Shown: positions 1 to 64,000 of the stretch, in pieces
How the letters are laid out: each line of letters opens with the position of its first letter
Position numbering within the stretch: the first letter of the stretch is position 1
Origin: Nitrospirota bacterium
GTDB taxonomy: Bacteria; Nitrospirota; Nitrospiria; Nitrospirales; Nitrospiraceae
Direction: 5' to 3'
NCBI GenBank assembly: GCA_040755395.1
Contig: JBFMAX010000004.1
Coordinates: forward strand, 124,001-188,000
Length of the DNA: 64,000 nucleotides
Made by a program: the position numbers and the translations under genes
The notes under the pieces: generated by a model
Told to the model about the DNA's origin: nothing
Database searches by the model: none
Seen by the model: only the letters and a program-made list of their open reading frames with translations

Positions 1-1
1 G

Positions 2-1549
2 CTGGTGACCGCGCTCATCTCTGGGGCCGTCGTGATGGCGCTGGAGATGCTCGGCAGCCGGTTGCTGGCGCCTGTCTTCGGAAATTCCTTGTACGTGTGG
101 GGCGCGCTGATCGGCGTGATCCTGGCGGCGATGAGCAGCGGCTATGCCTTCGGCGGGTGGTTGTCGGATCGACGGCCCGGCGAGAAGGTCCTGGCGTGGC
201 TTCTGCTGTTTTCCGGGGGCTGGACCTTTCTGCTGGCGTGGAGCGGGCATCCCGTCATGTTCAAGGTCGCCGCGCTGACGGACGACCCGCGATGGGGACC
301 TTGCTTGGCGGCGAGCTTCTTACTGGCCCCTCCGGCGTTTGGTCTCAGCGGGGTGCTCCCAGCTCTTCTCCGCCTCGCCGTGAAGGACATGGGATATTTG
401 GGGCGACATGCCGGGCGCATGATCGCAGTCTCGACGGTGGGGAGCTTGGTCGGAACCTGGGGCACGGCCTTCTTTCTTTTGTCCTGGCTTGGAACCCTGG
501 CGCTGATCGGCTGGTTGGGGGGGATTCAGATTGCGCTCGGGTTTCTCTGGTTCGGGCGAGGGGCTGCGTTCCGAACACGGTCCCTTCTCTCCGTTCTCGG
601 CGGGCTGTTCCTTCTGGGAGGATTGGTGAGCCTGGGCGGCCTGGCGATTTATCGTATCCAACAACTGCCGAAGCCCGTGTATCAGGTGGACAGTCCCTAC
701 CAGCAGGTCCGCGTGCGGGACGACGACGTGTTTCGCTATCTGATCCTCGATCGGACCTTCCATGCCGTGATGTGGAAGGCCGACCCCGTCACGCTGTTCT
801 TGCCTTACAGCCAACTGTTTGTCGCGGCTCTTGCGCTCGTGCCTGAGCCCACGCGCGGCTTGATTCTGGGGCACGGCGGCGGATCAATGGCGAAATGGCT
901 GGCTCGGACCTGGCCGGACCTGGAGCTGGACGTGGTCGAGGTCGATCCTGCCGTCGTGCGTGTCGCAGAGCAGTATTTCGATTATCACCCGCCTCCGTGG
1001 CACCATATCCATGTCAAAGATGCGCGAGCGTTCCTCCGCTCCACGGCAGCGACCTACGATGTGATCTGGATCGACGTCTTCGCCAGGCATATGGTGCCGT
1101 TCCACCTCACGACCAAGGAGTTTTTTTCGGAAGTGCGAGCTCACCTGAAACCCGACGGCGTCGCCGTCGTCAATTTGGCCACATCGGGAGAAGGCGGGGA
1201 TCGCTTGCGGGAGAGCGCCGTCGTGCAAACGTTGCATACGGTGTTCCCAGCCGTCGAATCGTTCGGAGTGAAAGGCCCCTGGCGGACGAAACCCCAGGAC
1301 GCGCAGAATCTGCTCTTCTTTGCCGGATCTCCCTTCGAGCGAATGACCTTCGAGCAATTTGTGAACCGGGTCAGCACCCTTGCGGCGGACGGACGGCTTC
1401 CAATGGAAGCGCTGGCGTTGTTGTCGACGCGCAAGACGGGTACCTGGCCGGCAGGTCTTGCCCTCACGGATGACTATGCTCCCTACGATCTCCTGATCGG
1501 ACGCGCAGTCGATGACGGGGGACCGGGGCCTACAGGCTCATCGCAATGA
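2..1549 (+). CDS. membrane-fused spermidine synthase-like protein (5' end outside window)
   Basis: The frame is open to the left edge, so the true start is probably outside the window; GTG at 5 is the first internal candidate. Roughly residues 1-215 are a run of hydrophobic membrane segments. The C-terminal half is a Rossmann-type spermidine/spermine synthase domain: the glycine loop LGHGGGSMAKWL lies near residue 288, followed by the acidic strand DVVEVDP and by DVFARHMVP near residue 356. This membrane-plus-synthase architecture is common in bacteria, but a polyamine product has rarely been shown, so the substrate is unknown. The next gene is about 260 bases away and has its own leader, so this gene is not obviously part of an operon to its right. 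Confidence 0.8.
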   Translation: MVTALISGAVVMALEMLGSRLLAPVFGNSLYVWGALIGVILAAMSSGYAFGGWLSDRRPGEKVLAWLLLFSGGWTFLLAWSGHPVMFKVAALTDDPRWGPCLAASFLLAPPAFGLSGVLPALLRLAVKDMGYLGRHAGRMIAVSTVGSLVGTWGTAFFLLSWLGTLALIGWLGGIQIALGFLWFGRGAAFRTRSLLSVLGGLFLLGGLVSLGGLAIYRIQQLPKPVYQVDSPYQQVRVRDDDVFRYLILDRTFHAVMWKADPVTLFLPYSQLFVAALALVPEPTRGLILGHGGGSMAKWLARTWPDLELDVVEVDPAVVRVAEQYFDYHPPPWHHIHVKDARAFLRSTAATYDVIWIDVFARHMVPFHLTTKEFFSEVRAHLKPDGVAVVNLATSGEGGDRLRESAVVQTLHTVFPAVESFGVKGPWRTKPQDAQNLLFFAGSPFERMTFEQFVNRVSTLAADGRLPMEALALLSTRKTGTWPAGLALTDDYAPYDLLIGRAVDDGGPGPTGSSQ

Positions 1550-1812
1550 TATGAAAGCGTTGAAGAAATTGGTGCAGGCTCGCGCGCCGGCTCGCCGGAC
1601 AGCGGGTCGCAGGGCCTCCCGAACTACAAGCTTGCTTCCCTTTTAACCCCTATGTTATAAGGTGTGCCACTCGACGCAGTGAAAATTTCGTGTCTTGACG
1701 GCAAAAGAGAAAGCAGAGGATAGGCTTTTCTGGGCGAGTTTAACAATCCGTGGGCTTGGCGAGAGTTCTTTACTAACCTAATCACTTCTCTTTTTCATTA
1801 AGGAGGTAGGTC

Positions 1813-2292
1813 ATGGGCAAGATGATCTTATCTGTCTTTTTTGGCCTAGTCATGGTTGTGGCCGGCGCCTCGGGAGCCTTCGCTCACCAGGCTGGCGGCG
1901 TCGAAATCGGCGATCTCGAAACAGGATCCGTGGTCGGTCAACCGTTCAAGGAGTTGGTGGTTGACGCCGAATTCCATGCGGTTGAGATCGGAAACGTCAA
2001 AGCCTGGTATCCGCCCGCCACGATCATCGATTTTAAGGCTCGTCCCGGTCGGCCGGTGCTGTTCAAGGTCACGAACAGTTCCTCCGCCGAGCACGGTTTC
2101 TTGCTGACCGCTGACGAGGCATTCGGGGCACCGACGGTGTTGAAGGCTCAAATCGTGCTGAAGCCGGGGGAGACCAAATACATCGGTATTCCTACCAGCG
2201 ACCTCTTCTACGCTACGACGGGCGTGACGTTGAAATATCGCTGCCATCTGCATCCGGCCCACGTCGGCGGGACCCTGTTGATGATCAAGTAA
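1813..2292 (+). CDS. exported cupredoxin-like copper protein
   Basis: A 159-residue protein with a clear signal peptide (hydrophobic core, then GAFAHQ near residue 25), so it acts outside the cytoplasm. The C-terminal part resembles a cupredoxin fold: a His in SAEHGF near residue 97 and a Cys/His cluster YRCHLHPAHVGG near residue 145 could supply type 1 copper ligands, with a Met close to the end. The start is fixed by a strong Shine-Dalgarno sequence (AAGGAGG) just upstream of ATG 1813. It is monocistronic, with an intrinsic terminator right behind it. Known cupredoxins carry electrons or buffer copper; which applies here cannot be read from the sequence. The ligand assignment is inferred from spacing. 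Confidence 0.75.
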   Translation: MGKMILSVFFGLVMVVAGASGAFAHQAGGVEIGDLETGSVVGQPFKELVVDAEFHAVEIGNVKAWYPPATIIDFKARPGRPVLFKVTNSSSAEHGFLLTADEAFGAPTVLKAQIVLKPGETKYIGIPTSDLFYATTGVTLKYRCHLHPAHVGGTLLMIK

Positions 2293-2320
2293 GATCCCGG
2301 CAAAACAGCCGGGCATGAAA

Positions 2321-2360
2321 AACCCCGTTCATCCCGGGAGGGTGAACGGGGTTCTTTTTT
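2321..2360 (+). terminator. intrinsic terminator after the cupredoxin gene
   Basis: An 11-base perfect stem (AACCCCGTTCA pairing with TGAACGGGGTT) with a short loop is followed by a run of six T. It begins 28 bases after the cupredoxin stop codon. Confidence 0.9.
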
Positions 2361-2384
2361 GGTTCGCGATCCGTACTAACTTGT

Positions 2385-2723
2385 TCAGGTCTGGCTTTGC
2401 GCTTCCGGCTGACAATCGGGAGGCGAGTCGAGCGGGATGTTCTGTGCTCCGGCCACCTTGCCCTCGACGATCAACAGAAGAAACCGGCTTTCGGTCGGTT
2501 CTCGTTTAAATCGTTCCTGGACAACGGTGTTGACGTCTACGACGATTTCATCATCGTCCCATTGCGTGCTGTTCACCACCCAGAAATGGCTGGTCGCGTC
2601 CGGGAAGCGGGTCGTCACGAAGCGCTCGATGATGGAGCCGAGGTCGCCCGTGCTTGGCTCGGCCGGTGTCGCCAGCCACAGGGTCAACGCAGCAAAACAG
2701 AGCATCGTCCATTTGTGTCTCAT
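2385..2723 (-). CDS. exported protein of unknown function
   Basis: A 112-residue protein with an N-terminal signal peptide (MRHKWTMLCFAALTLWLA, likely cleaved in the TPAEPS region). The mature part contains ERFVTTRFPDATSHFWVV and a stretch rich in Asp and Val (DDDEIVVDVNTVV), compatible with a small alpha/beta domain. I do not recognise the family. It converges on the cupredoxin gene, with that gene's terminator between them, and stands alone on its strand. Confidence 0.6.
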   Translation of the reverse strand: MRHKWTMLCFAALTLWLATPAEPSTGDLGSIIERFVTTRFPDATSHFWVVNSTQWDDDEIVVDVNTVVQERFKREPTESRFLLLIVEGKVAGAQNIPLDSPPDCQPEAQSQT

Positions 2724-2921
2724 GGTTTCACCTCCGAGCGCCTGACAACGTCCGTTCGGCCGGACGTTTCCATTGTGAGATATAATCGGCTGCCCGCCGT
2801 GGTGGCTCTTGAAGGCAAACTCGCTTCACCACAAAATTGTACTGCTCTGTCGACTATAAAATCCAGGAATATGCTGGTTCGTGCCGCTGCGGATCGCTCG
2901 CGCGCACCAAAAGCAAACAGA

Positions 2922-2955
2922 AAGGCCTTCTCCCCTGCTGCAGGGGAGAAGGCCT
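2922..2955 (-). terminator. terminator-like hairpin downstream of the ferredoxin gene
   Basis: A long, nearly perfect palindrome (AAGGCCTTCTCCCCTG, three-base loop, then its complement). Read on the minus strand it is followed by a T-rich stretch, as expected for a terminator of the ferredoxin gene at 3013-3360. It is the only strong structure in the 289-base gap between the two minus-strand genes. Confidence 0.7.
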
Positions 2956-3012
2956 TCGAGCGAACTATAGGACGGTGCGTAAAGCCGTCGTGGATCCGAC
3001 GGTCGGGGCAGT

Positions 3013-3360
3013 TTAATTCCGCACCCCGCTCCACACCTTATCGGGATTGATCTCCTTGTCGGGATTGAGCTTCTTCGCTTTCTCTAAGAGAGCCTCTGTC
3101 GTCTCGGGATAGGCCGGATCAGGAACGCAACAGTTGTCGACCGGGCACACGGCGGCGCACTGGGGTTCGTCGAAGTGGCCGACACATTCGGTGCAGCGAT
3201 CGTGAGTGATCACATAAATATTGTCGCCTACCCCCTGGCCCTCGCCGACATGGTAGCCTTTGCTCTCGGCATCGCTCCGGGTTTCGAAGATGGCCTCGTT
3301 GGGGCACTCCGGGAGACAGGCTCCACAGGAGATGCATTCGTCAGTAATCAGCAGTGCCAT
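3013..3360 (-). CDS. 2[4Fe-4S] ferredoxin, YfhL/Allochromatium type
   Basis: A 115-residue electron carrier with two cluster-binding motifs: CISCGACLPECP near the N-terminus and, in the second half, CTECVGHFDEPQCAAVCP followed by DNC. The extra residues between the second and third Cys of the second motif are the hallmark of the Allochromatium-type (Alvin) ferredoxins, which hold two [4Fe-4S] clusters of very low potential. The tail after residue 80 is charged and helical. It is cytoplasmic and monocistronic, transcribed divergently from the DUF192 gene. The redox partner cannot be told from the context. Confidence 0.9.
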   Translation of the reverse strand: MALLITDECISCGACLPECPNEAIFETRSDAESKGYHVGEGQGVGDNIYVITHDRCTECVGHFDEPQCAAVCPVDNCCVPDPAYPETTEALLEKAKKLNPDKEINPDKVWSGVRN

Positions 3361-3603
3361 GACCCTTGCCTCCTTCCCGCGGTATCGGATGTGCTAGAAA
3401 AGACGGATCGAACGTTGAGTTGAACGGGTCGCTTCAGCGCGGCCTTCTAAGATCACAAAAAGTATGTCATTCTAGTTCGCTGTACTTTTCTAAGTCAACA
3501 GCGGCCGGACTGTTCAGAAGACCTATGCGGCTGATAACGATGGGCCGTTCGGCCCAAGCCTCGCAAGAGGAATGTGTGCACTTCCTGATGTGAGAGCAAC
3601 TCG

Positions 3604-4098
3604 ATGACTGATGCCGCGGGCTCCGATCCTCGTCAGAAAAAACAGCGTGCAGTAGTCCTGATCCTGCTCGCCGTTTTGTTGATTAGCGCGAGCTTGTTCC
3701 TCGGGAATCGCAAGGATTCCGACATCATTGTCGTGACGCTGCCGAGCGGGAAGCAGATCGAAGCCGAGGTCGCCGATACGCCCGAGAAACTGCTGTTTGG
3801 GCTTGCCTTCCGGGAGGGATTGCCCGAGGGCTCCGGGATGCTCTATATCTTTGAACGTTCCGGTCCGCATCGCGTCCGCACGAAAGGGTATCGCATTCCG
3901 GTCGATATGATCTGGGTCAACGAAAGTCGCCACATCGTCCATCTAGTCGAACATGCAGAGCCTTGTGCGGAAGATCCCTGCCCTTTCTACGGGCCTCCTC
4001 CGGAACACGCGCGTTATCTCATTCAGGCGACGGCCGGGCTGATCCGTCGCGAGCATCTCCAGACCGGCGCCGAGTTGAAGTTCGCCTTGCGGCTGTAG
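3604..4098 (+). CDS. DUF192 family protein with N-terminal membrane anchor
   Basis: A 164-residue protein with one hydrophobic segment at residues 16-34 (uncleaved anchor or signal peptide) followed by a DUF192 domain. Family signatures are EVADTPEKLLFGLAFREGLPE, the GMLYIFE strand and the PVDMIWVNE segment. DUF192 proteins are mostly exported and of unknown biochemical function. It lies upstream of the Rieske gene with a 44-base gap and may start a short operon with it. Confidence 0.85.
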   Translation: MTDAAGSDPRQKKQRAVVLILLAVLLISASLFLGNRKDSDIIVVTLPSGKQIEAEVADTPEKLLFGLAFREGLPEGSGMLYIFERSGPHRVRTKGYRIPVDMIWVNESRHIVHLVEHAEPCAEDPCPFYGPPPEHARYLIQATAGLIRREHLQTGAELKFALRL

Positions 4099-4142
4099 AA
4101 TCCTCAGGAGCGCCCTCGGGCTGACGGTTGAGAAAGGGTTGA

Positions 4143-4463
4143 ATGATGAGCGGGTTTCAATTCGTGGCGCGGGTCGACGAGATTCCTCCAGGTCGCTCGA
4201 AGGTCGTGATCGTGGATGAGAAACCGATCGCGCTGTTCAACGTCGATGGCACGTTTTACGCGATTTACAACGTGTGCCCTCATGAAGGAGGCCCGCTTGC
4301 CGAAGGGCGGCTGAAGGGATGCGTGGTGTCCTGTCCGTGGCATGACCTGGCGTTCGACGTGCGGAACGGGCAGGGAACGGATGGGGGCGGATACTGCGTC
4401 GGCAGCTATGAAGTCCGCGTCGAGGGGCAGGACGTCTTCGTCGGCGGCCGGCGCAAAATCTAG
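4143..4463 (+). CDS. Rieske [2Fe-2S] protein, NirD-like
   Basis: A 106-residue single-domain Rieske protein. The two halves of the cluster site are visible: CPHEGGPL near residue 43 and CPWHDLAFDV near residue 64, giving the Cys-X-His ... Cys-X2-His ligand set. It resembles the small subunit of assimilatory nitrite reductase and the ferredoxin components of dioxygenases, but no catalytic partner is adjacent, so it is better called a soluble Rieske ferredoxin. A second ATG at 4146 is an equally possible start. It is followed two bases later by the chagasin-like gene. Confidence 0.85.
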   Translation: MMSGFQFVARVDEIPPGRSKVVIVDEKPIALFNVDGTFYAIYNVCPHEGGPLAEGRLKGCVVSCPWHDLAFDVRNGQGTDGGGYCVGSYEVRVEGQDVFVGGRRKI

Positions 4464-4465
4464 TC

Positions 4466-4819
4466 ATGAATCGGCAGGGCGAGGCGCTGACGAGCGAGCG
4501 GGATCGAGACGCAAAGGTGCTCGCGTCTCGAGTGGACGAGCCGTTTCAGATTCATCTTTGGGAAGATCGGACCCGAGGGGAACTCTGGATTCCTTCCTAC
4601 GATCCCGCGGCGTTGGTCCTGGTCGGCGATGATTTTCTGCGGATCGCGAGCGGCAATGCGGTCGATGCTGGTCGTCGAACGTTTGAATTCAAAGCGGTCG
4701 CGCCGGGTACGCACCGGGTGGTGTTCGAAAAGCGGATGGGCTGGAAGTTTACAGCCGAGGATCGGCGCGTGTTCCTCGTCCAGATCTTTTCCGGGGGCGA
4801 CCGCCCGGCGGGGCGATGA
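4466..4819 (+). CDS. chagasin-like (I42 family) peptidase inhibitor
   Basis: A 117-residue protein resembling the chagasin family of cysteine-peptidase inhibitors, an immunoglobulin-like beta fold. The three family loops appear in degenerate form: DRTRGELW in place of the usual NPTTGYxW, the GNAVDAGRRTFEFKA region, and KRMGWKF in place of RPWE. No signal peptide is present, which is unusual because bacterial members are often exported. It sits tightly between the Rieske gene and the aminotransferase gene, overlapping the latter by four bases, so the three are probably cotranscribed. The assignment rests on the loop pattern only. Confidence 0.55.
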   Translation: MNRQGEALTSERDRDAKVLASRVDEPFQIHLWEDRTRGELWIPSYDPAALVLVGDDFLRIASGNAVDAGRRTFEFKAVAPGTHRVVFEKRMGWKFTAEDRRVFLVQIFSGGDRPAGR

Positions 4820-5655
4820 TGCCTGATATCGGATTTGTCAACGGGCGCTTCATGCCGCTGGCGGAAGCCGTCGTTTCCGTCGAGGACCGCGGATTTCAAT
4901 TCGGCGACGGCGTCTACGAAGTCATCCGTACGTACGGAGGCCGGCTGTTTCAACTGGATGCGCACCTCGTCCGGCTGGAACGCAGCGCAAAGGCCATTGA
5001 CTTGCCCTGCCCGCTCTCTCACGCCCAATGGACGGAACGGGTCGCCGAGGGAATCCGCCTGGCCGGATACCAGGAGTGCAAGGTGTATATTCAGCTCACG
5101 CGAGGGCCTGCGCCCAGAGATCATCTGTTCCCGACCGGCGTCCAACCTACCGTGGTGATGACAATCCGGGAACTGCATCCCTTGAGCGACAGCCTCCGGT
5201 CCGGCGTGGACGCGATCACGCTCCAGGACTTCCGCTGGGGCCGATGCGACGTCAAAAGCGTGAGTCTATTGGCCAACGTTCTGGCTCGCCAGCGCGCCAA
5301 AGACGCGGGCGCGTTTGAAGCCATCTTTATCAGGAACGGAGAGGTCACGGAAGGCGCGGTCAGCAACGTGATGATCGTGCGACGCGGCGTCCTTATGACG
5401 GCTCCGGAGGGAGAGCGTATCCTGTCCGGCGTGACGAGGAGCCTGGTGCTCGAACTGGCTCGCAAGGAGGGTCTCACCGTACATGAACGCCCCGTGGCGG
5501 AAGCGGAGTTGCGAGGGGCCGACGAGGTCTTTCTGACCGGGACGACCGTCGAAGTGTTGCCGGTCAACCGGATCGACGGCATCGCGGTCGGGTCCGGTCG
5601 GCCGGGACCTGTTGCGAATCTCTTGGGAGAGCGTTTTCGCGACCTGACGGCATAA
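4816..5655 (+). CDS. dat: D-amino-acid aminotransferase (class IV PLP enzyme)
   Basis: A 279-residue fold-type IV PLP transaminase, the normal length of D-alanine transaminase (about 280). The PLP lysine is K147 in RWGRCDVKSVSLLANV, a context typical of D-amino-acid transaminases rather than branched-chain enzymes. EVTEGAVSN and LTGTTVEVLPV are the later cofactor- and substrate-binding segments. D-amino-acid transaminases make D-Ala or D-Glu for peptidoglycan. The start overlaps the stop of the preceding gene (ATGA), which suggests translational coupling. Specificity versus L-branched-chain amino acids remains an inference. Confidence 0.8.
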   Translation: MMPDIGFVNGRFMPLAEAVVSVEDRGFQFGDGVYEVIRTYGGRLFQLDAHLVRLERSAKAIDLPCPLSHAQWTERVAEGIRLAGYQECKVYIQLTRGPAPRDHLFPTGVQPTVVMTIRELHPLSDSLRSGVDAITLQDFRWGRCDVKSVSLLANVLARQRAKDAGAFEAIFIRNGEVTEGAVSNVMIVRRGVLMTAPEGERILSGVTRSLVLELARKEGLTVHERPVAEAELRGADEVFLTGTTVEVLPVNRIDGIAVGSGRPGPVANLLGERFRDLTA

Positions 5656-5702
5656 GGGCCCCTTGCTTTGCTAGGGGTATCATGGTATTTTGCTTCCGCG
5701 TG

Positions 5703-5726
5703 AAGTGGGCGTTGGCCCACTTTTTT
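5703..5726 (+). promoter_or_regulatory. hairpin plus T-run in the rimP leader (possible attenuator)
   Basis: An 8-base perfect stem (AAGTGGGC, loop GTTG, GCCCACTT) runs straight into six T, the form of an intrinsic terminator. It lies 40 bases before the likely rimP start and after the aminotransferase gene. It may simply end the upstream operon, or act as a leader attenuator of the rimP-nusA-infB operon. NusA-dependent control of this operon is known in other bacteria. Confidence 0.65.
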
Positions 5727-5766
5727 GTTTGCGGTGATGGCTGCGGCGGCGGTCGCGGAGGGATAT

Positions 5767-6243
5767 GTGTACGACTCCCAGCGCGTCGCTGAGCGCATCC
5801 GGGAGATCGCGTCTCCGATTCTCTGGGCGCTCGGCTTGGAGTTGGTGGACGTCGTCTGTTCGGGACAAGGTCCTCGCACGGTCGTTCGGATCTTCATCGA
5901 TAAGCCGGGCGGCGTGACGTTGCGCGATTGCGAGCAGGCGCACTTGTCGCTCGGTCCGGCCATGGACGTGGCAGACCCTATCCCGCATGCGTACACGCTC
6001 GAGGTGTCGTCCCCCGGATTGGACCGACCCTTGAAGCGAGTCGAAGATTACCGCCGTGCGATCGGGAAATCCCTCAATCTGAAGCTGAAGGCTCCTTACG
6101 AAGGTCGGTGGCGGATCGCCGGGCGGCTTGTGGGGGTCGAAGATCACGTGGTGTTGGTGGAGTTGGAGGACTCGACGGTTCAGGAAACAGTCCGGTTGGA
6201 GTTGGAGGCTATTGCAGAGGCCAAGCCTGAGGTGAAGTTTTAG
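5767..6243 (+). CDS. rimP: ribosome maturation factor RimP
   Basis: RimP helps mature the 30S subunit. The sequence shows the two-domain family pattern: GLELVDVVCSGQGPRTVVRIFIDKPGGVTLRDCEQAH in the N-terminal domain (positions about 5825-5945), then LEVSSPGLDRPLK and the SH3-like C-terminal part. GTG 5767 is preferred as start because GGAGG lies five bases upstream; ATG 5737 and TTG 5725 are longer alternatives without a good ribosome site and would begin within or just after the leader hairpin. From 5767 the protein is 158 residues, normal for RimP. It heads the nusA-infB operon. Confidence 0.88.
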   Translation: MYDSQRVAERIREIASPILWALGLELVDVVCSGQGPRTVVRIFIDKPGGVTLRDCEQAHLSLGPAMDVADPIPHAYTLEVSSPGLDRPLKRVEDYRRAIGKSLNLKLKAPYEGRWRIAGRLVGVEDHVVLVELEDSTVQETVRLELEAIAEAKPEVKF

Positions 6244-6269
6244 GGCGTGCGAGAGGGCGAAGGTGAGCC

Positions 6270-7472
6270 ATGAACAGAGAATTGATCGCGGTCATTGATC
6301 AAATCGGACGGGAAAAAGGCATCGACAAGGCGAGAGTGATCAGCGCCATCGAAGCCGCCCTGCAGACCGCGGCGAAAAAACGATTCGGGCAGGCCGAGAA
6401 TATTCAGGTCGAGATCGACCCGAAAACCGGCGAGATCTCGGTCGTCTCGAAGAAAGTCATCGTCGACACGGTCACCAATCCCAAAGCGGAAATTTCGCTC
6501 GCCGAAGCCCGAGAGTTCGACAGCGAGGCGGAGATCGGCGATGAGATCGGCTCGTTGATCGAGATGGACGAACTGGGTCGCATCGCGGCGCAAACGGCCA
6601 AACAGGTGATCTTTCAGAAGGTCCGGGAGGCCGAGTGGGAGGCGGTTCAAAAGGAATATGCGACGCGGGTGGGCGATCTGATCAACGGGATCATCTTGGG
6701 CATGGAACGACGCAACTACCTGGTCGACCTGGGCAAGACGGAAGCGATCCTTCCCGTTCAGGAACAGATCCCCCGGGAAACCTACCGACGGGGGGATCGA
6801 GTCAAGGCGTATCTGTTGGAAGTGCGGCGCACGCCCAAGGATGTGCAAGTGATTCTGTCCCGCAGCCATCCTCAGTTCGTCGCCAAGCTCTTTGAGATGG
6901 AGGTGCCCGAAGTCTCGGAAAAGATCGTGGAGATCAAGGCGATCGTGCGGGAGCCGGGCGATCGGACGAAGATCGCGGTCGCGTCGCGCGACAAGGCCGT
7001 GGACCCGGTCGGGGCCTGCGTCGGCATCAAGGGGTCGCGGGTGCAGGCGGTCGTGCGGGAGCTGCGGGGAGAGAAGATCGACATCGTCGCCTGGACGCCC
7101 GATCCGCGGGTGTTCATCGCGGAAGCGCTCAACCCGGCCACCATCGAAAAGGTCGGGATCGATGAAGAGAAGAAATCCGCGCTGGTCGTCGTCGCGGATT
7201 CGCAACTCTCACTGGCGATCGGCAAAAACGGCCAAAACGTCCGTTTGGCGGCCAGGCTGACGGGCTGGAAGATCGATATCATCAGCGCGACCGAATACGA
7301 GAAAGAAAAGGCAGAGCGGGATAAGGAGATCAAGGCAGCCCTTGCGGAGGAAGCCGAGGCGCAACGGGAACAGGAGGAAGCGGCCCGGGCAAGCCGTGGC
7401 GCCAGCGTGGAGCCGGCCGCCGCCGAAGCCGCCGCGACGTCCGAAGCCGCAGCCGCGGGCGAGGTCCAATAG
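6270..7472 (+). CDS. nusA: transcription termination/antitermination factor NusA
   Basis: A 400-residue NusA that binds RNA polymerase and nascent RNA. Domains in order: N-terminal polymerase-binding domain (1-125), S1 domain (about 130-200), KH1 with GIKGSRVQAV near residue 252, and KH2 with IGKNGQNVRLA near residue 317. The C-terminal acidic repeats of the E. coli protein are absent; instead residues 350-400 are a Glu/Ala-rich tail. It lies 26 bases after rimP and 12 before infB, the usual order. Confidence 0.97.
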   Translation: MNRELIAVIDQIGREKGIDKARVISAIEAALQTAAKKRFGQAENIQVEIDPKTGEISVVSKKVIVDTVTNPKAEISLAEAREFDSEAEIGDEIGSLIEMDELGRIAAQTAKQVIFQKVREAEWEAVQKEYATRVGDLINGIILGMERRNYLVDLGKTEAILPVQEQIPRETYRRGDRVKAYLLEVRRTPKDVQVILSRSHPQFVAKLFEMEVPEVSEKIVEIKAIVREPGDRTKIAVASRDKAVDPVGACVGIKGSRVQAVVRELRGEKIDIVAWTPDPRVFIAEALNPATIEKVGIDEEKKSALVVVADSQLSLAIGKNGQNVRLAARLTGWKIDIISATEYEKEKAERDKEIKAALAEEAEAQREQEEAARASRGASVEPAAAEAAATSEAAAAGEVQ

Positions 7473-7484
7473 GGATGGTTCGAG

Positions 7485-10130
7485 ATGCGAGTGTATGAGT
7501 TGGCCAAGAAGTTGGGCATGGAGAACCGAGAGCTCATTCCCGAGTTGAAGCGGATGGGTATTACGGTCGCCTCCCACAGCAGCGCCCTCGACGACGAGAC
7601 GGCGCAGCGCGTCATTGAAAAATTGACGCCGAAAGGCAAGACCTCGGTCAAAAGCGGCGCCAAGACCGCGGAGGCAGGCGATCAGGCGGAGTCTCGGACG
7701 GAAAGAAGGGGAGGCCGTTCTCACAGGGAAGAGGCGAGCGCGGCGCTCCAGACTTCGGCGAGGGAGACGTTGCGCGATTCAGGCAGACCTGCATCTGCGC
7801 GACTGCAGCCTTCGGTCGTCGAGGAGCCCCCTAAGCCCGACAAGCGACGTATTCTGATCAAACGAAAAAAGACCGAAGAAGCGGCTGCGGAGACGGTCTC
7901 GGGTGCACCGTCGGAAATTTCCGCCAAACCTGGCCCGCCCCTGCAGGACGCGGCCCGAGCGGTCGGCCCTTCGCTGACGCCCGAGGCGACCGCGCCGCCG
8001 CAGGTCGAATCCCAGATCGAGAGCGCGCAGCCTCCAACGCGGACGCTGGATCATGCGCCCGTCGGTCCTCAGCCCGAGTTGCGCGAAACCAAACCGGCTC
8101 AGCCGGCGCCGGCCTCCGCTGTGGAACCGCTCCTCCCTGTGGGGAAGAAAAAGAGTTTCTCGATCGAGACGCTCGAGCCCGAAGGAGTCGGGCTGAAGGA
8201 CAAGCTCAAGAAAGTCCGCAAGCCCGGTCGGGCCCGCGAAGAAGAGGACGTCAGGTTTCGGGACGATGCGGCCCGCTGGGAGGACCTGCGGGCGATCCCC
8301 GTGCACAGGAGGGAAGACCGCTCTCGCCATGTCCAGCCGAGCTCCGTCGCCGAGATCACCAAGCCCCGCAAGAAGAGCGTCAAGCTGACCGCCGGTCTGA
8401 CGGTGAAAGAGTTTGCGGAACTGATCGGACAGCGCCCGGCCGATATCGTCCGCAAGTTGATGGAGATGGGACAAATGCTGACTTTCAATCAACCCATCAA
8501 CCTGGACGCCGCCGTGCTGATCGCCGAGGAATTCGGCGTCAAGGCCGAAGTCTCGACGGAAAAAGCGGTCGAGGAACTGCTGGAAGAAGCGGCCGAAGGG
8601 ATCGGCGACGAACGGTTGGAGCCGCGGCCTCCCGTCGTCACGATCATGGGACACGTTGATCATGGCAAGACCTCGCTGCTGGACGCGATCCGTCAGACCA
8701 GAGTGACGGAGCAGGAAGCCGGCGGCATCACGCAGCATATCGGGGCCTACACGGTCCGCGTAAACGGCAGGCAAGTGACCTTCCTGGACACGCCGGGCCA
8801 CGAGGCCTTCACCGCCATGCGCGCGCGAGGGGCGAAGGTCACCGATATCGTCGTGCTCGTCGTGGCGGCCGACGACGGCGTGATGCCGCAAACCGTCGAA
8901 GCCATCCACCACGCAAAGGCGGCCGGGGTGCCGCTCATCGTCGCGATCAACAAGATCGACAAGCCCGGCGCAAACCCGGATCGAGTCAAGCACGCGCTGT
9001 CTGAGCACAACCTGATTCCCGAAGCCTGGGGCGGCGACACCATCATGGTCGAGGTCTCGGCCAAGCAGAAAGTCGGATTGGATACGTTGCTGGAGATGAT
9101 TCTGCTCCAGGCCGAGGTGCTGGAGCTCAAAGCTGATCCATACCGTCCTGCCAAAGGAACCGTGATCGAGGCCAAATTGGACCGCGGCCGCGGACCGGTG
9201 GCGACGGTGCTGGTTCAAAGCGGCACGCTGCGCGTGGGCGATGCGTTCGTGGTTGGAACGTTCAGCGGCCGTGTCCGGGCGTTGATCACGGACACGGGCA
9301 GCAAGGTGCCGGAAGCCGGGCCCTCGACGCCGGTCGAGGTCATCGGTCTGCCCGGCGTCCCCTCGGCCGGCGACGCCTTTCAAGTCGTCAAAGATGAGCG
9401 CGTGGCCCGGGAGATTGCCGAGGCCCGGGCGCTCAAGCAGCGGGCTGCAGACTTGGCGGGACCCGCGAAAGTCACCCTCGATGATCTGTACGCCAAGATC
9501 AAGGAGGGAGATGTCAAAGAACTGCCTCTCGTGATCAAGGCCGACGTGCAGGGTTCCGCGGAAGCGTTGGCGGCTGCGGTGGAGAAACTCCCGGCCGGCG
9601 CCGTCAAGCTGCGCGTCATCCACAGCGGGGTCGGCGGCATTACGGAAACCGACGTGCTCCTGGCGTCCGCATCGCGGGCGATCATCATCGGTTTCAACGT
9701 GCGCCCTGAAACCAAGGCCGCGGCGTTGGCCGAGCAGGAAGGCGTCGACATTCGCCTCTACAGCATCATCTACGACGCCATTGCGGACATCAAGGCCGCG
9801 ATGGAAGGATTGCTCGAGCCCACGTTGAAGGAACGCGTGCTGGGGCGGGCCGAAGTGCGTCAGCTCTTCACGATCCCCAAGGTCGGCGTCATCGCCGGCT
9901 GCTATGTCGTCGATGGAACGATCACCCGGGCGAGCGCAGGCGTCCGGGTCGTGAGAGACCACGTGACCGTGTACGAGGGCAAACTGGGCTCGCTGCGTCG
10001 GTTCAAGGACGATGTGCGGGAGGTACAGCAGGGGTACGAGTGCGGCATCAGCATCGAGAACTTCAACGATCTCAAAACCGGGGACATCATCGAGGCCTAT
10101 ACCCTCGACAAGGTCGCGGCTAAACTCTGA
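7485..10130 (+). CDS. infB: translation initiation factor IF-2
   Basis: An 881-residue IF-2, the GTPase that delivers initiator tRNA to the ribosome. The small N-terminal domain ([17 protein letters not shown]) is followed by a long low-complexity charged linker (about 50-300). The G domain begins near residue 385, with G1 GHVDHGKT, G3 DTPGHEAF, G4 NKID and G5 SAK, then domain II and the C-terminal fMet-tRNA-binding domains. All GTP-binding motifs are intact. It is in the conserved rimP-nusA-infB-ylxP-rbfA-truB-rpsO-pnp order. Confidence 0.98.
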
Positions 10131-10162
10131 GCGAAGGTTCCGGTGTCTCCGCGGCGGCAGGC

Positions 10163-10444
10163 ATGATCGTCGGGCTGTGCACAGTCGAGCTGTTCATTCC
10201 GGACGGCCACTCTCTGAAAGCCAAGCGGCAAATTCTGGTGAGTCTCAAGGACCGGCTGCACGGCAAGTTTAACGTCTCCGTCGCGGAAGTGGGCGAGCAG
10301 GAATTGTGGCAAAAAGCGATCCTCGGCATCGCCTGCGTTTCGAACGAGCGGACCCATGTCAACCGGGTTCTGGATCAGGCCCTGAACGTCATTCGCGGCG
10401 TACCGGCCATTCAGGTCGTGCGTTCCCAGATCGAGCTGTTATGA
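10163..10444 (+). CDS. DUF503 family protein (YlxP-like)
   Basis: A 93-residue protein with the family N-terminus (MIVGLCTVELFIPDGHSLKAKR) and the NVSVAEVGEQELWQKAILGIA core. DUF503 members sit between infB and rbfA in many bacteria, as here; the Bacillus relative is YlxP. The molecular function is not established. The position suggests a role in ribosome assembly or translation, which is an inference from context. Confidence 0.88.
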   Translation: MIVGLCTVELFIPDGHSLKAKRQILVSLKDRLHGKFNVSVAEVGEQELWQKAILGIACVSNERTHVNRVLDQALNVIRGVPAIQVVRSQIELL

Positions 10445-10520
10445 GGTGTGCGGCGGGCGCGGAGGTGGAGGTCTGCGTGAACGCGCGCCTGCGGACGGGG
10501 TGAAGCTGCGGGAGGCGGAG

Positions 10521-10928
10521 ATGAAGACCGCGTACAAGCGTGCCGATCGGGTGGCCGATCAAATCCGCATGGAGGTAGCCGACATCCTGATGCGCAGGAC
10601 GAAAGACCCTCGCCTGCGCTCCGTCACGGTGACGGATGTGCTGCTCAGCAATGACCTGCGCCTGGCCCGCGTCTACGTGACCACGATTGTGGGAGAGGAA
10701 GGAGAGCGGGAGGTCTTCGCCGGACTGACCAGAGCCAACGGGTTCATTCGGACCGAGTTGGGACGGCGGCTGGCGATCCGCCATACCCCGGAACTGATTT
10801 TCGTGAAGGATGTCAGCGGCCCGCGGGGGGATCGGGTGCTGCGCTTGCTTGACAGTCTCAACGCCGAGTCGGCGCCGTCCGAGTCGGGTCCTGCGACTCG
10901 AGACTGTGATCCTTCGGACGCTTCATAG
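10521..10928 (+). CDS. rbfA: 30S ribosome-binding factor RbfA
   Basis: RbfA binds the immature 30S subunit near helix 1 of 16S rRNA. The KH-like domain is recognisable from KRADRVADQIRMEVADIL, DPRLRSVTVTDVLLSNDLRLA and the ELGRRLAIRHTPELIFV segment. ATG 10521 is chosen because GGAGGCGGAG lies just upstream and because the family begins at this point; the frame is open back to 10446 but those 25 residues are Gly/Arg-rich and not family-like. This gives 135 residues. The last 25 residues are a low-complexity tail. Confidence 0.92.
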   Translation: MKTAYKRADRVADQIRMEVADILMRRTKDPRLRSVTVTDVLLSNDLRLARVYVTTIVGEEGEREVFAGLTRANGFIRTELGRRLAIRHTPELIFVKDVSGPRGDRVLRLLDSLNAESAPSESGPATRDCDPSDAS

Positions 10929-10953
10929 GGGAAGCCTGCGGGGGTATACAAAA

Positions 10954-11940
10954 ATGGCGCACGGTGCCCAGACATCTCGAACCTGTGAAGTCGGCGACGG
11001 CGTTTTGAACGTGAACAAGCCGGCCGGGTGGACCTCGCACGATGTGGTGGCCAAGGTGAGGACTTTGTTACGGGAGAGTAAAGTCGGCCACGCCGGCACC
11101 TTGGACCCGGCGGCGACGGGGGTATTGCCCCTGCTGATCGGGCGTGGGACGAGGATCGCCGAATATCTGCTGGATTGGGACAAAGAATATCGGGCGGTGC
11201 TGCGGCTGGGAGCGACGACGGATACCCAGGATGCGACCGGCGCCACGTTGACGACGCATTCCTTGGAAGGATTGACCGAGAAGCGAATCCATGAGGCGGT
11301 GGCGCGCTTTCAGGGACGTCTGAAGCAAATCCCGCCCATGTATTCGGCCGTGAAAGTCGGGGGCGTTCCGCTGTATCGGGCGGCGCGAGCGGGCAGGATC
11401 GTGGAGCGCGAACCGCGGGAAGTGACCGTCTATGAAATCGAGGTGTTGGACGTCCGTGTGCCCGACGTGTCGTTGCGCGTGCGGTGTTCCAAAGGTACAT
11501 ACGTGCGGACGTTGTGCGTCGATATCGGCGATGCGCTCGGGGTGGGAGGACATTTGCTGGCCTTGGAACGTCGGCGTGTGGGACCGCTCGTCTTGGAGCA
11601 AGCGGTCACGGTGGAGGACATCGGCCGTCAGCATGTGACGGGACGGCTGGCCGAGTCTCTGCTGTTGCTGGACGAGGTGCTCCGAACGATGCCCGCAGTC
11701 ATCGTGGATCAGCGCACGGCACAGAGAGTCGTTCACGGGGCGCCGGTTCCGTTGCGGGCGATTATGGAATGGGATTCTCCGGCCGGGGAGCCCGGCCGGC
11801 GTGGGCCGGTCCGGATCAAGGATCAAGCCGGGCGGTTGCTCGCAATCGGCGCGTGGCCGGGCGGAGTTGAGGCAATCGGCGAGTCCGACGGCCTGGCGGA
11901 AGCCGCGGTGGCGGTCGAGAAAGTGTTGGTCGAGGTTTAA
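10954..11940 (+). CDS. truB: tRNA pseudouridine(55) synthase TruB
   Basis: TruB makes pseudouridine 55 in the T-loop of tRNAs. Visible motifs: GVLNVNKPAGWTSHDVV, GHAGTLDPAATGVLPL containing the catalytic Asp, the YRAVLRLGATTDTQDATG strand, and RCSKGTYVRTL. ATG 10954 is the likely start (328 residues); upstream in-frame codons overlap rbfA and lack family similarity. The C-terminal part (about 240-328) corresponds to the PUA-like domain. It is 25 bases after rbfA. Confidence 0.95.
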   Translation: MAHGAQTSRTCEVGDGVLNVNKPAGWTSHDVVAKVRTLLRESKVGHAGTLDPAATGVLPLLIGRGTRIAEYLLDWDKEYRAVLRLGATTDTQDATGATLTTHSLEGLTEKRIHEAVARFQGRLKQIPPMYSAVKVGGVPLYRAARAGRIVEREPREVTVYEIEVLDVRVPDVSLRVRCSKGTYVRTLCVDIGDALGVGGHLLALERRRVGPLVLEQAVTVEDIGRQHVTGRLAESLLLLDEVLRTMPAVIVDQRTAQRVVHGAPVPLRAIMEWDSPAGEPGRRGPVRIKDQAGRLLAIGAWPGGVEAIGESDGLAEAAVAVEKVLVEV

Positions 11941-11985
11941 CGCGAGTAGGGCGGACGGGAGACAACAAGGGAGCTAGGTAGAGTC

Positions 11986-12255
11986 ATGGCGTTGCTTAAG
12001 GAAACGAAGACAGAGTTGATTCGGCAGTATCGGCGGCACGAAGCGGACAGCGGCTCGCCGGAAGTGCAGATCGCCATCCTGACGAACCGCATCGGCTACC
12101 TGACGGAGCATTTCAAGTTGCATAAGAAGGACCATCACTCGCGGCGGGGGTTGCTCAACTTGGTCGGCCGGCGACGGCGGCTGTTGGACTATCTGCGCCG
12201 CGTCGATGACGCCCGCTATCGGGCGGTTCTGGAGCGACTGGGAATCCGGAAGTAA
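11986..12255 (+). CDS. rpsO: 30S ribosomal protein uS15
   Basis: An 89-residue S15, the exact usual length. Signatures: [46 protein letters not shown]. It binds the central domain of 16S rRNA. It precedes pnp as in most bacteria, with 228 bases between them. Confidence 0.98.
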
Positions 12256-12275
12256 TCCCGGGCTCCTGTCGCTTC

Positions 12276-12295
12276 CGCGCTTCGGCGCGTTTATT
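12276..12295 (+). terminator. weak terminator-like hairpin after rpsO
   Basis: CGCGC, a TTCG tetraloop and GCGCG are followed by TTTATT, 20 bases after the rpsO stop. The stem is short and the T tract is interrupted, so termination may be partial, leaving pnp to be read through. Confidence 0.4.
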
Positions 12296-12350
12296 CACCG
12301 GCTGTCGCCACAGGTGAACACGGACATGCGCTTAGCCGACTAGCACTGTT

Positions 12351-12418
12351 GAATTACGAATGTTGAATGAGGAATGTGAGAAGCGGTCCTTTAATTCAGA
12401 ATTCCACATTCCTCATTC
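12351..12418. repeat. heptad-phased hairpin repeat in the rpsO-pnp spacer
   Basis: Four 7-base words starting GAATxxx run back to back at 12351-12378. Four complementary words run at 12391-12418. The inner pair GAATGAG plus GAATGTG (12365-12378) is matched perfectly by 12405-12418, giving a 14-base stem with a 26-base loop. It ends 65 bases before pnp. Confidence 0.85.
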
Positions 12419-12483
12419 ATGATTTGAACGCTGAGCGCATCTCTGTGGGCATCTGTGGGACAGGGAACCAGGGGAGACCATAG

Positions 12484-14598
12484 ATGATACACACAGTGGA
12501 GCTAGATGTCGCAGGCCGCAGGCTGAGGCTCGAAACGGGACGCGTGGCGAAGCAAGCCGGCGGCGCCGTGTGGGCGTCCTACGCCGACACGGTCGTACTG
12601 GCCACGGCCGTGGCGTCGCAGACCGTGAAGCCGGGGATCGATTTTCTTCCGTTGACCGTTGATTATCAGGAGAAAGCCTACGCGGCCGGCAAGATTCCCG
12701 GCGGCTATTTCAAGCGGGAGGGGCGTCCCTCGGAAAAAGAGGTCCTGACCAGTCGGTTGATCGATCGGCCCCTACGGCCGTTGTTTCCGGACGGCTATTA
12801 CTTCGAGACGCAAGTCATCGCCTCCGTGCTCTCGGCCGACAAGACGGGTTCGTCGGACGTGATCGGGATCACCGCGGCGTCGGCGGCGCTGGCGGTCTCC
12901 GATATCCCGTTCAACGGACCGGTAGCCGGGGTCAAGATCGGGCGTGTGGACGGGCGATTCGTCATCAATCCCGAGCTGGATGCGCTCGAGCGGAGCGACC
13001 TGCACCTGGTGGTCGCCGGAACCGCGGACGCGGTCATGATGGTGGAAGGAGGAGCCAACGAGCTGCCCGAAGCCGTCATGATCGAAGCGATCGAGCTGGC
13101 GCACGAGGAGATCCGAAAAATCGTGGCCAAGATCGTCGAACTCCAGGCGCTGGCCGGCAAACCCAAACGACCGGTGGTGAACGAGCAGATCGATCCGGCT
13201 TTGGCGGAAGCCGTGCGGGCGCTTGTGGCGGGCCCCATTCGCGACGCGATCCTGATTCCGAACAAAACCGCACGGCAGGAACGGCTGGATCAAATCCTCG
13301 GCGAAGCCATCGACAAGCTCAAGAGCGACGACCCGAATCGCGAGCGGCATGTCAAGCTGGTCTTTCGCTCCCTGGAATACAGCGAAGTGCGCAATATGAT
13401 TTTGGAAAAGGGCGTGCGGGCCGATGGCCGAGGGCCGGCCGATATCCGGCCGATCACCTGCGAAGTCGGCGTCTTGCCCCGCACCCATGGGTCGGCGCTG
13501 TTCACGCGAGGAGAAACCCAGAGCCTCGCGGTCGTCACGTTGGGAACGACCGAGGACGAGCAGCGGGTGGACGCGCTGGAAGGCGAATACTCTCGGACCT
13601 TCATGCTCCATTACAATTTCCCGCCTTTCAGTGTCGGCGAGGCGAGGCCGCTTCGTTCTCCCGGACGTCGGGAAGTCGGGCACGGCGCACTGGCGGAGCG
13701 GGCCCTCAAACCCGTCATTCCCTCCAAGGAGACGTTCCCCTACACGCTCCGGATCGTGTCTGACATCCTCGAATCGAACGGATCGTCGTCGATGGCGACC
13801 GTCTGCGGCGGCACGATGGCCCTGATGGACGCGGGTGTGCCGATCAAGGAGCCGGTCGCAGGGATCGCCATGGGGCTCATTAAAGAGGGAGACCGGGTGA
13901 TGGTGCTCTCGGACATCCTGGGCCTGGAAGACCATCTGGGGGACATGGACTTCAAGGTCACGGGGACCAAGCACGGTGTGACGGCCTTGCAAATGGACAT
14001 CAAGATCGCCGGCATCACGCCGGCGTTGATGAGGCAGGCGCTGGATCAGGCCCGGGTAGGACGATTGCATATCCTCGTGCGGATGCTCGAAGCGCTCAGC
14101 GGGCCTCGAGCGAATTTGTCGCCCTTCGCGCCTCGCATTTTCACCATGAAGGTGAAACAGGACAAGATTCGCGAAGTCATCGGCCCGGGAGGTAAGACCA
14201 TCCGCAGCATCATCGCCGAGTGCGGCGTCAAGATCAATGTGGAGGACAGCGGCGTCATCTCGATCGCCGCCGTGGACGAGGCGTCGGCCAAAAAAGCGAT
14301 GGACATGATCAACAAGCTGACGGAAGAGGTCGAGGTCGGAAAGATCTACTTGGGGACGGTGCGCAAGATCATGGATTTCGGGGCATTCGTCGAAGTCCTG
14401 CCCGGAACTGACGGGTTGGTGCACATTTCGCAACTCGCCCATCATCGCGTGAAGTCCGTCTCCGACGAAGTGTCCGAGGGCGATCAGATTCTGGTCAAGG
14501 TCCTCGAAATCGACAAGCAGGGCAAGATTCGGTTGAGCCGCAAGGAAGCGATGCCCGCGCCCTCGGCATCCGCCGCGAAAGAGCCTGCCGCAGGATAA
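12484..14598 (+). CDS. pnp: polyribonucleotide nucleotidyltransferase (PNPase)
   Basis: A 704-residue PNPase, the phosphorolytic 3'-5' exoribonuclease. Domains in order: first RNase PH domain (1-140), all-helical linker, second RNase PH domain (about 305-540) with the catalytic region [18 protein letters not shown] domain with the [10 protein letters not shown] loop near residue 562, and S1 domain (about 620-690, [20 protein letters not shown]). A heptad-phased hairpin lies in its leader, in the place where E. coli pnp has its RNase III-cut autoregulatory hairpin. Confidence 0.97.
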
Positions 14599-14604
14599 CA
14601 AGAC

Positions 14605-15858
14605 GTGTACAGAAAGCTCGTGTTGGACAACGGTCTTCGTGTGGTCGCCGAGCGGATTCCGACCCTGAAATCGGTCACCATCGGGATTTGGGTCAATGTC
14701 GGCTCACGCGATGAGCGGAAGGGCGAGGAGGGGCTCTCCCACTTCATCGAGCATATGTTTTTCAAAGGCACCCGGCGACGTTCGGCGACGCAGATCTCAC
14801 GGGAGATCGACGCGCTCGGCGGAGAGATGAACGCCTTTACCGGCCGGGAGACCACGACGTTTTACGTCAAGGTGCAGGACCAGCAGGTCGAGCCGGCTCT
14901 TGAATTGCTCGCGGACCTGTTTCATCACTCCCGCTTCGATTCCAGAGAAGTTCAAAAAGAAAAACAGGTGGTCCTCGAAGAGATCCGGATGGTGCAGGAC
15001 GACCCCGAGGATCTTGTGCAGGACCTCCATACCAAACAGGCCCTGGCCCGCCATCCGCTCGGGCGTCCGATCTTGGGACATGCGGCCACGATCAAGGCGC
15101 TGCGACGGCAGAACCTGCTGACCTACACGCGGCGACACTATGATCCGCGGCACACGATCATCGCGGTGGCTGGAAATTTTGAGACCAAGACAGTCGAGCC
15201 GTTGCTGGCCCGCTTCTTCGGCAGATTCAAAGCGACCGGCTTTCCGCAGCCCGACCGATGGCCGCCGGAAATCAAAGGCGGCGTGATCGTTCGGCGGAAA
15301 CCGTTGGAACAAGTTCATCTCTGTCTCGGGCTCAAGGGGGTGCCGGCCGGGCATAAGGATCGGTATGCGGCCCATGCGTTGAACGGGATCTTGGGCGGCA
15401 GCGTGAGTTCGCGACTGTTTCAGCAAATCAGGGAAAAGCGGGGTCTGGCTTATTCTATCTATTCCTACCTCTCGACCTTTTCCGATGCGGGGACCCTCAC
15501 CGTGTACGCAGCGACGAGACCCAAAGAAGCGCCGCGCGTGATCGAGTTGGTCTGCCGCGAGCTGAGTCGTCTGCGGTCTTCCGGCGTGGGGAAAAAGGAA
15601 CTCGATCGGGCCAAAAACCAGATGAAAGGCGGTCTGATGTTGAGCCTGGAGAGTTCGCACAGTCGGATGAGCAAGCTGGCCAAGGATGAGCTCTATCTGG
15701 GCCACCACACGTCCCTCGCCGATATGCTGGTCGAAATCGATCGGGTTTCCGAAGAACAAGTGCACCGCTTGAGTTGTGAATTGTTCGATCCCCGCAGTCT
15801 CTCCATCACCGCATTGGGACCTATTTCCAGGAATGCGATCCAGCCGTCTCTTCTCTAA
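14605..15858 (+). CDS. M16 family zinc metalloprotease (processing-peptidase-like)
   Basis: A 417-residue M16 peptidase. The inverted zinc motif HFIEH is near residue 47, with the distal Glu in the EKQVVLEEIRM region. The C-terminal inactive-like domain contains the R/Y pair (GLAYSIYSY). Bacterial members such as Bacillus YmxG/MlpA also follow pnp, as here. The start is GTG 14605, six bases after the pnp stop, so translation is probably coupled. The natural substrate is unknown. Confidence 0.92.
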   Translation: MYRKLVLDNGLRVVAERIPTLKSVTIGIWVNVGSRDERKGEEGLSHFIEHMFFKGTRRRSATQISREIDALGGEMNAFTGRETTTFYVKVQDQQVEPALELLADLFHHSRFDSREVQKEKQVVLEEIRMVQDDPEDLVQDLHTKQALARHPLGRPILGHAATIKALRRQNLLTYTRRHYDPRHTIIAVAGNFETKTVEPLLARFFGRFKATGFPQPDRWPPEIKGGVIVRRKPLEQVHLCLGLKGVPAGHKDRYAAHALNGILGGSVSSRLFQQIREKRGLAYSIYSYLSTFSDAGTLTVYAATRPKEAPRVIELVCRELSRLRSSGVGKKELDRAKNQMKGGLMLSLESSHSRMSKLAKDELYLGHHTSLADMLVEIDRVSEEQVHRLSCELFDPRSLSITALGPISRNAIQPSLL

Positions 15859-16192
15859 GAACCCTCCTTCTATCGAACGACCGTTGCCGGTCGGTTTCGT
15901 GATCGGCAAGCTCGTTCACAAGAACTTGAGATTTCAAGAGTTTTTGATATAGAGTCTCGGGAAGAGGCGGCCCAAAACATTCCCTTGACACCATATAGGG
16001 ATTTCAGTACGATATCCGCGTTTTTCAGCGTAGAAAGGCTATTTCTTCAAACGCGCGGGGCGGGGACGAAACGAAAGGGGGTGTGGCACGCGGTTCTCGC
16101 GTTGAGGCGTTCTGGGAATTTTAAATTTGGAATTTTCGTTTTCTGAAAGCAGCTCTTAATCGGTTTTGTCATTCATGAAGGAGGTATGAGGT
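15859..16192. other. non-coding gap carrying a promoter
   Basis: No convincing gene in these 334 bases. The AT-rich part contains the promoter listed at 15985-16013; the leader of the next gene follows and ends in a strong ribosome site. The long untranslated leader (about 170 bases) shows no structure that I recognise. Confidence 0.6.
15985..16013 (+). promoter_or_regulatory. sigma-70-type promoter for the tandem exported proteins
   Basis: TTGACA at 15985-15990 and TACGAT at 16008-16013, separated by exactly 17 bases. It lies about 180 bases before the gene at 16193. Confidence 0.65.
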
Positions 16193-16702
16193 ATGAAGAG
16201 GGTCGTAGTCATAGCGGCAGTTGCACTGCTTGCCGGTGCTGGCTTGATGACGGCCGAGTTTGTGGCCGCAGCCGACGCTCCCAGCGCTGCAGGTCCCACG
16301 GAGCAGGTCGTCGGTGGAAAACCTCTGAAGGGTGAACCCGTCAAGACTTTGAAGGGGCGCGTGTGGGCGCAATGGGCGGACAACCCAGACACGGAGCTGT
16401 TGTTCGGGATTCAGTACTGGAACACCGGTGAGCCGGCGTCAGGTACTCCGGCAGGTCGTTCTTCCACCGATCTGGACGTCAAGCCGCCCGATCCGCTGTT
16501 CACCTGCTGCGCATGGGGTTTCACCGGCGGAACGGAAAAGAACAATCCGTACTCCGGCTGGTACCATGCTGCGACGACCGTTCGTCTGGCGGTGAAGGAC
16601 AAGGCGCTTATGGACCAGATCATCAAGGCGTCCCAGGACCTCGTGGCGATGGAAGTGACCCTCGACGGGCGGACCATCACCGGATTCAAGGTTCTCAAAT
16701 AA
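16193..16702 (+). CDS. exported protein of unknown family
   Basis: A 169-residue protein with a typical signal peptide (MKRVVVIAAVALLAGAGLM, cleavage probably near VAAADA). The mature part contains LKGRVWAQWADNPDTELLFGIQYW, a double-Cys FTCCAWGF near residue 103, and SGWYHAATTVRLAV. The double Cys suggests a disulfide or metal site, but I do not recognise the family. A very strong ribosome site (AAGGAGG) precedes ATG 16193, and a good promoter lies upstream, so expression may be high. It is followed by a second exported protein of different sequence; the two probably form one operon ending at the terminator near 17470. Confidence 0.7.
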   Translation: MKRVVVIAAVALLAGAGLMTAEFVAAADAPSAAGPTEQVVGGKPLKGEPVKTLKGRVWAQWADNPDTELLFGIQYWNTGEPASGTPAGRSSTDLDVKPPDPLFTCCAWGFTGGTEKNNPYSGWYHAATTVRLAVKDKALMDQIIKASQDLVAMEVTLDGRTITGFKVLK

Positions 16703-16772
16703 GTCTTCAAGACACTTTTTTGGGAGATGAGTTTTTATCGTTCATAGCCTGCGTTGAAGGAGGGATGCGATC

Positions 16773-17432
16773 ATGAAGCTTCATAAGAGAGGCTGGGCCT
16801 TCATGGCTGCGTTGGCCTTGGTGGTCGGTGCGGCGTCGACCGCTCTCGCGATCGAGGCATTCCAGGAGCGGTTTGAATGGGGGGATATGAGTAAGCCGAC
16901 GACCCTCCAGGGACGAGTCATTATCCTGGACCCGTACGATGAGGCGGTGTGGATCAATATCGCGGTGTTCGGCGGCAACGCCGAGAGCGGATATTTCTGG
17001 CAGAAGATTCATCCGGGCAAGACCCTGAAATTCTACGCCGCGAACAAAGAGGTGTGGGAGAAGCTGAAAGGATTGGCGCGCCCGCACGCGGGTCCGGCTG
17101 CCGCCAAGGAAGTGCCGCCGGCAAGCAAGACGGCTTTGGTCGAGTTCGTCGCCCAGGAAGTCGAGCAGAACCATCGGGTGATTCAGTCGGTCAAGGAACT
17201 TCCGGAAGTTGCCGGTATGCCGGGTAAGACACTCAGCATCACCGCCCTGCGGCTGAAGGAGTGCCAGGGGAAGAACGAATTTGACCCGGCCTGCTACAAG
17301 GCGAAGCAGGGGTTGACGACTGCTCCGAAGGGCGAGGCAGCGGTTGCGATGCAGTATGACGTACTGAGCCCTGACAAGAAGCCGCTCGCCGGATTGATTC
17401 CGTGGACGGCACCTTATAACCAAGGAAAATAA
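16773..17432 (+). CDS. exported protein of unknown family
   Basis: A 219-residue protein with a signal peptide (hydrophobic residues 8-25, cleavage near ALAIEA). The mature part opens with LQGRVIILDPYDEAVWINIAVFGG, which resembles the start of the mature region of the neighbouring exported protein (both have a GRV strand followed by an acidic loop), so the two may share a beta-domain; this is a weak impression. Two Cys late in the sequence (LKECQGKNEFDPACYKA) could form a disulfide. The start has AAGGAGG upstream. No family recognised. Confidence 0.7.
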   Translation: MKLHKRGWAFMAALALVVGAASTALAIEAFQERFEWGDMSKPTTLQGRVIILDPYDEAVWINIAVFGGNAESGYFWQKIHPGKTLKFYAANKEVWEKLKGLARPHAGPAAAKEVPPASKTALVEFVAQEVEQNHRVIQSVKELPEVAGMPGKTLSITALRLKECQGKNEFDPACYKAKQGLTTAPKGEAAVAMQYDVLSPDKKPLAGLIPWTAPYNQGK

Positions 17433-17453
17433 CGCGAGAGTATTGTGGGAAGA

Positions 17454-17488
17454 GGCGGCATCCCGAATCGGGGGTGCCGCCTTTTTTT
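17454..17488 (+). terminator. intrinsic terminator
   Basis: GGCGGCATCCC and GGGGGTGCCGCC form a strong stem followed by seven T, 21 bases after the second exported-protein gene and just before the convergent mutS gene. Confidence 0.92.
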
Positions 17489-17511
17489 CGCGTGGTGGGC
17501 GCGGCGCGAGT

Positions 17512-20154
17512 CTACTCCGTTTTCTCCTGAAGCCGTCGCTGCAGATCGGCCAGGCGGTTCAAGGCGTCCAACGGGGTCATTGAAAACAGATCCATCTGTC
17601 GGACTTCCTCGATAAGAGGATGCGGCCGGGGCAGGCGTCCTGTCTCCGACGAGGCGTCGGGGTCGGGGCTCGTGCCGACGGCGGTCGCCGTCGGCCGTTC
17701 CAGTTGCGCCAGGACTTCCCGGGCTCGGTCGATCACATCCGAAGGAAGTCCCGCCAGCTTGGCGACGTGGATGCCGTAGCTGCGGTCCGCCCCGCCGGCC
17801 ACGATCTTGCGCAAGAAGAGCACGTCTCCATCCCGTTCCTGTACGTCCACGCGGTAGTTCCTGACCCCCTCTCGCTGATTCGTGAGTTGCGTCATCTCGT
17901 GATAATGCGTGGCGAACAAGGTCCTCGCGCCGAGTCGACGCCGGTCATGGATGTATTCGGCGACGGCCCAGGCGATACTGAGCCCGTCATAGGTGCTGGT
18001 GCCGCGTCCGATCTCGTCCAACAGGATCAGGCTGCGGCGGGTCGCGGAATTGAGAATATTGGCGGTCTCGATCATTTCCACCATGAACGTGCTCTGTCCT
18101 CCGGCCAGATTGTCCGAAGCGCCGACGCGCGTAAAGATGCGATCGACCACGCCGATCTTCGCCTCCGTGGCCGGCACAAAGCTGCCCATTTGCGCCATCA
18201 GCACGATCAACGCCACCTGCCGCAGGTAGGTGCTCTTGCCGGCCATGTTCGGGCCGGTGAGGATCAGGAGCCGATTGGTCTCCAGATCGAGCAGCGTGTC
18301 GTTCGGCACGAACCCGCCGTCGATCTCCAGCCGTTCCACGACCGGATGGCGCCCCTCGACGATGCGAATCGTTTCTCCCTCATCGACGATCGGGCGGACG
18401 TAGCGGTTGAGCGCGGCGGTCTCCGCGAGGGCGGCCAGCACGTCGACCAGCGCGAGCGCGGCGGCGATGGCCTGCAGGCGGGGTGTCTCACGGGCCAACT
18501 GCGCCCGAAGGCGCTCGAAGAGTTCCTGCTCGAGGGCTTTGACCTTGCTCTCCGCGCCGGTAACCCGCTCCTCCAACTCCTTCAGCTCGGGCGTCATGAA
18601 GCGTTCGGCGTTCACCAATGTCTGCTTGCGGATATAGGAATCGGGCACGCGCGAGAGATTGGCCTTCGTGACTTCGATGTAATAGCCGAAGACCTGGTTG
18701 TAGCGGACCTTGAGCGAGTCGATGCCGGTGCGTCGGCGCTCCTGCGCCTCCAATCCGGCGATCCAGGTTTTCCCTTCCTTGCCGGCCTTGCGCAGCTCGT
18801 CGACCTGGGGGTGAACGCCGTCCTTGAAGATGCCGCCGTCGCGCCACATGACCGGCGCATCGGGCTGAATCTCGCGCTCGATCAGGTCGTGCAGATCGCC
18901 GGCGTCGTCCCACGAGCGGACGAGATCGCGGATGAGCGGAGCCGAGAGCCGGGACAGATGCCGACGGAGTTCGGGCAGCGCCGCGACGGACTGCTTCAGA
19001 GCCAACAACTCTCGGGGGCCCGCCGCGCCGAGTGAGATCCTGCTGCTGAGGCGGCTGAGGTCTTGCACGCTTCGTAGGGCGGCCCGGACGGCGACGCGGG
19101 CCTGGAAGGCGTCCTTCAGTTCGGCGACCGCGTCCAGCCGGGCGTCGATCGCGTCGCACGAGAGCAACGGCTTCAGAATCCAGTCCCGCATCAAGCGGCT
19201 GCCCATCGCCGTGACGGTCCGATCCAGAACCGCAAGCAGCGTCGTCTCTCCGCGCCGCTCTCCTCCGGTCATCGGCCGAACCAGCTCGAGGTTCTGAACG
19301 GTCACGCTGTCTAGGTGCATGTCCTGGCCGACCCGGCGCACCTGGAGGCGACGGATGTGTTCCAGACATGCCGACGGTTGGGTCTCGCGCAGGTAGCGCA
19401 ACGCGGCGCCGGCGGCCTGAATCCCCAGTGTCATGGACGCGCACCCGAATCCCTCCAACGAACAGACGCCGAATTGGTGCTGGAGCAGCCGCCGGGCCTC
19501 TTGCAGGTCAAAGCGGGCGGGGGGCTGGGCGCACAGGCGCGGTCCCTTGAGTCGCCCCACCCATGTTGCCACGTCCGACGGAGGCTCTTCGGGATACAGC
19601 AACTCCTTCGGCTCCAAGCGCGAGAGTTCATCGATCAGGATCGCGGCGGCCCGATCGCCGTGGAACTCCATCGCCCAGAATTCCCCGGTCGAGAGATCGA
19701 GCGCGGCGAGGCCGAACGAGGAGGCGGCGGCCTGCGCGGAGCGGCGTGACGGGGTCGCAACCGCCGCGAGAAAATTGGACTCGGTAGGCGGCAGGAGTTC
19801 CGTATCGATCAGCGTGCCCGGCGTATACAGGCGCACCACCTCGCGTCGCACGAGACCTTTGGCAAGCTTGGGGTCTTCCACCTGGTCGCAGAGGGCGACC
19901 GTCCGTCCCGCCTTCAGAAGCTTGGCGATATAGCCGGTCGCGGCATGGTAAGGCACCCCGCAGAGCGGGACCGGATTGGCGCTGGCTCTGTCCCTGGACG
20001 TCAACGCGATCGACAACAGCCGCGAGGCCTCCTCCGCGTCCTCGTAAAACATTTCATAGAAGTCACCGACGCGGAAGAACAGAATCGCATCGCGGTAGCC
20101 GCGTTTGATTTCTCGATATTGCCGCATGAGCGGGGTCAGGTCGGCGTCACTCAT
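17512..20154 (-). CDS. mutS: DNA mismatch repair protein MutS
   Basis: An 880-residue MutS1, which recognises mismatches. The N-terminal mismatch-binding motif is intact (GDFYEMFYEDAEEASRLL, with the Phe-X-Glu reader pair). The core, lever and clamp domains follow, and the ATPase domain has LTGPNMAGKSTYLRQ (Walker A) near residue 620 and LILLDEIGRGTSTYDG (Walker B). A Pro/Ser/Asp-rich spacer separates the ATPase from a short C-terminal helix region. It is the last gene of the minus-strand pdxJ operon and overlaps lapA by eight bases. Confidence 0.97.
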   Translation of the reverse strand: MSDADLTPLMRQYREIKRGYRDAILFFRVGDFYEMFYEDAEEASRLLSIALTSRDRASANPVPLCGVPYHAATGYIAKLLKAGRTVALCDQVEDPKLAKGLVRREVVRLYTPGTLIDTELLPPTESNFLAAVATPSRRSAQAAASSFGLAALDLSTGEFWAMEFHGDRAAAILIDELSRLEPKELLYPEEPPSDVATWVGRLKGPRLCAQPPARFDLQEARRLLQHQFGVCSLEGFGCASMTLGIQAAGAALRYLRETQPSACLEHIRRLQVRRVGQDMHLDSVTVQNLELVRPMTGGERRGETTLLAVLDRTVTAMGSRLMRDWILKPLLSCDAIDARLDAVAELKDAFQARVAVRAALRSVQDLSRLSSRISLGAAGPRELLALKQSVAALPELRRHLSRLSAPLIRDLVRSWDDAGDLHDLIEREIQPDAPVMWRDGGIFKDGVHPQVDELRKAGKEGKTWIAGLEAQERRRTGIDSLKVRYNQVFGYYIEVTKANLSRVPDSYIRKQTLVNAERFMTPELKELEERVTGAESKVKALEQELFERLRAQLARETPRLQAIAAALALVDVLAALAETAALNRYVRPIVDEGETIRIVEGRHPVVERLEIDGGFVPNDTLLDLETNRLLILTGPNMAGKSTYLRQVALIVLMAQMGSFVPATEAKIGVVDRIFTRVGASDNLAGGQSTFMVEMIETANILNSATRRSLILLDEIGRGTSTYDGLSIAWAVAEYIHDRRRLGARTLFATHYHEMTQLTNQREGVRNYRVDVQERDGDVLFLRKIVAGGADRSYGIHVAKLAGLPSDVIDRAREVLAQLERPTATAVGTSPDPDASSETGRLPRPHPLIEEVRQMDLFSMTPLDALNRLADLQRRLQEKTE

Positions 20155-20491
20155 CGGAACGTTCCTCGAGAAATTCGGGGGCCGTTTGTCCGGAGGTTTT
20201 GTGCAGGGCCTTGTCCAGCGACTGGCGGAGCCGTTCCAGATCCACCTCGGCCTCCTGGAGCGCTTTGGTTTTCCGCCTCAGCTCGATCCGTCCTCGCACC
20301 CAGGCGGGGAACAGTAGGATGCCGGCGACCAGCAACCCGGTCGCGAAGGCGCCCAAAATGGGTTTATAAATCGGCGTCGAGGCGGAGCGGAATCCGAAGA
20401 AATAGCGAAGCGTGACCTCCTGTTCCTGGTTCTGGAGAAAAAACGCCAGGGAGAGCAGCAATAGGATGCCGACGAGAACGAGCCTGATCAT
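20147..20491 (-). CDS. lapA: LapA family (DUF1049) membrane protein
   Basis: A 114-residue protein with two hydrophobic segments (about 2-20 and 45-65), a family-typical NQEQEVTLRYFFG strand between them and a charged coiled-coil tail (ELRRKTKALQEAEVDLERL). This matches LapA/YciS, the lipopolysaccharide assembly protein that works with LapB in proteobacteria; no lapB is adjacent, so the role here is inferred from family only. It overlaps the HIT gene by four bases and mutS by eight. Confidence 0.8.
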   Translation of the reverse strand: MIRLVLVGILLLLSLAFFLQNQEQEVTLRYFFGFRSASTPIYKPILGAFATGLLVAGILLFPAWVRGRIELRRKTKALQEAEVDLERLRQSLDKALHKTSGQTAPEFLEERSDE

Positions 20492-21033
20492 GACCGACGC
20501 TTTCCGGTCCGCCTGCGCGGGGCGGACCGGTGCCCGCTCCGCCCCGCCAGAGCGGCCGTGAAGCCGGCTTTGAGCTTGCGATAGGTGGCGTCCAAATGTT
20601 CCGGCATGACCCTGGTCTCCGAGAACAACGGCATGAAGTTCGTATCGCCGTTCCAGCGGGGCACGATATGCAGATGGACATGTCCTTCCACGCCGGCGCC
20701 GCTCACCCGTCCCAGGTTCACCCCGACATTGAACCCGTCGGGTTTGATCTGGGCCCGCAAGACACGGAGGCTGAGGTTGGTGAGCCGCATCAGGTCCAGC
20801 GCGCTCTCGTCCGACAGCCGTTCGGTGCTGTCGACATGGGCGTAAGGGGCCACCAGCAGATGCCCGCTGTTATAAGGAAATAGGTTCATCATGACGAATC
20901 CGTACCGGCCCCGGTGAAGCAGCAAATTCGCCCGGTCTTGCGAAGCCCTCGCCTTGGCGCAGAAGATGCACCGGGTGGGCTTCGGCGATTGCCGGATGTA
21001 CGCCATTCGCCAAGGCGCCCACAGCACCTTCAT
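20488..21033 (-). CDS. HIT family nucleotide hydrolase/phosphorylase
   Basis: A 181-residue HIT protein. The catalytic histidine triad is HVHLHIVPRW (H118, H120, H122), and the N-terminus (MKVLWAPWRMAYI, then CIFC) is typical of the Ap4A-phosphorylase-like bacterial branch. CIFC may bind zinc. It probably cleaves dinucleoside polyphosphates or adenylated compounds. The C-terminal 20 residues are basic and are encoded by a 10-base GC-rich inverted repeat (20504-20530). It overlaps both neighbours by four bases. Confidence 0.9.
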   Translation of the reverse strand: MKVLWAPWRMAYIRQSPKPTRCIFCAKARASQDRANLLLHRGRYGFVMMNLFPYNSGHLLVAPYAHVDSTERLSDESALDLMRLTNLSLRVLRAQIKPDGFNVGVNLGRVSGAGVEGHVHLHIVPRWNGDTNFMPLFSETRVMPEHLDATYRKLKAGFTAALAGRSGHRSAPRRRTGKRRS

Positions 21034-21641
21034 CCGGTTCGACTCCTCGACCGGACGCGGAGCTTTTCCGCAGCGGGACGGATTCTCCTCAACAGCTCCC
21101 CCGAGATCGGGCCGGTCGCGCTCAGGTGCAGCGCTCTGGTCGCCCGTCCTCTGTGGGTTAGGCGGATCTCCAGCCTATCGTCCGGCAATTCCGAGCCGGC
21201 GCGCTCCGCCCATTCGACCACCGCGACCGTTTCGCCGTCCAGATAGTCCGAGAGCCCGGTCTGCGCGACGTCATCCTGAGACTCGATGCGGTACAGGTCC
21301 GCATGGGCGAGAAGCAGCCGGCCGTGATATTCGTGAATCAGCACGAAGGTCGGGCTGCTGACCAGGCGGGCTGCTGCGCGAATTCCCGCCGCGATCCCGC
21401 GGACCAGCGTCGTCTTCCCGGTTCCGAGGTCCCCGTACAGGCCGATCACCTCGCCCCCGCGCAGGGCCCGGCCGATCACCCGACCGAAGCGATCCGTGTC
21501 CGTAACGGAAGCGGACAAAAACCGGAGGCCGTCTCCGAACGAGGTTGCCTGCGCCGCGCTCGTCACGCGTCGTGGGGACAGGACCGAATGCTTAGCGTTG
21601 TGAAACTTGGACGAGGGCATGGGGAATCTGATCGATGACAT
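21030..21641 (-). CDS. tsaE: tRNA threonylcarbamoyladenosine biosynthesis ATPase TsaE
   Basis: TsaE is the ATPase of the t6A37 tRNA-modification complex. The P-loop GDLGTGKTTLVRG is near residue 70, followed by VSSPTFVLIHEYHG and LAHADLYRIES, all family signatures, and VVEWAERAGS. The first 40 residues are not family-like: from ATG 21641 the gene overlaps nnr by 50 bases, so an internal start (ATG 21620 or GTG 21566) is possible. No other t6A gene is in the window. Confidence 0.9.
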   Translation of the reverse strand: MSSIRFPMPSSKFHNAKHSVLSPRRVTSAAQATSFGDGLRFLSASVTDTDRFGRVIGRALRGGEVIGLYGDLGTGKTTLVRGIAAGIRAAARLVSSPTFVLIHEYHGRLLLAHADLYRIESQDDVAQTGLSDYLDGETVAVVEWAERAGSELPDDRLEIRLTHRGRATRALHLSATGPISGELLRRIRPAAEKLRVRSRSRTG

Positions 21642-23145
21642 CTCCGGCGATCATGCCGGCGACACCCAGTCGGGCGGCCGCGATGTCTCCCGCCAGACCG
21701 TGGAGAAAGGTGGCGGCGCAAGCGGCGTCCCACTGCTTGAGGCCCTGGGCCAGCAAGCCGACGATCATGCCGGTGAGCACATCGCCGGTCCCGGCCGTGG
21801 CCATGCCCGGGTTGCCGGTCGGGCAGATGGCGACCGCGCCGTCCGGTCTGGCCACGACGGTCCTGGCTCCTTTCAGCACCAGGACCACGCCCCGCTGGGC
21901 GGCGAATCGACTGGCGATGCCGATACGATCCGCGTTCACTGATTGCGGCGTCGCCTCCGCTTCCAGCCTGGCCATTTCGCCGGGGTGCGGCGTGAGAATC
22001 GGCGGCGTCTTGCATTCCCTCAATAAAGAGGCCTTCCCGGCCAGGGCGTTCAGGGCGTCGGCGTCCAGCACGGCGGGTTTGTCCATCTGCCTGATCAGGG
22101 TCTGGACCAGTTCGACCGTTTCCGGATGAATTGTCAGCCCGGGTCCGACGGCGACCGCAGTCCTGGCGCTGATGAACGTCAATAGCCGGTCGAGGCCGGA
22201 TCGCGCCAGCGTCCGTGCCTTGGTCTCCGGCATGGGCACGGTCATGGCTTCCAGCAACTTGGCTTCCAGCGTGTCGTTCACGCTCGACGGCGTCGCCACC
22301 GTCACCAGGCCGGCCCCCACCCGCAAGGCGGCCTTGGCGGCCATCGCCGCGGCTCCGGTTTTGCCGACCGATCCGGCGATGATCGCGGCATGGCCGAATG
22401 TGCCCTTGTGCGAGGACGGCGGACGGCGGGGAAGGACGCCACGAATCAAGGCTTCGGTCAGAAGCGAGAGGCGGCTCTCGACCTCTTCGGTGTACGAAGA
22501 CGGAATGCCGATGTCGACGATCCGCACCTGTCCCGCATGGTCGATGCCGGGTCCCACGTACAGGCCCAGTTTCGGCAGCCCGAATGTGACGGTGAGAGTC
22601 GCGCGGACGGCGGCGCCGAGCACGGAGCCTGTGTCGGCGTGGATTCCCGAGGGCAAATCCACCGCCACCGTCGGCCGTTGGGCCTCGTTAATCGTCTCGA
22701 TGGCTTCCCGATAGCTCCCAGTGACCGGCGCGGAAAGGCCGGTCCCGAGCAACGCGTCGACGACCACCTCGCTTTCAGCGAGCGGGGATTTGAGTTGCTC
22801 GATGGACCCCAGCGTGCGCACGGCGGACTTCCCGGCCGTCTGGACAAGGCGGCGATACATGGTCCGTGCGTCGCGGGAGAGGTCCTTCTCCCCCGTCAGC
22901 AGAAACACTCGAACCCGCGCCCGCTTCTTCGTCAGCAGGCGCGCGACGACCAACCCATCCCCCCCGTTGTTGCCTTTCCCGCAGACGATTGTGACGGTCT
23001 TCCCGCTCAAGCGGCCGAACACGTCTTCCATGTTGCTGACCACGCCGGCACCGGCTCGTTCCATCAACGTCAGGCTGGGCACGCCGGCCTCCAGGATGGT
23101 TCGGCGATCCAAGGCTTGCATCTGTTCGGCGGTGACGATCTTCAT
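21592..23145 (-). CDS. nnr: bifunctional NAD(P)H-hydrate epimerase / ADP-dependent NAD(P)H-hydrate dehydratase
   Basis: This two-domain enzyme repairs hydrated NAD(P)H. The N-terminal YjeF domain carries GKGNNGGDGLVVARLL and the LLGTGLSAPV segment, while the C-terminal ribokinase-like dehydratase domain carries LTPHPGEMARL and the catalytic NPGMATAGTGDVLTG motif. ATG 23145 (MKIVTAEQM) is chosen because the family begins there; upstream in-frame codons run through a repeat-like stretch. This gives 517 residues, the normal length. Confidence 0.94.
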   Translation of the reverse strand: MKIVTAEQMQALDRRTILEAGVPSLTLMERAGAGVVSNMEDVFGRLSGKTVTIVCGKGNNGGDGLVVARLLTKKRARVRVFLLTGEKDLSRDARTMYRRLVQTAGKSAVRTLGSIEQLKSPLAESEVVVDALLGTGLSAPVTGSYREAIETINEAQRPTVAVDLPSGIHADTGSVLGAAVRATLTVTFGLPKLGLYVGPGIDHAGQVRIVDIGIPSSYTEEVESRLSLLTEALIRGVLPRRPPSSHKGTFGHAAIIAGSVGKTGAAAMAAKAALRVGAGLVTVATPSSVNDTLEAKLLEAMTVPMPETKARTLARSGLDRLLTFISARTAVAVGPGLTIHPETVELVQTLIRQMDKPAVLDADALNALAGKASLLRECKTPPILTPHPGEMARLEAEATPQSVNADRIGIASRFAAQRGVVLVLKGARTVVARPDGAVAICPTGNPGMATAGTGDVLTGMIVGLLAQGLKQWDAACAATFLHGLAGDIAAARLGVAGMIAGDVIDQIPHALVQVSQR

Positions 23146-23149
23146 CGGG

Positions 23150-23206
23150 GGCAGGGGGTGAGGCAATCGGCTTGAAACCCGATCCCTCCTCACTCGCCAC
23201 GGCACT
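23150..23206. repeat. possible weak heptad-phased inverted repeat
   Basis: On the plus strand GGTGAGG and CAATCGG are followed by CTTGAAA and then by CCCGATC and CCTCCTC, which are roughly their complements in 7-base steps. It fills the nnr-pdxJ junction. Pairing is imperfect, so this is a tentative member of the repeat group. Confidence 0.35.
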
Positions 23207-23215
23207 TTCGCCGGA

Positions 23216-23929
23216 TTACGAGAGGAGCTGTTTCATCTCGCGCACGGCCCGTTCGAGTCCGACCAGGACGGCTCTGGCAATGATGCTGTGGCCGATGTTG
23301 TACTCGACGATCTCCTGGATATGGGTCAGCCGTTTCACGTTCCGGTAGTTCAGTCCGTGGCCGGCGTTGACTCCCATCCCGAGTTTGTAGGCCAACTTGG
23401 CGGCTTGCGACAGGGCCTCGACCTCGAGCTGCTCCTCTTTCGCGCGCTTCGCGTTGGCGTAGCGACCGGTATGCAATTCCACGTAATCGGCCGCTACCTT
23501 ATGCGCGGCCTTGACCTGAGCGAGGTCCGGCTCGATGAAGAGGCTGACCGGAATGCCGCCGTCGTGGAGCAGTTCGATGATTTTCTGGATTTTGTCCCGC
23601 TGGCCGGCCACATCCAGGCCTCCTTCGGTCGTCAGCTCCTGCCGCCGTTCCGGCACCAGGGTCACCAAGTGCGGCTTGACGCTGAGCGCCGTTTTCGCCA
23701 TGGATTCATCGGCCGCGATTTCCAGGTCGAGCTTGGTCTGGACGACCTCCCGGAGCTGAGTCAAGTCACGGTCTTGAATGTGTCGGCGGTCTTCACGAAG
23801 GTGAACGACCAGCCCGTCGGCGCCGGCCAGTTCCACCAGCACGGCCGCGGCGATGGGGTCCGGCTCGACGCCGCCCCGCGCCTGTCGCAGGGTTGCCACA
23901 TGATCGATGTTGACGCCGAGTCTCGCCAC
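23216..23929 (-). CDS. pdxJ: pyridoxine 5'-phosphate synthase
   Basis: PdxJ condenses 1-deoxyxylulose 5-phosphate with aminoacetone 3-phosphate to give pyridoxine 5'-phosphate. The 237-residue TIM barrel begins [20 protein letters not shown], the family signature, followed by [37 protein letters not shown], and [13 protein letters not shown] with the catalytic His region. It heads the minus-strand operon ending in mutS. Confidence 0.96.
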
Positions 23930-24118
23930 GTCGTCCCTCCACCGCGATGAACGGAACGTCCGATGCGCCGAGTTCAGAAATCTCTGTGAGTTTGTGCAAA
24001 GTTAGCGCATTATTACAGAAACCTCAGGGGCGAGCAAGGACCGGCGGCCGGGTCTGGCGGAACGAGGCCAGGAGTCCCATCGCTCGTCCCGGCGACAGCT
24101 TGCAAGTATCGGCGAAAA

Positions 24119-24148
24119 TTGACTGAAATCGTTCCGGTCGATTAGAAT
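24119..24148 (+). promoter_or_regulatory. sigma-70-type promoter for the alaC-hom operon
   Basis: TTGACT at 24119-24124 and TAGAAT at 24143-24148 with an 18-base spacer, about 75 bases upstream of the alaC start. Confidence 0.65.
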
Positions 24149-24223
24149 AGGCCACCTTTTAGACCCAAGAGAAGCCCAGTCCTGTCAACCCGTCCCCGAC
24201 CCGCGTCTGGTGAAGGAGCTTTC

Positions 24224-25414
24224 GTGCTGGAGGGATTCTACCGGATCAAACGGCTTCCTCCTTACGTGTTCGCGCAGGTTCAGGCCCTGAAGCTGGAAGC
24301 CCGCCGCAGGGGCGAAGACATCATCGACTTCGGCATGGGAAATCCGGACCAGCCGACGCCAGGCCACATCGTCGATAAACTGGTCGAGGCGGCCAAGAAG
24401 GCGAAGAACCACCGGTATTCCGCATCGCGCGGCATTACCAAACTGCGCCATGCGATCACCAACTGGTATCGGCGCAACTATGACGTCGAGCTGGATCCTG
24501 AAACCGAGGCGATCGTCACCATCGGCTCGAAGGAAGGGCTTGCCCACCTCGCGCTGGCGATGATCGGACCGGGCGACGTGGTCCTTACGCCCACGCCGAC
24601 TTACCCGATTCATATGTACAGCTTCATCATCGCGGGCGGCGAAGTGCGGGGTATCGAACTGCGGCAAGACAGCGATTTCTTTGAGGACCTGCTTCGGGTC
24701 TATCGGCAGACGTTCCCTCGTCCCCGCATCCTCGTGATCAATTTTCCGCACAATCCCACGACGGCGGTGGTCGACCTGGAATTTTTCAAGAAAGTGGTGG
24801 CCTTTGCCAAAGAGCACGGCGTCATCGTGATCCACGATCTAGCCTACGCCGATATCGTCTTCGACGGCTATAGGGCGCCCAGCCTGCTGCAGGTGCCGGA
24901 AGCCAAGGATATCGGCGTGGAGTTCTATACGCTGTCCAAGAGCTACAACATGCCGGGATGGCGGGTCGGTTTCTGCGTCGGCAATCGCGAGGTGGTGGGG
25001 GCGCTGGCCAAGATCAAGAGCTATCTGGATTACGGCATTTTCCAGCCGATTCAGATCGCCGGCATCATCGCATTGAACGGCCCGCAGGATTGCGTGAGGG
25101 AGACGGTGCAGTTGTATCAGAAGCGGCGGAACGTCCTCGTGGGCGGGCTGAACCGGATCGGATGGCCAGTTGATAAGCCGCGCGCCACGATGTTCGTCTG
25201 GGCCCGTATCCCGCAGCCCTACCGGGGTATGGGGTCGCTGGAATTTTCCAAGCTCCTCCTGAAAGACGCGAAGGTCGCCGTGTCTCCCGGCATCGGCTTC
25301 GGCGAGGGCGGAGACGACTACGTGCGGTTCGCCCTCGTCGAGAACGAGCACCGGACCAGACAGGCGATCAGGGGGATCCGGAAAGTGTTGAAGCTGGACG
25401 GAAGCGAACGATGA
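24224..25414 (+). CDS. alaC: alanine-type aminotransferase, AlaC-like (class I/II PLP)
   Basis: A 396-residue fold-type I aminotransferase very similar in layout to E. coli AlaC (glutamate-pyruvate transaminase). It opens with [13 protein letters not shown] and [11 protein letters not shown]; the PLP lysine is in [16 protein letters not shown] near residue 240; [12 protein letters not shown] and [13 protein letters not shown] are further matches. LL-diaminopimelate aminotransferases belong to the same broad group, so a lysine-pathway role is possible given the downstream hom and lysC. Start is GTG 24224 with AAGGAG upstream. The hom start overlaps its stop by four bases. Confidence 0.82.
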
Positions 25415-26724
25415 CATCGCGCATCGGAGTAGGCTTGATCGGCTTCGGCACGGTCGGAACGGGGGTTGCCCGGATCCTCATGAGCCATGCCGCCCTTATT
25501 CGGCGGCGGGTCGGCGTGCCCATCGACTTGGTGCGCGTCGCGGACCTCGACATCGCGCGGGACCGCGGCATCGCGTTGCCGGACGGCATGTTGACGACCG
25601 ATGCGAAACAGGTTATCGACGATCCTGCGGTCGATATTGTCATCGAGTTGATCGGAGGCTATGACGCGGCCAAACGGGTGATCCTCGATGCGATGGCGAA
25701 AGGCAAGTCGGTGGTCACGGCGAACAAGGCGTTGCTGGCCGTCCATGGCGAAGAGATTTTCGAGGCCGCGGCCAGGCATCAGGTCGATCTGGGTTTCGAA
25801 GCCAGCGTCGGCGGAGGGATCCCGGTGATCCGCGCGTTGGTCGAAGGACTGGCCGCCGACACGATTCTCTCGGTCTACGGCATCATCAACGGGACGTCCA
25901 ACTATATCCTGAGCCGCATGACCAAGGAGGGGCATGGATTTGCCGAGGTGCTGGAAGAAGCCAAGCGGGCCGGCTATGCCGAGGCGGACCCGACGTTCGA
26001 TGTGGCCGGGATCGACTCGGCACACAAGCTGGCGATCATGGTCAGCCTGGCCTATGGGACGCCGGTCAACTTCAAGGACATCTATACGGAAGGGATCACC
26101 AAGCTGACGCCGCTGGATATCACCTATGCGAAGGAGTTCGGATTCGCAATCAAGCTGCTCGCCATCGCGAAATTTCTGGACGGGGAAATCGAGGCCCGCG
26201 TCCATCCGACGATGATTCCGTCGACCTCGCCGATCGCGCAGGTCGAGGGAGTCTATAACGCGATCCAATTGGTCGGGGATGCGGTCAACGACGTCGTCCT
26301 CTACGGCCAGGGCGCCGGATCGCTGCCGACCGGCAGCGCCGTCGCGAGCGACGTCATCGCGATCGCCCGCAATCTGCTGTCGGGCGCCACCGGACGGGTG
26401 CCACCGGCTTCGTTCCGGCAGGATCAGCGGCGGCCGCTTCGCGTCCGCCCGATCGAAGAGATCCGCTCGTTGTACTACATGCGATTTATGGTGCTCGATA
26501 AGCCCGGGGTCTTATCGCAGATTTCGGGCGTCCTGGGGCGGTATGGCATCAGCATTTCGTCCGTGCTGCAACAGGGCCGCAAAGAAGGGCAAACGGTGCC
26601 GGTCGTGATCATGACGCATACGGCGACCGAGCGAGACGTGCAGGCTGCCCTCCGTGAGATCGACCGGATGGCGTTCATCTCTCAACCCACCACCTTGATC
26701 CGCGTTGAGGGGCATGACGAATGA
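25411..26724 (+). CDS. hom: homoserine dehydrogenase
   Basis: Reduces aspartate semialdehyde to homoserine. The 437-residue protein has the NAD(P)-binding loop [16 protein letters not shown] at the N-terminus, [13 protein letters not shown], the family signature [21 protein letters not shown] with catalytic Asp/Lys, and a C-terminal ACT domain (from about 350, [17 protein letters not shown]) that usually mediates threonine feedback. It overlaps alaC (ATGA) and leads into thrC. Confidence 0.96.
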
Positions 26725-26774
26725 GGCAGGTCCCCCACCGGATTCGACGCGGTCACTGACCGATTTTCTTTCCT

Positions 26775-27833
26775 ATGACACGCTGGCGCGGCGTCATCAA
26801 CGAGTATCGCAAGTTTCTCCCGGTGTCCGATCAGACGCCGGTGGTGACCTTAGGCGAGGGCAACACGCCCCTTATTCATGCCGCGCGCCTAGGGAAGAAA
26901 ATCGCGCCAGGCGTCGAACTCTATCTGAAGTTCGAAGGAGCCAATCCGACCGGGTCGTTCAAGGACCGCGGGATGACGATGGCGATTTCCAAGGCTCTGG
27001 AGTCCGGAGCCCGGGCGGTGATCTGTGCCTCCACGGGCAACACGTCGGCCTCGGCCGCCGCCTATGGGGCTTGCGCCGGCCTGGCGGTCTACGTCTTGAT
27101 TCCGGCTGGCAAGATCGCGCTCGGCAAGCTCTCTCAGGCCATGATGCACCGGGCGACGGTGATTCAGATTGAAGGAAATTTCGACCAGGCGTTGGCCATC
27201 GTCAAGGAACTGGCCGCCACCTACAAGATCGAGCTGGTGAACTCGATCAATCCCTTTCGGATCGAAGGCCAAAAGACCGCCGCGATGGAAGTCTGCGATC
27301 AACTCGGCGATGCGCCGAGCGTCCATGTCTTGCCGGTGGGCAACGCGGGCAACATCACCGCCTACTGGCGCGGCTACAAGGAGTACCGCGCGGCCAACCA
27401 GTGCACCCGTGTCCCGCGCATGATCGGGTTTCAGGCGGCGGGGGCCGCACCTATCGTGCTCGGCCGGGTGGTGGAGGAGCCGCAGACGATCGCGACCGCG
27501 ATCCGGATAGGCAATCCGGCCAGCTGGGCCTCCGCGCTCGAGGCGGTGCGGGAATCCTCCGGCCTGATCGACATGGTCACCGATGAGGAGATCCTGCGGG
27601 CCTATTCGCTGGTCGCGGCGGAAGCCGGCGTCTTTTGCGAACCGGCTTCAGCCGCCTCGGTGGCCGGGGTCATCAAGTTGAGCCGGGCTGGTTCGCTGCG
27701 TGAAAGCGAAACGGTGGTGTGTACGTTGACCGGCCACGGGTTGAAGGACGCCGATACGGCGATCGGCGTGTCGAGACAGCCGCTGACTGTGAAAGCCAGC
27801 CGCGACGATGTGGCCCGTCTGTTGAAGGTTTAA
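26775..27833 (+). CDS. thrC: threonine synthase
   Basis: Converts O-phosphohomoserine to threonine. A 352-residue fold-type II PLP enzyme of the short bacterial class: [10 protein letters not shown], the PLP lysine in [11 protein letters not shown] near residue 59, [15 protein letters not shown], and the phosphate-binding loop [11 protein letters not shown] near residue 187. It lies 50 bases after hom and 16 before the iPGM-family gene, in an aspartate-family operon. Confidence 0.96.
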
Positions 27834-27849
27834 CCCGGACCGTGACCCG

Positions 27850-29097
27850 ATGAAATACGTGATTCTCCACGCGAGCGGAATGAGCGACGGTCCCTATCAG
27901 GAACTGGGCGGGAAAACCCCCCTACAGGCGGCTTCCACTCCGAACATGGACCGATTGGCCCAAGAGGGAGAATTGGGGCTGGTGACCGTTCCGTTCGACG
28001 GGCCGGTAGTCGGCAGCGACGTAACGGGCGTGTCAATCCTGGGCTATGACCCACGCAAGTATTATCCGGGTCCGGCGCCGCTGGAGGCGGCCAGCCTTGG
28101 CGTGACCGTCGGCGAGCATGATGTCGTGTTCCGTTGCACCATGGTCACGTTGCGCGCGGAAGCTACACCGGGCGGGCGGTCGACGACGGCCGATATCAAG
28201 AAGTTCGGCCCGCATGTGATCCTGGACGATGCGACCGCCGGCTACATCGAAACGGAGCAGGCGCGCGAGCTGATCGACGCGGTCAATGAACAACTCGGCT
28301 CCGAGACCATTCAGTTTTACCCCGGCATCGGCCATCGGCACCTGATGGTGTGGGTCGGAGGCAAGGCCCGCTCGACCTGTGTGGATCCGCGTCAAGCGGT
28401 CGGCCGTCCGATCGGCGACTATCTGCCGACTGGCGACGGGGCGGATATCCTGCGGAAATTGATGGAAGCCGCCCTCATTATTCTCCGGGATCATCCCGTC
28501 AACGACGAGCGGCGGGAAGCGGGGTTGAAACCGGCCAACTGTCTGTGGCTGTGGGGGCCCGGGCGCCCGCACGCCTGGCCGAGCCTGACGGAACGGTTCC
28601 GGGTCTCGGGCGCCGTCGTCGCCTCGAGCGATCTGCATCGGGGGATCGGGATCTGCGCCGGCTTGGAGGCGGTGGAACCGGTGGTTTCACGCGGAGCCGA
28701 CGGCCCGGCGTTGACGGCGTTCGGCGAGGCAGCGCTTCGCGAGCTGGCCCGAAAAGACCTGGTGTATGTCCATTCGGCGATCCCCGATGAAGTCCTATAC
28801 GGCGGCGATCCCAAAGCGAAGCTGCGGGTGATCGAGGAGTTCGACAAACACGTGGTGGGGACCGTGTTGAGCGGCCTGTCGCAATGGGGACCCTACCGGG
28901 TTCTGCTGGTTTCGGACCGGGCCGTGACGGGGAGCGACAAGACCATGGCCCCGTCGGCGCTGTATACGTTCTCGGAGGGGCCGACACCGAGGGCCGCCTC
29001 GGGCGCGCGGCGGTTCAGCGAAACGGACGCCCACTCCAGCGACGCGCCTCCGCGCGAAGCCACCAGGTTGATCGCCAAGTTGTTCCCTCGCGGTTAG
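27850..29097 (+). CDS. iPGM/ApgM-family protein (predicted homoserine kinase analogue) with degenerate metal site
   Basis: A 415-residue member of the cofactor-independent phosphoglycerate mutase family (archaeal ApgM branch, alkaline phosphatase superfamily). Family framework is strong: [32 protein letters not shown] with the nucleophile Ser at S56, and [14 protein letters not shown]. Homologues between thr genes have been annotated as a predicted functional analogue of homoserine kinase, and the hom-thrC-X-lysC setting agrees. However, the usual DGMAD motif is SGMSD here, the His of DEAxH is Y317, the DH pair is D356-R357, and the later metal-binding His region is K364-T365-M366. At least four of the seven expected metal ligands look lost, so classical two-metal catalysis is doubtful. 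Confidence 0.8.
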
Positions 29098-29106
29098 GAA
29101 CGGGCC

Positions 29107-30330
29107 ATGGCGTTGATCGTCCAGAAATACGGCGGCACGTCGGTCGGGAGCATCGAACGAATCCATCGTGTCGCCGACCGTGTCGCCCGTGATCACCGGG
29201 ACGGGCACCGGGTGGTGGTGGTCCTCTCCGCCATGAGCGGCGAGACCGATCGGCTCCTGCGATTGGCGCACGAGGTCACGCCCTCGCCGGACGAGCGCGA
29301 ACTGGATATGCTCCTGTCCACCGGCGAGCGAGTCACGATCGCGCTGTTGGCGATGGACCTGCGGGGGCGAGGGCTCAACGCCCGGTCCTTTACCGGCAGA
29401 CAGGTCGGGATTCTGACCGACAGCTCTCACACCAAGGCCCGCATCGCCCGCGTGACGGCCGAGCGGATCAAAGCCGCGCTGGCCGAAGGCGTCATCCCGG
29501 TCGTGGCAGGGTTTCAGGGGATCAACGAGCAGTCCGACGTGACGACGCTGGGTCGGGGCGGATCGGATCTGACGGCGGTCGCCTTGGCGGCCGCGCTCAA
29601 AGCCGACCGGTGCATCATTTTCACCGACGTGGACGGAGTCTATACCGCCGATCCGAACATCGTGCCGGCCGCCAGACGCATCGACAAGATCTCGTATGAG
29701 GAAATGCTGGAACTGGCGAGCCTGGGCGCAAAGGTGCTGCAGAGCCGTTCGGTGGAGTTCGCCGCAAAGTATGGGGTGCCGGTCGAGGTCCGATCCAGTT
29801 TTACCGAAGGAAAGGGAACGCTCGTGACGACTGAAGATGCGGACATGGAGGGCGTGGCGGTCTCCGGAGTCACCGGCGATCGCAACCAGGCGAAGATCAC
29901 GATCGTCGGGGTTCCCGACAAGCCGGGCATCGCGGCGCGCATTTTCGGGCCGGTGGCGGAGGCCAACATCGTGGTCGACATGATCATCCAGAACGTGAGC
30001 CAGGCCTCGCTCACGGACATTTCGTTCACCGTGCCGCGAGTCGATCTGGGGAAAGCGGTCAGTCTCGTGCAGCGCGTCGCGAAGGAGATCGACGCCAAGT
30101 CGGTGACCGTGACCGAGGCCATCGCCAAGGTGTCGCTGGTGGGTGTGGGGATGCGGTCGCATTCCGGCGTCGCGGCCAAGATGTTCCACGTACTGGCTCG
30201 GGAGGGCGTGAACATCATGATGATCAGCACCTCGGAGATCAAAATCTCCTGCGTGATCGATGAGAAATATCTCGAGCTCGCCATGCGGGCCTTGCACGCC
30301 GCCTTCGGATTGGATCGGGTGCCGTCATGA
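29107..30330 (+). CDS. lysC: aspartate kinase
   Basis: Phosphorylates aspartate, the first step toward Lys, Thr and Met. The 407-residue protein starts with [11 protein letters not shown] (ATP-binding kinase signature), has [16 protein letters not shown] and [11 protein letters not shown], and ends in two ACT domains (about 265-405) with the regulatory segments [15 protein letters not shown] and [16 protein letters not shown]. Its length and layout match the single-function Bacillus/Corynebacterium type. The stop overlaps the cimA start by three bases. Confidence 0.96.
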
Positions 30331-32009
30331 CATGCAAGCAAAAGGGCGCGAGGCGAGGGGCGAGGGGCGAGAGGGGGGAAGCTCTTCCTACCCCCGCGCC
30401 TCACGGCGCTAGCCTCTCGCCTTCGTTGGAGATCTACGATACGACTCTGCGCGACGGTGCACAGGCCGAGGATGTGAGCTTCTCGGCCGAAGACAAGGTC
30501 CGCGTGGCGCAGAAGCTGGATGAGTTGGGCGTGCAGTACATCGAAGGAGGATGGCCGGGCGCCAATCCCAAGGATATCGAGTTCTTCCGGATCATCAAGA
30601 CCATTCCGCTGAGACACGCGACGGTCGTCGCCTTCGGCTCGACGAGGAAGGCCAGTAATCCGGTCCAGAAAGACCCCAATATCCAGGCGTTGCTTGCCGC
30701 GGAGACATCGACGATTACGCTCTTCGGCAAGAGCTGGGGGTTGCACGTGACGGATGCGCTCGGGATTTCCTTGGCCAAGAATCTGGAGATCATCGGCGAC
30801 TCGATCCACTATCTCCGTTCCAAAGGGCGGAGGGTTTTCTACGACGCGGAGCATTTCTTCGACGGGTACAAGGCCAATCCGGACTATGCGGTGGAGACGC
30901 TGCGGAAGGCGGTGGAAGCGGGCGCGGAGCGGATCGTCCTGTGCGACACGAACGGCGGGACCATGCCGTGGGAGATCCGCAGGATCTGCGAAACGGTGCG
31001 GCGGGAGATCGCCGTACCGCTCGGCATTCACGCGCATAACGATTGCGAGATGGCCGTCGCCAACTCGCTGGTAGCGGTTGAAACCGGCATCGTTCAGGTG
31101 CAGGGGACGATCAACGGCATCGGCGAACGGTGCGGCAACGCCAATCTCTGTTCGATCGTGCCGAACCTGGAGCTGAAGATGGGACGGCCGTTGCTCGGCG
31201 AACGGCTGGCCCATCTGAAGCAGGTGTCCGGGTTCGTGACCGAGATCGCCAACCTCATGCCCAACAAGCATCAGCCCTATGTCGGGGATTCGGCCTTCGC
31301 GCACAAGGGCGGCGTGCACATCCACGCGGTCCTCAAGAATCCAGCCACCTACGAGCATGTCATCCCCGAACGGGTCGGGAACCGCCAACGCATGCTGGTG
31401 TCCGACTATGCCGGCCGAAGCGGCTTGTTGGAGAAAGTGGAGGCGTACGGCATCAAACTGAATAAGAATCACCACAAGCTGCAAGAATTGGTCAACACGC
31501 TCAAGGAGCGCGAGAGCCAAGGCTATCAGTTCGAAGGGGCCGAAGGGTCTTTCGAACTGCTCATGCGCAAAGCCATGGGCACCCATAAGCCGTCGTTCCA
31601 ACTGCTCGGGTTCCGGGTGATCGTGGAAAAGAAAGACGAGACCGGCGCGCCGGTCTCGGAAGCGACCGTGATGGTCAAGGTCGGCGAGGCGGTCGAGCAT
31701 ACGGCTGCGGTGGGCGCAGGCCCTGTGAACGCGCTGGATCATGCGCTCCGCAAGGCGCTGGAGAAATTCTACCCTCAGCTCCGCGAGGTCAGGCTTCTGG
31801 ATTACAAGGTCCGTGTCCTCACGGCCAACAAGGGCACCGAATCGAAAGTGCGCGTGTTGATCGAATCGGGCGACCACAAAGACAAATGGGGAACGGTCGG
31901 AGTGTCGGACAACATTATGGAAGCGAGTTGGCAGGCCTTGGCCGACAGCATCGAATACAAGTTACTCCAAAAGGAACGCTTCCGTGGGAGCGACGCTCCG
32001 CATTCATGA
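30327..32009 (+). CDS. cimA: (R)-citramalate synthase with repeat-encoded N-terminal extension
   Basis: CimA joins acetyl-CoA and pyruvate to citramalate, the threonine-independent entry to isoleucine. The catalytic TIM barrel starts at residue 34 ([19 protein letters not shown]), with [20 protein letters not shown] and [15 protein letters not shown], and the C-terminal LeuA regulatory domain spans about 420-540. The family normally begins within a few residues of [10 protein letters not shown], but here ATG 30327, which overlaps the lysC stop, adds about 33 residues; residues 7-32 are encoded by a heptad-phased hairpin repeat. TTG 30426 is an alternative start without a ribosome site. This enzyme could also be annotated as 2-isopropylmalate synthase-like, but CimA fits better. 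Confidence 0.92.
30345..30421. repeat. heptad-phased hairpin repeat inside the 5' end of cimA
   Basis: Five 7-base words of type GGCGAGG run at 30345-30379. A second set, complementary in type (TCTCGCC, CCGCGCC and relatives), runs at 30387-30421 in the same 7-base step. It is read in frame as an Arg/Gly-rich then Pro-rich peptide. Confidence 0.8.
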
Positions 32010-32029
32010 TCAGGGTCCGAGAAAACTCC

Positions 32030-32058
32030 TTGACACGGCTGATAACCTCACGTAATTT
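32030..32058 (+). promoter_or_regulatory. sigma-70-type promoter for ihfA
   Basis: TTGACA at 32030-32035 and TAATTT at 32053-32058 with a 17-base spacer, 80 bases before the ihfA start and just after cimA. Confidence 0.72.
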
Positions 32059-32139
32059 ATGGAAAAATCGTGTTAGGGCTAAGGGGTTCGCCGGAGCGAC
32101 GGGACAGGAACTGGCAAGCAGGTTGTCAGGAGGGGCGGC

Positions 32140-32415
32140 ATGAGAAAGGCTGATATCGCCAATGAGATCTACAAACAGGTGGGAGTGTCCAAGAATGAGG
32201 CCGCGGACATCGTCGAACTCATCCTGAACCTGCTCAAGTCGGTCTTGCAAAAAGGAGAATCGGTCAAGATTGCGGGGTTCGGGAATTTCGTGGTCCGCAG
32301 TAAAGGGGCCCGGAAAGGACGCAATCCGCGCACCGGGGAAGAGATCGGTATCACGCCGCGCCGGGTGGTCACCTTCCGCCCCAGCCAGGTTTTCAAGAAG
32401 TACGTCAATTCGTAA
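32140..32415 (+). CDS. ihfA: HU/IHF family DNA-bending protein, IHF-alpha type
   Basis: A 91-residue HU-fold protein. KADIANEIYKQVGVSKNEAADIVE forms the dimer helices, KIAGFGNFVVRSKGARKGRNP the beta-arm with the DNA-intercalating Pro region, and EIGITPRRVVTFRPSQVFKKYV the end. The TPRRVVTF tail and the following MerR gene match the IHF-alpha arrangement of many bacteria. It could work as a heterodimer with a beta subunit encoded elsewhere or as a homodimer. The start has AGGAGG upstream. Confidence 0.88.
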   Translation: MRKADIANEIYKQVGVSKNEAADIVELILNLLKSVLQKGESVKIAGFGNFVVRSKGARKGRNPRTGEEIGITPRRVVTFRPSQVFKKYVNS

Positions 32416-32457
32416 ATCTCTTCGCACACGCCGGCGATCCAGTCGCGAGGGTCGGTC

Positions 32458-32808
32458 ATGGGGAGTGAACCCAGACTGGGGAGCAAGGTCTTCTACAAGA
32501 TCGGAGAAGTCAGCCACATCACGAAACTTCCGGCCTACGTGTTGCGGTTTTGGGAATCCGAATTCAGCTTTCTCAAGCCCAAGAAGAGTCGAGGCAACCA
32601 ACGTCTGTACGTCCAGCGCGATATCGAGACGATTTTGGAAATCAAGCGTATGCTGTACGAAGAGGGGCATACGATCGCCGGGGTGAAACGGTACTGGGCG
32701 CGTCGTGGCCGCCATGCACACAGGCAGATTCGACCGAGGGAGCTTGCGCAACGGGTACGGGGAGACCTCCAAGCGATCCTGCGCATCCTGGAGTCTCACC
32801 CGGGCTGA
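32458..32808 (+). CDS. MerR family transcriptional regulator
   Basis: A 116-residue protein with an N-terminal winged helix of the MerR type: FYKIGEVSHITKLPAYVLRFWESEF followed by NQRLYVQRDIETILEIKRML (coordinates about 32488-32655). A short coiled-coil-like C-terminus follows and no effector-binding domain is present, so the signal it senses is unknown. The same ihfA-merR pairing occurs in many genomes. It is 42 bases after ihfA. Confidence 0.87.
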   Translation: MGSEPRLGSKVFYKIGEVSHITKLPAYVLRFWESEFSFLKPKKSRGNQRLYVQRDIETILEIKRMLYEEGHTIAGVKRYWARRGRHAHRQIRPRELAQRVRGDLQAILRILESHPG

Positions 32809-32876
32809 TGCGTCGTCTTCGCCGAGATCGGCGAACGGCGTCGGTTCTCCAGGCGATCGAAAGAGGAAAACACGGT

Positions 32877-32953
32877 CGGGGCGTGGCGCAGCCCGGTAGC
32901 GCACTCGTTTGGGGTGCGAGTGGTCGGCCGTTCAAATCGGCTCGCCCCGACCA
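32877..32953 (+). tRNA. tRNA-Pro (anticodon GGG)
   Basis: A full cloverleaf can be drawn. The acceptor stem CGGGGCG pairs with CGCCCCG, the D stem is GCGC/GCGC, the anticodon stem is CTCGT/GCGAG with loop TTGGGGT giving anticodon GGG, and the T arm is GGCCG TTCAAAT CGGCT. The discriminator A and CCA are encoded. The first anticodon-stem closing pair next to the loop is a T-G wobble. Confidence 0.95.
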
Positions 32954-32961
32954 AATAAGCG

Positions 32962-33041
32962 GTGAAGTGTGAGGGGTAAGGGGTAAGGGGTAAGGGAAGA
33001 CAAGCTCAGCATCTCCTCACCTCTCACGCCTTACCCCTCAC
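32962..33041. repeat. heptad-phased hairpin repeat between tRNA-Pro and surE
   Basis: Five 7-base words (GTGAAGT, GTGAGGG, then GTAAGGG three times) run at 32962-32996. Four complementary words (for example CCCTCAC at 33035-33041 and GCCTTAC at 33028-33034) run at 33014-33041 in the same step. It begins 9 bases after the tRNA. Confidence 0.85.
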
Positions 33042-33048
33042 GGTTATG

Positions 33049-33073
33049 AAAGCTGCCCCGCGCAGCTTTTTTT
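33049..33073 (+). terminator. intrinsic terminator after tRNA-Pro
   Basis: AAAGCTGC, a CCCGC loop and GCAGCTTT form an 8-base stem running into a T tract. It lies between the repeat element and the surE start, and it rules out the in-frame ATG at 33046 as the surE start. Confidence 0.8.
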
Positions 33074-33090
33074 ATTGCTTTGCGCCGTCC

Positions 33091-33876
33091 ATGAACATCC
33101 TGATAACCAACGACGACGGTGTGGCGTCGCCGGGTTTGCACGCGTTGGCCGAAGCCATGCGGGCGCTCGGCACCGTGTGGGTCGTCGCTCCCGATCGGGA
33201 ACGAACGGCGGTCGGGCACGCCCTGACTCTGCACAAACCGCTTCGGCTGACCACGCTGGGCAAGCGGATCTTTGCGGTGAACGGGACGCCGACCGATTGC
33301 GTGAACTTAGCGCTCAAGGTGGTGCTGCCGAAACCGCCGGGTTTGGTGGTCTCGGGCATCAACAAGGGCGTCAATCTCGGCGACGACGTGACCTATTCCG
33401 GGACGGTCTCAGCGGCGCTGGAAGGGACCATTCTCGGCGTGCCGTCGATTGCGGTCTCTCAGGAAGGCGGCGACCGATTCCGATTCGACGTTGGGGCGCG
33501 GTACGCCGAGCGGGTCGCCCGTTTGGCGCTCGAGTACGGCCTGCCGGAGGAGACGATGCTCAACGTGAACATCCCCGACCGACCCTTGAGCGCCATCAAG
33601 GGCGTGCGGGTCACCTGTCTGAGCCGCCGGCGATTCGAGAACCCGATCGTCGAGAAAGTCGACCCGCACGGACGGAAATATTATTGGATCGCCGGCACGC
33701 GTATCGCCTGGAGTCGGCAGAAGGATTCCGACCACGAGGCGATCCGGCAGGGGATGGTGTCGATCACGCCGATCCACCTCGATATCACGCACTACGGGGT
33801 GCTGGAGCGGCTGCGGAATTGGGAAGTGCTGATCGGAAACAACAGGCCTGCATCGCACGCGCGCGGCCGCCGGTAA
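33091..33876 (+). CDS. surE: 5'/3'-nucleotidase SurE
   Basis: SurE is a metal-dependent survival phosphatase acting on nucleoside monophosphates. ATG 33091 starts the family N-terminus MNILITNDDGVASPGL with the metal-binding NDD; VAPDRERTAVGHALT, VVSGINKGVNLGDDVTYSGTVSAA and GVPSIAVS follow. Its 261 residues are a normal length. No good ribosome site is visible. It starts just behind the tRNA terminator and is followed 13 bases later by the DedA gene. Confidence 0.94.
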   Translation: MNILITNDDGVASPGLHALAEAMRALGTVWVVAPDRERTAVGHALTLHKPLRLTTLGKRIFAVNGTPTDCVNLALKVVLPKPPGLVVSGINKGVNLGDDVTYSGTVSAALEGTILGVPSIAVSQEGGDRFRFDVGARYAERVARLALEYGLPEETMLNVNIPDRPLSAIKGVRVTCLSRRRFENPIVEKVDPHGRKYYWIAGTRIAWSRQKDSDHEAIRQGMVSITPIHLDITHYGVLERLRNWEVLIGNNRPASHARGRR

Positions 33877-33889
33877 GGACGATCGTTTC

Positions 33890-34546
33890 TTGGTCTCGCT
33901 GCTCGAACACATCATCGCGGAACTCAGCCGGTTCATCATCGCGACGATCTCGAAATGCGGCTACGCCGGCATTCTGCTGACCATGGCGATCGAGAGCGCG
34001 TGCATCCCGTTGCCGAGCGAGATCATCATGCCGTTTTCCGGATACCTCACGTCGACCGGCCGGTTTTCCATGCTCGGCGTGACGCTGGCCGGCGCGCTCG
34101 GCAACGTGGTGGGGTCCCTCGCGGCCTACTACGCCGGCGTCTGGGGCGGGCGGCCGTTCGTGGAACGGTACGGTCCGTATCTGCTCATCTCGCGGAAGGA
34201 CCTCGACCTGGCGGACCGCTGGTTCGCCCGATACGGCGAAGCGGCGGTGTTTCTGAGCCGTCTGTTGCCGGTTGTGCGGACCTTCATCTCGCTGCCGGCC
34301 GGCGTGGCTCGCATGAATGTCGTCCGCTTCGTCGTGTTTACCTTTGTCGGCGCCCTGCCGTGGTGTTATGCCTTGGCCTATCTCGGTCTGAAGCTGGGCG
34401 AGCGATGGGGCCAGTTGCGCGAGCACTTTCACCGGATAGACGTCGTGATCGGGTTGCTTCTCCTGATCGTTCTCGCCTATTTTGTATGGTCGCATTGGCC
34501 GCGGCGTCGCCGCGCTGATCTGAAATCGGGGCCTCCTTCGTGCTGA
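33890..34546 (+). CDS. DedA family membrane protein
   Basis: A 218-residue integral membrane protein of the DedA/SNARE-associated (VTT) family. The family signatures are FSGYLTSTGRFS, GNVVGSLAAYYAGVWGGRPF, and the basic RYGEAAVFLSRLLPVVRTFISLPAGVARM segment (about 34234-34320). Members act in lipid (undecaprenyl phosphate or phospholipid) translocation. The start is TTG 33890, the only sensible one. The last residues overlap the cysS start by seven bases. Confidence 0.92.
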   Translation: MVSLLEHIIAELSRFIIATISKCGYAGILLTMAIESACIPLPSEIIMPFSGYLTSTGRFSMLGVTLAGALGNVVGSLAAYYAGVWGGRPFVERYGPYLLISRKDLDLADRWFARYGEAAVFLSRLLPVVRTFISLPAGVARMNVVRFVVFTFVGALPWCYALAYLGLKLGERWGQLREHFHRIDVVIGLLLLIVLAYFVWSHWPRRRRADLKSGPPSC

Positions 34547-36003
34547 AGATCTACAACACCCTGTCCGGCCGGAAGGAACCCTTCGAGCCGCTCGTCGCGG
34601 GCTCGGTGCGGATGTACGTCTGCGGCGTTACGGTGTATGACGAGTGCCATCTGGGGCATGCCCGGAGCGCGCTCGTGTTCGAGGTGATCCGCCGGTATCT
34701 GGAGTATCGAGGGCTGGCGGTCACCTTCGTGAAAAATTTCACCGACGTGGACGACAAGATCATCAATCGCGCCAACGAACTCGGAATTCCCTGGCAGGCG
34801 GTGACGGCCCGCTACATCGACGCCTACTATCGTGACATGGGACGTCTGGGGATCGGCTGCGCGACGGTCGAGCCCAAGGCGACGGAGCACATGGCCGACA
34901 TCATCGAGTTGGTGCAGACATTGATCCGAAACGGCGTCGCGTATCGGGTCAACGGCGACGTCTATTTCCAGGTGGAGAAGTTTCCGGCCTACGGGCTGCT
35001 GTCCAAGCGCAAGCTGGAGGACATGCAGGCCGGCGCCCGCGTCGAAGTGGACGAACGGAAGCGGCATCCGATGGATTTCGTCCTTTGGAAGGCGGCCAAG
35101 CCGGGCGAGCCTTCCTGGGACAGCCCCTGGGGCCCGGGCCGGCCGGGCTGGCACATCGAATGCTCGGTGATGTCGATGAAACACCTGGGCGAGACGTTCG
35201 ATATTCACGGGGGTGGGGCGGACCTGATCTTCCCCCATCATGAAAACGAGATCGCCCAGTCCTGCGCCGCCACCGGCAAAGAGTTCGCGCGTTACTGGGT
35301 GCACAACGGGTTCGTGCAGGTCAATCGGGAGAAGATGTCCAAGTCGCTGGGAAACTTCTTCACGATCCGGGAAGTCTTCGAAAAGTGGGGATATCGGGAG
35401 CCGGTCACCGCGGAAGTGTTGCGGTATTTTTTTCTCTCCACCCATTATCGCAGCCCGCTCGATTTTTCCGATCAAGCCTTGCAGGAAGCGAAACGGGCTC
35501 TGGATGCCTTCTACGATCTCTTCCTCAGGCTTGAGGAGGAGTCCCCGGCCGAGGGCGGTGTGGCCGACAAGCTGTCCCCAGCTCTGCACGAGCTCCAACA
35601 CGCGTTCCGTGAAGCCATGGACGATGACTTCAATACACCGGCCGCGCTGGCGGCTTTTCAACAGTTCCGGTCGACCGCCAACCAGTTGCTGAAAACAGGG
35701 CTGTCCCGGGCGCATCGAGCGCAGGTCCGTGAAACCTTCCGGTCCTTGGGACAGGTGTTGAGTCTGTTCCAATTGGGCGTCAAGGAGTGGGAGTTTGCGA
35801 CGCGAGGAGGGATTTCGTTTGCGGAGCGGGAAGCTCCGAGCCCATCGCTCGAGGATACGGAAATCGGACGGTTGATCGCCGAACGGAACGAGGCGCGGAA
35901 GAAAAAAGATTTTGCGAAAGCGGATGAAATCAGGAAATCGCTGGCGGCCCGGGGGATCATCCTGGAAGACCGGCCAGACGGCACGACCCGCTGGAAGCGG
36001 TGA
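34540..36003 (+). CDS. cysS: cysteine--tRNA ligase
   Basis: A 487-residue class I aminoacyl-tRNA synthetase. Motifs: zinc-binding Cys in YVCGVTVYDECHLGHARS containing the HIGH-like HLGH, the WHIECSVMS zinc/active-site strand, KMSKSLGNF (KMSKS), and the DALR-type helical domain at about 355-440. The start is GTG 34540. The end overlaps the reading frame of rlmB. Confidence 0.97.
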   Translation: MLKIYNTLSGRKEPFEPLVAGSVRMYVCGVTVYDECHLGHARSALVFEVIRRYLEYRGLAVTFVKNFTDVDDKIINRANELGIPWQAVTARYIDAYYRDMGRLGIGCATVEPKATEHMADIIELVQTLIRNGVAYRVNGDVYFQVEKFPAYGLLSKRKLEDMQAGARVEVDERKRHPMDFVLWKAAKPGEPSWDSPWGPGRPGWHIECSVMSMKHLGETFDIHGGGADLIFPHHENEIAQSCAATGKEFARYWVHNGFVQVNREKMSKSLGNFFTIREVFEKWGYREPVTAEVLRYFFLSTHYRSPLDFSDQALQEAKRALDAFYDLFLRLEEESPAEGGVADKLSPALHELQHAFREAMDDDFNTPAALAAFQQFRSTANQLLKTGLSRAHRAQVRETFRSLGQVLSLFQLGVKEWEFATRGGISFAEREAPSPSLEDTEIGRLIAERNEARKKKDFAKADEIRKSLAARGIILEDRPDGTTRWKR

Positions 36004-36769
36004 GTCCGCGGACATCATCTACGGGCTGCATGTGGTCCGGGAAGCGCTGCAGGCCGGCGCTCGGCCGTTCCAGCGGATTTTGGTGCTCCGCCAAGATCGG
36101 CAGTTCGCCGAGATCGTGCAGCTCGCTCGCGCCAAGCAAGTTCCCGTTCATGTGGAACCTCGGCCGGCGCTGGATCGACTGGTGCACGAGGGGCGGCACC
36201 AGGGCGTCATCGGCGTGATCGCAGCCAAAGCCTATGCCGAGACGGACGAGATCCTGGGCTGCGCCCGCGCGCGCAACGAGCCGCCGTTCGTGGTCATCCT
36301 GGACGGCGTGGAAGATCCGCAGAATTTGGGCGCGGTGCTCCGGTCGGCCGACGCCGCCGGCGTGCACGGGGTCTTTGTGCCGGATCGGCGCTCGGCGGGG
36401 CTCACGGGAGCAGTGGCCAGGGCGTCGGCCGGAGCGCTCGATCATGTCAGAGTCGGTCGTGCGCAGAACCTGTCGCGTCTGATCGAGGAATTGCAGGCCG
36501 CCGGATTGTGGGTGTACGGACTCGACCCGAGAGCGCCTAAACCCTACACAGCGCTCGACTTTCGGGGACCCATTGCGGTGGTGCTGGGAGGAGAGGGAAG
36601 AGGGATCCGCCCGGGAGTGTTAGACAAATGCGACGACCGGGCGAAGATTCCGATGCACGGCCGGGTCAACTCCCTCAACGTCTCCGCCGCCGCGGCCGTG
36701 ACGCTGTTTGAAGTGGTCCGGCAGCGCTCCGGGGCCGCTCCCGTCGCCGCCGAGGCTAGCGGATCTTGA
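35924..36769 (+). CDS. rlmB: 23S rRNA (guanosine-2'-O-)-methyltransferase RlmB (SpoU/TrmH family)
   Basis: A SPOUT methyltransferase. The N-terminal substrate-binding domain starts DIIYGLHVVREALQAG, and the catalytic knotted domain shows VILDGVEDPQNLGAVLRSADAAGVHGVF, IAVVLGGEGRGIRPGVL and the final NSLNVSAAAAVTLFEVVR (positions about 36295-36720). The only ordinary in-frame start is ATG 35924 (or TTG 35912), which makes an 80-base overlap with cysS and adds about 30 residues that are not family-like; otherwise an unusual start near 36014 is used. Cytoplasmic. Its tail overlaps the convergent LuxR-type gene by 14 bases. Confidence 0.9.
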   Translation: MKSGNRWRPGGSSWKTGQTARPAGSGESADIIYGLHVVREALQAGARPFQRILVLRQDRQFAEIVQLARAKQVPVHVEPRPALDRLVHEGRHQGVIGVIAAKAYAETDEILGCARARNEPPFVVILDGVEDPQNLGAVLRSADAAGVHGVFVPDRRSAGLTGAVARASAGALDHVRVGRAQNLSRLIEELQAAGLWVYGLDPRAPKPYTALDFRGPIAVVLGGEGRGIRPGVLDKCDDRAKIPMHGRVNSLNVSAAAAVTLFEVVRQRSGAAPVAAEASGS

Positions 36770-37037
36770 TCATTCCCCCCTGGATCGCCGCCTTGAGCAA
36801 CTGCGCGGTGTTCGACACCCGGACCTTCTTCATCATATTGGCCCGGTGCGCCTCCACAGTTTTGACGCTGATCTTCAGCCGTTGGGCGATTTCCTTATTC
36901 TTGAACCCCGACCAGATCAATTCAAGGATTTCTTGTTCCCGGCTGGTAAGGGCTTCCGGCCGCTTACGTCTGGGCGGAACGAGCTCCAACGTTGCTTTCC
37001 GAGCACGGTTTCGAGGACTGACTTTCACCTTTGGCAT
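36756..37037 (-). CDS. stand-alone LuxR-type helix-turn-helix protein
   Basis: A 93-residue protein made almost entirely of a LuxR/GerE DNA-binding domain: LTSREQEILELIWSGFKNKEIAQRL, then KISVKTVEAHRANMMKKVRV. A basic N-terminal arm of about 30 residues replaces the receiver or sensor domain, so it may be controlled by its level or by a partner. It lies antisense next to the prepilin peptidase gene, divergent from the pilus block, and might regulate it; that is inference. A 226-base gap separates it from pilD. Confidence 0.85.
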   Translation of the reverse strand: MPKVKVSPRNRARKATLELVPPRRKRPEALTSREQEILELIWSGFKNKEIAQRLKISVKTVEAHRANMMKKVRVSNTAQLLKAAIQGGMIKIR

Positions 37038-37263
37038 ATGTCAGGTTCTCCTTCTTGGTTCATCACAAGACTGTATGAGGTTCTCAAGTCTCTGCGGCCA
37101 CAAAGCACCGCATGGGCGGAGAAGGCTTCCGAATGTATAAATAACCTGGATCGCTAGGGCAAATGCAAGTATTTTCTGTCTGAGAAATTTTGCTCTAGGT
37201 GTGATCGCTAAGACAACCATGCCTGCCTGACTCTGCTTAGGCAGACAAACCGGGATTGACTCC

Positions 37264-38046
37264 ATGGTTTCGATCCCTCTGTATATGGTCATCGGCGTTT
37301 TCGGAGCGCTCATCGGCAGCTTCCTCAACGTGTGCATTTACCGACTTCCGCGGGGGGAGTCGATCGTCTGGCCCTCGTCCCGTTGCCCGTCGTGCTCTCG
37401 GCCGATTGCGTGGTATGACAATATCCCGATTCTGAGCTTCCTCGCGCTGCGAGGAAAGTGCCGGGCCTGCGGCGCGCCGATTTCATTCCGCTATCCGCTC
37501 ATCGAGGCCGCGAATGCGGTCGGGTACGGCGTCATCTTCTGGCATTTCGGTGTCGGATGGCCGTCGGCGGTGTACGCGGTCCTCTTTTCCGCGCTGCTCG
37601 TCGTGACCGGCACCGACTTCACCCACCAAATTATTCCCAACGCCGTCACCATCCCCGGTATTCCGATCGGACTGCTCTGCGCGACCACGATCCTGCCGGT
37701 GGGGTTGGTCAACTCGGTTTTGGGTGTATTGGTCGGCGGGGGACTGTTGTGGCTCTTGGCTTGGGTCAGCCCCTACCTCTTCGGGAAGGAAGGCATGGGG
37801 AGAGGCGACATCAAGCTCCTGGCCATGATCGGCGCCTTTCTGGGATGGAAGGCGACCCTGTTGACGGTCATGATCGGCGCGTCGGTCGGGTCTGTCGTGG
37901 GGGTGGGTCTGATCTCCCTCAACGTGATCAAGAAAGATGAATACATCCCCTTCGGTCCCTTTCTGGCGCTTGGCGCCGTCCTGTCCCTCTTTTTCCATGA
38001 GCCACTGCTCGAATGGTATTTCAACTTGGTCGCTCCGCCTGAATGA
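37264..38046 (+). CDS. pilD: type IV prepilin peptidase / N-methyltransferase
   Basis: A 260-residue bifunctional aspartyl protease in the inner membrane that cleaves and methylates prepilins. The methylase domain has GSFLNVCIYRLPRGESIVWP and the zinc-binding CPSC ... CRAC pairs. The two catalytic Asp are in TGTDFTHQIIPN and GRGDIKLLAMIGAFLGW. Several membrane segments follow. It opens the pilus block and presumably processes the eight pilin-like proteins encoded after it. Confidence 0.96.
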   Translation: MVSIPLYMVIGVFGALIGSFLNVCIYRLPRGESIVWPSSRCPSCSRPIAWYDNIPILSFLALRGKCRACGAPISFRYPLIEAANAVGYGVIFWHFGVGWPSAVYAVLFSALLVVTGTDFTHQIIPNAVTIPGIPIGLLCATTILPVGLVNSVLGVLVGGGLLWLLAWVSPYLFGKEGMGRGDIKLLAMIGAFLGWKATLLTVMIGASVGSVVGVGLISLNVIKKDEYIPFGPFLALGAVLSLFFHEPLLEWYFNLVAPPE

Positions 38047-38365
38047 TCTCGCCGGGACCCTTTCGTCGACGCTTCTCTCCGCATATGTCCCTTGATCATC
38101 GGTTCAAGCTGTATCTAATCCGGCATCGGCCTGTATCCGAACTATGACAGTCACCTCCCGGTCCGTTGTCAGATTATTCCTACCCGCTGCACGCCTCTCA
38201 TAACGCTCACCGCGCATTTCCCGCTTCCCGTGCGGCGAACCGCGCATGAACGGTTTCGACCATCGGGATGCTTTTGTCCGTTTCGGTTGTCGGTGGGCGC
38301 GGCACGGCTTTTGGAAAATCCTGCGGCCGATGGTGGCGAGCGAATAAAAGAAAGAGGCTTCGATC
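38047..38365. other. non-coding gap before the first minor-pilin set
   Basis: No supported gene in these 319 bases. A sigma-54-like sequence (GGCACG at 38301, then TTGGA at 38311) has the right 10-base spacing but a poor -12 element. No terminator is seen after pilD. Confidence 0.5.
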
Positions 38366-38842
38366 ATGCGAGACATGCCTTCCGACGCGCTCCTTCAAAA
38401 AGGCTTAGTCCGGGAAGCGGGAGCCAGCCTCACGGAGTTGCTGGTGGTGGTCGCCATCATTGGTCTGGCGACCGTCTGGGGGGGAGAAAGTTTCCTGGCT
38501 TTGGCCGCACGACAACAGGAGAAGGCGGTGATGACGGAGATCGCGGCCGAGCTGCGGTTTGCCCGCCAGCTTGCGATCGGACGCCGGGAACGGGTTCGAG
38601 TGGTGTTCGATCTGGGGAGCGCGAGCATGAGAACCGAACGGGCTGACGTCTCCGGCCATCGGCTTCGCGCGTATCAGTACGGCGGCAAGGGAACGGTGGT
38701 CGAGGGACTCAGCGGCGGCACACAAATCCTGTTTCATCCCAGCGGGCGCTCCGCCTCTCCCACCACGATCGTGCTGCGTGGTCGATCGGGCGAGCGACGG
38801 TCGATCACTGTCGGCATCACGGGGAGGGTCGCCCTGTCATGA
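38366..38842 (+). CDS. minor pseudopilin, FimT/GspH type (first set)
   Basis: A 158-residue type IV pilin-like protein. The prepilin site is EAG before ASLTELLVVVAIIG, with Glu at +5, cleaved by PilD. The helix is followed by the GspH/FimT pattern KAVMTEIAAELRFARQLAIGRRERVRV and a beta-rich C-terminus. FimT/FimU proteins prime pilus assembly. It begins an overlapping series fimT-pilV-pilW-pilX, with ATGA overlap to the next gene. Confidence 0.88.
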   Translation: MRDMPSDALLQKGLVREAGASLTELLVVVAIIGLATVWGGESFLALAARQQEKAVMTEIAAELRFARQLAIGRRERVRVVFDLGSASMRTERADVSGHRLRAYQYGGKGTVVEGLSGGTQILFHPSGRSASPTTIVLRGRSGERRSITVGITGRVALS

Positions 38843-39372
38843 GCACGGCGGGTGTCCGATTTCAATCGAAGCCATTCCGCTCTGCCGCCCTGGCGGAGGA
38901 TGTCCGGAGGGGATTCAGCCTCATCGAAGTTATGATCGCCATGGTGATTCTCTCCATTGGATTGCTGGGCGCCATGACGACCTTTGAATGGGCCGATCGC
39001 GGGCTTCGTGAGGGAGTCACACGGACACGCGCGCTGGCATTGGCGGAGTCCAAGTTGGAGGTCAAGCGGGCGGTGGCGTGGAATCTGCTCCTCACGGAGG
39101 ATTGGGATGCGGATGGTCTGCCCGATGCGACCATGCGCGATGACGGGGTTGAGCCGGACGAGATCGCGGGCGATCGGGTCTACACGGCGAGTTCTGATCA
39201 CAAGGAGATCCGTCTCGTCTGGACGGTTGCGATGGACCATCCCGGTCCTCTTGCGTATGTCGGATCGGTTGTGATCCACGTTCGAGCCGACTATCCGTCG
39301 GCGAGCGGTCAACGCCGAGAAGTGCGGCTCGGCACGGTGCGGGCGAATCCGCGGTTCGTCGGTCTGCGATAG
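38839..39372 (+). CDS. minor pilin, PilV type (first set)
   Basis: A 177-residue prepilin with the leader ending RRG and the mature start FSLIEVMIAMVILSIGLLG (Glu at +5). The downstream AMTTFEWADRGLREGVTRTRALALAESKLE is the PilV/GspI pattern. A DWDADGLPD stretch might bind calcium. The long 25-residue leader is unusual but still ends in the basic cleavage motif. It overlaps the previous gene by four bases. Confidence 0.88.
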   Translation: MSTAGVRFQSKPFRSAALAEDVRRGFSLIEVMIAMVILSIGLLGAMTTFEWADRGLREGVTRTRALALAESKLEVKRAVAWNLLLTEDWDADGLPDATMRDDGVEPDEIAGDRVYTASSDHKEIRLVWTVAMDHPGPLAYVGSVVIHVRADYPSASGQRREVRLGTVRANPRFVGLR

Positions 39373-39406
39373 AACGTTTCCCGAGCACGTGAACAGAGGG
39401 AGCATC

Positions 39407-40144
39407 ATGATGATGGCGAGGCGGCTGGGAGATGAACAAGGAACGACGCTGCTCGAATTGTTGATCGGCTTGGTGGCCGGTGCGGTCGTCCTCTCGGCCG
39501 TGCTGCAGACACTCAAGCACTGCCAATCACGGTTCCATGCCCAACAGGACACCATCGCCCGCCATCAGGATCTTCGTCTGGGACTGGAGGTCATGGGCAG
39601 CGAACTCCGCATGGCCGGATCCGGCTTCTCTCCCGCCGACCGAACTGTGCGCAAAGCCGACTCTCAGGAAGTCGAGTTTGCGGCGAACCTCGGAGGCTAT
39701 GTCACGACGTTGGCTCAGCCGGTCATGGCGGGCCAGCAGGAGCTGCCGGTCGGTGACGGAACCGACTGGCCCAAGGGAAAGCGTATCGTAGTGTGTGCGG
39801 CGGAACGGTGCGCCGAAGGGCGACTGGCCAAGGACGGTCAGCGCGCCAGGCTGACGCTCGCCGCTCCGCTGGGACAGTTCTTCCCGCCGGGCAGCGTCGT
39901 CTCCGTCTCCAACGATGTGCGCTACTACCTCGGACGGGACGAGCGCGGCGCGGCCCGGGTCATGCGTATGGTGGACGGCGGCGCCGGCACGCTGATCGGC
40001 GATGTCGCGCATTTCGAGCTGAAGTATTTCGATCGGGAGGGCAGGCCCGCCCACGCGCTGGACCGCGTGGCCCGGGTTCGTGTGGAAGTGGCGGTCGGTC
40101 GCGGGCGAGCGATCGTGACCCATGACATCGGACTTCGTGGGTAA
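39407..40144 (+). CDS. minor pilin, PilW type (first set)
   Basis: A 245-residue prepilin: the leader ends DEQG and the mature start is TTLLELLIGLVAGAVV, with Glu at +5. QDLRLGLEVMGSELRMAGSGF is the PilW/GspJ signature. The start is placed at ATG 39407, preceded by GAGGGAG; GTG 39389 would add six residues. Two Cys (VVCAAERCAEG) may form a disulfide. It is in the first minor-pilin operon. Confidence 0.86.
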   Translation: MMMARRLGDEQGTTLLELLIGLVAGAVVLSAVLQTLKHCQSRFHAQQDTIARHQDLRLGLEVMGSELRMAGSGFSPADRTVRKADSQEVEFAANLGGYVTTLAQPVMAGQQELPVGDGTDWPKGKRIVVCAAERCAEGRLAKDGQRARLTLAAPLGQFFPPGSVVSVSNDVRYYLGRDERGAARVMRMVDGGAGTLIGDVAHFELKYFDREGRPAHALDRVARVRVEVAVGRGRAIVTHDIGLRG

Positions 40145-40156
40145 GGGAGGTCAATC

Positions 40157-41623
40157 ATGAACTGCGGATCGGTGAACGAACGGGGCATCGCGTTATTGGG
40201 AGTCTTGCTGGCACTCCTCATCCTCTCCGTGCTGGGGCTGACGTCCGTGAATTTGGCCGGCATCGAGATTCAGAGCGCCGGCGCCACGAGAGAGGAAAGG
40301 ACGGCGCAACATGCGGCCGAGGCCGCAGTGGATCAGGTGATGGCGTGGTTCCACGATCCCGGCTCTGCGCCGGAGGGACCGGTAGGCGCGCTGTTTATGA
40401 AACGATTCGAACTGCCTGGAAGCGGCCCGTCGTTTTTCGACGCGCAGGGGCGGTCGCAATTTATGGGAACCGCCGAGAAGCCGGATGTGCTGTTCGACGC
40501 GACGCAGCCAGCCCAGGATGCGCTGTTAAACGGGCCGACCTCCGGGTGGTTTCGCTCGCTGCGAGGACTGGGCCGTGTGCTGAAGCTCAAGGTGTATGGG
40601 CCGATTCGACCTGGATTGTTGTGTACGGTTGAAGCAACGGCAGCGGCCGTCTCGCCCGGATCATCAGGGCTCTCCAGAACCGTGTCGGTGCAGATGGGGA
40701 CCCGCACCATTCCCGCCGTCCGAGCGGCCGTCCAGGCGGCCGGTCTCCTCGCAACCTCCCCCGGAGGCGCGTCCGCGCCGGTTGAGGTCCATTGGGGTGA
40801 CATGAAACTGGGAGGGGATGTCCGGTGGAAGACGTTCGACGCAGTGCCGCTCAAAACAGACCTCGCGCCGGTCACGGGTCAATCGTATTCGGAGATGACG
40901 CGCCGCGAAGACAGATGGGTCGATATCTGGATCGGCGGCGCGACGTTGTTCGTGACCGCGACTCCGGCGGTTGGGGCCTCTATGCCCGCGAATGTGCATC
41001 CGCGACAGGAACCTGTTCCGGGATTACGTATGGATCAGTGGGACTATGAGAGCCTCAAGCAAGCCGCGCTGCTGTACGGGCGTTACTACGCGAGAGACCG
41101 GGACGGCCTGCTCTACGCCGACGGCATCGTCGAGCCGGGGCGCGGGGTGACCGTGGACGAGGTGTTTGCTGCCAGCGGCGTCGGGGATCATCGCGGGCTT
41201 GTGTTCATCGATACGGTGGACCAGCAGCCGCCGCGAGCCGACAATTTGGGGATGCTCGCCGTGGGAACAGACTATGCGGAAGGGCTGTTCGTGGTCAATG
41301 CGCATGTATCGTGGAAGCCGCGCGGACCGGGGCGGCCAGTGCCGGCTCTTAGCCCGCCCCGCGAGGGGCTCTCTTCCTTGGCGACTCGGGTGCCGGTTCA
41401 GTTGAGCGGAGTGCATCTCCAGGGGGTGTTGTACACCGCCGGCAACTTGCTATTCGAAGGCCGGCCGCGGGTCTATGGCGCAGTGCTCGCCGCCGGTTCG
41501 CTCGGAGAAACCGGAGGGACAGGAAACGCACTCGAAGTCTGGTACAACCACGATCTGCTCGGCGGGCTCGTGCGCGGACTTCCGTTGGTCTATCTGGCGG
41601 CTGGCACTTGGCAACTCAAATAA
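40157..41623 (+). CDS. large PilX-N domain pilin-like protein (first set)
   Basis: A 488-residue protein with a PilX-type N-terminus: the leader ends NERG and the helix is IALLGVLLALLILSVLGL with no Glu at +5, followed by NLAGIEIQSAGATREERTAQHAAEAAVDQVM. PilX proteins are usually around 200 residues; the extra 280 residues form a long C-terminal region without a family I recognise (it contains YGRYYARDRDGLLYADGIVE and a Gly-rich end). It might cap the pilus in the way GspK does. GGGAGGT precedes ATG 40157. Confidence 0.8.
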   Translation: MNCGSVNERGIALLGVLLALLILSVLGLTSVNLAGIEIQSAGATREERTAQHAAEAAVDQVMAWFHDPGSAPEGPVGALFMKRFELPGSGPSFFDAQGRSQFMGTAEKPDVLFDATQPAQDALLNGPTSGWFRSLRGLGRVLKLKVYGPIRPGLLCTVEATAAAVSPGSSGLSRTVSVQMGTRTIPAVRAAVQAAGLLATSPGGASAPVEVHWGDMKLGGDVRWKTFDAVPLKTDLAPVTGQSYSEMTRREDRWVDIWIGGATLFVTATPAVGASMPANVHPRQEPVPGLRMDQWDYESLKQAALLYGRYYARDRDGLLYADGIVEPGRGVTVDEVFAASGVGDHRGLVFIDTVDQQPPRADNLGMLAVGTDYAEGLFVVNAHVSWKPRGPGRPVPALSPPREGLSSLATRVPVQLSGVHLQGVLYTAGNLLFEGRPRVYGAVLAAGSLGETGGTGNALEVWYNHDLLGGLVRGLPLVYLAAGTWQLK

Positions 41624-41699
41624 ATATTGATGCGTGCTCGACCGAGTATATGAGCGACTGAATGGACGGGGACCATGCTTCAGGGATGAGGAGTGATCC

Positions 41700-43535
41700 A
41701 TGATCGCGACAATCGGAAATCGTCACGATGCCGCATGTTCGAGAAATGCTGTCAGCGATCGATCGATTGTGAAAGGGAGAAACATGTGGAAACCACAGGC
41801 GTCGACGGTGGAAACGGGAATGTTCGAGTACCTGCTCCGCAACGGCCTGTTGAGGTCCGCCGATCTCGAGGCTGCAATCGAAGAGTCGCGAAGGCGCGCC
41901 ATCGATCTGGAGACGCTCTTACTCGATGCCTATCATGTGCCGAAAATGGAACTCGGCAGGTCATTGGGCGAGTACTACCAATGTCCCTACATTCCTTACG
42001 ATGACCGGACAGTCGTGGATCCCGAGTTGCTCAGGAATCTGAGTCACGACTATCTCAAGAGGAATCATTGGATTCCGTTGCGACGGGACAACAACTGGCT
42101 GGAGGTGGTGATCGACAACCCTCGCGACATGGGCAAGATCTGGGACATCAGGCGCGCCTTCCCCGGTCTGACTATCCGATTCGCGGTCGGCCTCAAGCGG
42201 GACATCGAGCAGTTTCTCCTGGCCGCGAGAGACCACGTGGCGACCGGTTCAATCAGCGATATCCTCGTCGAACTCATCAGCGAGGCGCAGGTGGAGCAGT
42301 GCGAGAATGCAGGCATTGCGGTCATCGATGAAAACGACAGCGCGATCGTTCGGCTGACGAACCAGATCATCGCTGAGGCCGACCGTCGGGGTGCCTCCGA
42401 CATTCACATCGAGCCGTATTCCGATCACAAGGAAACGGCGGTGCGCTTCCGGGTAGACGGGACCTGCTTCACGTATATGAAGATCCCGCCCGCCTATCGA
42501 CGTGCGGTCGTGTCCCGCATCAAGATCATGGCCAATCTGGACATCGCCGAACGCCGGAAGCCGCAGGACGGTAAGATTCGGTTTAAGCTCAACAAGGAGC
42601 GGCAGATCGAGTTGCGGGTGGCGACCCTACCCACGGCCGGTTCCAACGAAGACGTGGTGATGCGCCTCCTTACGGCCAAAGGACCGATGCCTTTGGAAGC
42701 CATGGACTTCTCTTCAGGGACGCTCGCGGCCATCAAGGGGTTGGCCGAGAAACCCTATGGGATCATCTTGTGTGTCGGACCAACGGGCTCCGGGAAGACC
42801 ACGACGTTGCACGCGATTCTGGGTCACATTAATACCGACGAGCGAAAGATTTGGACGGCGGAGGATCCGATCGAAATCTCTCAAGAAGGTCTGCGTCAGG
42901 TTCAAGTCCACCCCAAGATCGGTTTCACCTTCGCGGCTGCGATGCGGGCGTTTCTACGGGCCGACCCGGATGTGATCATGATCGGAGAAATGCGTGATAA
43001 GGAAACCGCCGACATCGCAATCGAGGCGTCGCTGACCGGCCATTTGGTGTTGAGCACGCTCCACACCAACAGCGCGGTGGAGACCGTGACCCGCCTGTTG
43101 GACCTGGGCTGCGACTCGTTCAACTTTGCCGATGCGATGCTGGGAGTGCTGGCCAAGCGATTATGTAAGCGCATCTGCGGGGAATGCCGGGAAGCCTATC
43201 ACCCGACAAGGTACGAATATGACGAACTGGTCCAGAGTTATGGAGCGAAGCATTGGCCGAAGCTGGGTGTCGAGTATAGCGACGAGTTCCGGTTGTATCG
43301 CGGGCGGGGCTGTGACGCCTGCAACGGAACCGGATTCAGGGGGCGCGTGCCGCTGCATGAATTGCTGCGTGCTTCGGAAGATATGAAGAATCTCATCCAA
43401 TCGAGAGCCAGAACCGATGAGATGCTGACCCTTGCGATGAAGGAAGGGATGACGACTTTAGTCCAGGACGGGATTGAAAAAGTGCTCAAAGGCATGACGA
43501 CGTTCAAACAGGTCAGAGCCGTCGCCCTGAAATGA
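41700..43535 (+). CDS. type IV pilus / type II secretion assembly ATPase (PilB/GspE)
   Basis: A 611-residue secretion ATPase (about 583 if ATG 41784 is used; both starts have a ribosome site). The N-terminal MshEN/GspE-N domain is followed by the catalytic domain: Walker A GPTGSGKTTTLHA near residue 361, Asp box WTAEDPIEI, Walker B VIMIGEMRDKETADIA, His box LVLSTLHTNSA, and a zinc tetra-Cys site (CGEC ... CDAC) near residues 494-541. It powers extension of the pilus or pseudopilus. Its position between two minor-pilin sets is unusual; no pilC or pilT is next to it. Confidence 0.93.
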   Translation: MIATIGNRHDAACSRNAVSDRSIVKGRNMWKPQASTVETGMFEYLLRNGLLRSADLEAAIEESRRRAIDLETLLLDAYHVPKMELGRSLGEYYQCPYIPYDDRTVVDPELLRNLSHDYLKRNHWIPLRRDNNWLEVVIDNPRDMGKIWDIRRAFPGLTIRFAVGLKRDIEQFLLAARDHVATGSISDILVELISEAQVEQCENAGIAVIDENDSAIVRLTNQIIAEADRRGASDIHIEPYSDHKETAVRFRVDGTCFTYMKIPPAYRRAVVSRIKIMANLDIAERRKPQDGKIRFKLNKERQIELRVATLPTAGSNEDVVMRLLTAKGPMPLEAMDFSSGTLAAIKGLAEKPYGIILCVGPTGSGKTTTLHAILGHINTDERKIWTAEDPIEISQEGLRQVQVHPKIGFTFAAAMRAFLRADPDVIMIGEMRDKETADIAIEASLTGHLVLSTLHTNSAVETVTRLLDLGCDSFNFADAMLGVLAKRLCKRICGECREAYHPTRYEYDELVQSYGAKHWPKLGVEYSDEFRLYRGRGCDACNGTGFRGRVPLHELLRASEDMKNLIQSRARTDEMLTLAMKEGMTTLVQDGIEKVLKGMTTFKQVRAVALK

Positions 43536-43878
43536 CGTCGTCTGTGTCAACCTGCCGGTAAGCCGCGAGAAGCGCCCTTCATCTCTGCGTCCCGCGCCAC
43601 CTCGCTCATCTTCGGTCGCATTCGCATCCACTCAGGTCCGAGCTCTCATGTGTAAGTCAGCCAACGAAACCACCGCCCGGCCGCCTGTTTGCCGGTAGCG
43701 GGAATGGTTGGATTCCCCAAGGTCATTCGCGGCCTTACAAGCGCGTGTGGCGGACAAGTTCATGACGAAAATTGTCATAAAAAATGACCGACAGAGCGCG
43801 AATTTGTACTCCATCGAATGAGGGGTAACAACGTGAAATCAATAAGTTGAGAGATCGTTTCCTCCTAAATCTAAGGGC
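43536..43878. other. non-coding gap before the second minor-pilin set
   Basis: Nothing coding is supported in these 343 bases. The only clear structure is a perfect palindromic site ATGAC-N7-GTCAT at 43762-43778, followed at once by an AT-rich stretch that could be a promoter or operator. Confidence 0.5.
43762..43778. promoter_or_regulatory. palindromic operator-like site upstream of the second pilin set
   Basis: ATGAC and GTCAT flank seven AT-rich bases (GAAAATT). A further ATGAC copy follows at 43784. It lies about 100 bases before the second FimT gene. No regulator can be named. Confidence 0.35.
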
Positions 43879-44400
43879 ATGGCACTTGCTCACGTTTATG
43901 GCGCTATGTCTACCAGTCTGCCGAAGCCCCGCCAAGTCCGTGTCCCCGAAGAACGGGGATTTACGTTGGTGGAAATGATGACCGTCATCACCATCATCGG
44001 GATCGGTGCGGCGTTGGCGGTTCCAAGTTACACGCAATGGAATGCGCGTTACCAGCTACGACAGGCGGTCACCGAGATCACCGGCCAGTTGGCCCTCGCC
44101 AGGTTGGCGGCCATGAACAGAAATACTTCGGTCAACGTCACGGTCACCGCGGCGGCGGGGCGGGTCACTGTGGCGACCGCAGACGTGTCGGGCGCGCAGG
44201 TGTTGCCGACGCAGTCGATGATGGTCCACGTGACCAACGTCGGGGGAGGACCGGTGCAGTTTAACTCGCTTGGTCTCCGGTCAGGCGGCGGCGCGGGAAA
44301 CCAGATGATCACGGTGACGAATAATCAAGGATTGACGTATTCGATCAAAGTCACTCCGGGCGGGAAAGCGACCTGGTGCGCGAGCCCGACCTGCCCCTGA
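43879..44400 (+). CDS. minor pseudopilin, FimT/GspH type (second set)
   Basis: A 173-residue prepilin: the leader ends EERG and the mature start is FTLVEMMTVITIIGIGAALAVPSY, with Glu at +5. YQLRQAVTEITGQLALARLAAMNRN is the GspH signature. ATG 43906 is an alternative start nearer the cleavage site. The C-terminus ends in two Cys (TWCASPTCP), which likely form a disulfide. It begins the second fimT-pilV-pilW-pilX-pilY set. Confidence 0.88.
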   Translation: MALAHVYGAMSTSLPKPRQVRVPEERGFTLVEMMTVITIIGIGAALAVPSYTQWNARYQLRQAVTEITGQLALARLAAMNRNTSVNVTVTAAAGRVTVATADVSGAQVLPTQSMMVHVTNVGGGPVQFNSLGLRSGGGAGNQMITVTNNQGLTYSIKVTPGGKATWCASPTCP

Positions 44401-44404
44401 AGGC

Positions 44405-44923
44405 GTGAGAGTATCGTTGAGTACGGAATGGAAAGGCATGCACGCGAAGCGTTCAACGCAGTCGGGCTTTACGCTGGTCGAAGGCATGATCGCGGCGGTG
44501 ATTCTTGGCGCCGGGCTGTTAGCGCTCTCTGGGATGCAGGCTATCTCGTTTGGCCGAAACGTGGACGCAAACGAGCTGACGAGGGTGACAAACCTTGCGG
44601 CCGACATGATCGAGCGAATTCAATTCAACCGGCGCAACGTTGTGGCCTACAACAATATCGACACGTTGAATGCTGGGACCCAGCCGCCGACAAGTCAACC
44701 CATGGCTCGAGGCGACTATGCCCAGTGGCAGGCGCTGTTGAACGCCTCCGGTCTCACCGGCGTGCAGGGGCGCGTCACCGTAACGGCGATCGGGCCGATC
44801 ACGCCGCCCCTGAATCAAAACTCGGTGACGGTGACGATCACTTGGAGCGGCTCTGTGCGCGGAGAGACGAGCATGACACGAAACAAGGCTCTTACACTGA
44901 CGACGGTGGTGGCGCCGGAATGA
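44405..44923 (+). CDS. minor pilin, PilV type (second set)
   Basis: A 172-residue prepilin: the leader ends TQSG and the mature start is FTLVEGMIAAVILGAGLLALSGMQ, the PilV signature. ELTRVTNLAADMIERIQFNRRNV follows. The start is GTG 44405, or ATG 44438, which is closer to the cleavage site. The C-terminus overlaps the next gene by four bases. Confidence 0.88.
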   Translation: MRVSLSTEWKGMHAKRSTQSGFTLVEGMIAAVILGAGLLALSGMQAISFGRNVDANELTRVTNLAADMIERIQFNRRNVVAYNNIDTLNAGTQPPTSQPMARGDYAQWQALLNASGLTGVQGRVTVTAIGPITPPLNQNSVTVTITWSGSVRGETSMTRNKALTLTTVVAPE

Positions 44924-46047
44924 AGACGTTCGGAATGAATCGAAGCCGAATCTACGAAGAGGCGCACGGCGTCACACTCGTCGAACTCATGGCGGGGATC
45001 TTCGTCACGCTCGTCGTGGTCGCGGCGGGTTTTACGGCGCTGAATACGACCAACAAGGCGGCTCGCGCCAACGATCAAACGGTGGATACGCAACAGAATG
45101 TGCGGGTGGCGATGGAGGTGGTTTCTCGTGATATCAAGCTTGCCGGATTCGGCATGACCGGCCAAGTGGGCGCTTGTGCACTGGCGGGAGCTCCTCAGGC
45201 CATTGTTCCTGCGGACAACAGCCCAGGCGGAGCCGATGCAGGTCCGGATTCCATCTCACTGGTCGTTCCGACCACCAGTTCGCTGGCGCCTTTATGGACG
45301 CTCGCCAACACCGTCGGGCCCGGCTTCAATCAAATCACATTGCAAGCCGGCGCAGTGGCGAATATGGTGGCGGCCGGTCTCAATACCGCGTCGCCGACAA
45401 CCGCGCAAATTTCGATCAATGGAACGGTCACGGCGACTGTCAGCACGATCAGCGGCGACACGTTGACGCTCTCCAACACGATCGCTCCCCCGGCGACATT
45501 CCTCGCGGGGACCCCGGTCTATCTGCTCCAGTGCGTCACGTATCAGGTGATACGTCCTCCCGATAATAACGCGGTCTGTGGCGGAAATGCGCCCTGCCTA
45601 GTGCGAGGCATCACGGTCGCCCTGAACTGTGATGTCGTGGCCAGCCCCTGCGCGCCGATCACGGACGGAATTGAGGATATCCAATTCGCATATGCCTGTG
45701 ACGGCTGTAATGCGGCAGTGAATGGTGGAGTTGCGGACGGAGTGGTCGATGACCAGAACGCATCCGGGACGTTCGACCAAGCCGATTTCATTACGAACAG
45801 CTCCTGGACTATTGCACCCTTGACTCCGGACAAAATCCGACTCGTCCAGGTCAACATCGTGGCTCGGCAGACCGTGGCTGATCAAGGACTCGGAGAAGGT
45901 CGGACCGCGATCGTGGCGACCGCCGGGCCGCTCGTCATCAGCGATCACAACCATGCCGCCGATGCCAACTTTGATGCCACCACCTATCCGCAGTTCCGCC
46001 GGCGGGTGCTGACTCGGACCGTCCAGACAAGGAACCTGGGGCTCTGA
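44920..46047 (+). CDS. minor pilin, PilW type (second set)
   Basis: A 375-residue prepilin: the leader ends EAHG and the mature start is VTLVELMAGIFVTLVVVAAG, with Glu at +5. QQNVRVAMEVVSRDIKLAGFGM is the PilW pattern. The start is ATG 44920, overlapping the preceding stop; the frame is open further upstream but that region is the PilV gene in another frame. Six Cys and an acidic GVVDDQNASGTFDQADF stretch mark the long C-terminal part. It is about 50 percent longer than the PilW of the first set. Confidence 0.88.
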   Translation: MKTFGMNRSRIYEEAHGVTLVELMAGIFVTLVVVAAGFTALNTTNKAARANDQTVDTQQNVRVAMEVVSRDIKLAGFGMTGQVGACALAGAPQAIVPADNSPGGADAGPDSISLVVPTTSSLAPLWTLANTVGPGFNQITLQAGAVANMVAAGLNTASPTTAQISINGTVTATVSTISGDTLTLSNTIAPPATFLAGTPVYLLQCVTYQVIRPPDNNAVCGGNAPCLVRGITVALNCDVVASPCAPITDGIEDIQFAYACDGCNAAVNGGVADGVVDDQNASGTFDQADFITNSSWTIAPLTPDKIRLVQVNIVARQTVADQGLGEGRTAIVATAGPLVISDHNHAADANFDATTYPQFRRRVLTRTVQTRNLGL

Positions 46048-46058
46048 ACGAATAGTCG

Positions 46059-46700
46059 ATGAGTGGAGACCGTCGAGAGATGAGGAAAACCGGGCATGGG
46101 CTGATCGAAAACCAGCGAGGCGTCGCCTTCCTGACGGTCATGCTCCTTCTGTTGATACTGACTGTGCTGGGAGTCGCAGCCGTGACGGTCAGCGGGCTGG
46201 AAAATCGGATTGCGGGTCTCGTGCGAACGAGTGAAGCGGCATCCAGCGCGGCCGAATCGTGCTTGGGAACGGCGGTGAACATCATTCAGCAAACCATCGA
46301 CCAGGGTTCGTTACCGGCGACTTTCTTGAGCAACGCGGCCCCGCCTGGCCCTGTGCCGCAAACCAATTCCGCCGTTCTCAATCAAGAGATCATGGGGCAG
46401 TCGGACAATAACACCGATTTTCCCGACGGAGCCGCCGCTGTGCCGAACATTGTGCAAACCGTGGGAGCCTACACCGTGAACGGCGACATCGACCGGCTGT
46501 ATGCCAAAGCGAAAGCGGGCTCCGGTATGCAAATGTTCGGTGGATATGAAGGAACGGCCGGAGGGGCCTCGGCGGGCGGTGTCGACATCCTCTATCGAGT
46601 CAACTGCGTAGCAAGAAATGTCGCGACCGGCGCGAGCAGTCGAATCACCGCGATCTATGCCTGCACCATGACGGGCGAAAGCTGCCAGAAAAAGTTGTAG
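46059..46700 (+). CDS. minor pilin, PilX type (second set)
   Basis: A 213-residue PilX protein: the leader ends NQRG and the hydrophobic helix is VAFLTVMLLLLILTVLGVAAV without Glu at +5, as usual for PilX-N domains. SGLENRIAGLVRTSEAASSAAESCLG follows. Two Cys late in the protein (YACTMTGESCQ) may form a disulfide. It sits directly before the PilY2-like and PilY1 genes. ATG 46080 is an alternative start. Confidence 0.85.
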   Translation: MSGDRREMRKTGHGLIENQRGVAFLTVMLLLLILTVLGVAAVTVSGLENRIAGLVRTSEAASSAAESCLGTAVNIIQQTIDQGSLPATFLSNAAPPGPVPQTNSAVLNQEIMGQSDNNTDFPDGAAAVPNIVQTVGAYTVNGDIDRLYAKAKAGSGMQMFGGYEGTAGGASAGGVDILYRVNCVARNVATGASSRITAIYACTMTGESCQKKL

Positions 46701-46705
46701 GAGGA

Positions 46706-47056
46706 ATGACCATGAACTTGTGGACAGGATCTACGCACTGCCGGCTTGTCCTTTCCTCGGTGGTCGCGGCTTTTGTGATCAGCGGCGCGTCCGGTACGGA
46801 AATTCAGACAGCCGTGGCACAAACAGGGCAATCAGCCGCGTCTCTGACCAATTTCCAATCGGGGCAAGTGACGTCGGTAAAAAGCGGAACGACGCTGCAA
46901 ATCAACAACACGAACTATCCCCTCAAGCCCCAAGTGATCATCAAGGACGACGAGGGGAGGGAGAGGGACGAACGGGAACTGCAGCCCGGGGTGCAAGTCC
47001 AGTATCACCTGAAAGGGGGACAGATCGATCAGATCGTGATTGTCCTTCCCAAATGA
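46706..47056 (+). CDS. PilY2-like small exported protein
   Basis: A 116-residue protein with a signal peptide (hydrophobic residues 15-30). The mature part reads FQSGQVTSVKSGTTLQINN, NYPLKPQVIIKDDEGRE and a final LQPGVQVQYHLKGGQIDQIVIVLP, a small beta-domain like that of PilY2, which lies next to pilY1 in Pseudomonas. The resemblance is by pattern and context. It overlaps nothing; the next gene starts 79 bases later. Confidence 0.6.
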   Translation: MTMNLWTGSTHCRLVLSSVVAAFVISGASGTEIQTAVAQTGQSAASLTNFQSGQVTSVKSGTTLQINNTNYPLKPQVIIKDDEGRERDERELQPGVQVQYHLKGGQIDQIVIVLPK

Positions 47057-47135
47057 CCCGACGAGGATTCACGGAGCACGGGATTGAAGGGAAGTGGAAT
47101 CGTAGCTGAGTAAAGCAACAAGCGGAGGCCAGATC

Positions 47136-50100
47136 ATGAAACGGCATACCATGACACCACAGTCGAAGATAACGGCAATTGTGCTGTCGCTTGTGCTGGT
47201 AGAAGCTGTGATGTGGCCGGTGGACGTCAAGGCCCAGAACATGGCTGACTATACCGCATCGCCGCCGTTCATTACCGATGCGGTCCCGCCCAACGTCTTG
47301 TTGCTGATGGATAATTCGGGCAGCATGAACGAAGCCGCCTACAAAACCACGGCATTCGATCCGAACAAGACCTATTTCGGCCTGTACGATCCACTGGAAT
47401 GCTATGACTATGGCAGTGAAAAATTCATCCCCGACCCTGCCGCCAATCCGGCGACCCCGGGAACCTGCACGAATTCTCCGTACCTCTGGTCCGGCAATCT
47501 GCTGAACTATGCGACGATGCGGCGGATCGACATCGTCAAGTGGGTGATGATGGGAGGAACCTGTTCGGTGGGGGGGCGCGACGCGATGGGAGGGTGCCGC
47601 CAGCTCATCGGACAGGATAGCTTCGACAGCGGCGCCTGCTGCCGTGATCAAACCACGTCGGTGCCTCATGCCGATGCGAACGGGAGGGTGCCCTCCACCT
47701 ACCTCCCAGGAGCGGGCGGTACGCTGTATTTCCACATGATGGGGAGCAGCGGGACCCTCAAGGGGAACTTTTGTCTCGACAATGATTCGACGCAACCCGG
47801 CAGCTCGAGCTGTAGCGATGGAGATTCGTATGCCGAATCAGGCCCGTGGCGGATCAGAATCGACCATTTCGAGAATGCCACCGGTGTGATTCAGGAAGTG
47901 GGGGACAAGGCGCGGTGGGGGTTGATGCAATTTAAAGGTAACGGTGACGGCGGAAAGGTCTTGAACGATGTCGGGGGGAATGTCCAAAACATGATTACGG
48001 CGATCGAGGCAACGACGCCGTCCACCTGGACACCCCTGGCGGAATCGTTGTACGAGGCGACTCGGTACTTTGCCCAGATTCCGCCCGCATACACCAACTC
48101 CGACTATTCCTATACGGTCACGAACCGCGATCCGTATTACTTCACGTCTCCCAAGTGGGCAGGCACGGCGCAATATGTGCCGTGTTGCAAGAGCTTTGTG
48201 ATCATCTTCACCGACGGTGAGCCGACACAGGACTTAAACGTTCCTTCTGCATTGCAAGACTATGGGCACAGCGTCCATGGCGCGCATTGTACAAGCAGCC
48301 CTAATACGGATCCCTGTACGCCGCACAAGACAAATTATCCCAATAACGGCTCTCACTATCTTGACGACGTGGCCTATTGGGCGCACATCACCGATATTCG
48401 ACAAGGGACGATACCGGTCATCAATGAGTCAGGAAAAGACCTGTCAGGCAATCAGAATCTCATCATCTACAGCTTCTACGCGTTCGGTCAGGCGATCGGA
48501 CGCGAGATTCTCCAGACGACCGCGAAAGCCGGGGGATTCGAGGACCGCAATGGGAACAATTTACCCGATCTCCCGGAGGAATATGATCGGTATAACAACT
48601 ACACAGGAGCACTGGGTGCCGACGGGTTGCCGGACACGTATTTCGAATCGGCTGATGCCGACGATCTTCGCGCGAAGCTCATGGCCGCCATCACCAGCAT
48701 TCTCCAAAGAAGCGCGTCCGGGACGGCGGTCTCCGTGCTTGCGACGTCATCGACCGGTGATGGATCGCTCTACCAGTCCTATTTCTACCCTCTCCTCTTC
48801 GAAGGGTTTAGGGATGTGAAGTGGACCGGCTATACCCAAGGGCTGTTCCTGGACACGTTCGGGAATCTTCGGGAGGACACCGATGGAGATGCTCGGCTCA
48901 TTTACCAGAACGACAGCATCGTTCAGACCCGTTTCGACTCGGGCACCGGGAACGTGTTTGTCGATCGTTTCCGCGACACCAACGGCGACGGCAAGGCCGA
49001 CAGTACGACGCCCTACGAGACCGTAACCTTGAGAGAGGTCAAAGGAATCTGGGAAGCCGGACAACAACTGGCGTTGACCCCATCGGGCAACCGGACTTTG
49101 CTCACCTGGGTCGACTTGAATAACAACGGCGTGGTTGATGCGGGCGAACAAATGGACTTTACCACCGCCAACTCGGCGACGTTGGCTCCATATTTGCGAG
49201 CCGGGGCCGCTCCTTATACGGCCGACAATATCATCAATTTCGTCAGAGGGGACCAGATCGCCGGTCTCCGGGATCGACAGCTCACCGTCGGCGGCAGCTT
49301 GAAGGTCTGGAAGCTGGGTGATCCGATTCATTCCACGCCGACGGTGGTCGCGACGCCGAAGGAGCGCTTCGACGTGCTGTACGGCGACTCGAGTTACACG
49401 GTGTTCTTTCAGCAGTACCGCAACCGGCGCCAAGTGGCGTATGTCGGAGCCAATGACGGCATGCTCCATGCGTTCAACGCCGGGTTCTATCATCGTGGCG
49501 ATGATCCCAGCACGACCACGGTGACGGAGCACGGGTGGTTTACCCGCAATCCCAACGACAACACAAGCGGCAAGTTGCTGGGGGAAGAGCTGTGGGGCTT
49601 TATCCCTTATCAGCTCCTTCCACATCTCCAGTGGTTGACGAGGAGCGACTATACGCATGTCTATTATGTCGATCTCAAACCTAAGGTGACCGATGTGCGT
49701 ATCTTTACTCCCGATGCCGATCATCCGAACGGGTGGGGCACGATTCTCATCGGCGGATTCAGAATGGGAGGGAGTTGCGGCAATTGCGTGGCCGGGACGG
49801 GCGCGCCTCCGATGACAGTGGATATCGGCGGGACCATCCGCACGTTCTACAGCGCCTATTTCGTCCTGGACATTACCAATCCCGAGGTACCGCCCAAGTT
49901 ACTCTGGTCCTTCTCGTCGTCGGATCAAGGCCTGGCGACAAGCTATCCGACAGTCGTGCGAATGAGTCCGTCCAGTGACGGGAAGACGAGCAATACGAAC
50001 GCCAAATGGTACGTGGTCTTCGGATCAGGCGTGACCGGGTACGATGGGAGTGTCGCGCAGGCCGCCAAGCTCTACGCAGTCGATCTGGCGACCGGGCCGG

Positions 50101-51176
50101 GAACGAACAACAGCTTGGTGACCACGCTCCCTATTGGTTCGTGGTATTCATTCATGGCGGACTTGATCACGCTGGACCGCGATTTGGATTATCGCGCCGA
50201 CTCGGTCTATGTCGGACGGACGATCGATCCGACCAGCAGCGGTCGCGGCATCTGGACGGGCAAAATGTATCGGTTGACGATGGGGGCTTGCTCAAGCGCT
50301 CCCTGCTCGACGTCCACGTGGGGGATCGCTTCCGGGAGCAATCGGGTTCCGACCGAAGTGATCGATACGTTCCCGACTGGTGGGAGCACGGCGGTCGGTC
50401 CGATCGTGGCTGCGCCCACCGTGACACTGGATGACACGGCGAAGGTATGGATCTTCTTCGGGACCGGCCGCTACTACAGTTCGCTCGACAAGACCAACAC
50501 GGACACCCAGTACTTCTTCGGGATCAAGGACTCGGTGCTCGGCGGGAGCTGCACACAGTCCAGTGTCGTCAGTTGCTTGGACGACGATCTTGTCAACGTC
50601 TCCAGCGCCACGATCTGCGTGGTCGGTGTCGGCGACTGCGGGCAGTCCGGCGGCACGAACCAAGTCACCGGTGTCGCAGGTGTGACCACGTTTGAGGGAT
50701 CCGGAACAACCTCCTTGATCGGACTCGTTCAGAGCAAGGATGGCTGGTTCACCACGTTACCGGCGTCGCGCGAGCGCGTGCTGGCGAGTCCGACCATCAT
50801 CGGAGGTATCGTGTTCTTCCCCTCGTTCATTCCCAATAACGACATCTGCAGCGCGTCGGGAGAGAGCAATCTGTACGCGCTCTTCTATCTGACCGGCAGC
50901 GCCTACAAAGAGTCGGTGATCGGAACGACCGCGGCCGGCAGTAACAAGACTGTCAACCGGTCTATGGCGTTGGGGACCGGCTTGGCGTCGCAAATGGCCG
51001 TCCAGATCGGCACCCAGGGAAGCGGAGGCACAGGCGGCGGTCCCAGCGGCTCCGGTTGTCAGGGCGGCGTGATCGGCTTCGTCCAGTCAAGCACCGGCGC
51101 CATTGCGCAGCCGTGTACGAAGCCGGCTTTGTCGGCATGGAGCCAATATCTCTCGTGGATCAATCAGCGAGATTGA
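47136..51176 (+). CDS. pilY1: type IV pilus tip/adhesin protein PilY1
   Basis: A 1346-residue exported PilY1. A signal peptide ends near VKAQ (residue 34). The N-terminal half has a von Willebrand A-like domain with the MIDAS motif LLLMDNSGSMNEA near residue 59 and FVIIFTDGEPTQDL near residue 357. The C-terminal half is the PilC-type beta-propeller, with YGDSSYTVFFQQYRNRRQVAYVGANDGMLHAF near 49380-49475. DTNGDGKAD near residue 614 and DLNNNGVVDAGEQ near 663 look like calcium loops. PilY1 proteins control pilus extension, adhesion and surface sensing. It ends the second minor-pilin operon. Confidence 0.95.
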   Translation: MKRHTMTPQSKITAIVLSLVLVEAVMWPVDVKAQNMADYTASPPFITDAVPPNVLLLMDNSGSMNEAAYKTTAFDPNKTYFGLYDPLECYDYGSEKFIPDPAANPATPGTCTNSPYLWSGNLLNYATMRRIDIVKWVMMGGTCSVGGRDAMGGCRQLIGQDSFDSGACCRDQTTSVPHADANGRVPSTYLPGAGGTLYFHMMGSSGTLKGNFCLDNDSTQPGSSSCSDGDSYAESGPWRIRIDHFENATGVIQEVGDKARWGLMQFKGNGDGGKVLNDVGGNVQNMITAIEATTPSTWTPLAESLYEATRYFAQIPPAYTNSDYSYTVTNRDPYYFTSPKWAGTAQYVPCCKSFVIIFTDGEPTQDLNVPSALQDYGHSVHGAHCTSSPNTDPCTPHKTNYPNNGSHYLDDVAYWAHITDIRQGTIPVINESGKDLSGNQNLIIYSFYAFGQAIGREILQTTAKAGGFEDRNGNNLPDLPEEYDRYNNYTGALGADGLPDTYFESADADDLRAKLMAAITSILQRSASGTAVSVLATSSTGDGSLYQSYFYPLLFEGFRDVKWTGYTQGLFLDTFGNLREDTDGDARLIYQNDSIVQTRFDSGTGNVFVDRFRDTNGDGKADSTTPYETVTLREVKGIWEAGQQLALTPSGNRTLLTWVDLNNNGVVDAGEQMDFTTANSATLAPYLRAGAAPYTADNIINFVRGDQIAGLRDRQLTVGGSLKVWKLGDPIHSTPTVVATPKERFDVLYGDSSYTVFFQQYRNRRQVAYVGANDGMLHAFNAGFYHRGDDPSTTTVTEHGWFTRNPNDNTSGKLLGEELWGFIPYQLLPHLQWLTRSDYTHVYYVDLKPKVTDVRIFTPDADHPNGWGTILIGGFRMGGSCGNCVAGTGAPPMTVDIGGTIRTFYSAYFVLDITNPEVPPKLLWSFSSSDQGLATSYPTVVRMSPSSDGKTSNTNAKWYVVFGSGVTGYDGSVAQAAKLYAVDLATGPGTNNSLVTTLPIGSWYSFMADLITLDRDLDYRADSVYVGRTIDPTSSGRGIWTGKMYRLTMGACSSAPCSTSTWGIASGSNRVPTEVIDTFPTGGSTAVGPIVAAPTVTLDDTAKVWIFFGTGRYYSSLDKTNTDTQYFFGIKDSVLGGSCTQSSVVSCLDDDLVNVSSATICVVGVGDCGQSGGTNQVTGVAGVTTFEGSGTTSLIGLVQSKDGWFTTLPASRERVLASPTIIGGIVFFPSFIPNNDICSASGESNLYALFYLTGSAYKESVIGTTAAGSNKTVNRSMALGTGLASQMAVQIGTQGSGGTGGGPSGSGCQGGVIGFVQSSTGAIAQPCTKPALSAWSQYLSWINQRD

Positions 51177-51268
51177 GCCCATTCGCTTCGACAATAGCCC
51201 AAACCGTTGCCCGTTCCTACGCGGTTCCTCCGAAGGGAGCGGACGACGGCCGGGCCCAAAGAAGATAG

Positions 51269-52231
51269 ATGAAGAGCAGGAATCGATCAGGTTCTCACGC
51301 CAGACTTCTGGCGATGCTGCTCGGTATTCCGCTCTTGGCGGGCTGCTCACCCGATTCTGCTCAGGTGAACGGCGCAGGATCGCCGCCCGCGAGGAACAAC
51401 CATCTGCCTTCCGTTCGATCCGCTCGAATCGTTCCGGTCCCTCCCGTCCTGTCCGAACCTGTGTCGGTCCAGGTTGAAGGAGAAGACCTGGACCGCGACC
51501 CGCTTACCTTTCGCTATCAATGGCTGGTGAACGGCGAACCGCTTCCCGGAGCCATCGGACATCAGTTGAGCCCTGACACGCTCAAGCGCGGCGACCGTGT
51601 CAGCGTCGAGGTGATTCCGTTCGACGGAAAAGGTCAAGGGGCTCCGTATCGAACCGAACCGGTCATCGTCGGCAATACGCTTCCGGTTGTCTCGCGGGTG
51701 ACGATCGAGCCCGGCCAAATACGGGTCGGAGATGTGTTGCAGGCCCAGGTGGAAGGAACCGACGCGGATCACGATGAGGTCCGGTATCGATTCCGATGGT
51801 GGAAAAACAACCGACTCGTCTCCGAAGGCGAAGAGAACACGTTCGATACCGCCGGGTTTCTCAGAGATGATGTCGTCGCGGTCTCCGTGATACCGCGCGA
51901 CGGCGGTGGAGAAGGCAAAGAAGTGTTTTCTCCGACGATGACCATTGCGAACAGCCCGCCCAAGATCACCTCCGTTCCTCACTCGATCATCCAACAGGGG
52001 CATTACCTCTATACCGTCACGGCCGTTGATCCGGAAGGGGATCCGGTCTCGTTTTCGCTGCCGACCGCTCCGCCCGGGATGACGATCGATCAGAAGACCG
52101 GCCGCGTCGACTGGCGGATCCCGCCGGAATCGAAAGGATCGTACCGGGTCAAGGTAGTGGTCCAGGACGATCGGGGAGGCTGGGCATTTCAGGAATTCGA
52201 CTTGTCTCTCAGCGCACCCGCTTCGTCCTAA
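51269..52231 (+). CDS. lipoprotein with Ig/cadherin-like repeats
   Basis: A 320-residue protein with a lipoprotein signal (LLGIPLLAGC, lipobox Cys near residue 26). Two tandem Ig-like repeats follow, each with an acidic turn (EGEDLDRDPLTFRYQW; EGTDADHDEVRYRFRWW). A third, He_PIG-like repeat near the C-terminus (TAVDPEGDPVSFSLPTAPPGMTID) ends the protein. These folds bind sugars or partners or act as spacers. Being right behind pilY1, it may be a pilus-associated outer-membrane lipoprotein; that is inference. Confidence 0.78.
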   Translation: MKSRNRSGSHARLLAMLLGIPLLAGCSPDSAQVNGAGSPPARNNHLPSVRSARIVPVPPVLSEPVSVQVEGEDLDRDPLTFRYQWLVNGEPLPGAIGHQLSPDTLKRGDRVSVEVIPFDGKGQGAPYRTEPVIVGNTLPVVSRVTIEPGQIRVGDVLQAQVEGTDADHDEVRYRFRWWKNNRLVSEGEENTFDTAGFLRDDVVAVSVIPRDGGGEGKEVFSPTMTIANSPPKITSVPHSIIQQGHYLYTVTAVDPEGDPVSFSLPTAPPGMTIDQKTGRVDWRIPPESKGSYRVKVVVQDDRGGWAFQEFDLSLSAPASS

Positions 52232-52263
52232 CGGCCCGCTTGCGTCTTTCTCGTCCTCCGACC

Positions 52264-52293
52264 TTGTCAGGTTTTCGTGTCCTCTGTTAGAAT
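52264..52293 (+). promoter_or_regulatory. sigma-70-type promoter for phoH
   Basis: TTGTCA at 52264-52269 and TAGAAT at 52288-52293 with an 18-base spacer. Transcription would start near 52300, which argues against a phoH start codon at 52299. Confidence 0.6.
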
Positions 52294-52334
52294 CCCGCTT
52301 GCCACCTGGAAGGAGGTTCTCCCAAAAGCACCGC

Positions 52335-53402
52335 GTGCGTAAGATCAAGCTGCGAGAAGGGACGAATACCGCCGCGCTTTTCGGCCATCACGATCGGCAC
52401 CTCAAGCTCATTGAAGAAGAGTTTGGGATTCGGTTGTCGGCGCGAGGAGAAGAGTTGGCGCTCGAAGGCTCGCCCGATGCCGAACGGCGGGCCGAACGGG
52501 TGCTGACGGAACTGGCCGCTCTGACGACCGAAGGGTACGAACTGAAAACCGAAGATGTCAGTCTGGCTTTGACCGCGCTCCGGCAGAATCAGGACACTCC
52601 TCTCAAAGACCTCCTGTTCAGCGCCGCTCCCATCGCCACCAAGAAACGGTTCATTGTCCCGAAGTCCGCCGGCCAAAAGGCGTACATCGAAGCGATCGAG
52701 AAATACGACATCGTGATCGCCATCGGCCCGGCGGGGACGGGCAAAACCTATTTGGCAATGGCGATGGCGGTCAATGCGCTGATGCGCAGAGAAGTCAGCC
52801 GCATCATCCTGGCTCGGCCGGCGGTCGAGGCGGGGGAGAAACTCGGCTTTTTGCCGGGGGATATGTATGCCAAGGTCAACCCTTACTTGCGGCCGCTCTA
52901 CGATGCGCTCTATGACATGATGGATGTGGATCGCGCGAACCGGCTGGTCGAGCGCGGCGAGATCGAAATCGCGCCGCTGGCGTTCATGCGAGGCCGGACG
53001 CTGAACGACTCGTTCGTCATCCTGGACGAGGCGCAGAACGCCACGGCCGAGCAAATGAAGATGTTTCTGACCCGGCTGGGGTTCCACTCGAAAGCCGTGG
53101 TCACCGGGGACGTGACCCAGGTCGACCTGCCGGCCGACCGCGTATCCGGGTTGATCGAAGTCCGGGACATTTTGCGCGATATCGACGGGATTCAGTTCGT
53201 CTATTTCGACGAGCGCGACGTGGTCCGTCATCGGTTGGTGCAGGAGATCATCAAAGCATACGATCGGCACGGCGCCGGTCGCGATGCTGAAACCAAACCG
53301 ACAAAGACGCCCCGGCAGCCGTCCGTCACGAGCCATCCTTCTGCGCGCCGGTCTCAGTCCTCCGCCCCGACCTCGAAAGACCCCTGGGGCCAACCGCATT
53401 AA
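52335..53402 (+). CDS. phoH: PhoH family ATPase
   Basis: A 355-residue PhoH-like protein, the usual length for the bacterial PhoH/YbeZ type, which works with YbeY in rRNA metabolism. The N-terminal KH-like part (GHHDRHLKLIEEEFGIRL) is followed by the ATPase with Walker A GPAGTGKTYLAMAMAV, the ILARPAVEAGEKLGFLPGD segment and Walker B FVILDEAQNAT. GTG 52335 is preferred as start: TTG 52299 coincides with the predicted transcription start and precedes the AAGGAGG site at about 52310. The C-terminal 40 residues are low-complexity. The stop overlaps the ybeY start by one base. Confidence 0.93.
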   Translation: MRKIKLREGTNTAALFGHHDRHLKLIEEEFGIRLSARGEELALEGSPDAERRAERVLTELAALTTEGYELKTEDVSLALTALRQNQDTPLKDLLFSAAPIATKKRFIVPKSAGQKAYIEAIEKYDIVIAIGPAGTGKTYLAMAMAVNALMRREVSRIILARPAVEAGEKLGFLPGDMYAKVNPYLRPLYDALYDMMDVDRANRLVERGEIEIAPLAFMRGRTLNDSFVILDEAQNATAEQMKMFLTRLGFHSKAVVTGDVTQVDLPADRVSGLIEVRDILRDIDGIQFVYFDERDVVRHRLVQEIIKAYDRHGAGRDAETKPTKTPRQPSVTSHPSARRSQSSAPTSKDPWGQPH

Positions 53403-53923
53403 TGCCGGTCCTGTTGCGGGTCCGGCCGCGCCGCATCCGGGTTCGGCCCTCTACGTTCAAGGCGTTGGCCCAAAAGCTGTTGAAGACGGTGGGCGAGTCC
53501 CGCGCCGAACTCAGCGTGGAGTTGGTCGGCGATCGGCGGATGCGTGGGCTGAATCGGCGGTACCGCGGGCGGGATTATTCCACCGATGTGCTGGCTTTTC
53601 CGATGCGGCGCGCGCCACGCGTGAATCGGTTAGGTCTGAGCCGTAAGGCATTAGGGGGGTCCGCTTCACGCTCCATGCCCGACGCAGTACGACCTTCGAT
53701 GATAGGCGATGTGGTGATCTCTCTGCCGACGGCCGAACGCCAGGCAGCGCGTCGCGGCCGTTCCGTCGATCATGAAGTCGCGACGCTGTTGATCCACGGG
53801 GTCTTGCACCTGTGCGGGTATGACCACGAGCGCGGAGAGAAAGAGGCACGCCGTATGCGGCGCAAAGAACGAGCAGTGTGGAAGGCGCTGCAGCCGATTC
53901 CGAAGCTGATAGCAAGACGCTAG
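53402..53923 (+). CDS. ybeY: endoribonuclease YbeY with in-frame repeat insertion
   Basis: YbeY is a zinc enzyme for 16S rRNA 3'-end maturation and ribosome quality control. The metal motif HEVATLLIHGVLHLCGYDHE is intact near residue 122, and RRYRGRDYSTDVLAFPM and IGDVVISL are family strands. Between these two strands the family has only a short loop, whereas here about 25 residues are inserted, and residues 73-90 are encoded by a heptad-phased hairpin (53619-53671). The last codons and the stop lie in a second repeat (53904-53965). 173 residues versus about 155 in E. coli agrees with an insertion. Confidence 0.93.
   Translation: MPVLLRVRPRRIRVRPSTFKALAQKLLKTVGESRAELSVELVGDRRMRGLNRRYRGRDYSTDVLAFPMRRAPRVNRLGLSRKALGGSASRSMPDAVRPSMIGDVVISLPTAERQAARRGRSVDHEVATLLIHGVLHLCGYDHERGEKEARRMRRKERAVWKALQPIPKLIARR
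53619..53671. repeat. heptad-phased hairpin repeat inside ybeY
   Basis: Arms GCGTGAATCGG (53619-53629) and CCGCTTCACGC (53661-53671) pair over 10 of 11 bases. Inside the loop, xTTAGG/xTAAGG words recur at 7- or 14-base steps. It encodes an extra surface-loop peptide in YbeY. Confidence 0.7.
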
Positions 53924-53965
53924 CCAGGACTCGGAAGCTATCAGCTATTCGCTGTTCGCTCAGAA
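53904..53965. repeat. heptad-phased repeat at the ybeY-ftsY junction
   Basis: Four 7-base words (GCTATCA, GCTATTC, GCTGTTC, GCTCAGA) run at 53937-53964. AGCTGATAGC at 53904-53913 is the exact complement of GCTATCAGCT at 53937-53946. The left arm supplies the last YbeY codons. The word set is shared, partly inverted, with the repeat at 59353. Confidence 0.8.
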
Positions 53966-53974
53966 CTTAAAGAG

Positions 53975-54898
53975 ATGAGTTGGTCCCAGCGGCTCAGCCA
54001 AGGGTTAGCCAAGACTCGCGAGGTCATCAAGGGCTCACTGGACCGGTTGACCGGTCGGGCTCCGGATCCGGCCTTGCTCGATGAGCTGGAAGCTGCGTTG
54101 ATTTCCGCCGACCTGGGGGTCCGCGTCGTGAGCCGGCTGATGGAGCGCGTGCGGGCGCAGGCCCGAGGCGGCGGCTCGGACGTCCTGCATCTGCTGGACC
54201 AGCTACGGGCGACCATTTTCGACAGTCTCCGCACCTGCGCCGGCGAATCGATCGAACGATTGATCGCCAAGGGCCCGCGTCCCTATGTCGTCCTGGCGGT
54301 CGGCGTCAACGGGGTGGGGAAAACGACGACGGTCGCCAAGCTGGCCCAACGGTTACGGCAAGGCAACATCACGCCGCTCCTCGTCGCCGCCGATACCTTC
54401 CGGGCCGCGGCGATCGATCAACTCCAGGTGTGGGCCGACCGGATCGGCGTGGAGCTGATTCGGCAGCGGCATGGCTCCGATCCGGCCGCCGTCGCCTTCG
54501 ACGGACTGGCGGCCGCCAGGGCCCGAGGCGTCCAGGCGGTGTTGATCGATACCGCAGGCCGTTTGCACACGAAATCGAATCTGATGGAGGAATTGCGGAA
54601 AATCAAACGCGTGCTGGCGCAGGAACAGCCCGGCGCGCCGCATGAAGTGCTGCTGGTCCTGGACGCCACCGTGGGGCAGAACGCCCTTTCACAGACTCGG
54701 CAATTCCACGAAGCGGTCGGCGTCACGGGTCTGGCCTTGACCAAGCTGGATGGGACCGCGCGCGGCGGAATCGTCGTGGCCGTCGCCGACGAGTTCAAGA
54801 TTCCCGTCCGCTTGATCGGCGTCGGCGAGGCGGTCGACGATCTGCAGGATTTCGATCCGCAAGCCTTTGTGGGCGCGCTGTTCGGCCAATCAGCCTGA
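53975..54898 (+). CDS. ftsY: signal recognition particle receptor FtsY
   Basis: A 307-residue SRP GTPase receptor. The N domain helices (LSQGLAKTREVIKGSLDRL) are followed by the G domain: G1 GVNGVGKTTTVAKLA near residue 112, AADTFRAAAIDQLQVWADR, G3 IDTAGRLHTKSNLM, G4 TKLDGTARGG and GVGEAVDDLQDF. It lacks the long acidic A domain of the E. coli protein, as in many bacteria, and membrane binding then uses the N-terminal helix. It begins 10 bases after the repeat at the ybeY end. Confidence 0.97.
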   Translation: MSWSQRLSQGLAKTREVIKGSLDRLTGRAPDPALLDELEAALISADLGVRVVSRLMERVRAQARGGGSDVLHLLDQLRATIFDSLRTCAGESIERLIAKGPRPYVVLAVGVNGVGKTTTVAKLAQRLRQGNITPLLVAADTFRAAAIDQLQVWADRIGVELIRQRHGSDPAAVAFDGLAAARARGVQAVLIDTAGRLHTKSNLMEELRKIKRVLAQEQPGAPHEVLLVLDATVGQNALSQTRQFHEAVGVTGLALTKLDGTARGGIVVAVADEFKIPVRLIGVGEAVDDLQDFDPQAFVGALFGQSA

Positions 54899-55056
54899 TC
54901 GACTGCTTTTTCCCCGATCTCGTCAATTCCTTCTCATCGCCCGGCGTCTATGCTATTCTGGCACCGTCATGATCGCGGCGCTCTTCGAGGTCGCGAAGGC
55001 GGGCGGTCGGTGGTCGTCACGCCGCGGGCGTCTCGGCCGGCATAAGGAAAGGTTCC

Positions 55057-55842
55057 GTGAACACCCTTCTCGTGATCGACGATGATCGGTTGAATTGCGA
55101 CCTGCTCCAAGCCGTCTTTTCGCGCCAGGGGTACCACGTGCTCACGGCGACCAGCGGGCGCGAAGGCTTGGACCTGTTCCGCAAGCTGACCCCGCGCGTC
55201 ACCCTGCTGGATCTGCGGATGCCGGAGATGGACGGGTTGACGGTGCTCAAGGAGATCCGCGCCATCGATCCCTATGCGCCAGTCATCATTCTGGGGGGCG
55301 GGGCGACCGAAGCGCAGGAGAATCAAGCCCGTGAACTGATGGTCACGGATTTTCTGCGGAAGGGGTTGTCGCTGGACGTGCTGGTTGCAACGGTGAATCG
55401 GGTGGCCCAACAACCCGTCATGCGGGCGTTCACCCCGTCCTTACCCCAGTCGGTTTCCCCAACGAGCACCGAAGGCGAAACCATTCTCGTGGTGGACGAC
55501 GAGGCGATGGTGCGCGACCTGCTGGTCCGCTTCCTGAACCTGCGCGGGTATCGCGCGCAGGGAGCCAAGGACGGACCCGAAGCGTTGAAGATGATCGAGC
55601 AAGCGCCGCCGGATCTGGTGCTGCTCGATGTGATCATGCCGGGCATGAACGGCGTGGACGTGCTTCGCGCCTTGCGGGAGCGGGAGTACCAGGGTGGAGT
55701 CATCATCCTGACCGGCAGCCAAAGCGAAGAGTTGCTCGACAAGGCCTGGGCCTTGGGCCCGCAGGAAGTCCTCAGCAAACCCGTCGATCTTGAGCGGTTG
55801 TTGACGGCGATCCAGCTCGTACTGGTGTGCCGGGAATGTTGA
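55057..55842 (+). CDS. response regulator with two receiver domains
   Basis: A 261-residue protein with two CheY-like receivers and no output domain. Receiver 1 (1-120) has the acidic pocket DDD, phospho-Asp in LLDLRMPEMDG (residue 53) and a Lys in FLRKG, but the conserved Thr/Ser switch position reads ILGGGA, so it lacks the hydroxyl. Receiver 2 (about 143-255) is complete: VDDE, LLDVIMPGMNG, ILTGS and SKPVD. It may act as a phosphate sink or protein-binding switch. No histidine kinase is nearby. The start is GTG 55057 with AAGG upstream. Confidence 0.88.
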   Translation: MNTLLVIDDDRLNCDLLQAVFSRQGYHVLTATSGREGLDLFRKLTPRVTLLDLRMPEMDGLTVLKEIRAIDPYAPVIILGGGATEAQENQARELMVTDFLRKGLSLDVLVATVNRVAQQPVMRAFTPSLPQSVSPTSTEGETILVVDDEAMVRDLLVRFLNLRGYRAQGAKDGPEALKMIEQAPPDLVLLDVIMPGMNGVDVLRALREREYQGGVIILTGSQSEELLDKAWALGPQEVLSKPVDLERLLTAIQLVLVCREC

Positions 55843-55855
55843 TCTCGCCTCGTCT

Positions 55856-58138
55856 GTGCCACGGTGTAGGGTGACCCTGTCTTGCCTCGCGCGTGCCGCC
55901 GGTCTGTTCGCCGCCGGGGTCCTTTCCTCAGCCGGGTTCCTACACGGGGGCGCTGCACCGGCCTGGGCCGGCGCAGAACCCGCCGGTTCGCCCAGGCTGC
56001 AGGACACGGCCATCCTTTCTCATGCGCTATCCATCGACCTTTTTCCTGATACGCATCGGCTGATCGCCGCGGACCGCATGACCATCGGTATCGGGACCGG
56101 ATCCGCCGAGCAACTCGCGTTTTCGCTGGCGTCGTCGCTTCAGGTGCGGCAGATCCAGGCAACCTCGGATTCCCAGCCGATTGACGTGACCTGGACAGCC
56201 GAATCGGGAGCCGCCGCGGCGCTCCATGGATCGCAGGGGCAACGGGTGCTCGTCCGATTGGGACGCCCGATTCCGTCCGGCCGAACCCTTACGCTGGAGT
56301 GGCGGTACGAAGGAATCGTCAATGACCCCCCGCGCGAACCCCGGCATCTTCGCTTCGTGATTCCCAGCGAAACCTCCGGCCATATCGGTCCGCAGGGCGT
56401 GTACCTGAGCGGCGAAACCGAATGGTATCCGGACCTCGTCGGCTCGCTCGCGACCTTTCATGTCTCGGTGACCACGCCTCGCGGGTGGGTGGCCGTCACG
56501 CACGGCAGAGAGGTCTCTCGGAGAGAAGCCGGCGTCGGGACCGAGTCGGTGACGGCCGAATGGGAGGTGACGGAAAAGACCGAGGCGCTGACGCTCGTGG
56601 CCAATCGATTCGTAACGTCACAGCGGGATTGGCGGGACAGGGGAGGCCGCGCGATCCGGATCGCGACCTATCTGTTCCCGGAAGACGCCCACCTGGCGGA
56701 TGAATATCTCGACGCCTCCGCACGCTACCTGGAAGCCTACAGCGAGATTCTCGGGCCCTATCCGTTCCCCAAATTCGCCGTGGTGGAAAATTTCTTCGCC
56801 AGCGGCTTGGGTATGCCGTCGTTCACCCTGCTGGGAAGCGGCGTCATCAAGCGCCACTATGTGCAGCCCTACGCGCTGGGCCACGAGATCGTCCACTCCT
56901 GGATCGGCAACGCCGTGTTCAATCGGACGGAAGCGGGGAATTGGGTCGAGGGACTCACCACCTACCTGGCCAATTACTACTATCACGAGTTGACCGGGAA
57001 GACCGAAGAAGCCGGGCGGGAGCGACGCCTGATGCTCTACGGCTATGCGGTGCACGTCAGGCCGGAGCAGGACTATCCGGTCGGGAGCTTCACCCGGAAA
57101 ACGGACGAGAAGGACAATGCCATCGGCTATCAAAAGGCGGCCATGGTCTTCCACATGCTGCGTGGCGAGATCGGCGAAACGGCGTTCTGGGCCGGCGTGA
57201 AGAAGCTGGTCTCGGACTTCCGGGGAACCTATGCCGATTGGCGCGACCTTGAACGGATATTCGCCGAAACGGCCGGCAGGGATCTGCGGTGGTTCTTCGC
57301 CCAGTGGATCGAACGAACGGGCGCCCCCGACCTGACAATGAGGCGCGCGACGGCGCGGCCGGCGCCGACAACGTCGGAGCCGGGCGGCTATCGGCTCACC
57401 GCCAGGGTCGTGCAGGCGGGAACCCCGTTCCGATTCCGGGTTCAGTTGCTTGTCCGGTTGGAAGGGAACCGGATGCACCGCGCGGATGTTATGATCGAGC
57501 GGGCCGAGCAGGACGTGACCGTGTCCGTCCCGGCCAAACCGGTCGCCGTCGAGCTCGATCCCGACCTGGCGGTATTCCGCCGCCTGGACCGCGCCCGGCT
57601 TCCGGCGATGCTGAATCTTTATGTCACCGATCGGCGACGATTGGTGGTGCCGCCGGACGCCGGGTCGGAGGCGGCGCGCGCGCCGTATCGGGAACTGGTC
57701 GCCCGCATCCTCAAACAAAATCGGTCACGGCCCGCTGAGGAACAGACCGACGTGGTGGAAGGAGCGAGGGCGGACGGTGTATCGGCCGCGGGTTCGGTGC
57801 TAGTATTGGGCGGGCCCGGCGCGAACCGGGCCGCTGCGTGGGCGGTGCGGGGCTGCGAAGGGAGCGTGCGGATCAGCGAGGACGGGTTTGCCATCGGGGG
57901 GAATCGGTATGAAGGGCCGCAGGCCGCGCTCTTGGTATCCTGTCGACGACCGGACCGGCCGGGGAGCGTCGTGACGCTCTTTTACGGGGTGTCGCCGGAG
58001 GCGGCGGCGAAAGTCGCCAGGCTGTTATTTTTTTACGGGTGGAACAGTTACGTCGTCTTCCGCGACGGCGCGGTGGTGGCCCGCGGAGACTGGGAAGAAC
58101 CGCGGGATGTGGTGGAGGTCGATGTTGAGGCGCCGTAG
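55856..58138 (+). CDS. exported M1-like zinc metallopeptidase
   Basis: A 760-residue exported protein: a signal-like N-terminus (hydrophobic residues about 12-38), a beta-rich N-terminal domain, then the M1/gluzincin catalytic domain with GLGMPSFTLLGSG in place of the GAMEN-like substrate loop, zinc motif HEIVHSW near residue 344 and the second Glu in GNWVEGLTTYLANYY 17 residues later. A Tyr near GYQKAAMVFHMLRGEIG is the expected transition-state Tyr. The last 250 residues are an unrecognised beta domain. The following TolB-like gene overlaps its end. Aminopeptidase activity is likely but untested. Confidence 0.88.
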   Translation: MPRCRVTLSCLARAAGLFAAGVLSSAGFLHGGAAPAWAGAEPAGSPRLQDTAILSHALSIDLFPDTHRLIAADRMTIGIGTGSAEQLAFSLASSLQVRQIQATSDSQPIDVTWTAESGAAAALHGSQGQRVLVRLGRPIPSGRTLTLEWRYEGIVNDPPREPRHLRFVIPSETSGHIGPQGVYLSGETEWYPDLVGSLATFHVSVTTPRGWVAVTHGREVSRREAGVGTESVTAEWEVTEKTEALTLVANRFVTSQRDWRDRGGRAIRIATYLFPEDAHLADEYLDASARYLEAYSEILGPYPFPKFAVVENFFASGLGMPSFTLLGSGVIKRHYVQPYALGHEIVHSWIGNAVFNRTEAGNWVEGLTTYLANYYYHELTGKTEEAGRERRLMLYGYAVHVRPEQDYPVGSFTRKTDEKDNAIGYQKAAMVFHMLRGEIGETAFWAGVKKLVSDFRGTYADWRDLERIFAETAGRDLRWFFAQWIERTGAPDLTMRRATARPAPTTSEPGGYRLTARVVQAGTPFRFRVQLLVRLEGNRMHRADVMIERAEQDVTVSVPAKPVAVELDPDLAVFRRLDRARLPAMLNLYVTDRRRLVVPPDAGSEAARAPYRELVARILKQNRSRPAEEQTDVVEGARADGVSAAGSVLVLGGPGANRAAAWAVRGCEGSVRISEDGFAIGGNRYEGPQAALLVSCRRPDRPGSVVTLFYGVSPEAAAKVARLLFFYGWNSYVVFRDGAVVARGDWEEPRDVVEVDVEAP

Positions 58139-59345
58139 GTCGGTGCTGAGCACTGTGTCGCTCGCGTTCTTGAGCGTGCTTGTCGGGGCGTTGTGTTCCG
58201 ATGTTCGAAGTTCGATGTTCGACGTTCGAGGCATTCCGACCGCCGACCAACCTCGAACCTCGAACCTCGAACCCCGACGGGTGATCGAACGTCACCTCGC
58301 GAACATCCGCCAGCTCACCTTCGGCCGGCAAAACGCCGAGGCGTATTTTTCCTTTGACGGGACCAAGCTCATTTTTCAATCCACCAACAACTGGATGAAG
58401 GGCACCTTTGCGGAGACGCTCGCGCCGGCGGAGTCGGGCCTCGGTTGTTATCAGATGTACGTGATGGATCTGGAGACCGGCCACATCCGGCTGGTCAGCA
58501 CCGGGACGGGGGCGACCACCTGCGGCTACTTCTTCCCCGGCGACCGGCGCGTGCTCTTCTCGTCCACTCATTTGCGTGGACCGAACTGTCCGCCGAAGCC
58601 CAAGCGTGACCGGGCCTACCGCTGGGCCTTGGACGACTACGATATTTTTTCCGTCAGGATCGACGGCCAGCAGATACAGCGTCTGACCCATACGCCGGGC
58701 TATGACGCCGAAGCGACCGTCTCGCCGGACGGCAAGACGATCGTCTTCACCTCGATGCGCGACGGAGATTTGGACATCTACGCCATGAATTTGGACGGCA
58801 CCCATCTGCGACGGCTTACCGACGAAGTCGGCTACGACGGCGGACCCTTCTTCTCGCCGGACAGCAAGCGTATCGTGTATCGGGCGCACCACCCCAAGGA
58901 GCCGGCCGACATCGCCAAGTACAAAGAATTGCTGGCGCGGAACCTGGTCGAACCGAGCCGTCTGGAAATCTTCGTGATGAACGCCGACGGCACGGGCAAG
59001 CGGCAGGTGACCGCGAACGGCGCCTCCAACTTTGCGCCGTTCTTTCATCCGGACGGCCGGCGCATCATCTTCTCGTCGAATGTGCAGGACGTGCCCCCTT
59101 CCTCCGTCCCCCGCTCTCCGTTGACGGATGACGGACGACGGAAAACGGAAGGCGGAAGACCGCCGGCGTTTCATCTCTATCTGATCAACGATGACGGGAC
59201 CGCCTTGGAGCGCGTCACGTTCGAGGGCTCTTTCAACAGCTTCCCGATGTTCTCACCCGACGGCAAAAAGCTGGTCTGGGTGTCGAACCGCGGCGCGAAG
59301 GAACCCGGAGAGTTCAACATCTTTCTCGCCGACTGGGCACCATGA
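58107..59345 (+). CDS. exported TolB-like beta-propeller (PD40 repeats) with two repeat-encoded insertions
   Basis: A 412-residue protein with a signal peptide (hydrophobic residues 12-30) and at least four WD40-like PD40 blades, each with the pattern SPDGKxIVFTS (ATVSPDGKTIVFTSMRDGD, PFFSPDSKRIVYRA, PFFHPDGRRIIFSS, PMFSPDGKKLVWVS). Such propellers mediate protein interactions in the periplasm. Two short stretches are not family-like: residues 33-57 and 330-350 are encoded by heptad-phased repeats. The stop overlaps the PAP2 start by four bases. The earlier start overlaps the peptidase gene by 32 bases. Confidence 0.87.
   Translation: MWWRSMLRRRRSVLSTVSLAFLSVLVGALCSDVRSSMFDVRGIPTADQPRTSNLEPRRVIERHLANIRQLTFGRQNAEAYFSFDGTKLIFQSTNNWMKGTFAETLAPAESGLGCYQMYVMDLETGHIRLVSTGTGATTCGYFFPGDRRVLFSSTHLRGPNCPPKPKRDRAYRWALDDYDIFSVRIDGQQIQRLTHTPGYDAEATVSPDGKTIVFTSMRDGDLDIYAMNLDGTHLRRLTDEVGYDGGPFFSPDSKRIVYRAHHPKEPADIAKYKELLARNLVEPSRLEIFVMNADGTGKRQVTANGASNFAPFFHPDGRRIIFSSNVQDVPPSSVPRSPLTDDGRRKTEGGRPPAFHLYLINDDGTALERVTFEGSFNSFPMFSPDGKKLVWVSNRGAKEPGEFNIFLADWAP
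58204..58278. repeat. heptad-phased hairpin repeat in the 5' part of the TolB-like gene
   Basis: Four words of type TTCGAxG run at 58204-58231; their complements (CCTCGAA three times, then CCCCGAC) run at 58251-58278. It is read in frame as a peptide containing RSSMFDV and TSNLEPR. The word family is shared with the repeat at 61304 in the GT39 gene. Confidence 0.88.
59094..59158. repeat. heptad-phased hairpin repeat in the 3' part of the TolB-like gene
   Basis: Five words of type ACGGAxG run at 59124-59158. Their complements (CCTCCGT, CCCCCGC, TCTCCGT) run at 59101-59121 in 7-base steps. Together they encode a Pro/Ser/Arg-rich loop between two propeller blades. Confidence 0.85.
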
Positions 59346-60472
59346 CCTCGCCAGATAGAGCGAACAGCGAACAGCCAACAGCAAATAGCTCAGAACTGAT
59401 AGCGACTCGCTATTCGCTGCTTGCTATCGCGCTCATGTCTTGCGCTGCGCTCGCCGTGGTGTTCTGGGGTCTGGCCCAACTGGACGTTCCGGTGGCCCGG
59501 GCTATGCGCTCGCTCTATCACCCGGTGGGGTATTTGCCGAATCCCTGGCTGGCCTGGTTCAGTGATGTGGGAGATGCGCTGGGGCAAGGGCGATCCCTGG
59601 TGCTCTTTTCTCTGGCGTTGCTGGCCGTCGGGGTCCTGGGCAAATGGCCGGTTCTTCGAGCGACGGGGCTCAAGACCTTGATCGCGCACGGCGCGGTCGC
59701 GATTATCTCGAACGTGCTCAAGCACCTGATCGGGCGGCCTCGTCCGAAGTTCATGCACGCGGGAACCGAGCAGCTTGGTCCATCGATGGACAACGGCTTC
59801 GACTCTTTTCCCTCCGGCCATGCTTCCGCCACCTTTGCCGTGGCGATGGTCTTGTCCAAACAATTTCCCCGAGTCGCGTGGGGGGCGATGGGCGTCGCCG
59901 TGACCGTGGCCATGAGCCGGGTCTTGCGGGGGTCGCACTTTCCCACCGACGTGGCGGCCGGCGCCGTCATCGGAGTCCTCGTCGGGGCTGCGGCGGCCGA
60001 GCCGTTCAGACAGTGGCCCGCGGCGCTCAGCCGGGCGCTCCTCGGCGTGACCACCTGTCTGGCCGCCGCCTTCGCGTTTTTATGGACGGTCTCGCACGGC
60101 GCGGAGTCCTCCTGGAGTCATACCGTGATGCTGGGCCTGGGAAGCGCCATGATGCTCTACGGCGTCGTCAGCCGGGCATACGACCGGTATGTGGCAGGAA
60201 GCATACGGTGGATGGCGGGAAAGTCCGAAGCCAAAGCGGCTATCGGAGTCGGACTGGCGGTCACGACGGGATCGCTGTTGGTGGCGGCGCTGGCCCTGGG
60301 TGTCTGCGCGGCCTGGTGGCTGGTCTGGCAAGAGTCGCCCGAGGCGGGCCATGACGAGGCGCCGGCGTCACGCTCGCTGGCCCGGCTCCTTTCGGAAGGG
60401 GCGTGGGTGGCCGGAATCGTGCTGGCGTTTCTGATGATCCAGAGCGTCAAAGGCGCCGTGCCGATCCAGTGA
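59342..60472 (+). CDS. PAP2 family membrane phosphatase
   Basis: A 376-residue multi-pass protein with the three PAP2 signatures: KHLIGRPRP near residue 127, PSGHASATFAVAM near residue 158, and SRVLRGSHFPTDVAAG near residue 195, containing the catalytic His. It dephosphorylates lipid phosphates such as undecaprenyl pyrophosphate or phosphatidate. Six or more membrane helices are visible, with two extra helices at the C-terminus. The first 27 residues are encoded by a heptad-phased repeat and do not look like a signal; the first real helix starts near residue 26. ATG overlaps the previous stop. Confidence 0.9.
   Translation: MTSPDRANSEQPTANSSELIATRYSLLAIALMSCAALAVVFWGLAQLDVPVARAMRSLYHPVGYLPNPWLAWFSDVGDALGQGRSLVLFSLALLAVGVLGKWPVLRATGLKTLIAHGAVAIISNVLKHLIGRPRPKFMHAGTEQLGPSMDNGFDSFPSGHASATFAVAMVLSKQFPRVAWGAMGVAVTVAMSRVLRGSHFPTDVAAGAVIGVLVGAAAAEPFRQWPAALSRALLGVTTCLAAAFAFLWTVSHGAESSWSHTVMLGLGSAMMLYGVVSRAYDRYVAGSIRWMAGKSEAKAAIGVGLAVTTGSLLVAALALGVCAAWWLVWQESPEAGHDEAPASRSLARLLSEGAWVAGIVLAFLMIQSVKGAVPIQ
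59353..59429. repeat. heptad-phased hairpin repeat at the 5' end of the PAP2 gene
   Basis: Words of type GCGAACA run at 59360-59387 and words of type GCTATTC at 59402-59429, all in strict 7-base steps, giving a partly complementary hairpin. The words and the 10-base GCTCAGAACT core are shared with the repeat at 53904. It encodes the first residues of the phosphatase. Confidence 0.85.
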
Positions 60473-60485
60473 GGATCGGGGACGG

Positions 60486-62297
60486 TCAGTGCCCCGGAAT
60501 CCTCAACACATCGGGCGGCGGCTGGGCGGAAACCGGCGGGAGCTTCACCATCGGCTCATTGGCGAGGAGGAGATACCCGTAGCGCTGCAGGACGACGGGA
60601 TAGTCCGCCGTCTCCTCGGGAAGTTTGGATTTCAGTCTGGCCGGCAGCAGGATCATCGTCCGTCCCGGTTGATTCAGATAGGGGCGGATGTTCTCCTCCT
60701 CGCCGGGATGGATCACGATGACCTTCCGTCTCGCATAGAACACCGAGGACGGACGGGGCGGCCCGTACAGGATGAGACGATCCTGGGGACCCAGATTCAG
60801 CCCGGCCGCGAAGGCCAGCTCCTGGGGCGGCGCGATAAAATAGTGACTGATGCGCGGTAGGGTCACCTGAATCGCGATCAACCCCACCAGCGCGATCGAC
60901 GCGCCGGCCGCCCAAAACGCGCCGGGCCGGCGCGTTTCCCATAATCCGAAATAGCCGACCGACGCCATCCCGATCACGAGAATGGTCGCCGCGGCATAGG
61001 GACCGACCCCGAGATTCACCTCCGTCGCTGCGGGGAACTCTTTGGCGATCGTGTCGATGAACGTGGAATACAGCGGGGGCAAAGCGGCAAAGCCCAACGC
61101 CAGCGCGTAGCCCAGTCCCATCATCAGATGGATCGAGGCGCGGGCGCCGCGCGTGGCGGGGTCGGTCACGCAACGCTGCCAATAGGACGCGGTCAACAAC
61201 GCGGCGGCCGGGAACAGGGGCGCGATATAGTGCGGGAGCCGCGTGGAAGACAGCGTGAAAAAGAGGAACACCCCGACCACCCACAGGGCGGCGAACAACT
61301 CCAGTTCGGAGTTCGAGGGTCGATGTTCGAGGTTTGAGGTCCCTACTTCGAACTTCGAACTTCGAACAGTCTTGAACGCCTGATAGAGCGCGAACGGCAG
61401 CAGACCGCTCCAAGGGAAAAACCCGAAGAACAACACCGGGACGTAGAACAAGATGGAGAAGCCATGCCCTTCCATCGGATTGAGAAATCGGCCGACGGTG
61501 TTGGCCTGCGCGGAAGCCGTGTACGCCGAGCCGTGGATGGCCAGCATCGCGGCGTACCAGGGCAGCGCGAGCAGCGCGAACAGGAACAGCCCCGCCAACG
61601 GAAAGCCGTGTCGCCAGAACTGTCCCCATCGCCGGGTGAAGGAGAGGTACACCACCGCCGTCAGCAAGGGCACGGCAATGCCGACCGGTCCCTTCGTCAG
61701 CGTCGCCAGCGCCATGCCGGCATAGAACAGCCAAAAGAAATGGCGGGAGCGTTCAGGGGGAGAGGATAAGGGAGAGGGGGTGCGCGCAGTCGAAGCATGG
61801 AGCCCGGACCAGAACCCGTAGAGCGCCAGCGTGGTGAAGAAAATGAGCACGCTGTCGGTCAGGGCCATGCGTCCCAGGCCGATGATCTCGATATTGAGCA
61901 ACAGCATCAACCCGCCGAACAGATCGACCGGCGTCCCGCGCCAGCGCCTGAGAAACAAGTACTGCAACAGGATCAACGCCACGCCGAACAGCGCCGACGG
62001 GAATCGCGCGGCGAATTCGCTCACGCCGAACAGCCGGTAGGACAGGCTCATCAGCCAGTAGAGGAACACCGGCTTGGCGTAACGGGGTTCGTAATTGAAC
62101 GTCGGGCTGATCCAGTCGCCGGTCTCGAACATTTCGCGTCCGGCTTCGGCGTTCCGGCCTTCGTCCCGATCGGTGAGCCCCATTCCGCCGAGATTGAGGA
62201 AGAAGAGGAGCCCGGCGAGCGACAGGAGCAGAAGAAGATGGGACCAGGCGGAAGCCGTTCGCTGATCGACGGTCGATGCGACGCCGGCCGTGCTCAC
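60486..62297 (-). CDS. membrane glycosyltransferase, ArnT/PMT-like (GT39/GT83)
   Basis: A 603-residue multi-pass transferase. The N-terminal catalytic loop shows GLTDRDEGRNAEAGREMFETGDW with the catalytic Asp/Glu pair, then YAKPVFLYWLMSLSYRLFGVSEFAARFPS, which matches the PMT/ArnT family using polyprenyl-phosphate sugars. About ten membrane segments follow and a soluble C-terminal domain. The start is GTG 62297, overlapping the LAB_N stop. Two internal stretches are repeat-encoded: one at 61304-61366 and one at 61755-61783, both in loops. It probably glycosylates lipid A or another surface lipid, together with the GT2 gene. Confidence 0.88.
   Translation of the reverse strand: MSTAGVASTVDQRTASAWSHLLLLLSLAGLLFFLNLGGMGLTDRDEGRNAEAGREMFETGDWISPTFNYEPRYAKPVFLYWLMSLSYRLFGVSEFAARFPSALFGVALILLQYLFLRRWRGTPVDLFGGLMLLLNIEIIGLGRMALTDSVLIFFTTLALYGFWSGLHASTARTPSPLSSPPERSRHFFWLFYAGMALATLTKGPVGIAVPLLTAVVYLSFTRRWGQFWRHGFPLAGLFLFALLALPWYAAMLAIHGSAYTASAQANTVGRFLNPMEGHGFSILFYVPVLFFGFFPWSGLLPFALYQAFKTVRSSKFEVGTSNLEHRPSNSELELFAALWVVGVFLFFTLSSTRLPHYIAPLFPAAALLTASYWQRCVTDPATRGARASIHLMMGLGYALALGFAALPPLYSTFIDTIAKEFPAATEVNLGVGPYAAATILVIGMASVGYFGLWETRRPGAFWAAGASIALVGLIAIQVTLPRISHYFIAPPQELAFAAGLNLGPQDRLILYGPPRPSSVFYARRKVIVIHPGEEENIRPYLNQPGRTMILLPARLKSKLPEETADYPVVLQRYGYLLLANEPMVKLPPVSAQPPPDVLRIPGH
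61304..61366. repeat. heptad-phased hairpin repeat inside the GT39 gene
   Basis: On the plus strand words of type GTTCGAG run at 61304-61338 and CTTCGAA three times at 61346-61366. On the coding strand it is read as RSSKFEV and TSNLEHR, the same peptide words as in the TolB-like gene at 58204. Confidence 0.88.
61755..61783. repeat. short G-rich heptad repeat inside the GT39 gene
   Basis: On the plus strand GGGGGAG, AGGATAA, GGGAGAG and GGGGTGC follow each other. Only one arm is present. It encodes a Ser/Pro-rich loop of the membrane protein. Confidence 0.5.
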
Positions 62298-62587
62298 CAG
62301 CGAACCTCGGACAGCGAGCGTTTCCCGCCGGCGCGATGGATGAGCATGAGGTTCCGCAGATAGACGAGCGCCCCCACGCTCTGGCCGGCGATGAACACCG
62401 GGTCCATCCGATAGATGGCGTAGGCCAGGGTGATCAGCCCGCCGATCAGGCTCATGTACCAGAACGCGAGCGGCACGCGGCTCTCGGCGCTCCGCTCGGA
62501 AGCCACCCACTGCAGCACCCAGCGTCCGAAAAAGAGTCCCTGGCCGAGGAAGCCGATTCCCAACCAGATCGATTCAGTGAGGGTCAT
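62294..62587 (-). CDS. LAB_N (lipid-A-disaccharide-synthase N-terminal-like) membrane protein
   Basis: A 97-residue protein with three or four hydrophobic segments, matching the LAB_N domain: WLGIGFLGQGLFFGRWVLQWVASERS, PLAFWYMSLIGGLITLAYAIYRMDPVF and GALVYLRNLMLIHR. Stand-alone LAB_N proteins lie next to GT2 and ArnT-like genes of lipid modification in many genomes and resemble small multidrug-type transporters. The stop overlaps the GT39 start (GTGA). Confidence 0.9.
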   Translation of the reverse strand: MTLTESIWLGIGFLGQGLFFGRWVLQWVASERSAESRVPLAFWYMSLIGGLITLAYAIYRMDPVFIAGQSVGALVYLRNLMLIHRAGGKRSLSEVRW

Positions 62588-62596
62588 GAGAAGATC

Positions 62597-63101
62597 GTAA
62601 GACGTGACGCGTTATGCGTGATGCGAATGAGAGTCTCGTTTGACAAAACGAAGAAGGCCGAGGAGCATGTGTCGTACGCGCTCAATCCGATCGAGGACAT
62701 CCGTGCCAGACATGAAATCCAACTTTGCGGCCAACAGAAGCTGAGTTTCTAGCTCAGCAACCGACCCGAACGCAAGAGAGAGGAACTGAACATAGTCCGT
62801 TCGAGAGTTTCGAGCTGCACCTTCAGCAATGTTGCTGGGTATCGAAACGGCCGAACGCCTGGTTTGAACTGCAAGGCCGAACTGTTCCTCTTTTGGGAAC
62901 CGGCCGGTGATCGAGTACACGTCAACGGCCAAGTCCATAGCCATCTTCCACACGTCCAGATCCTTGTGGGTCGTATGCTGGCCTTTCTCGGGGTTCATCA
63001 CGCAGTACGCGTTACGCATCACGCGCTTGCTTATTGCCGCCTTGTCGCGCGTCACGCTCTTATTCTCGCTCCTGAGACACATGACGCATCACCCATCACG
63101 G
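62597..63101. repeat. composite heptad-repeat element enclosing a four-helix-bundle gene
   Basis: Left side (62597-62630): 7-base words of the type CGTrAyG. Right side (62996-63030 and 63045-63101): complementary words. ACGCGTTATGCGTGATG at 62607-62623 pairs with 62996-63012 over 15 of 17 bases, and a further weaker copy reaches 63101. The element lies between the LAB_N and GT2 genes, and the four-helix-bundle gene fills the space between the arms. Confidence 0.75.
62612..62998 (-). CDS. four-helix-bundle protein (S23/23S-rRNA-IVP family)
   Basis: A 128-residue protein of the four-helix-bundle family first known from intervening sequences in 23S rRNA genes and structurally related to the Avd protein of diversity-generating retroelements. 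The family core is visible: DLDVWKMAMDLAVDVYSITGRFPKEEQFGL, then QTRRSAVSIPSNIAEGAARNSRTDYVQFL and ELETQLLLAAKL (about 62672-62960). Its start ATG (62998) lies in the right repeat arm and its stop (62612) in the left, and the last residues SHSHHA come from the arm. Longer upstream starts run through repeat sequence and are not family-like. The biological role of the family is unknown. Confidence 0.85.
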   Translation of the reverse strand: MNPEKGQHTTHKDLDVWKMAMDLAVDVYSITGRFPKEEQFGLAVQTRRSAVSIPSNIAEGAARNSRTDYVQFLSLAFGSVAELETQLLLAAKLDFMSGTDVLDRIERVRHMLLGLLRFVKRDSHSHHA

Positions 63102-63823
63102 AATCGATACCGCAACGCCCGTTTCATCATCCACCGCACTGCGATCAAATCGTACAGGCCTTTGAAGAGCCGGTTGCCGACGCCGTACTTTGAGACGCCG
63201 TGGGCGCGGGGATAGTGACGCACCGGAACTTCCGTCACGGTGAAACCGTAGATCAGCGCCAGCGCGGGAAAAAACCGGTGCATCCCGTCGAAGAGCGGCA
63301 CCCGCTCCACCACGGCGCGCCGGAACACCTTCAGCGAGCAGCCCGTATCGTGGACGCGGTCGCCGGTCACGGCGCTGCGCACGGCGTTGGCGATGCGCGA
63401 GGACAGCCGCCGGACCAGCGTATCGTGCCGGTTCTGCCGCCAGCCGCACACCAGATCGTACCGATCGATGGACGAAAGGAGCGCGCCGATATCCTCCGGA
63501 TCGTTCTGCAGATCGCCGTCCATCGTGATGATCAGCTCGCCGGTCGAGCGCCGAAATCCGGCGTCGAAGGCCGAGGTTTGCCCGTAGTTCCGGTCGAAGT
63601 GCAACGCCGTGACCTGCGAGTACTGGGTCGCCAACCGGTCGAGCACGGCGGCGCTGCCGTCCGTGCTCCCGTCGTCGATATAGATGATCTCGAAGGGCGC
63701 GGACCGCGACTCCTCGCGCGCGTGAAGCGCCTTGAGCAACCGCTCGGTCAGGGGGACCAGGTTATCCCGTTCGTCTTTGATCGGGATGACCACCGAGGCC
63801 CATGGGCGGGGTGAAACCGTCAT
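63089..63823 (-). CDS. GT2 glycosyltransferase (dolichol-phosphate-mannose-synthase-like)
   Basis: A 244-residue GT-A family transferase: SVVIPIKDERDNL, YIDDGSTDGSAAVLD (nucleotide-sugar binding), ITMDGDLQNDPEDI (metal-binding DXD) and the HDTGCSLKVFRR acceptor region. It likely makes a polyprenyl-phosphate sugar, which the GT39 enzyme then uses. No membrane anchor is present. The last residues and the stop codon lie in the heptad repeat. It is followed on this strand by the four-helix-bundle gene, then LAB_N and GT39. Confidence 0.92.
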   Translation of the reverse strand: MTVSPRPWASVVIPIKDERDNLVPLTERLLKALHAREESRSAPFEIIYIDDGSTDGSAAVLDRLATQYSQVTALHFDRNYGQTSAFDAGFRRSTGELIITMDGDLQNDPEDIGALLSSIDRYDLVCGWRQNRHDTLVRRLSSRIANAVRSAVTGDRVHDTGCSLKVFRRAVVERVPLFDGMHRFFPALALIYGFTVTEVPVRHYPRAHGVSKYGVGNRLFKGLYDLIAVRWMMKRALRYRFRDG

Positions 63824-63898
63824 GCGGAGCGGGCGGTCCTTCGAAGGGTCGAATTCGTGTGAACCACGCGGGCATTCTACAGAATGGACGGAAGACGG

Positions 63899-64000
63899 TC
63901 AAACGCGCGAGCGGAAGCGGGCGGGGATCGACATCAGCCACGCCACGCCCGCCGTTCCCGCCGCCGCGGCCAATCCGAAGGCCCATCCGGAATGCTGGGC
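63899..64000 (-). CDS. C-terminal end of a probable membrane protein (cut by window edge)
   Basis: The minus-strand frame from the right edge encodes 33 residues ending at the stop at 63899. It includes a hydrophobic helix (WAFGLAAAAGTAGVAWLMSI) followed by a short basic tail (PARFRSRV), typical of the last helix of a transporter or similar protein. The family cannot be told. It lies upstream of the GT2 gene. Confidence 0.5.
   Translation of the reverse strand, partial: AQHSGWAFGLAAAAGTAGVAWLMSIPARFRSRV

Follow-up and report, generated by a model that had tools for sequence, protein, structure and literature searches.

A short mobile element made of one S23 gene between inverted heptad arrays, and its likely link to dispersed gene-less hairpins

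The S23 gene has long been regarded as encoding a "ribosomal insertion" protein. RNase III cuts the intervening sequences (IVSs) of 23S rRNA out of the transcript. In rRNA IVSs the same S23p open reading frame lies between terminal repeats; the IVS of Coxiella, for instance, is 428 nt long and carries three tandem heptamers, GACAGAT, by the open reading frame (PMC4990558). A comparable arrangement is found in the RAYT/REPIN system, where a short trans-acting gene, often in single copy, is bracketed by dispersed, extragenic, non-autonomous hairpin-forming repeats (PMC3116915). Heptameric repeats in Xanthomonas and Nostoc have been described as G4-forming simple repeats that are generally unlinked to mobile elements, and that work does not link them to S23 (PMC4692102). 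The open-access literature yielded no report that connects S23 genes with heptad arrays at places other than rRNA.

An S23 gene and its heptad arms

We analysed a stretch of 64,000 nucleotides from a Nitrospirota bacterium (the window), in which an S23 gene sits between genes for a GT2 glycosyltransferase and a LAB_N protein, not in a helix of the 23S rRNA gene (Table 1). The initial annotation had placed the start and stop codons inside inverted arms with 7-base phasing, and the coordinates agree with this. The arms (62591-62623 and 62996-63028) are 76% complementary over 33 nt, with an almost perfect inner core. Their Smith-Waterman score of 15.4 was reached by 0/1000 dinucleotide shuffles of the same flanks (shuffle maximum 14.8), and 0.6% of places drawn at random from this genome attained it. 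Across the window, 105 positions showed lag-7 periodicity at a threshold of at least 16/21, while every other lag between 4 and 12 gave 0-5. No Rfam match was found within 58000-64000.

Table 1 Features of the S23 locus and of the gene-less hairpins in the window.
Feature	Position	Strand	Details
S23 four-helix-bundle CDS, 128 aa	62612..62998	minus	PF05635, TIGR02436; ATG 62996-62998, TAA 62612-62614
5' heptad arm, includes start codon	62996..63028	minus	S23 sense strand AAGCGCGTGATGCGTAACGCGTACTGCGTGATG
3' heptad arm, includes stop codon	about 62591..62625	minus	plus strand AAGATCGTAAGACGTGACGCGTTATGCGTGATG; complements 5' arm
Outer heptad array	63077..63100	minus	CGTGATGGGTGATGCGTCATGTGT on minus strand; GT2 stop codon inside overlap
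GT2 glycosyltransferase	63089..63823	minus	PF00535; host gene upstream of insertion site
LAB_N protein	62294..62587	minus	PF07578; host gene downstream of insertion site
Solo heptad hairpin, gene-less	58195..58281		GTTCGAN type
Solo heptad hairpin, gene-less	61303..61372		in GT39 open frame (variable linker)

The same annotation held that the gene exactly fills the element. Start and stop do lie in the arms, but the exact fit depends on the start that is chosen, as an ATG at 63082 is also possible. Heptad material at the locus spans about 62591-63100, and the outer array is probably the outer part of the element's 5' end. Since the S23 frame stays open upstream to 63082 and this array runs over the GT2 stop codon, the element's border towards GT2 is inexact. 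The hairpin in the GT39 frame is translated in frame (SSKFEVGTSNLEHRPSN), and the GT39 linker there varies in length among relatives.

The protein scored 116.3 bits against PF05635 (cut-off 33.8) and 108.6 bits against TIGR02436 (cut-off 24), and thus belongs to the 23S_rRNA_IVP family by the curated cut-offs. Its AF2 model is a four-helix bundle (pLDDT 92.9) whose best structural match, among 1000 Foldseek-ranked PDB chains, is XCC0516 (2gsc, Z 20.2). A kinship with Avd of diversity-generating retroelements (DGRs), which had also been proposed, extends to the fold but not to family membership: 8ub7_D, from a DGR ribonucleoprotein, aligned with Z 14.3 (rmsd 1.6 over 105 residues) and 4dwl with Z 13.5, while the Avd family model NF033474 gave 21.7 bits, far under its cut-off of 80. 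Taken alone, this modelled likeness would say nothing of function. XCC0516 and Avd are pentamers, and the five chains in each PDB entry agree with this. Six residues (Gln45, Ser52, Asn56, Glu59, Gly60 and Glu82) are invariant in 50 diverse S23 sequences, which is unusual for a mere scaffold. Two properties of the protein were counted against a mobile-element reading. With a median pI of 5.9 the S23 core is not basic, which makes nucleic-acid binding less than obvious, and neither profile nor structure comparison recognised a catalytic domain, nuclease or polymerase. No Y1 HUH tyrosine transposase was found at the window locus, where PF05635 was the sole family matched and the fold is a four-helix bundle.

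Generality of the arms and insertion as one unit

The genome of the window has six S23 genes and six pairs of inverted 7-base arrays, each with a different heptad (GTGATGC, CGTGAAT, GGTCATT, GTGATTG, GGAATGA and GGCGATT). When these six genes were combined with 29 from relatives, 33/35 loci had an inverted arm match at p<0.01, compared to 1/30 for HicB and 3/30 for RRF (ribosome recycling factor) from the same genomes. Matches at this threshold were also found for 62/80 S23 loci across many phyla, and at p<=0.025 for 19/23 on viral contigs. In Xanthomonadaceae, arms (GGGACTC/GGGACCG/GGGAATC) bracket 27/30 S23 genes. Heptad inverted repeats around other S23-like genes, as implied by the initial annotation, were thus present in the same genome, in its relatives and in many phyla. 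The heptads differ between loci and the two arms of one locus agree. Lag-7 arrays cover 14-23% of the bases up to 150 nt from S23 and about 1% past 300 nt, and in the locus listings the 5' arm is the GTGA-like strand in every case. Clear arms were present at 162 loci. The 3' arm includes the stop codon at 66 of these and the 5' arm is touched by the start codon at 23, with a median of 466 nt from arm to arm and a median CDS of 363 nt. A more general role of heptads as brackets of small cargo genes was rejected, given that only 1/30 HicB flanks had arms.

There were some variant and neighbouring arrangements. The arms of L105, L114, L125 and L163 have a period of 8 rather than 7, and those of L026 a longer one. 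L132 of Vreelandella sedimenti (3001-3270) has very long heptad arms (score 121.8), with three S23 genes in 13 kb of one contig, and is a candidate for a recently active copy. Four near-identical S23 loci on viral contigs (L088, L089, L090 and L098) have no inverted arms, and the phage records gave no S23 match. On contig C1 of the genome of the window, RelE-like and HicAB-like toxin-antitoxin pairs are bracketed by heptad arrays (L046, 207946-209475; L063, 545366-546180), and cas2- and cas4-like open frames lie between paired arrays (L047, 226671-227680). The HicAB-like pair adjoins the S23 locus L005 and has the same heptad as that locus.

The GT2-LAB_N site was compared in 33 relatives with LAB_N. 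Many of them have just 2-100 nt between the two genes, which provides the empty sites that had been suggested as a check on mobility. An S23 element is present there in eight genera (one copy broken), and three genomes (G007, G034 and G039) have an S23-less heptad hairpin. Well-supported branches divide the S23 proteins of this site into at least two clades. Clade A (G000, G016 and G023) has GTGAYGC-like arms, as do clade A elements at other sites (L018, L033), and clade B has GGCGAG/GGCGAT arms in common with L017 at another site. The site has thus been occupied on at least two occasions, and arm type follows the protein. In a comparison of 130 loci, arm similarity climbed with protein identity, being 0.09 where identity was under 40% and 0.62 where it exceeded 70% (Mantel r=0.26, p=0.001; r=0.07 for control flanks). 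The fast drift of arm sequences was counted against the mobile-element reading; it fits structural rather than sequence-specific recognition.

Filled and empty sites could be aligned directly on conjugative plasmids of Nostocales. Site 1 is filled in T. variabilis and Scytonema and empty in Aulosira, Nostoc carneum and Tolypothrix, on plasmids that are 96% identical. Site 1 reads AAAAGTAATTAACAAAT when empty and AAAAGTAAT-[AAATCAGAATTCAG...S23...GAGTTCTTCTTT]-GTAATTAACAAAT when filled, an exact 5-bp duplication (GTAAT) around an element of 409-423 nt. Site 6, which reads AGGTTCTAGGTTATG when empty, is filled as AGGTTCTA-[AATCAGGAGTCAG...S23...CTTCTGGA]-TTCTAGTTATG, with an exact 5-bp duplication of TTCTA, and site 5 is flanked by TAATG/TTATG, which are not identical copies. 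The empty forms of all three sites are without heptads, and no heptad array was found in 50 kb of the three plasmids that are empty at site 1. The arms and gene therefore arrive together, and the S23 element is a minimal mobile element that inserts as one unit. That the gene belongs to a mobile element, as first proposed, accordingly stands on clean insertions between related plasmids with 5-bp target duplications. These duplications were readable at three sites in one group only (Nostocales plasmids), which was counted against the reading; at the cmr2-cmr3, TraM, integrase and nrd sites they were unreadable because the flanks have diverged.

Three of the three insertions are at stop/start junctions, and other occupied junctions are 3-nt or overlapping gene borders, cmr2-cmr3 and nrdB-nrdA. 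On a plasmid of Picosynechococcus PCC 7003, an S23 element (L344, 2983-3339) separates cmr2 from cmr3 in a type III-B CRISPR operon; the cmr2-cmr3 gap in PCC 7002 is 12 nt and holds no insert.

Gene-less hairpins and the weighing of alternatives

Heptad arrays are far more frequent than S23 genes. Contig C1 alone has 141 arrays at the threshold applied, compared to 2-22 at other lags (75 at the harmonic, 14), and those that pair are mostly short hairpins. A homologous plasmid of Nostoc C052 has an internally deleted S23 at site 1 and two S23-less insertions (243 and 219 nt) that are absent from the other five plasmids. Both of these insertions end in the heptad family of the resident deleted element. 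On a plasmid of Nostoc ATCC 53789 (L352, 2904-3165), the TraM site has the same left junction as the Nostoc C052 S23 element, followed by an S23-less heptad hairpin with another loop.

We then compared array number with S23 presence in 198 Xanthomonadaceae genomes, 84 with S23 (usually in single copy) and 114 without. Genome-wide GGGAHYN triples, a census of one heptad class that counts overlapping matches, had a median of 92.5 in genomes with S23 and of 0 in those that lack it (p=1.4e-23). An rpoB tree of 150 genomes gave 42 changes of S23 state; in the 42 independent pairs the S23-positive genome had more arrays in 33, fewer in 4 and the same number in 5 (33/37 untied, p=5e-7). Seven of the wins had fewer than 20 matches in the S23-positive genome and were dropped in a stricter count because the element's own arms could account for them, leaving 26 to 4 (p about 3e-5). 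Two results were counted against the association. At least 10 arrays are present in 15/114 S23-negative Xanthomonadaceae, which we read as candidate relics, and among sampled relatives of the window genome the array excess with S23 was weak (p=0.055, from a small census of 20-kb samples). The earlier proposal that the short hairpins are MITE-like relatives agrees both with the shared heptad family on the Nostoc C052 plasmid and with the correlation between S23 and hairpins.

Candidate partner proteins were considered in the same Xanthomonadaceae. RVT_1 showed no association with S23 (66/84 S23-positive genomes are without it), and a reverse transcriptase partner, as for Avd, was rejected on these grounds. 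Y1_Tnp was weakly associated (odds ratio 2.8) and, as nine array-rich genomes are without both RVT_1 and Y1_Tnp, dispensable; a Y1 transposase partner was likewise rejected.

The main alternative is that S23 is cargo, riding on heptad ends that are moved by some other cell enzyme (a transposase, integrase, reverse transcriptase or repair enzyme) or aiding their persistence. A protein without a known catalytic domain, S23-less hairpins that far outnumber S23 copies and the weak Y1_Tnp association would all suit a passenger. However, S23 presence predicts array number over the 42 independent contrasts, arm type follows S23 clade, and array-rich genomes do without the two enzymes considered, so we regard cargo as unlikely. 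A gene inserting into the loops of older heptad hairpins, as IVSs do at helix tips of 23S rRNA, would instead leave arms that belong to the target. rRNA IVS elements are indeed found in helix 45 or similar hairpins (PMC4990558), and S23-less hairpins at the GT2-LAB_N site (three genomes) and at the TraM site (Nostoc ATCC 53789) could be taken as such targets. This is rejected at the three readable empty sites, which are heptad-free and where arms and gene lie together between the target duplications; arm type also goes with S23 clade at different sites, making loop insertion very improbable as a general account.

Slightly less probable still is that heptad arrays are regulatory or structural repeats of the host, such as G-quadruplex-forming ones, next to which S23 is found incidentally. 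The GGGAATC heptads of Xanthomonas have been described as conserved, transcribed and G4-forming (PMC4692102), which speaks for it. Against it, the arms bracket S23 and not control genes, have a locus-specific sequence in inverted orientation, and are gained or lost together with the insertion, and most heptads are too G-poor for quadruplexes.

Proposed mechanism and comparison with known systems

Considering these observations together, we think it likely that this is a minimal mobile element whose S23 protein recognises its cognate heptad ends and spreads gene-less hairpins in trans. The element has one S23 gene flanked by inverted arrays of a 7-base repeat that is specific to each element, and it moves as a single unit of about 430-470 bp. 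Insertion occurs mostly where the stop and start codons of densely packed genes adjoin and leaves a target duplication of about 5 bp, as seen on the cyanobacterial plasmids. S23, as an Avd-like bundle, most likely recognises the heptad hairpin ends of its own element and may bring them to a cutting and joining, or copying, enzyme supplied by the cell. It may also spread S23-less heptad hairpins in trans, for which the correlation is observed and the causal role is inferred. If S23 does work in trans, S23-less hairpins would build up in genomes that hold it, as REPINs do with RAYTs. S23 very probably acts in trans on heptad hairpins as RAYT does on REPINs, with an Avd-like protein unrelated to RAYT.

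With less confidence, though we still favour it, we propose that S23/IVP elements form a separate pan-bacterial class of transposable elements without a recognisable transposase. An Avd-like pentamer would recognise self-made heptad hairpin ends and make or propagate both full and gene-less copies in trans. These elements would then be the hidden cause of heptameric repeats in Xanthomonas, Nostoc, Nitrospira-like and many other genomes, and rRNA IVSs would be a special case, elements that had inserted into 23S rRNA. Heptad-ended S23 elements of about 450 bases are spread over many phyla, and their carrier genomes tend to hold many gene-less ends. If true, one account would cover the role of the common "four helix bundle / S23 ribosomal" proteins, the origin of heptameric repeats and the entry of IVSs into rRNA, and would add a transposition system that lacks all known transposase domains, carried by a 450-bp element whose simplicity allows direct testing.

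Compared to described systems, the element shares terminal inverted repeats and a short target duplication with IS elements and MITEs that use a DDE transposase, but its ends vary between elements and S23 is the sole encoded protein, with no transposase. Avd of DGRs has a common fold with S23, which falls below the Avd family cut-off; Avd works beside a reverse transcriptase, whereas heptad abundance with S23 needs none. The Xanthomonas and Nostoc repeats (GGGAATC, GGGGA(C/T)T; cyanobacterial STRR) are heptad arrays of the kind seen with S23, dispersed and in many cases inverted, and the Luteimonas S23 (L175/L253) is bracketed by GGGAATC. With the 23S rRNA IVS, the element has in common the protein family, an open reading frame in the loop of terminal inverted repeats and a similar size, but it differs in its location in protein-coding operons, its empty sites, its target duplications and its dispersed S23-less relatives. 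RAYT/REPIN provides the closest working model, as both combine a trans-acting gene with dispersed non-autonomous hairpins, in the case of S23 as a correlation only. However, RAYT is an HUH/Y1 tyrosine enzyme, while S23 is an Avd-like four-helix bundle for which Y1_Tnp is dispensable, and the S23 elements have 7-base-array ends that change from element to element and target duplications of about 5 bp. The S23 element thus appears to work like RAYT/REPIN and is not a member of that system, its protein and ends being unrelated.
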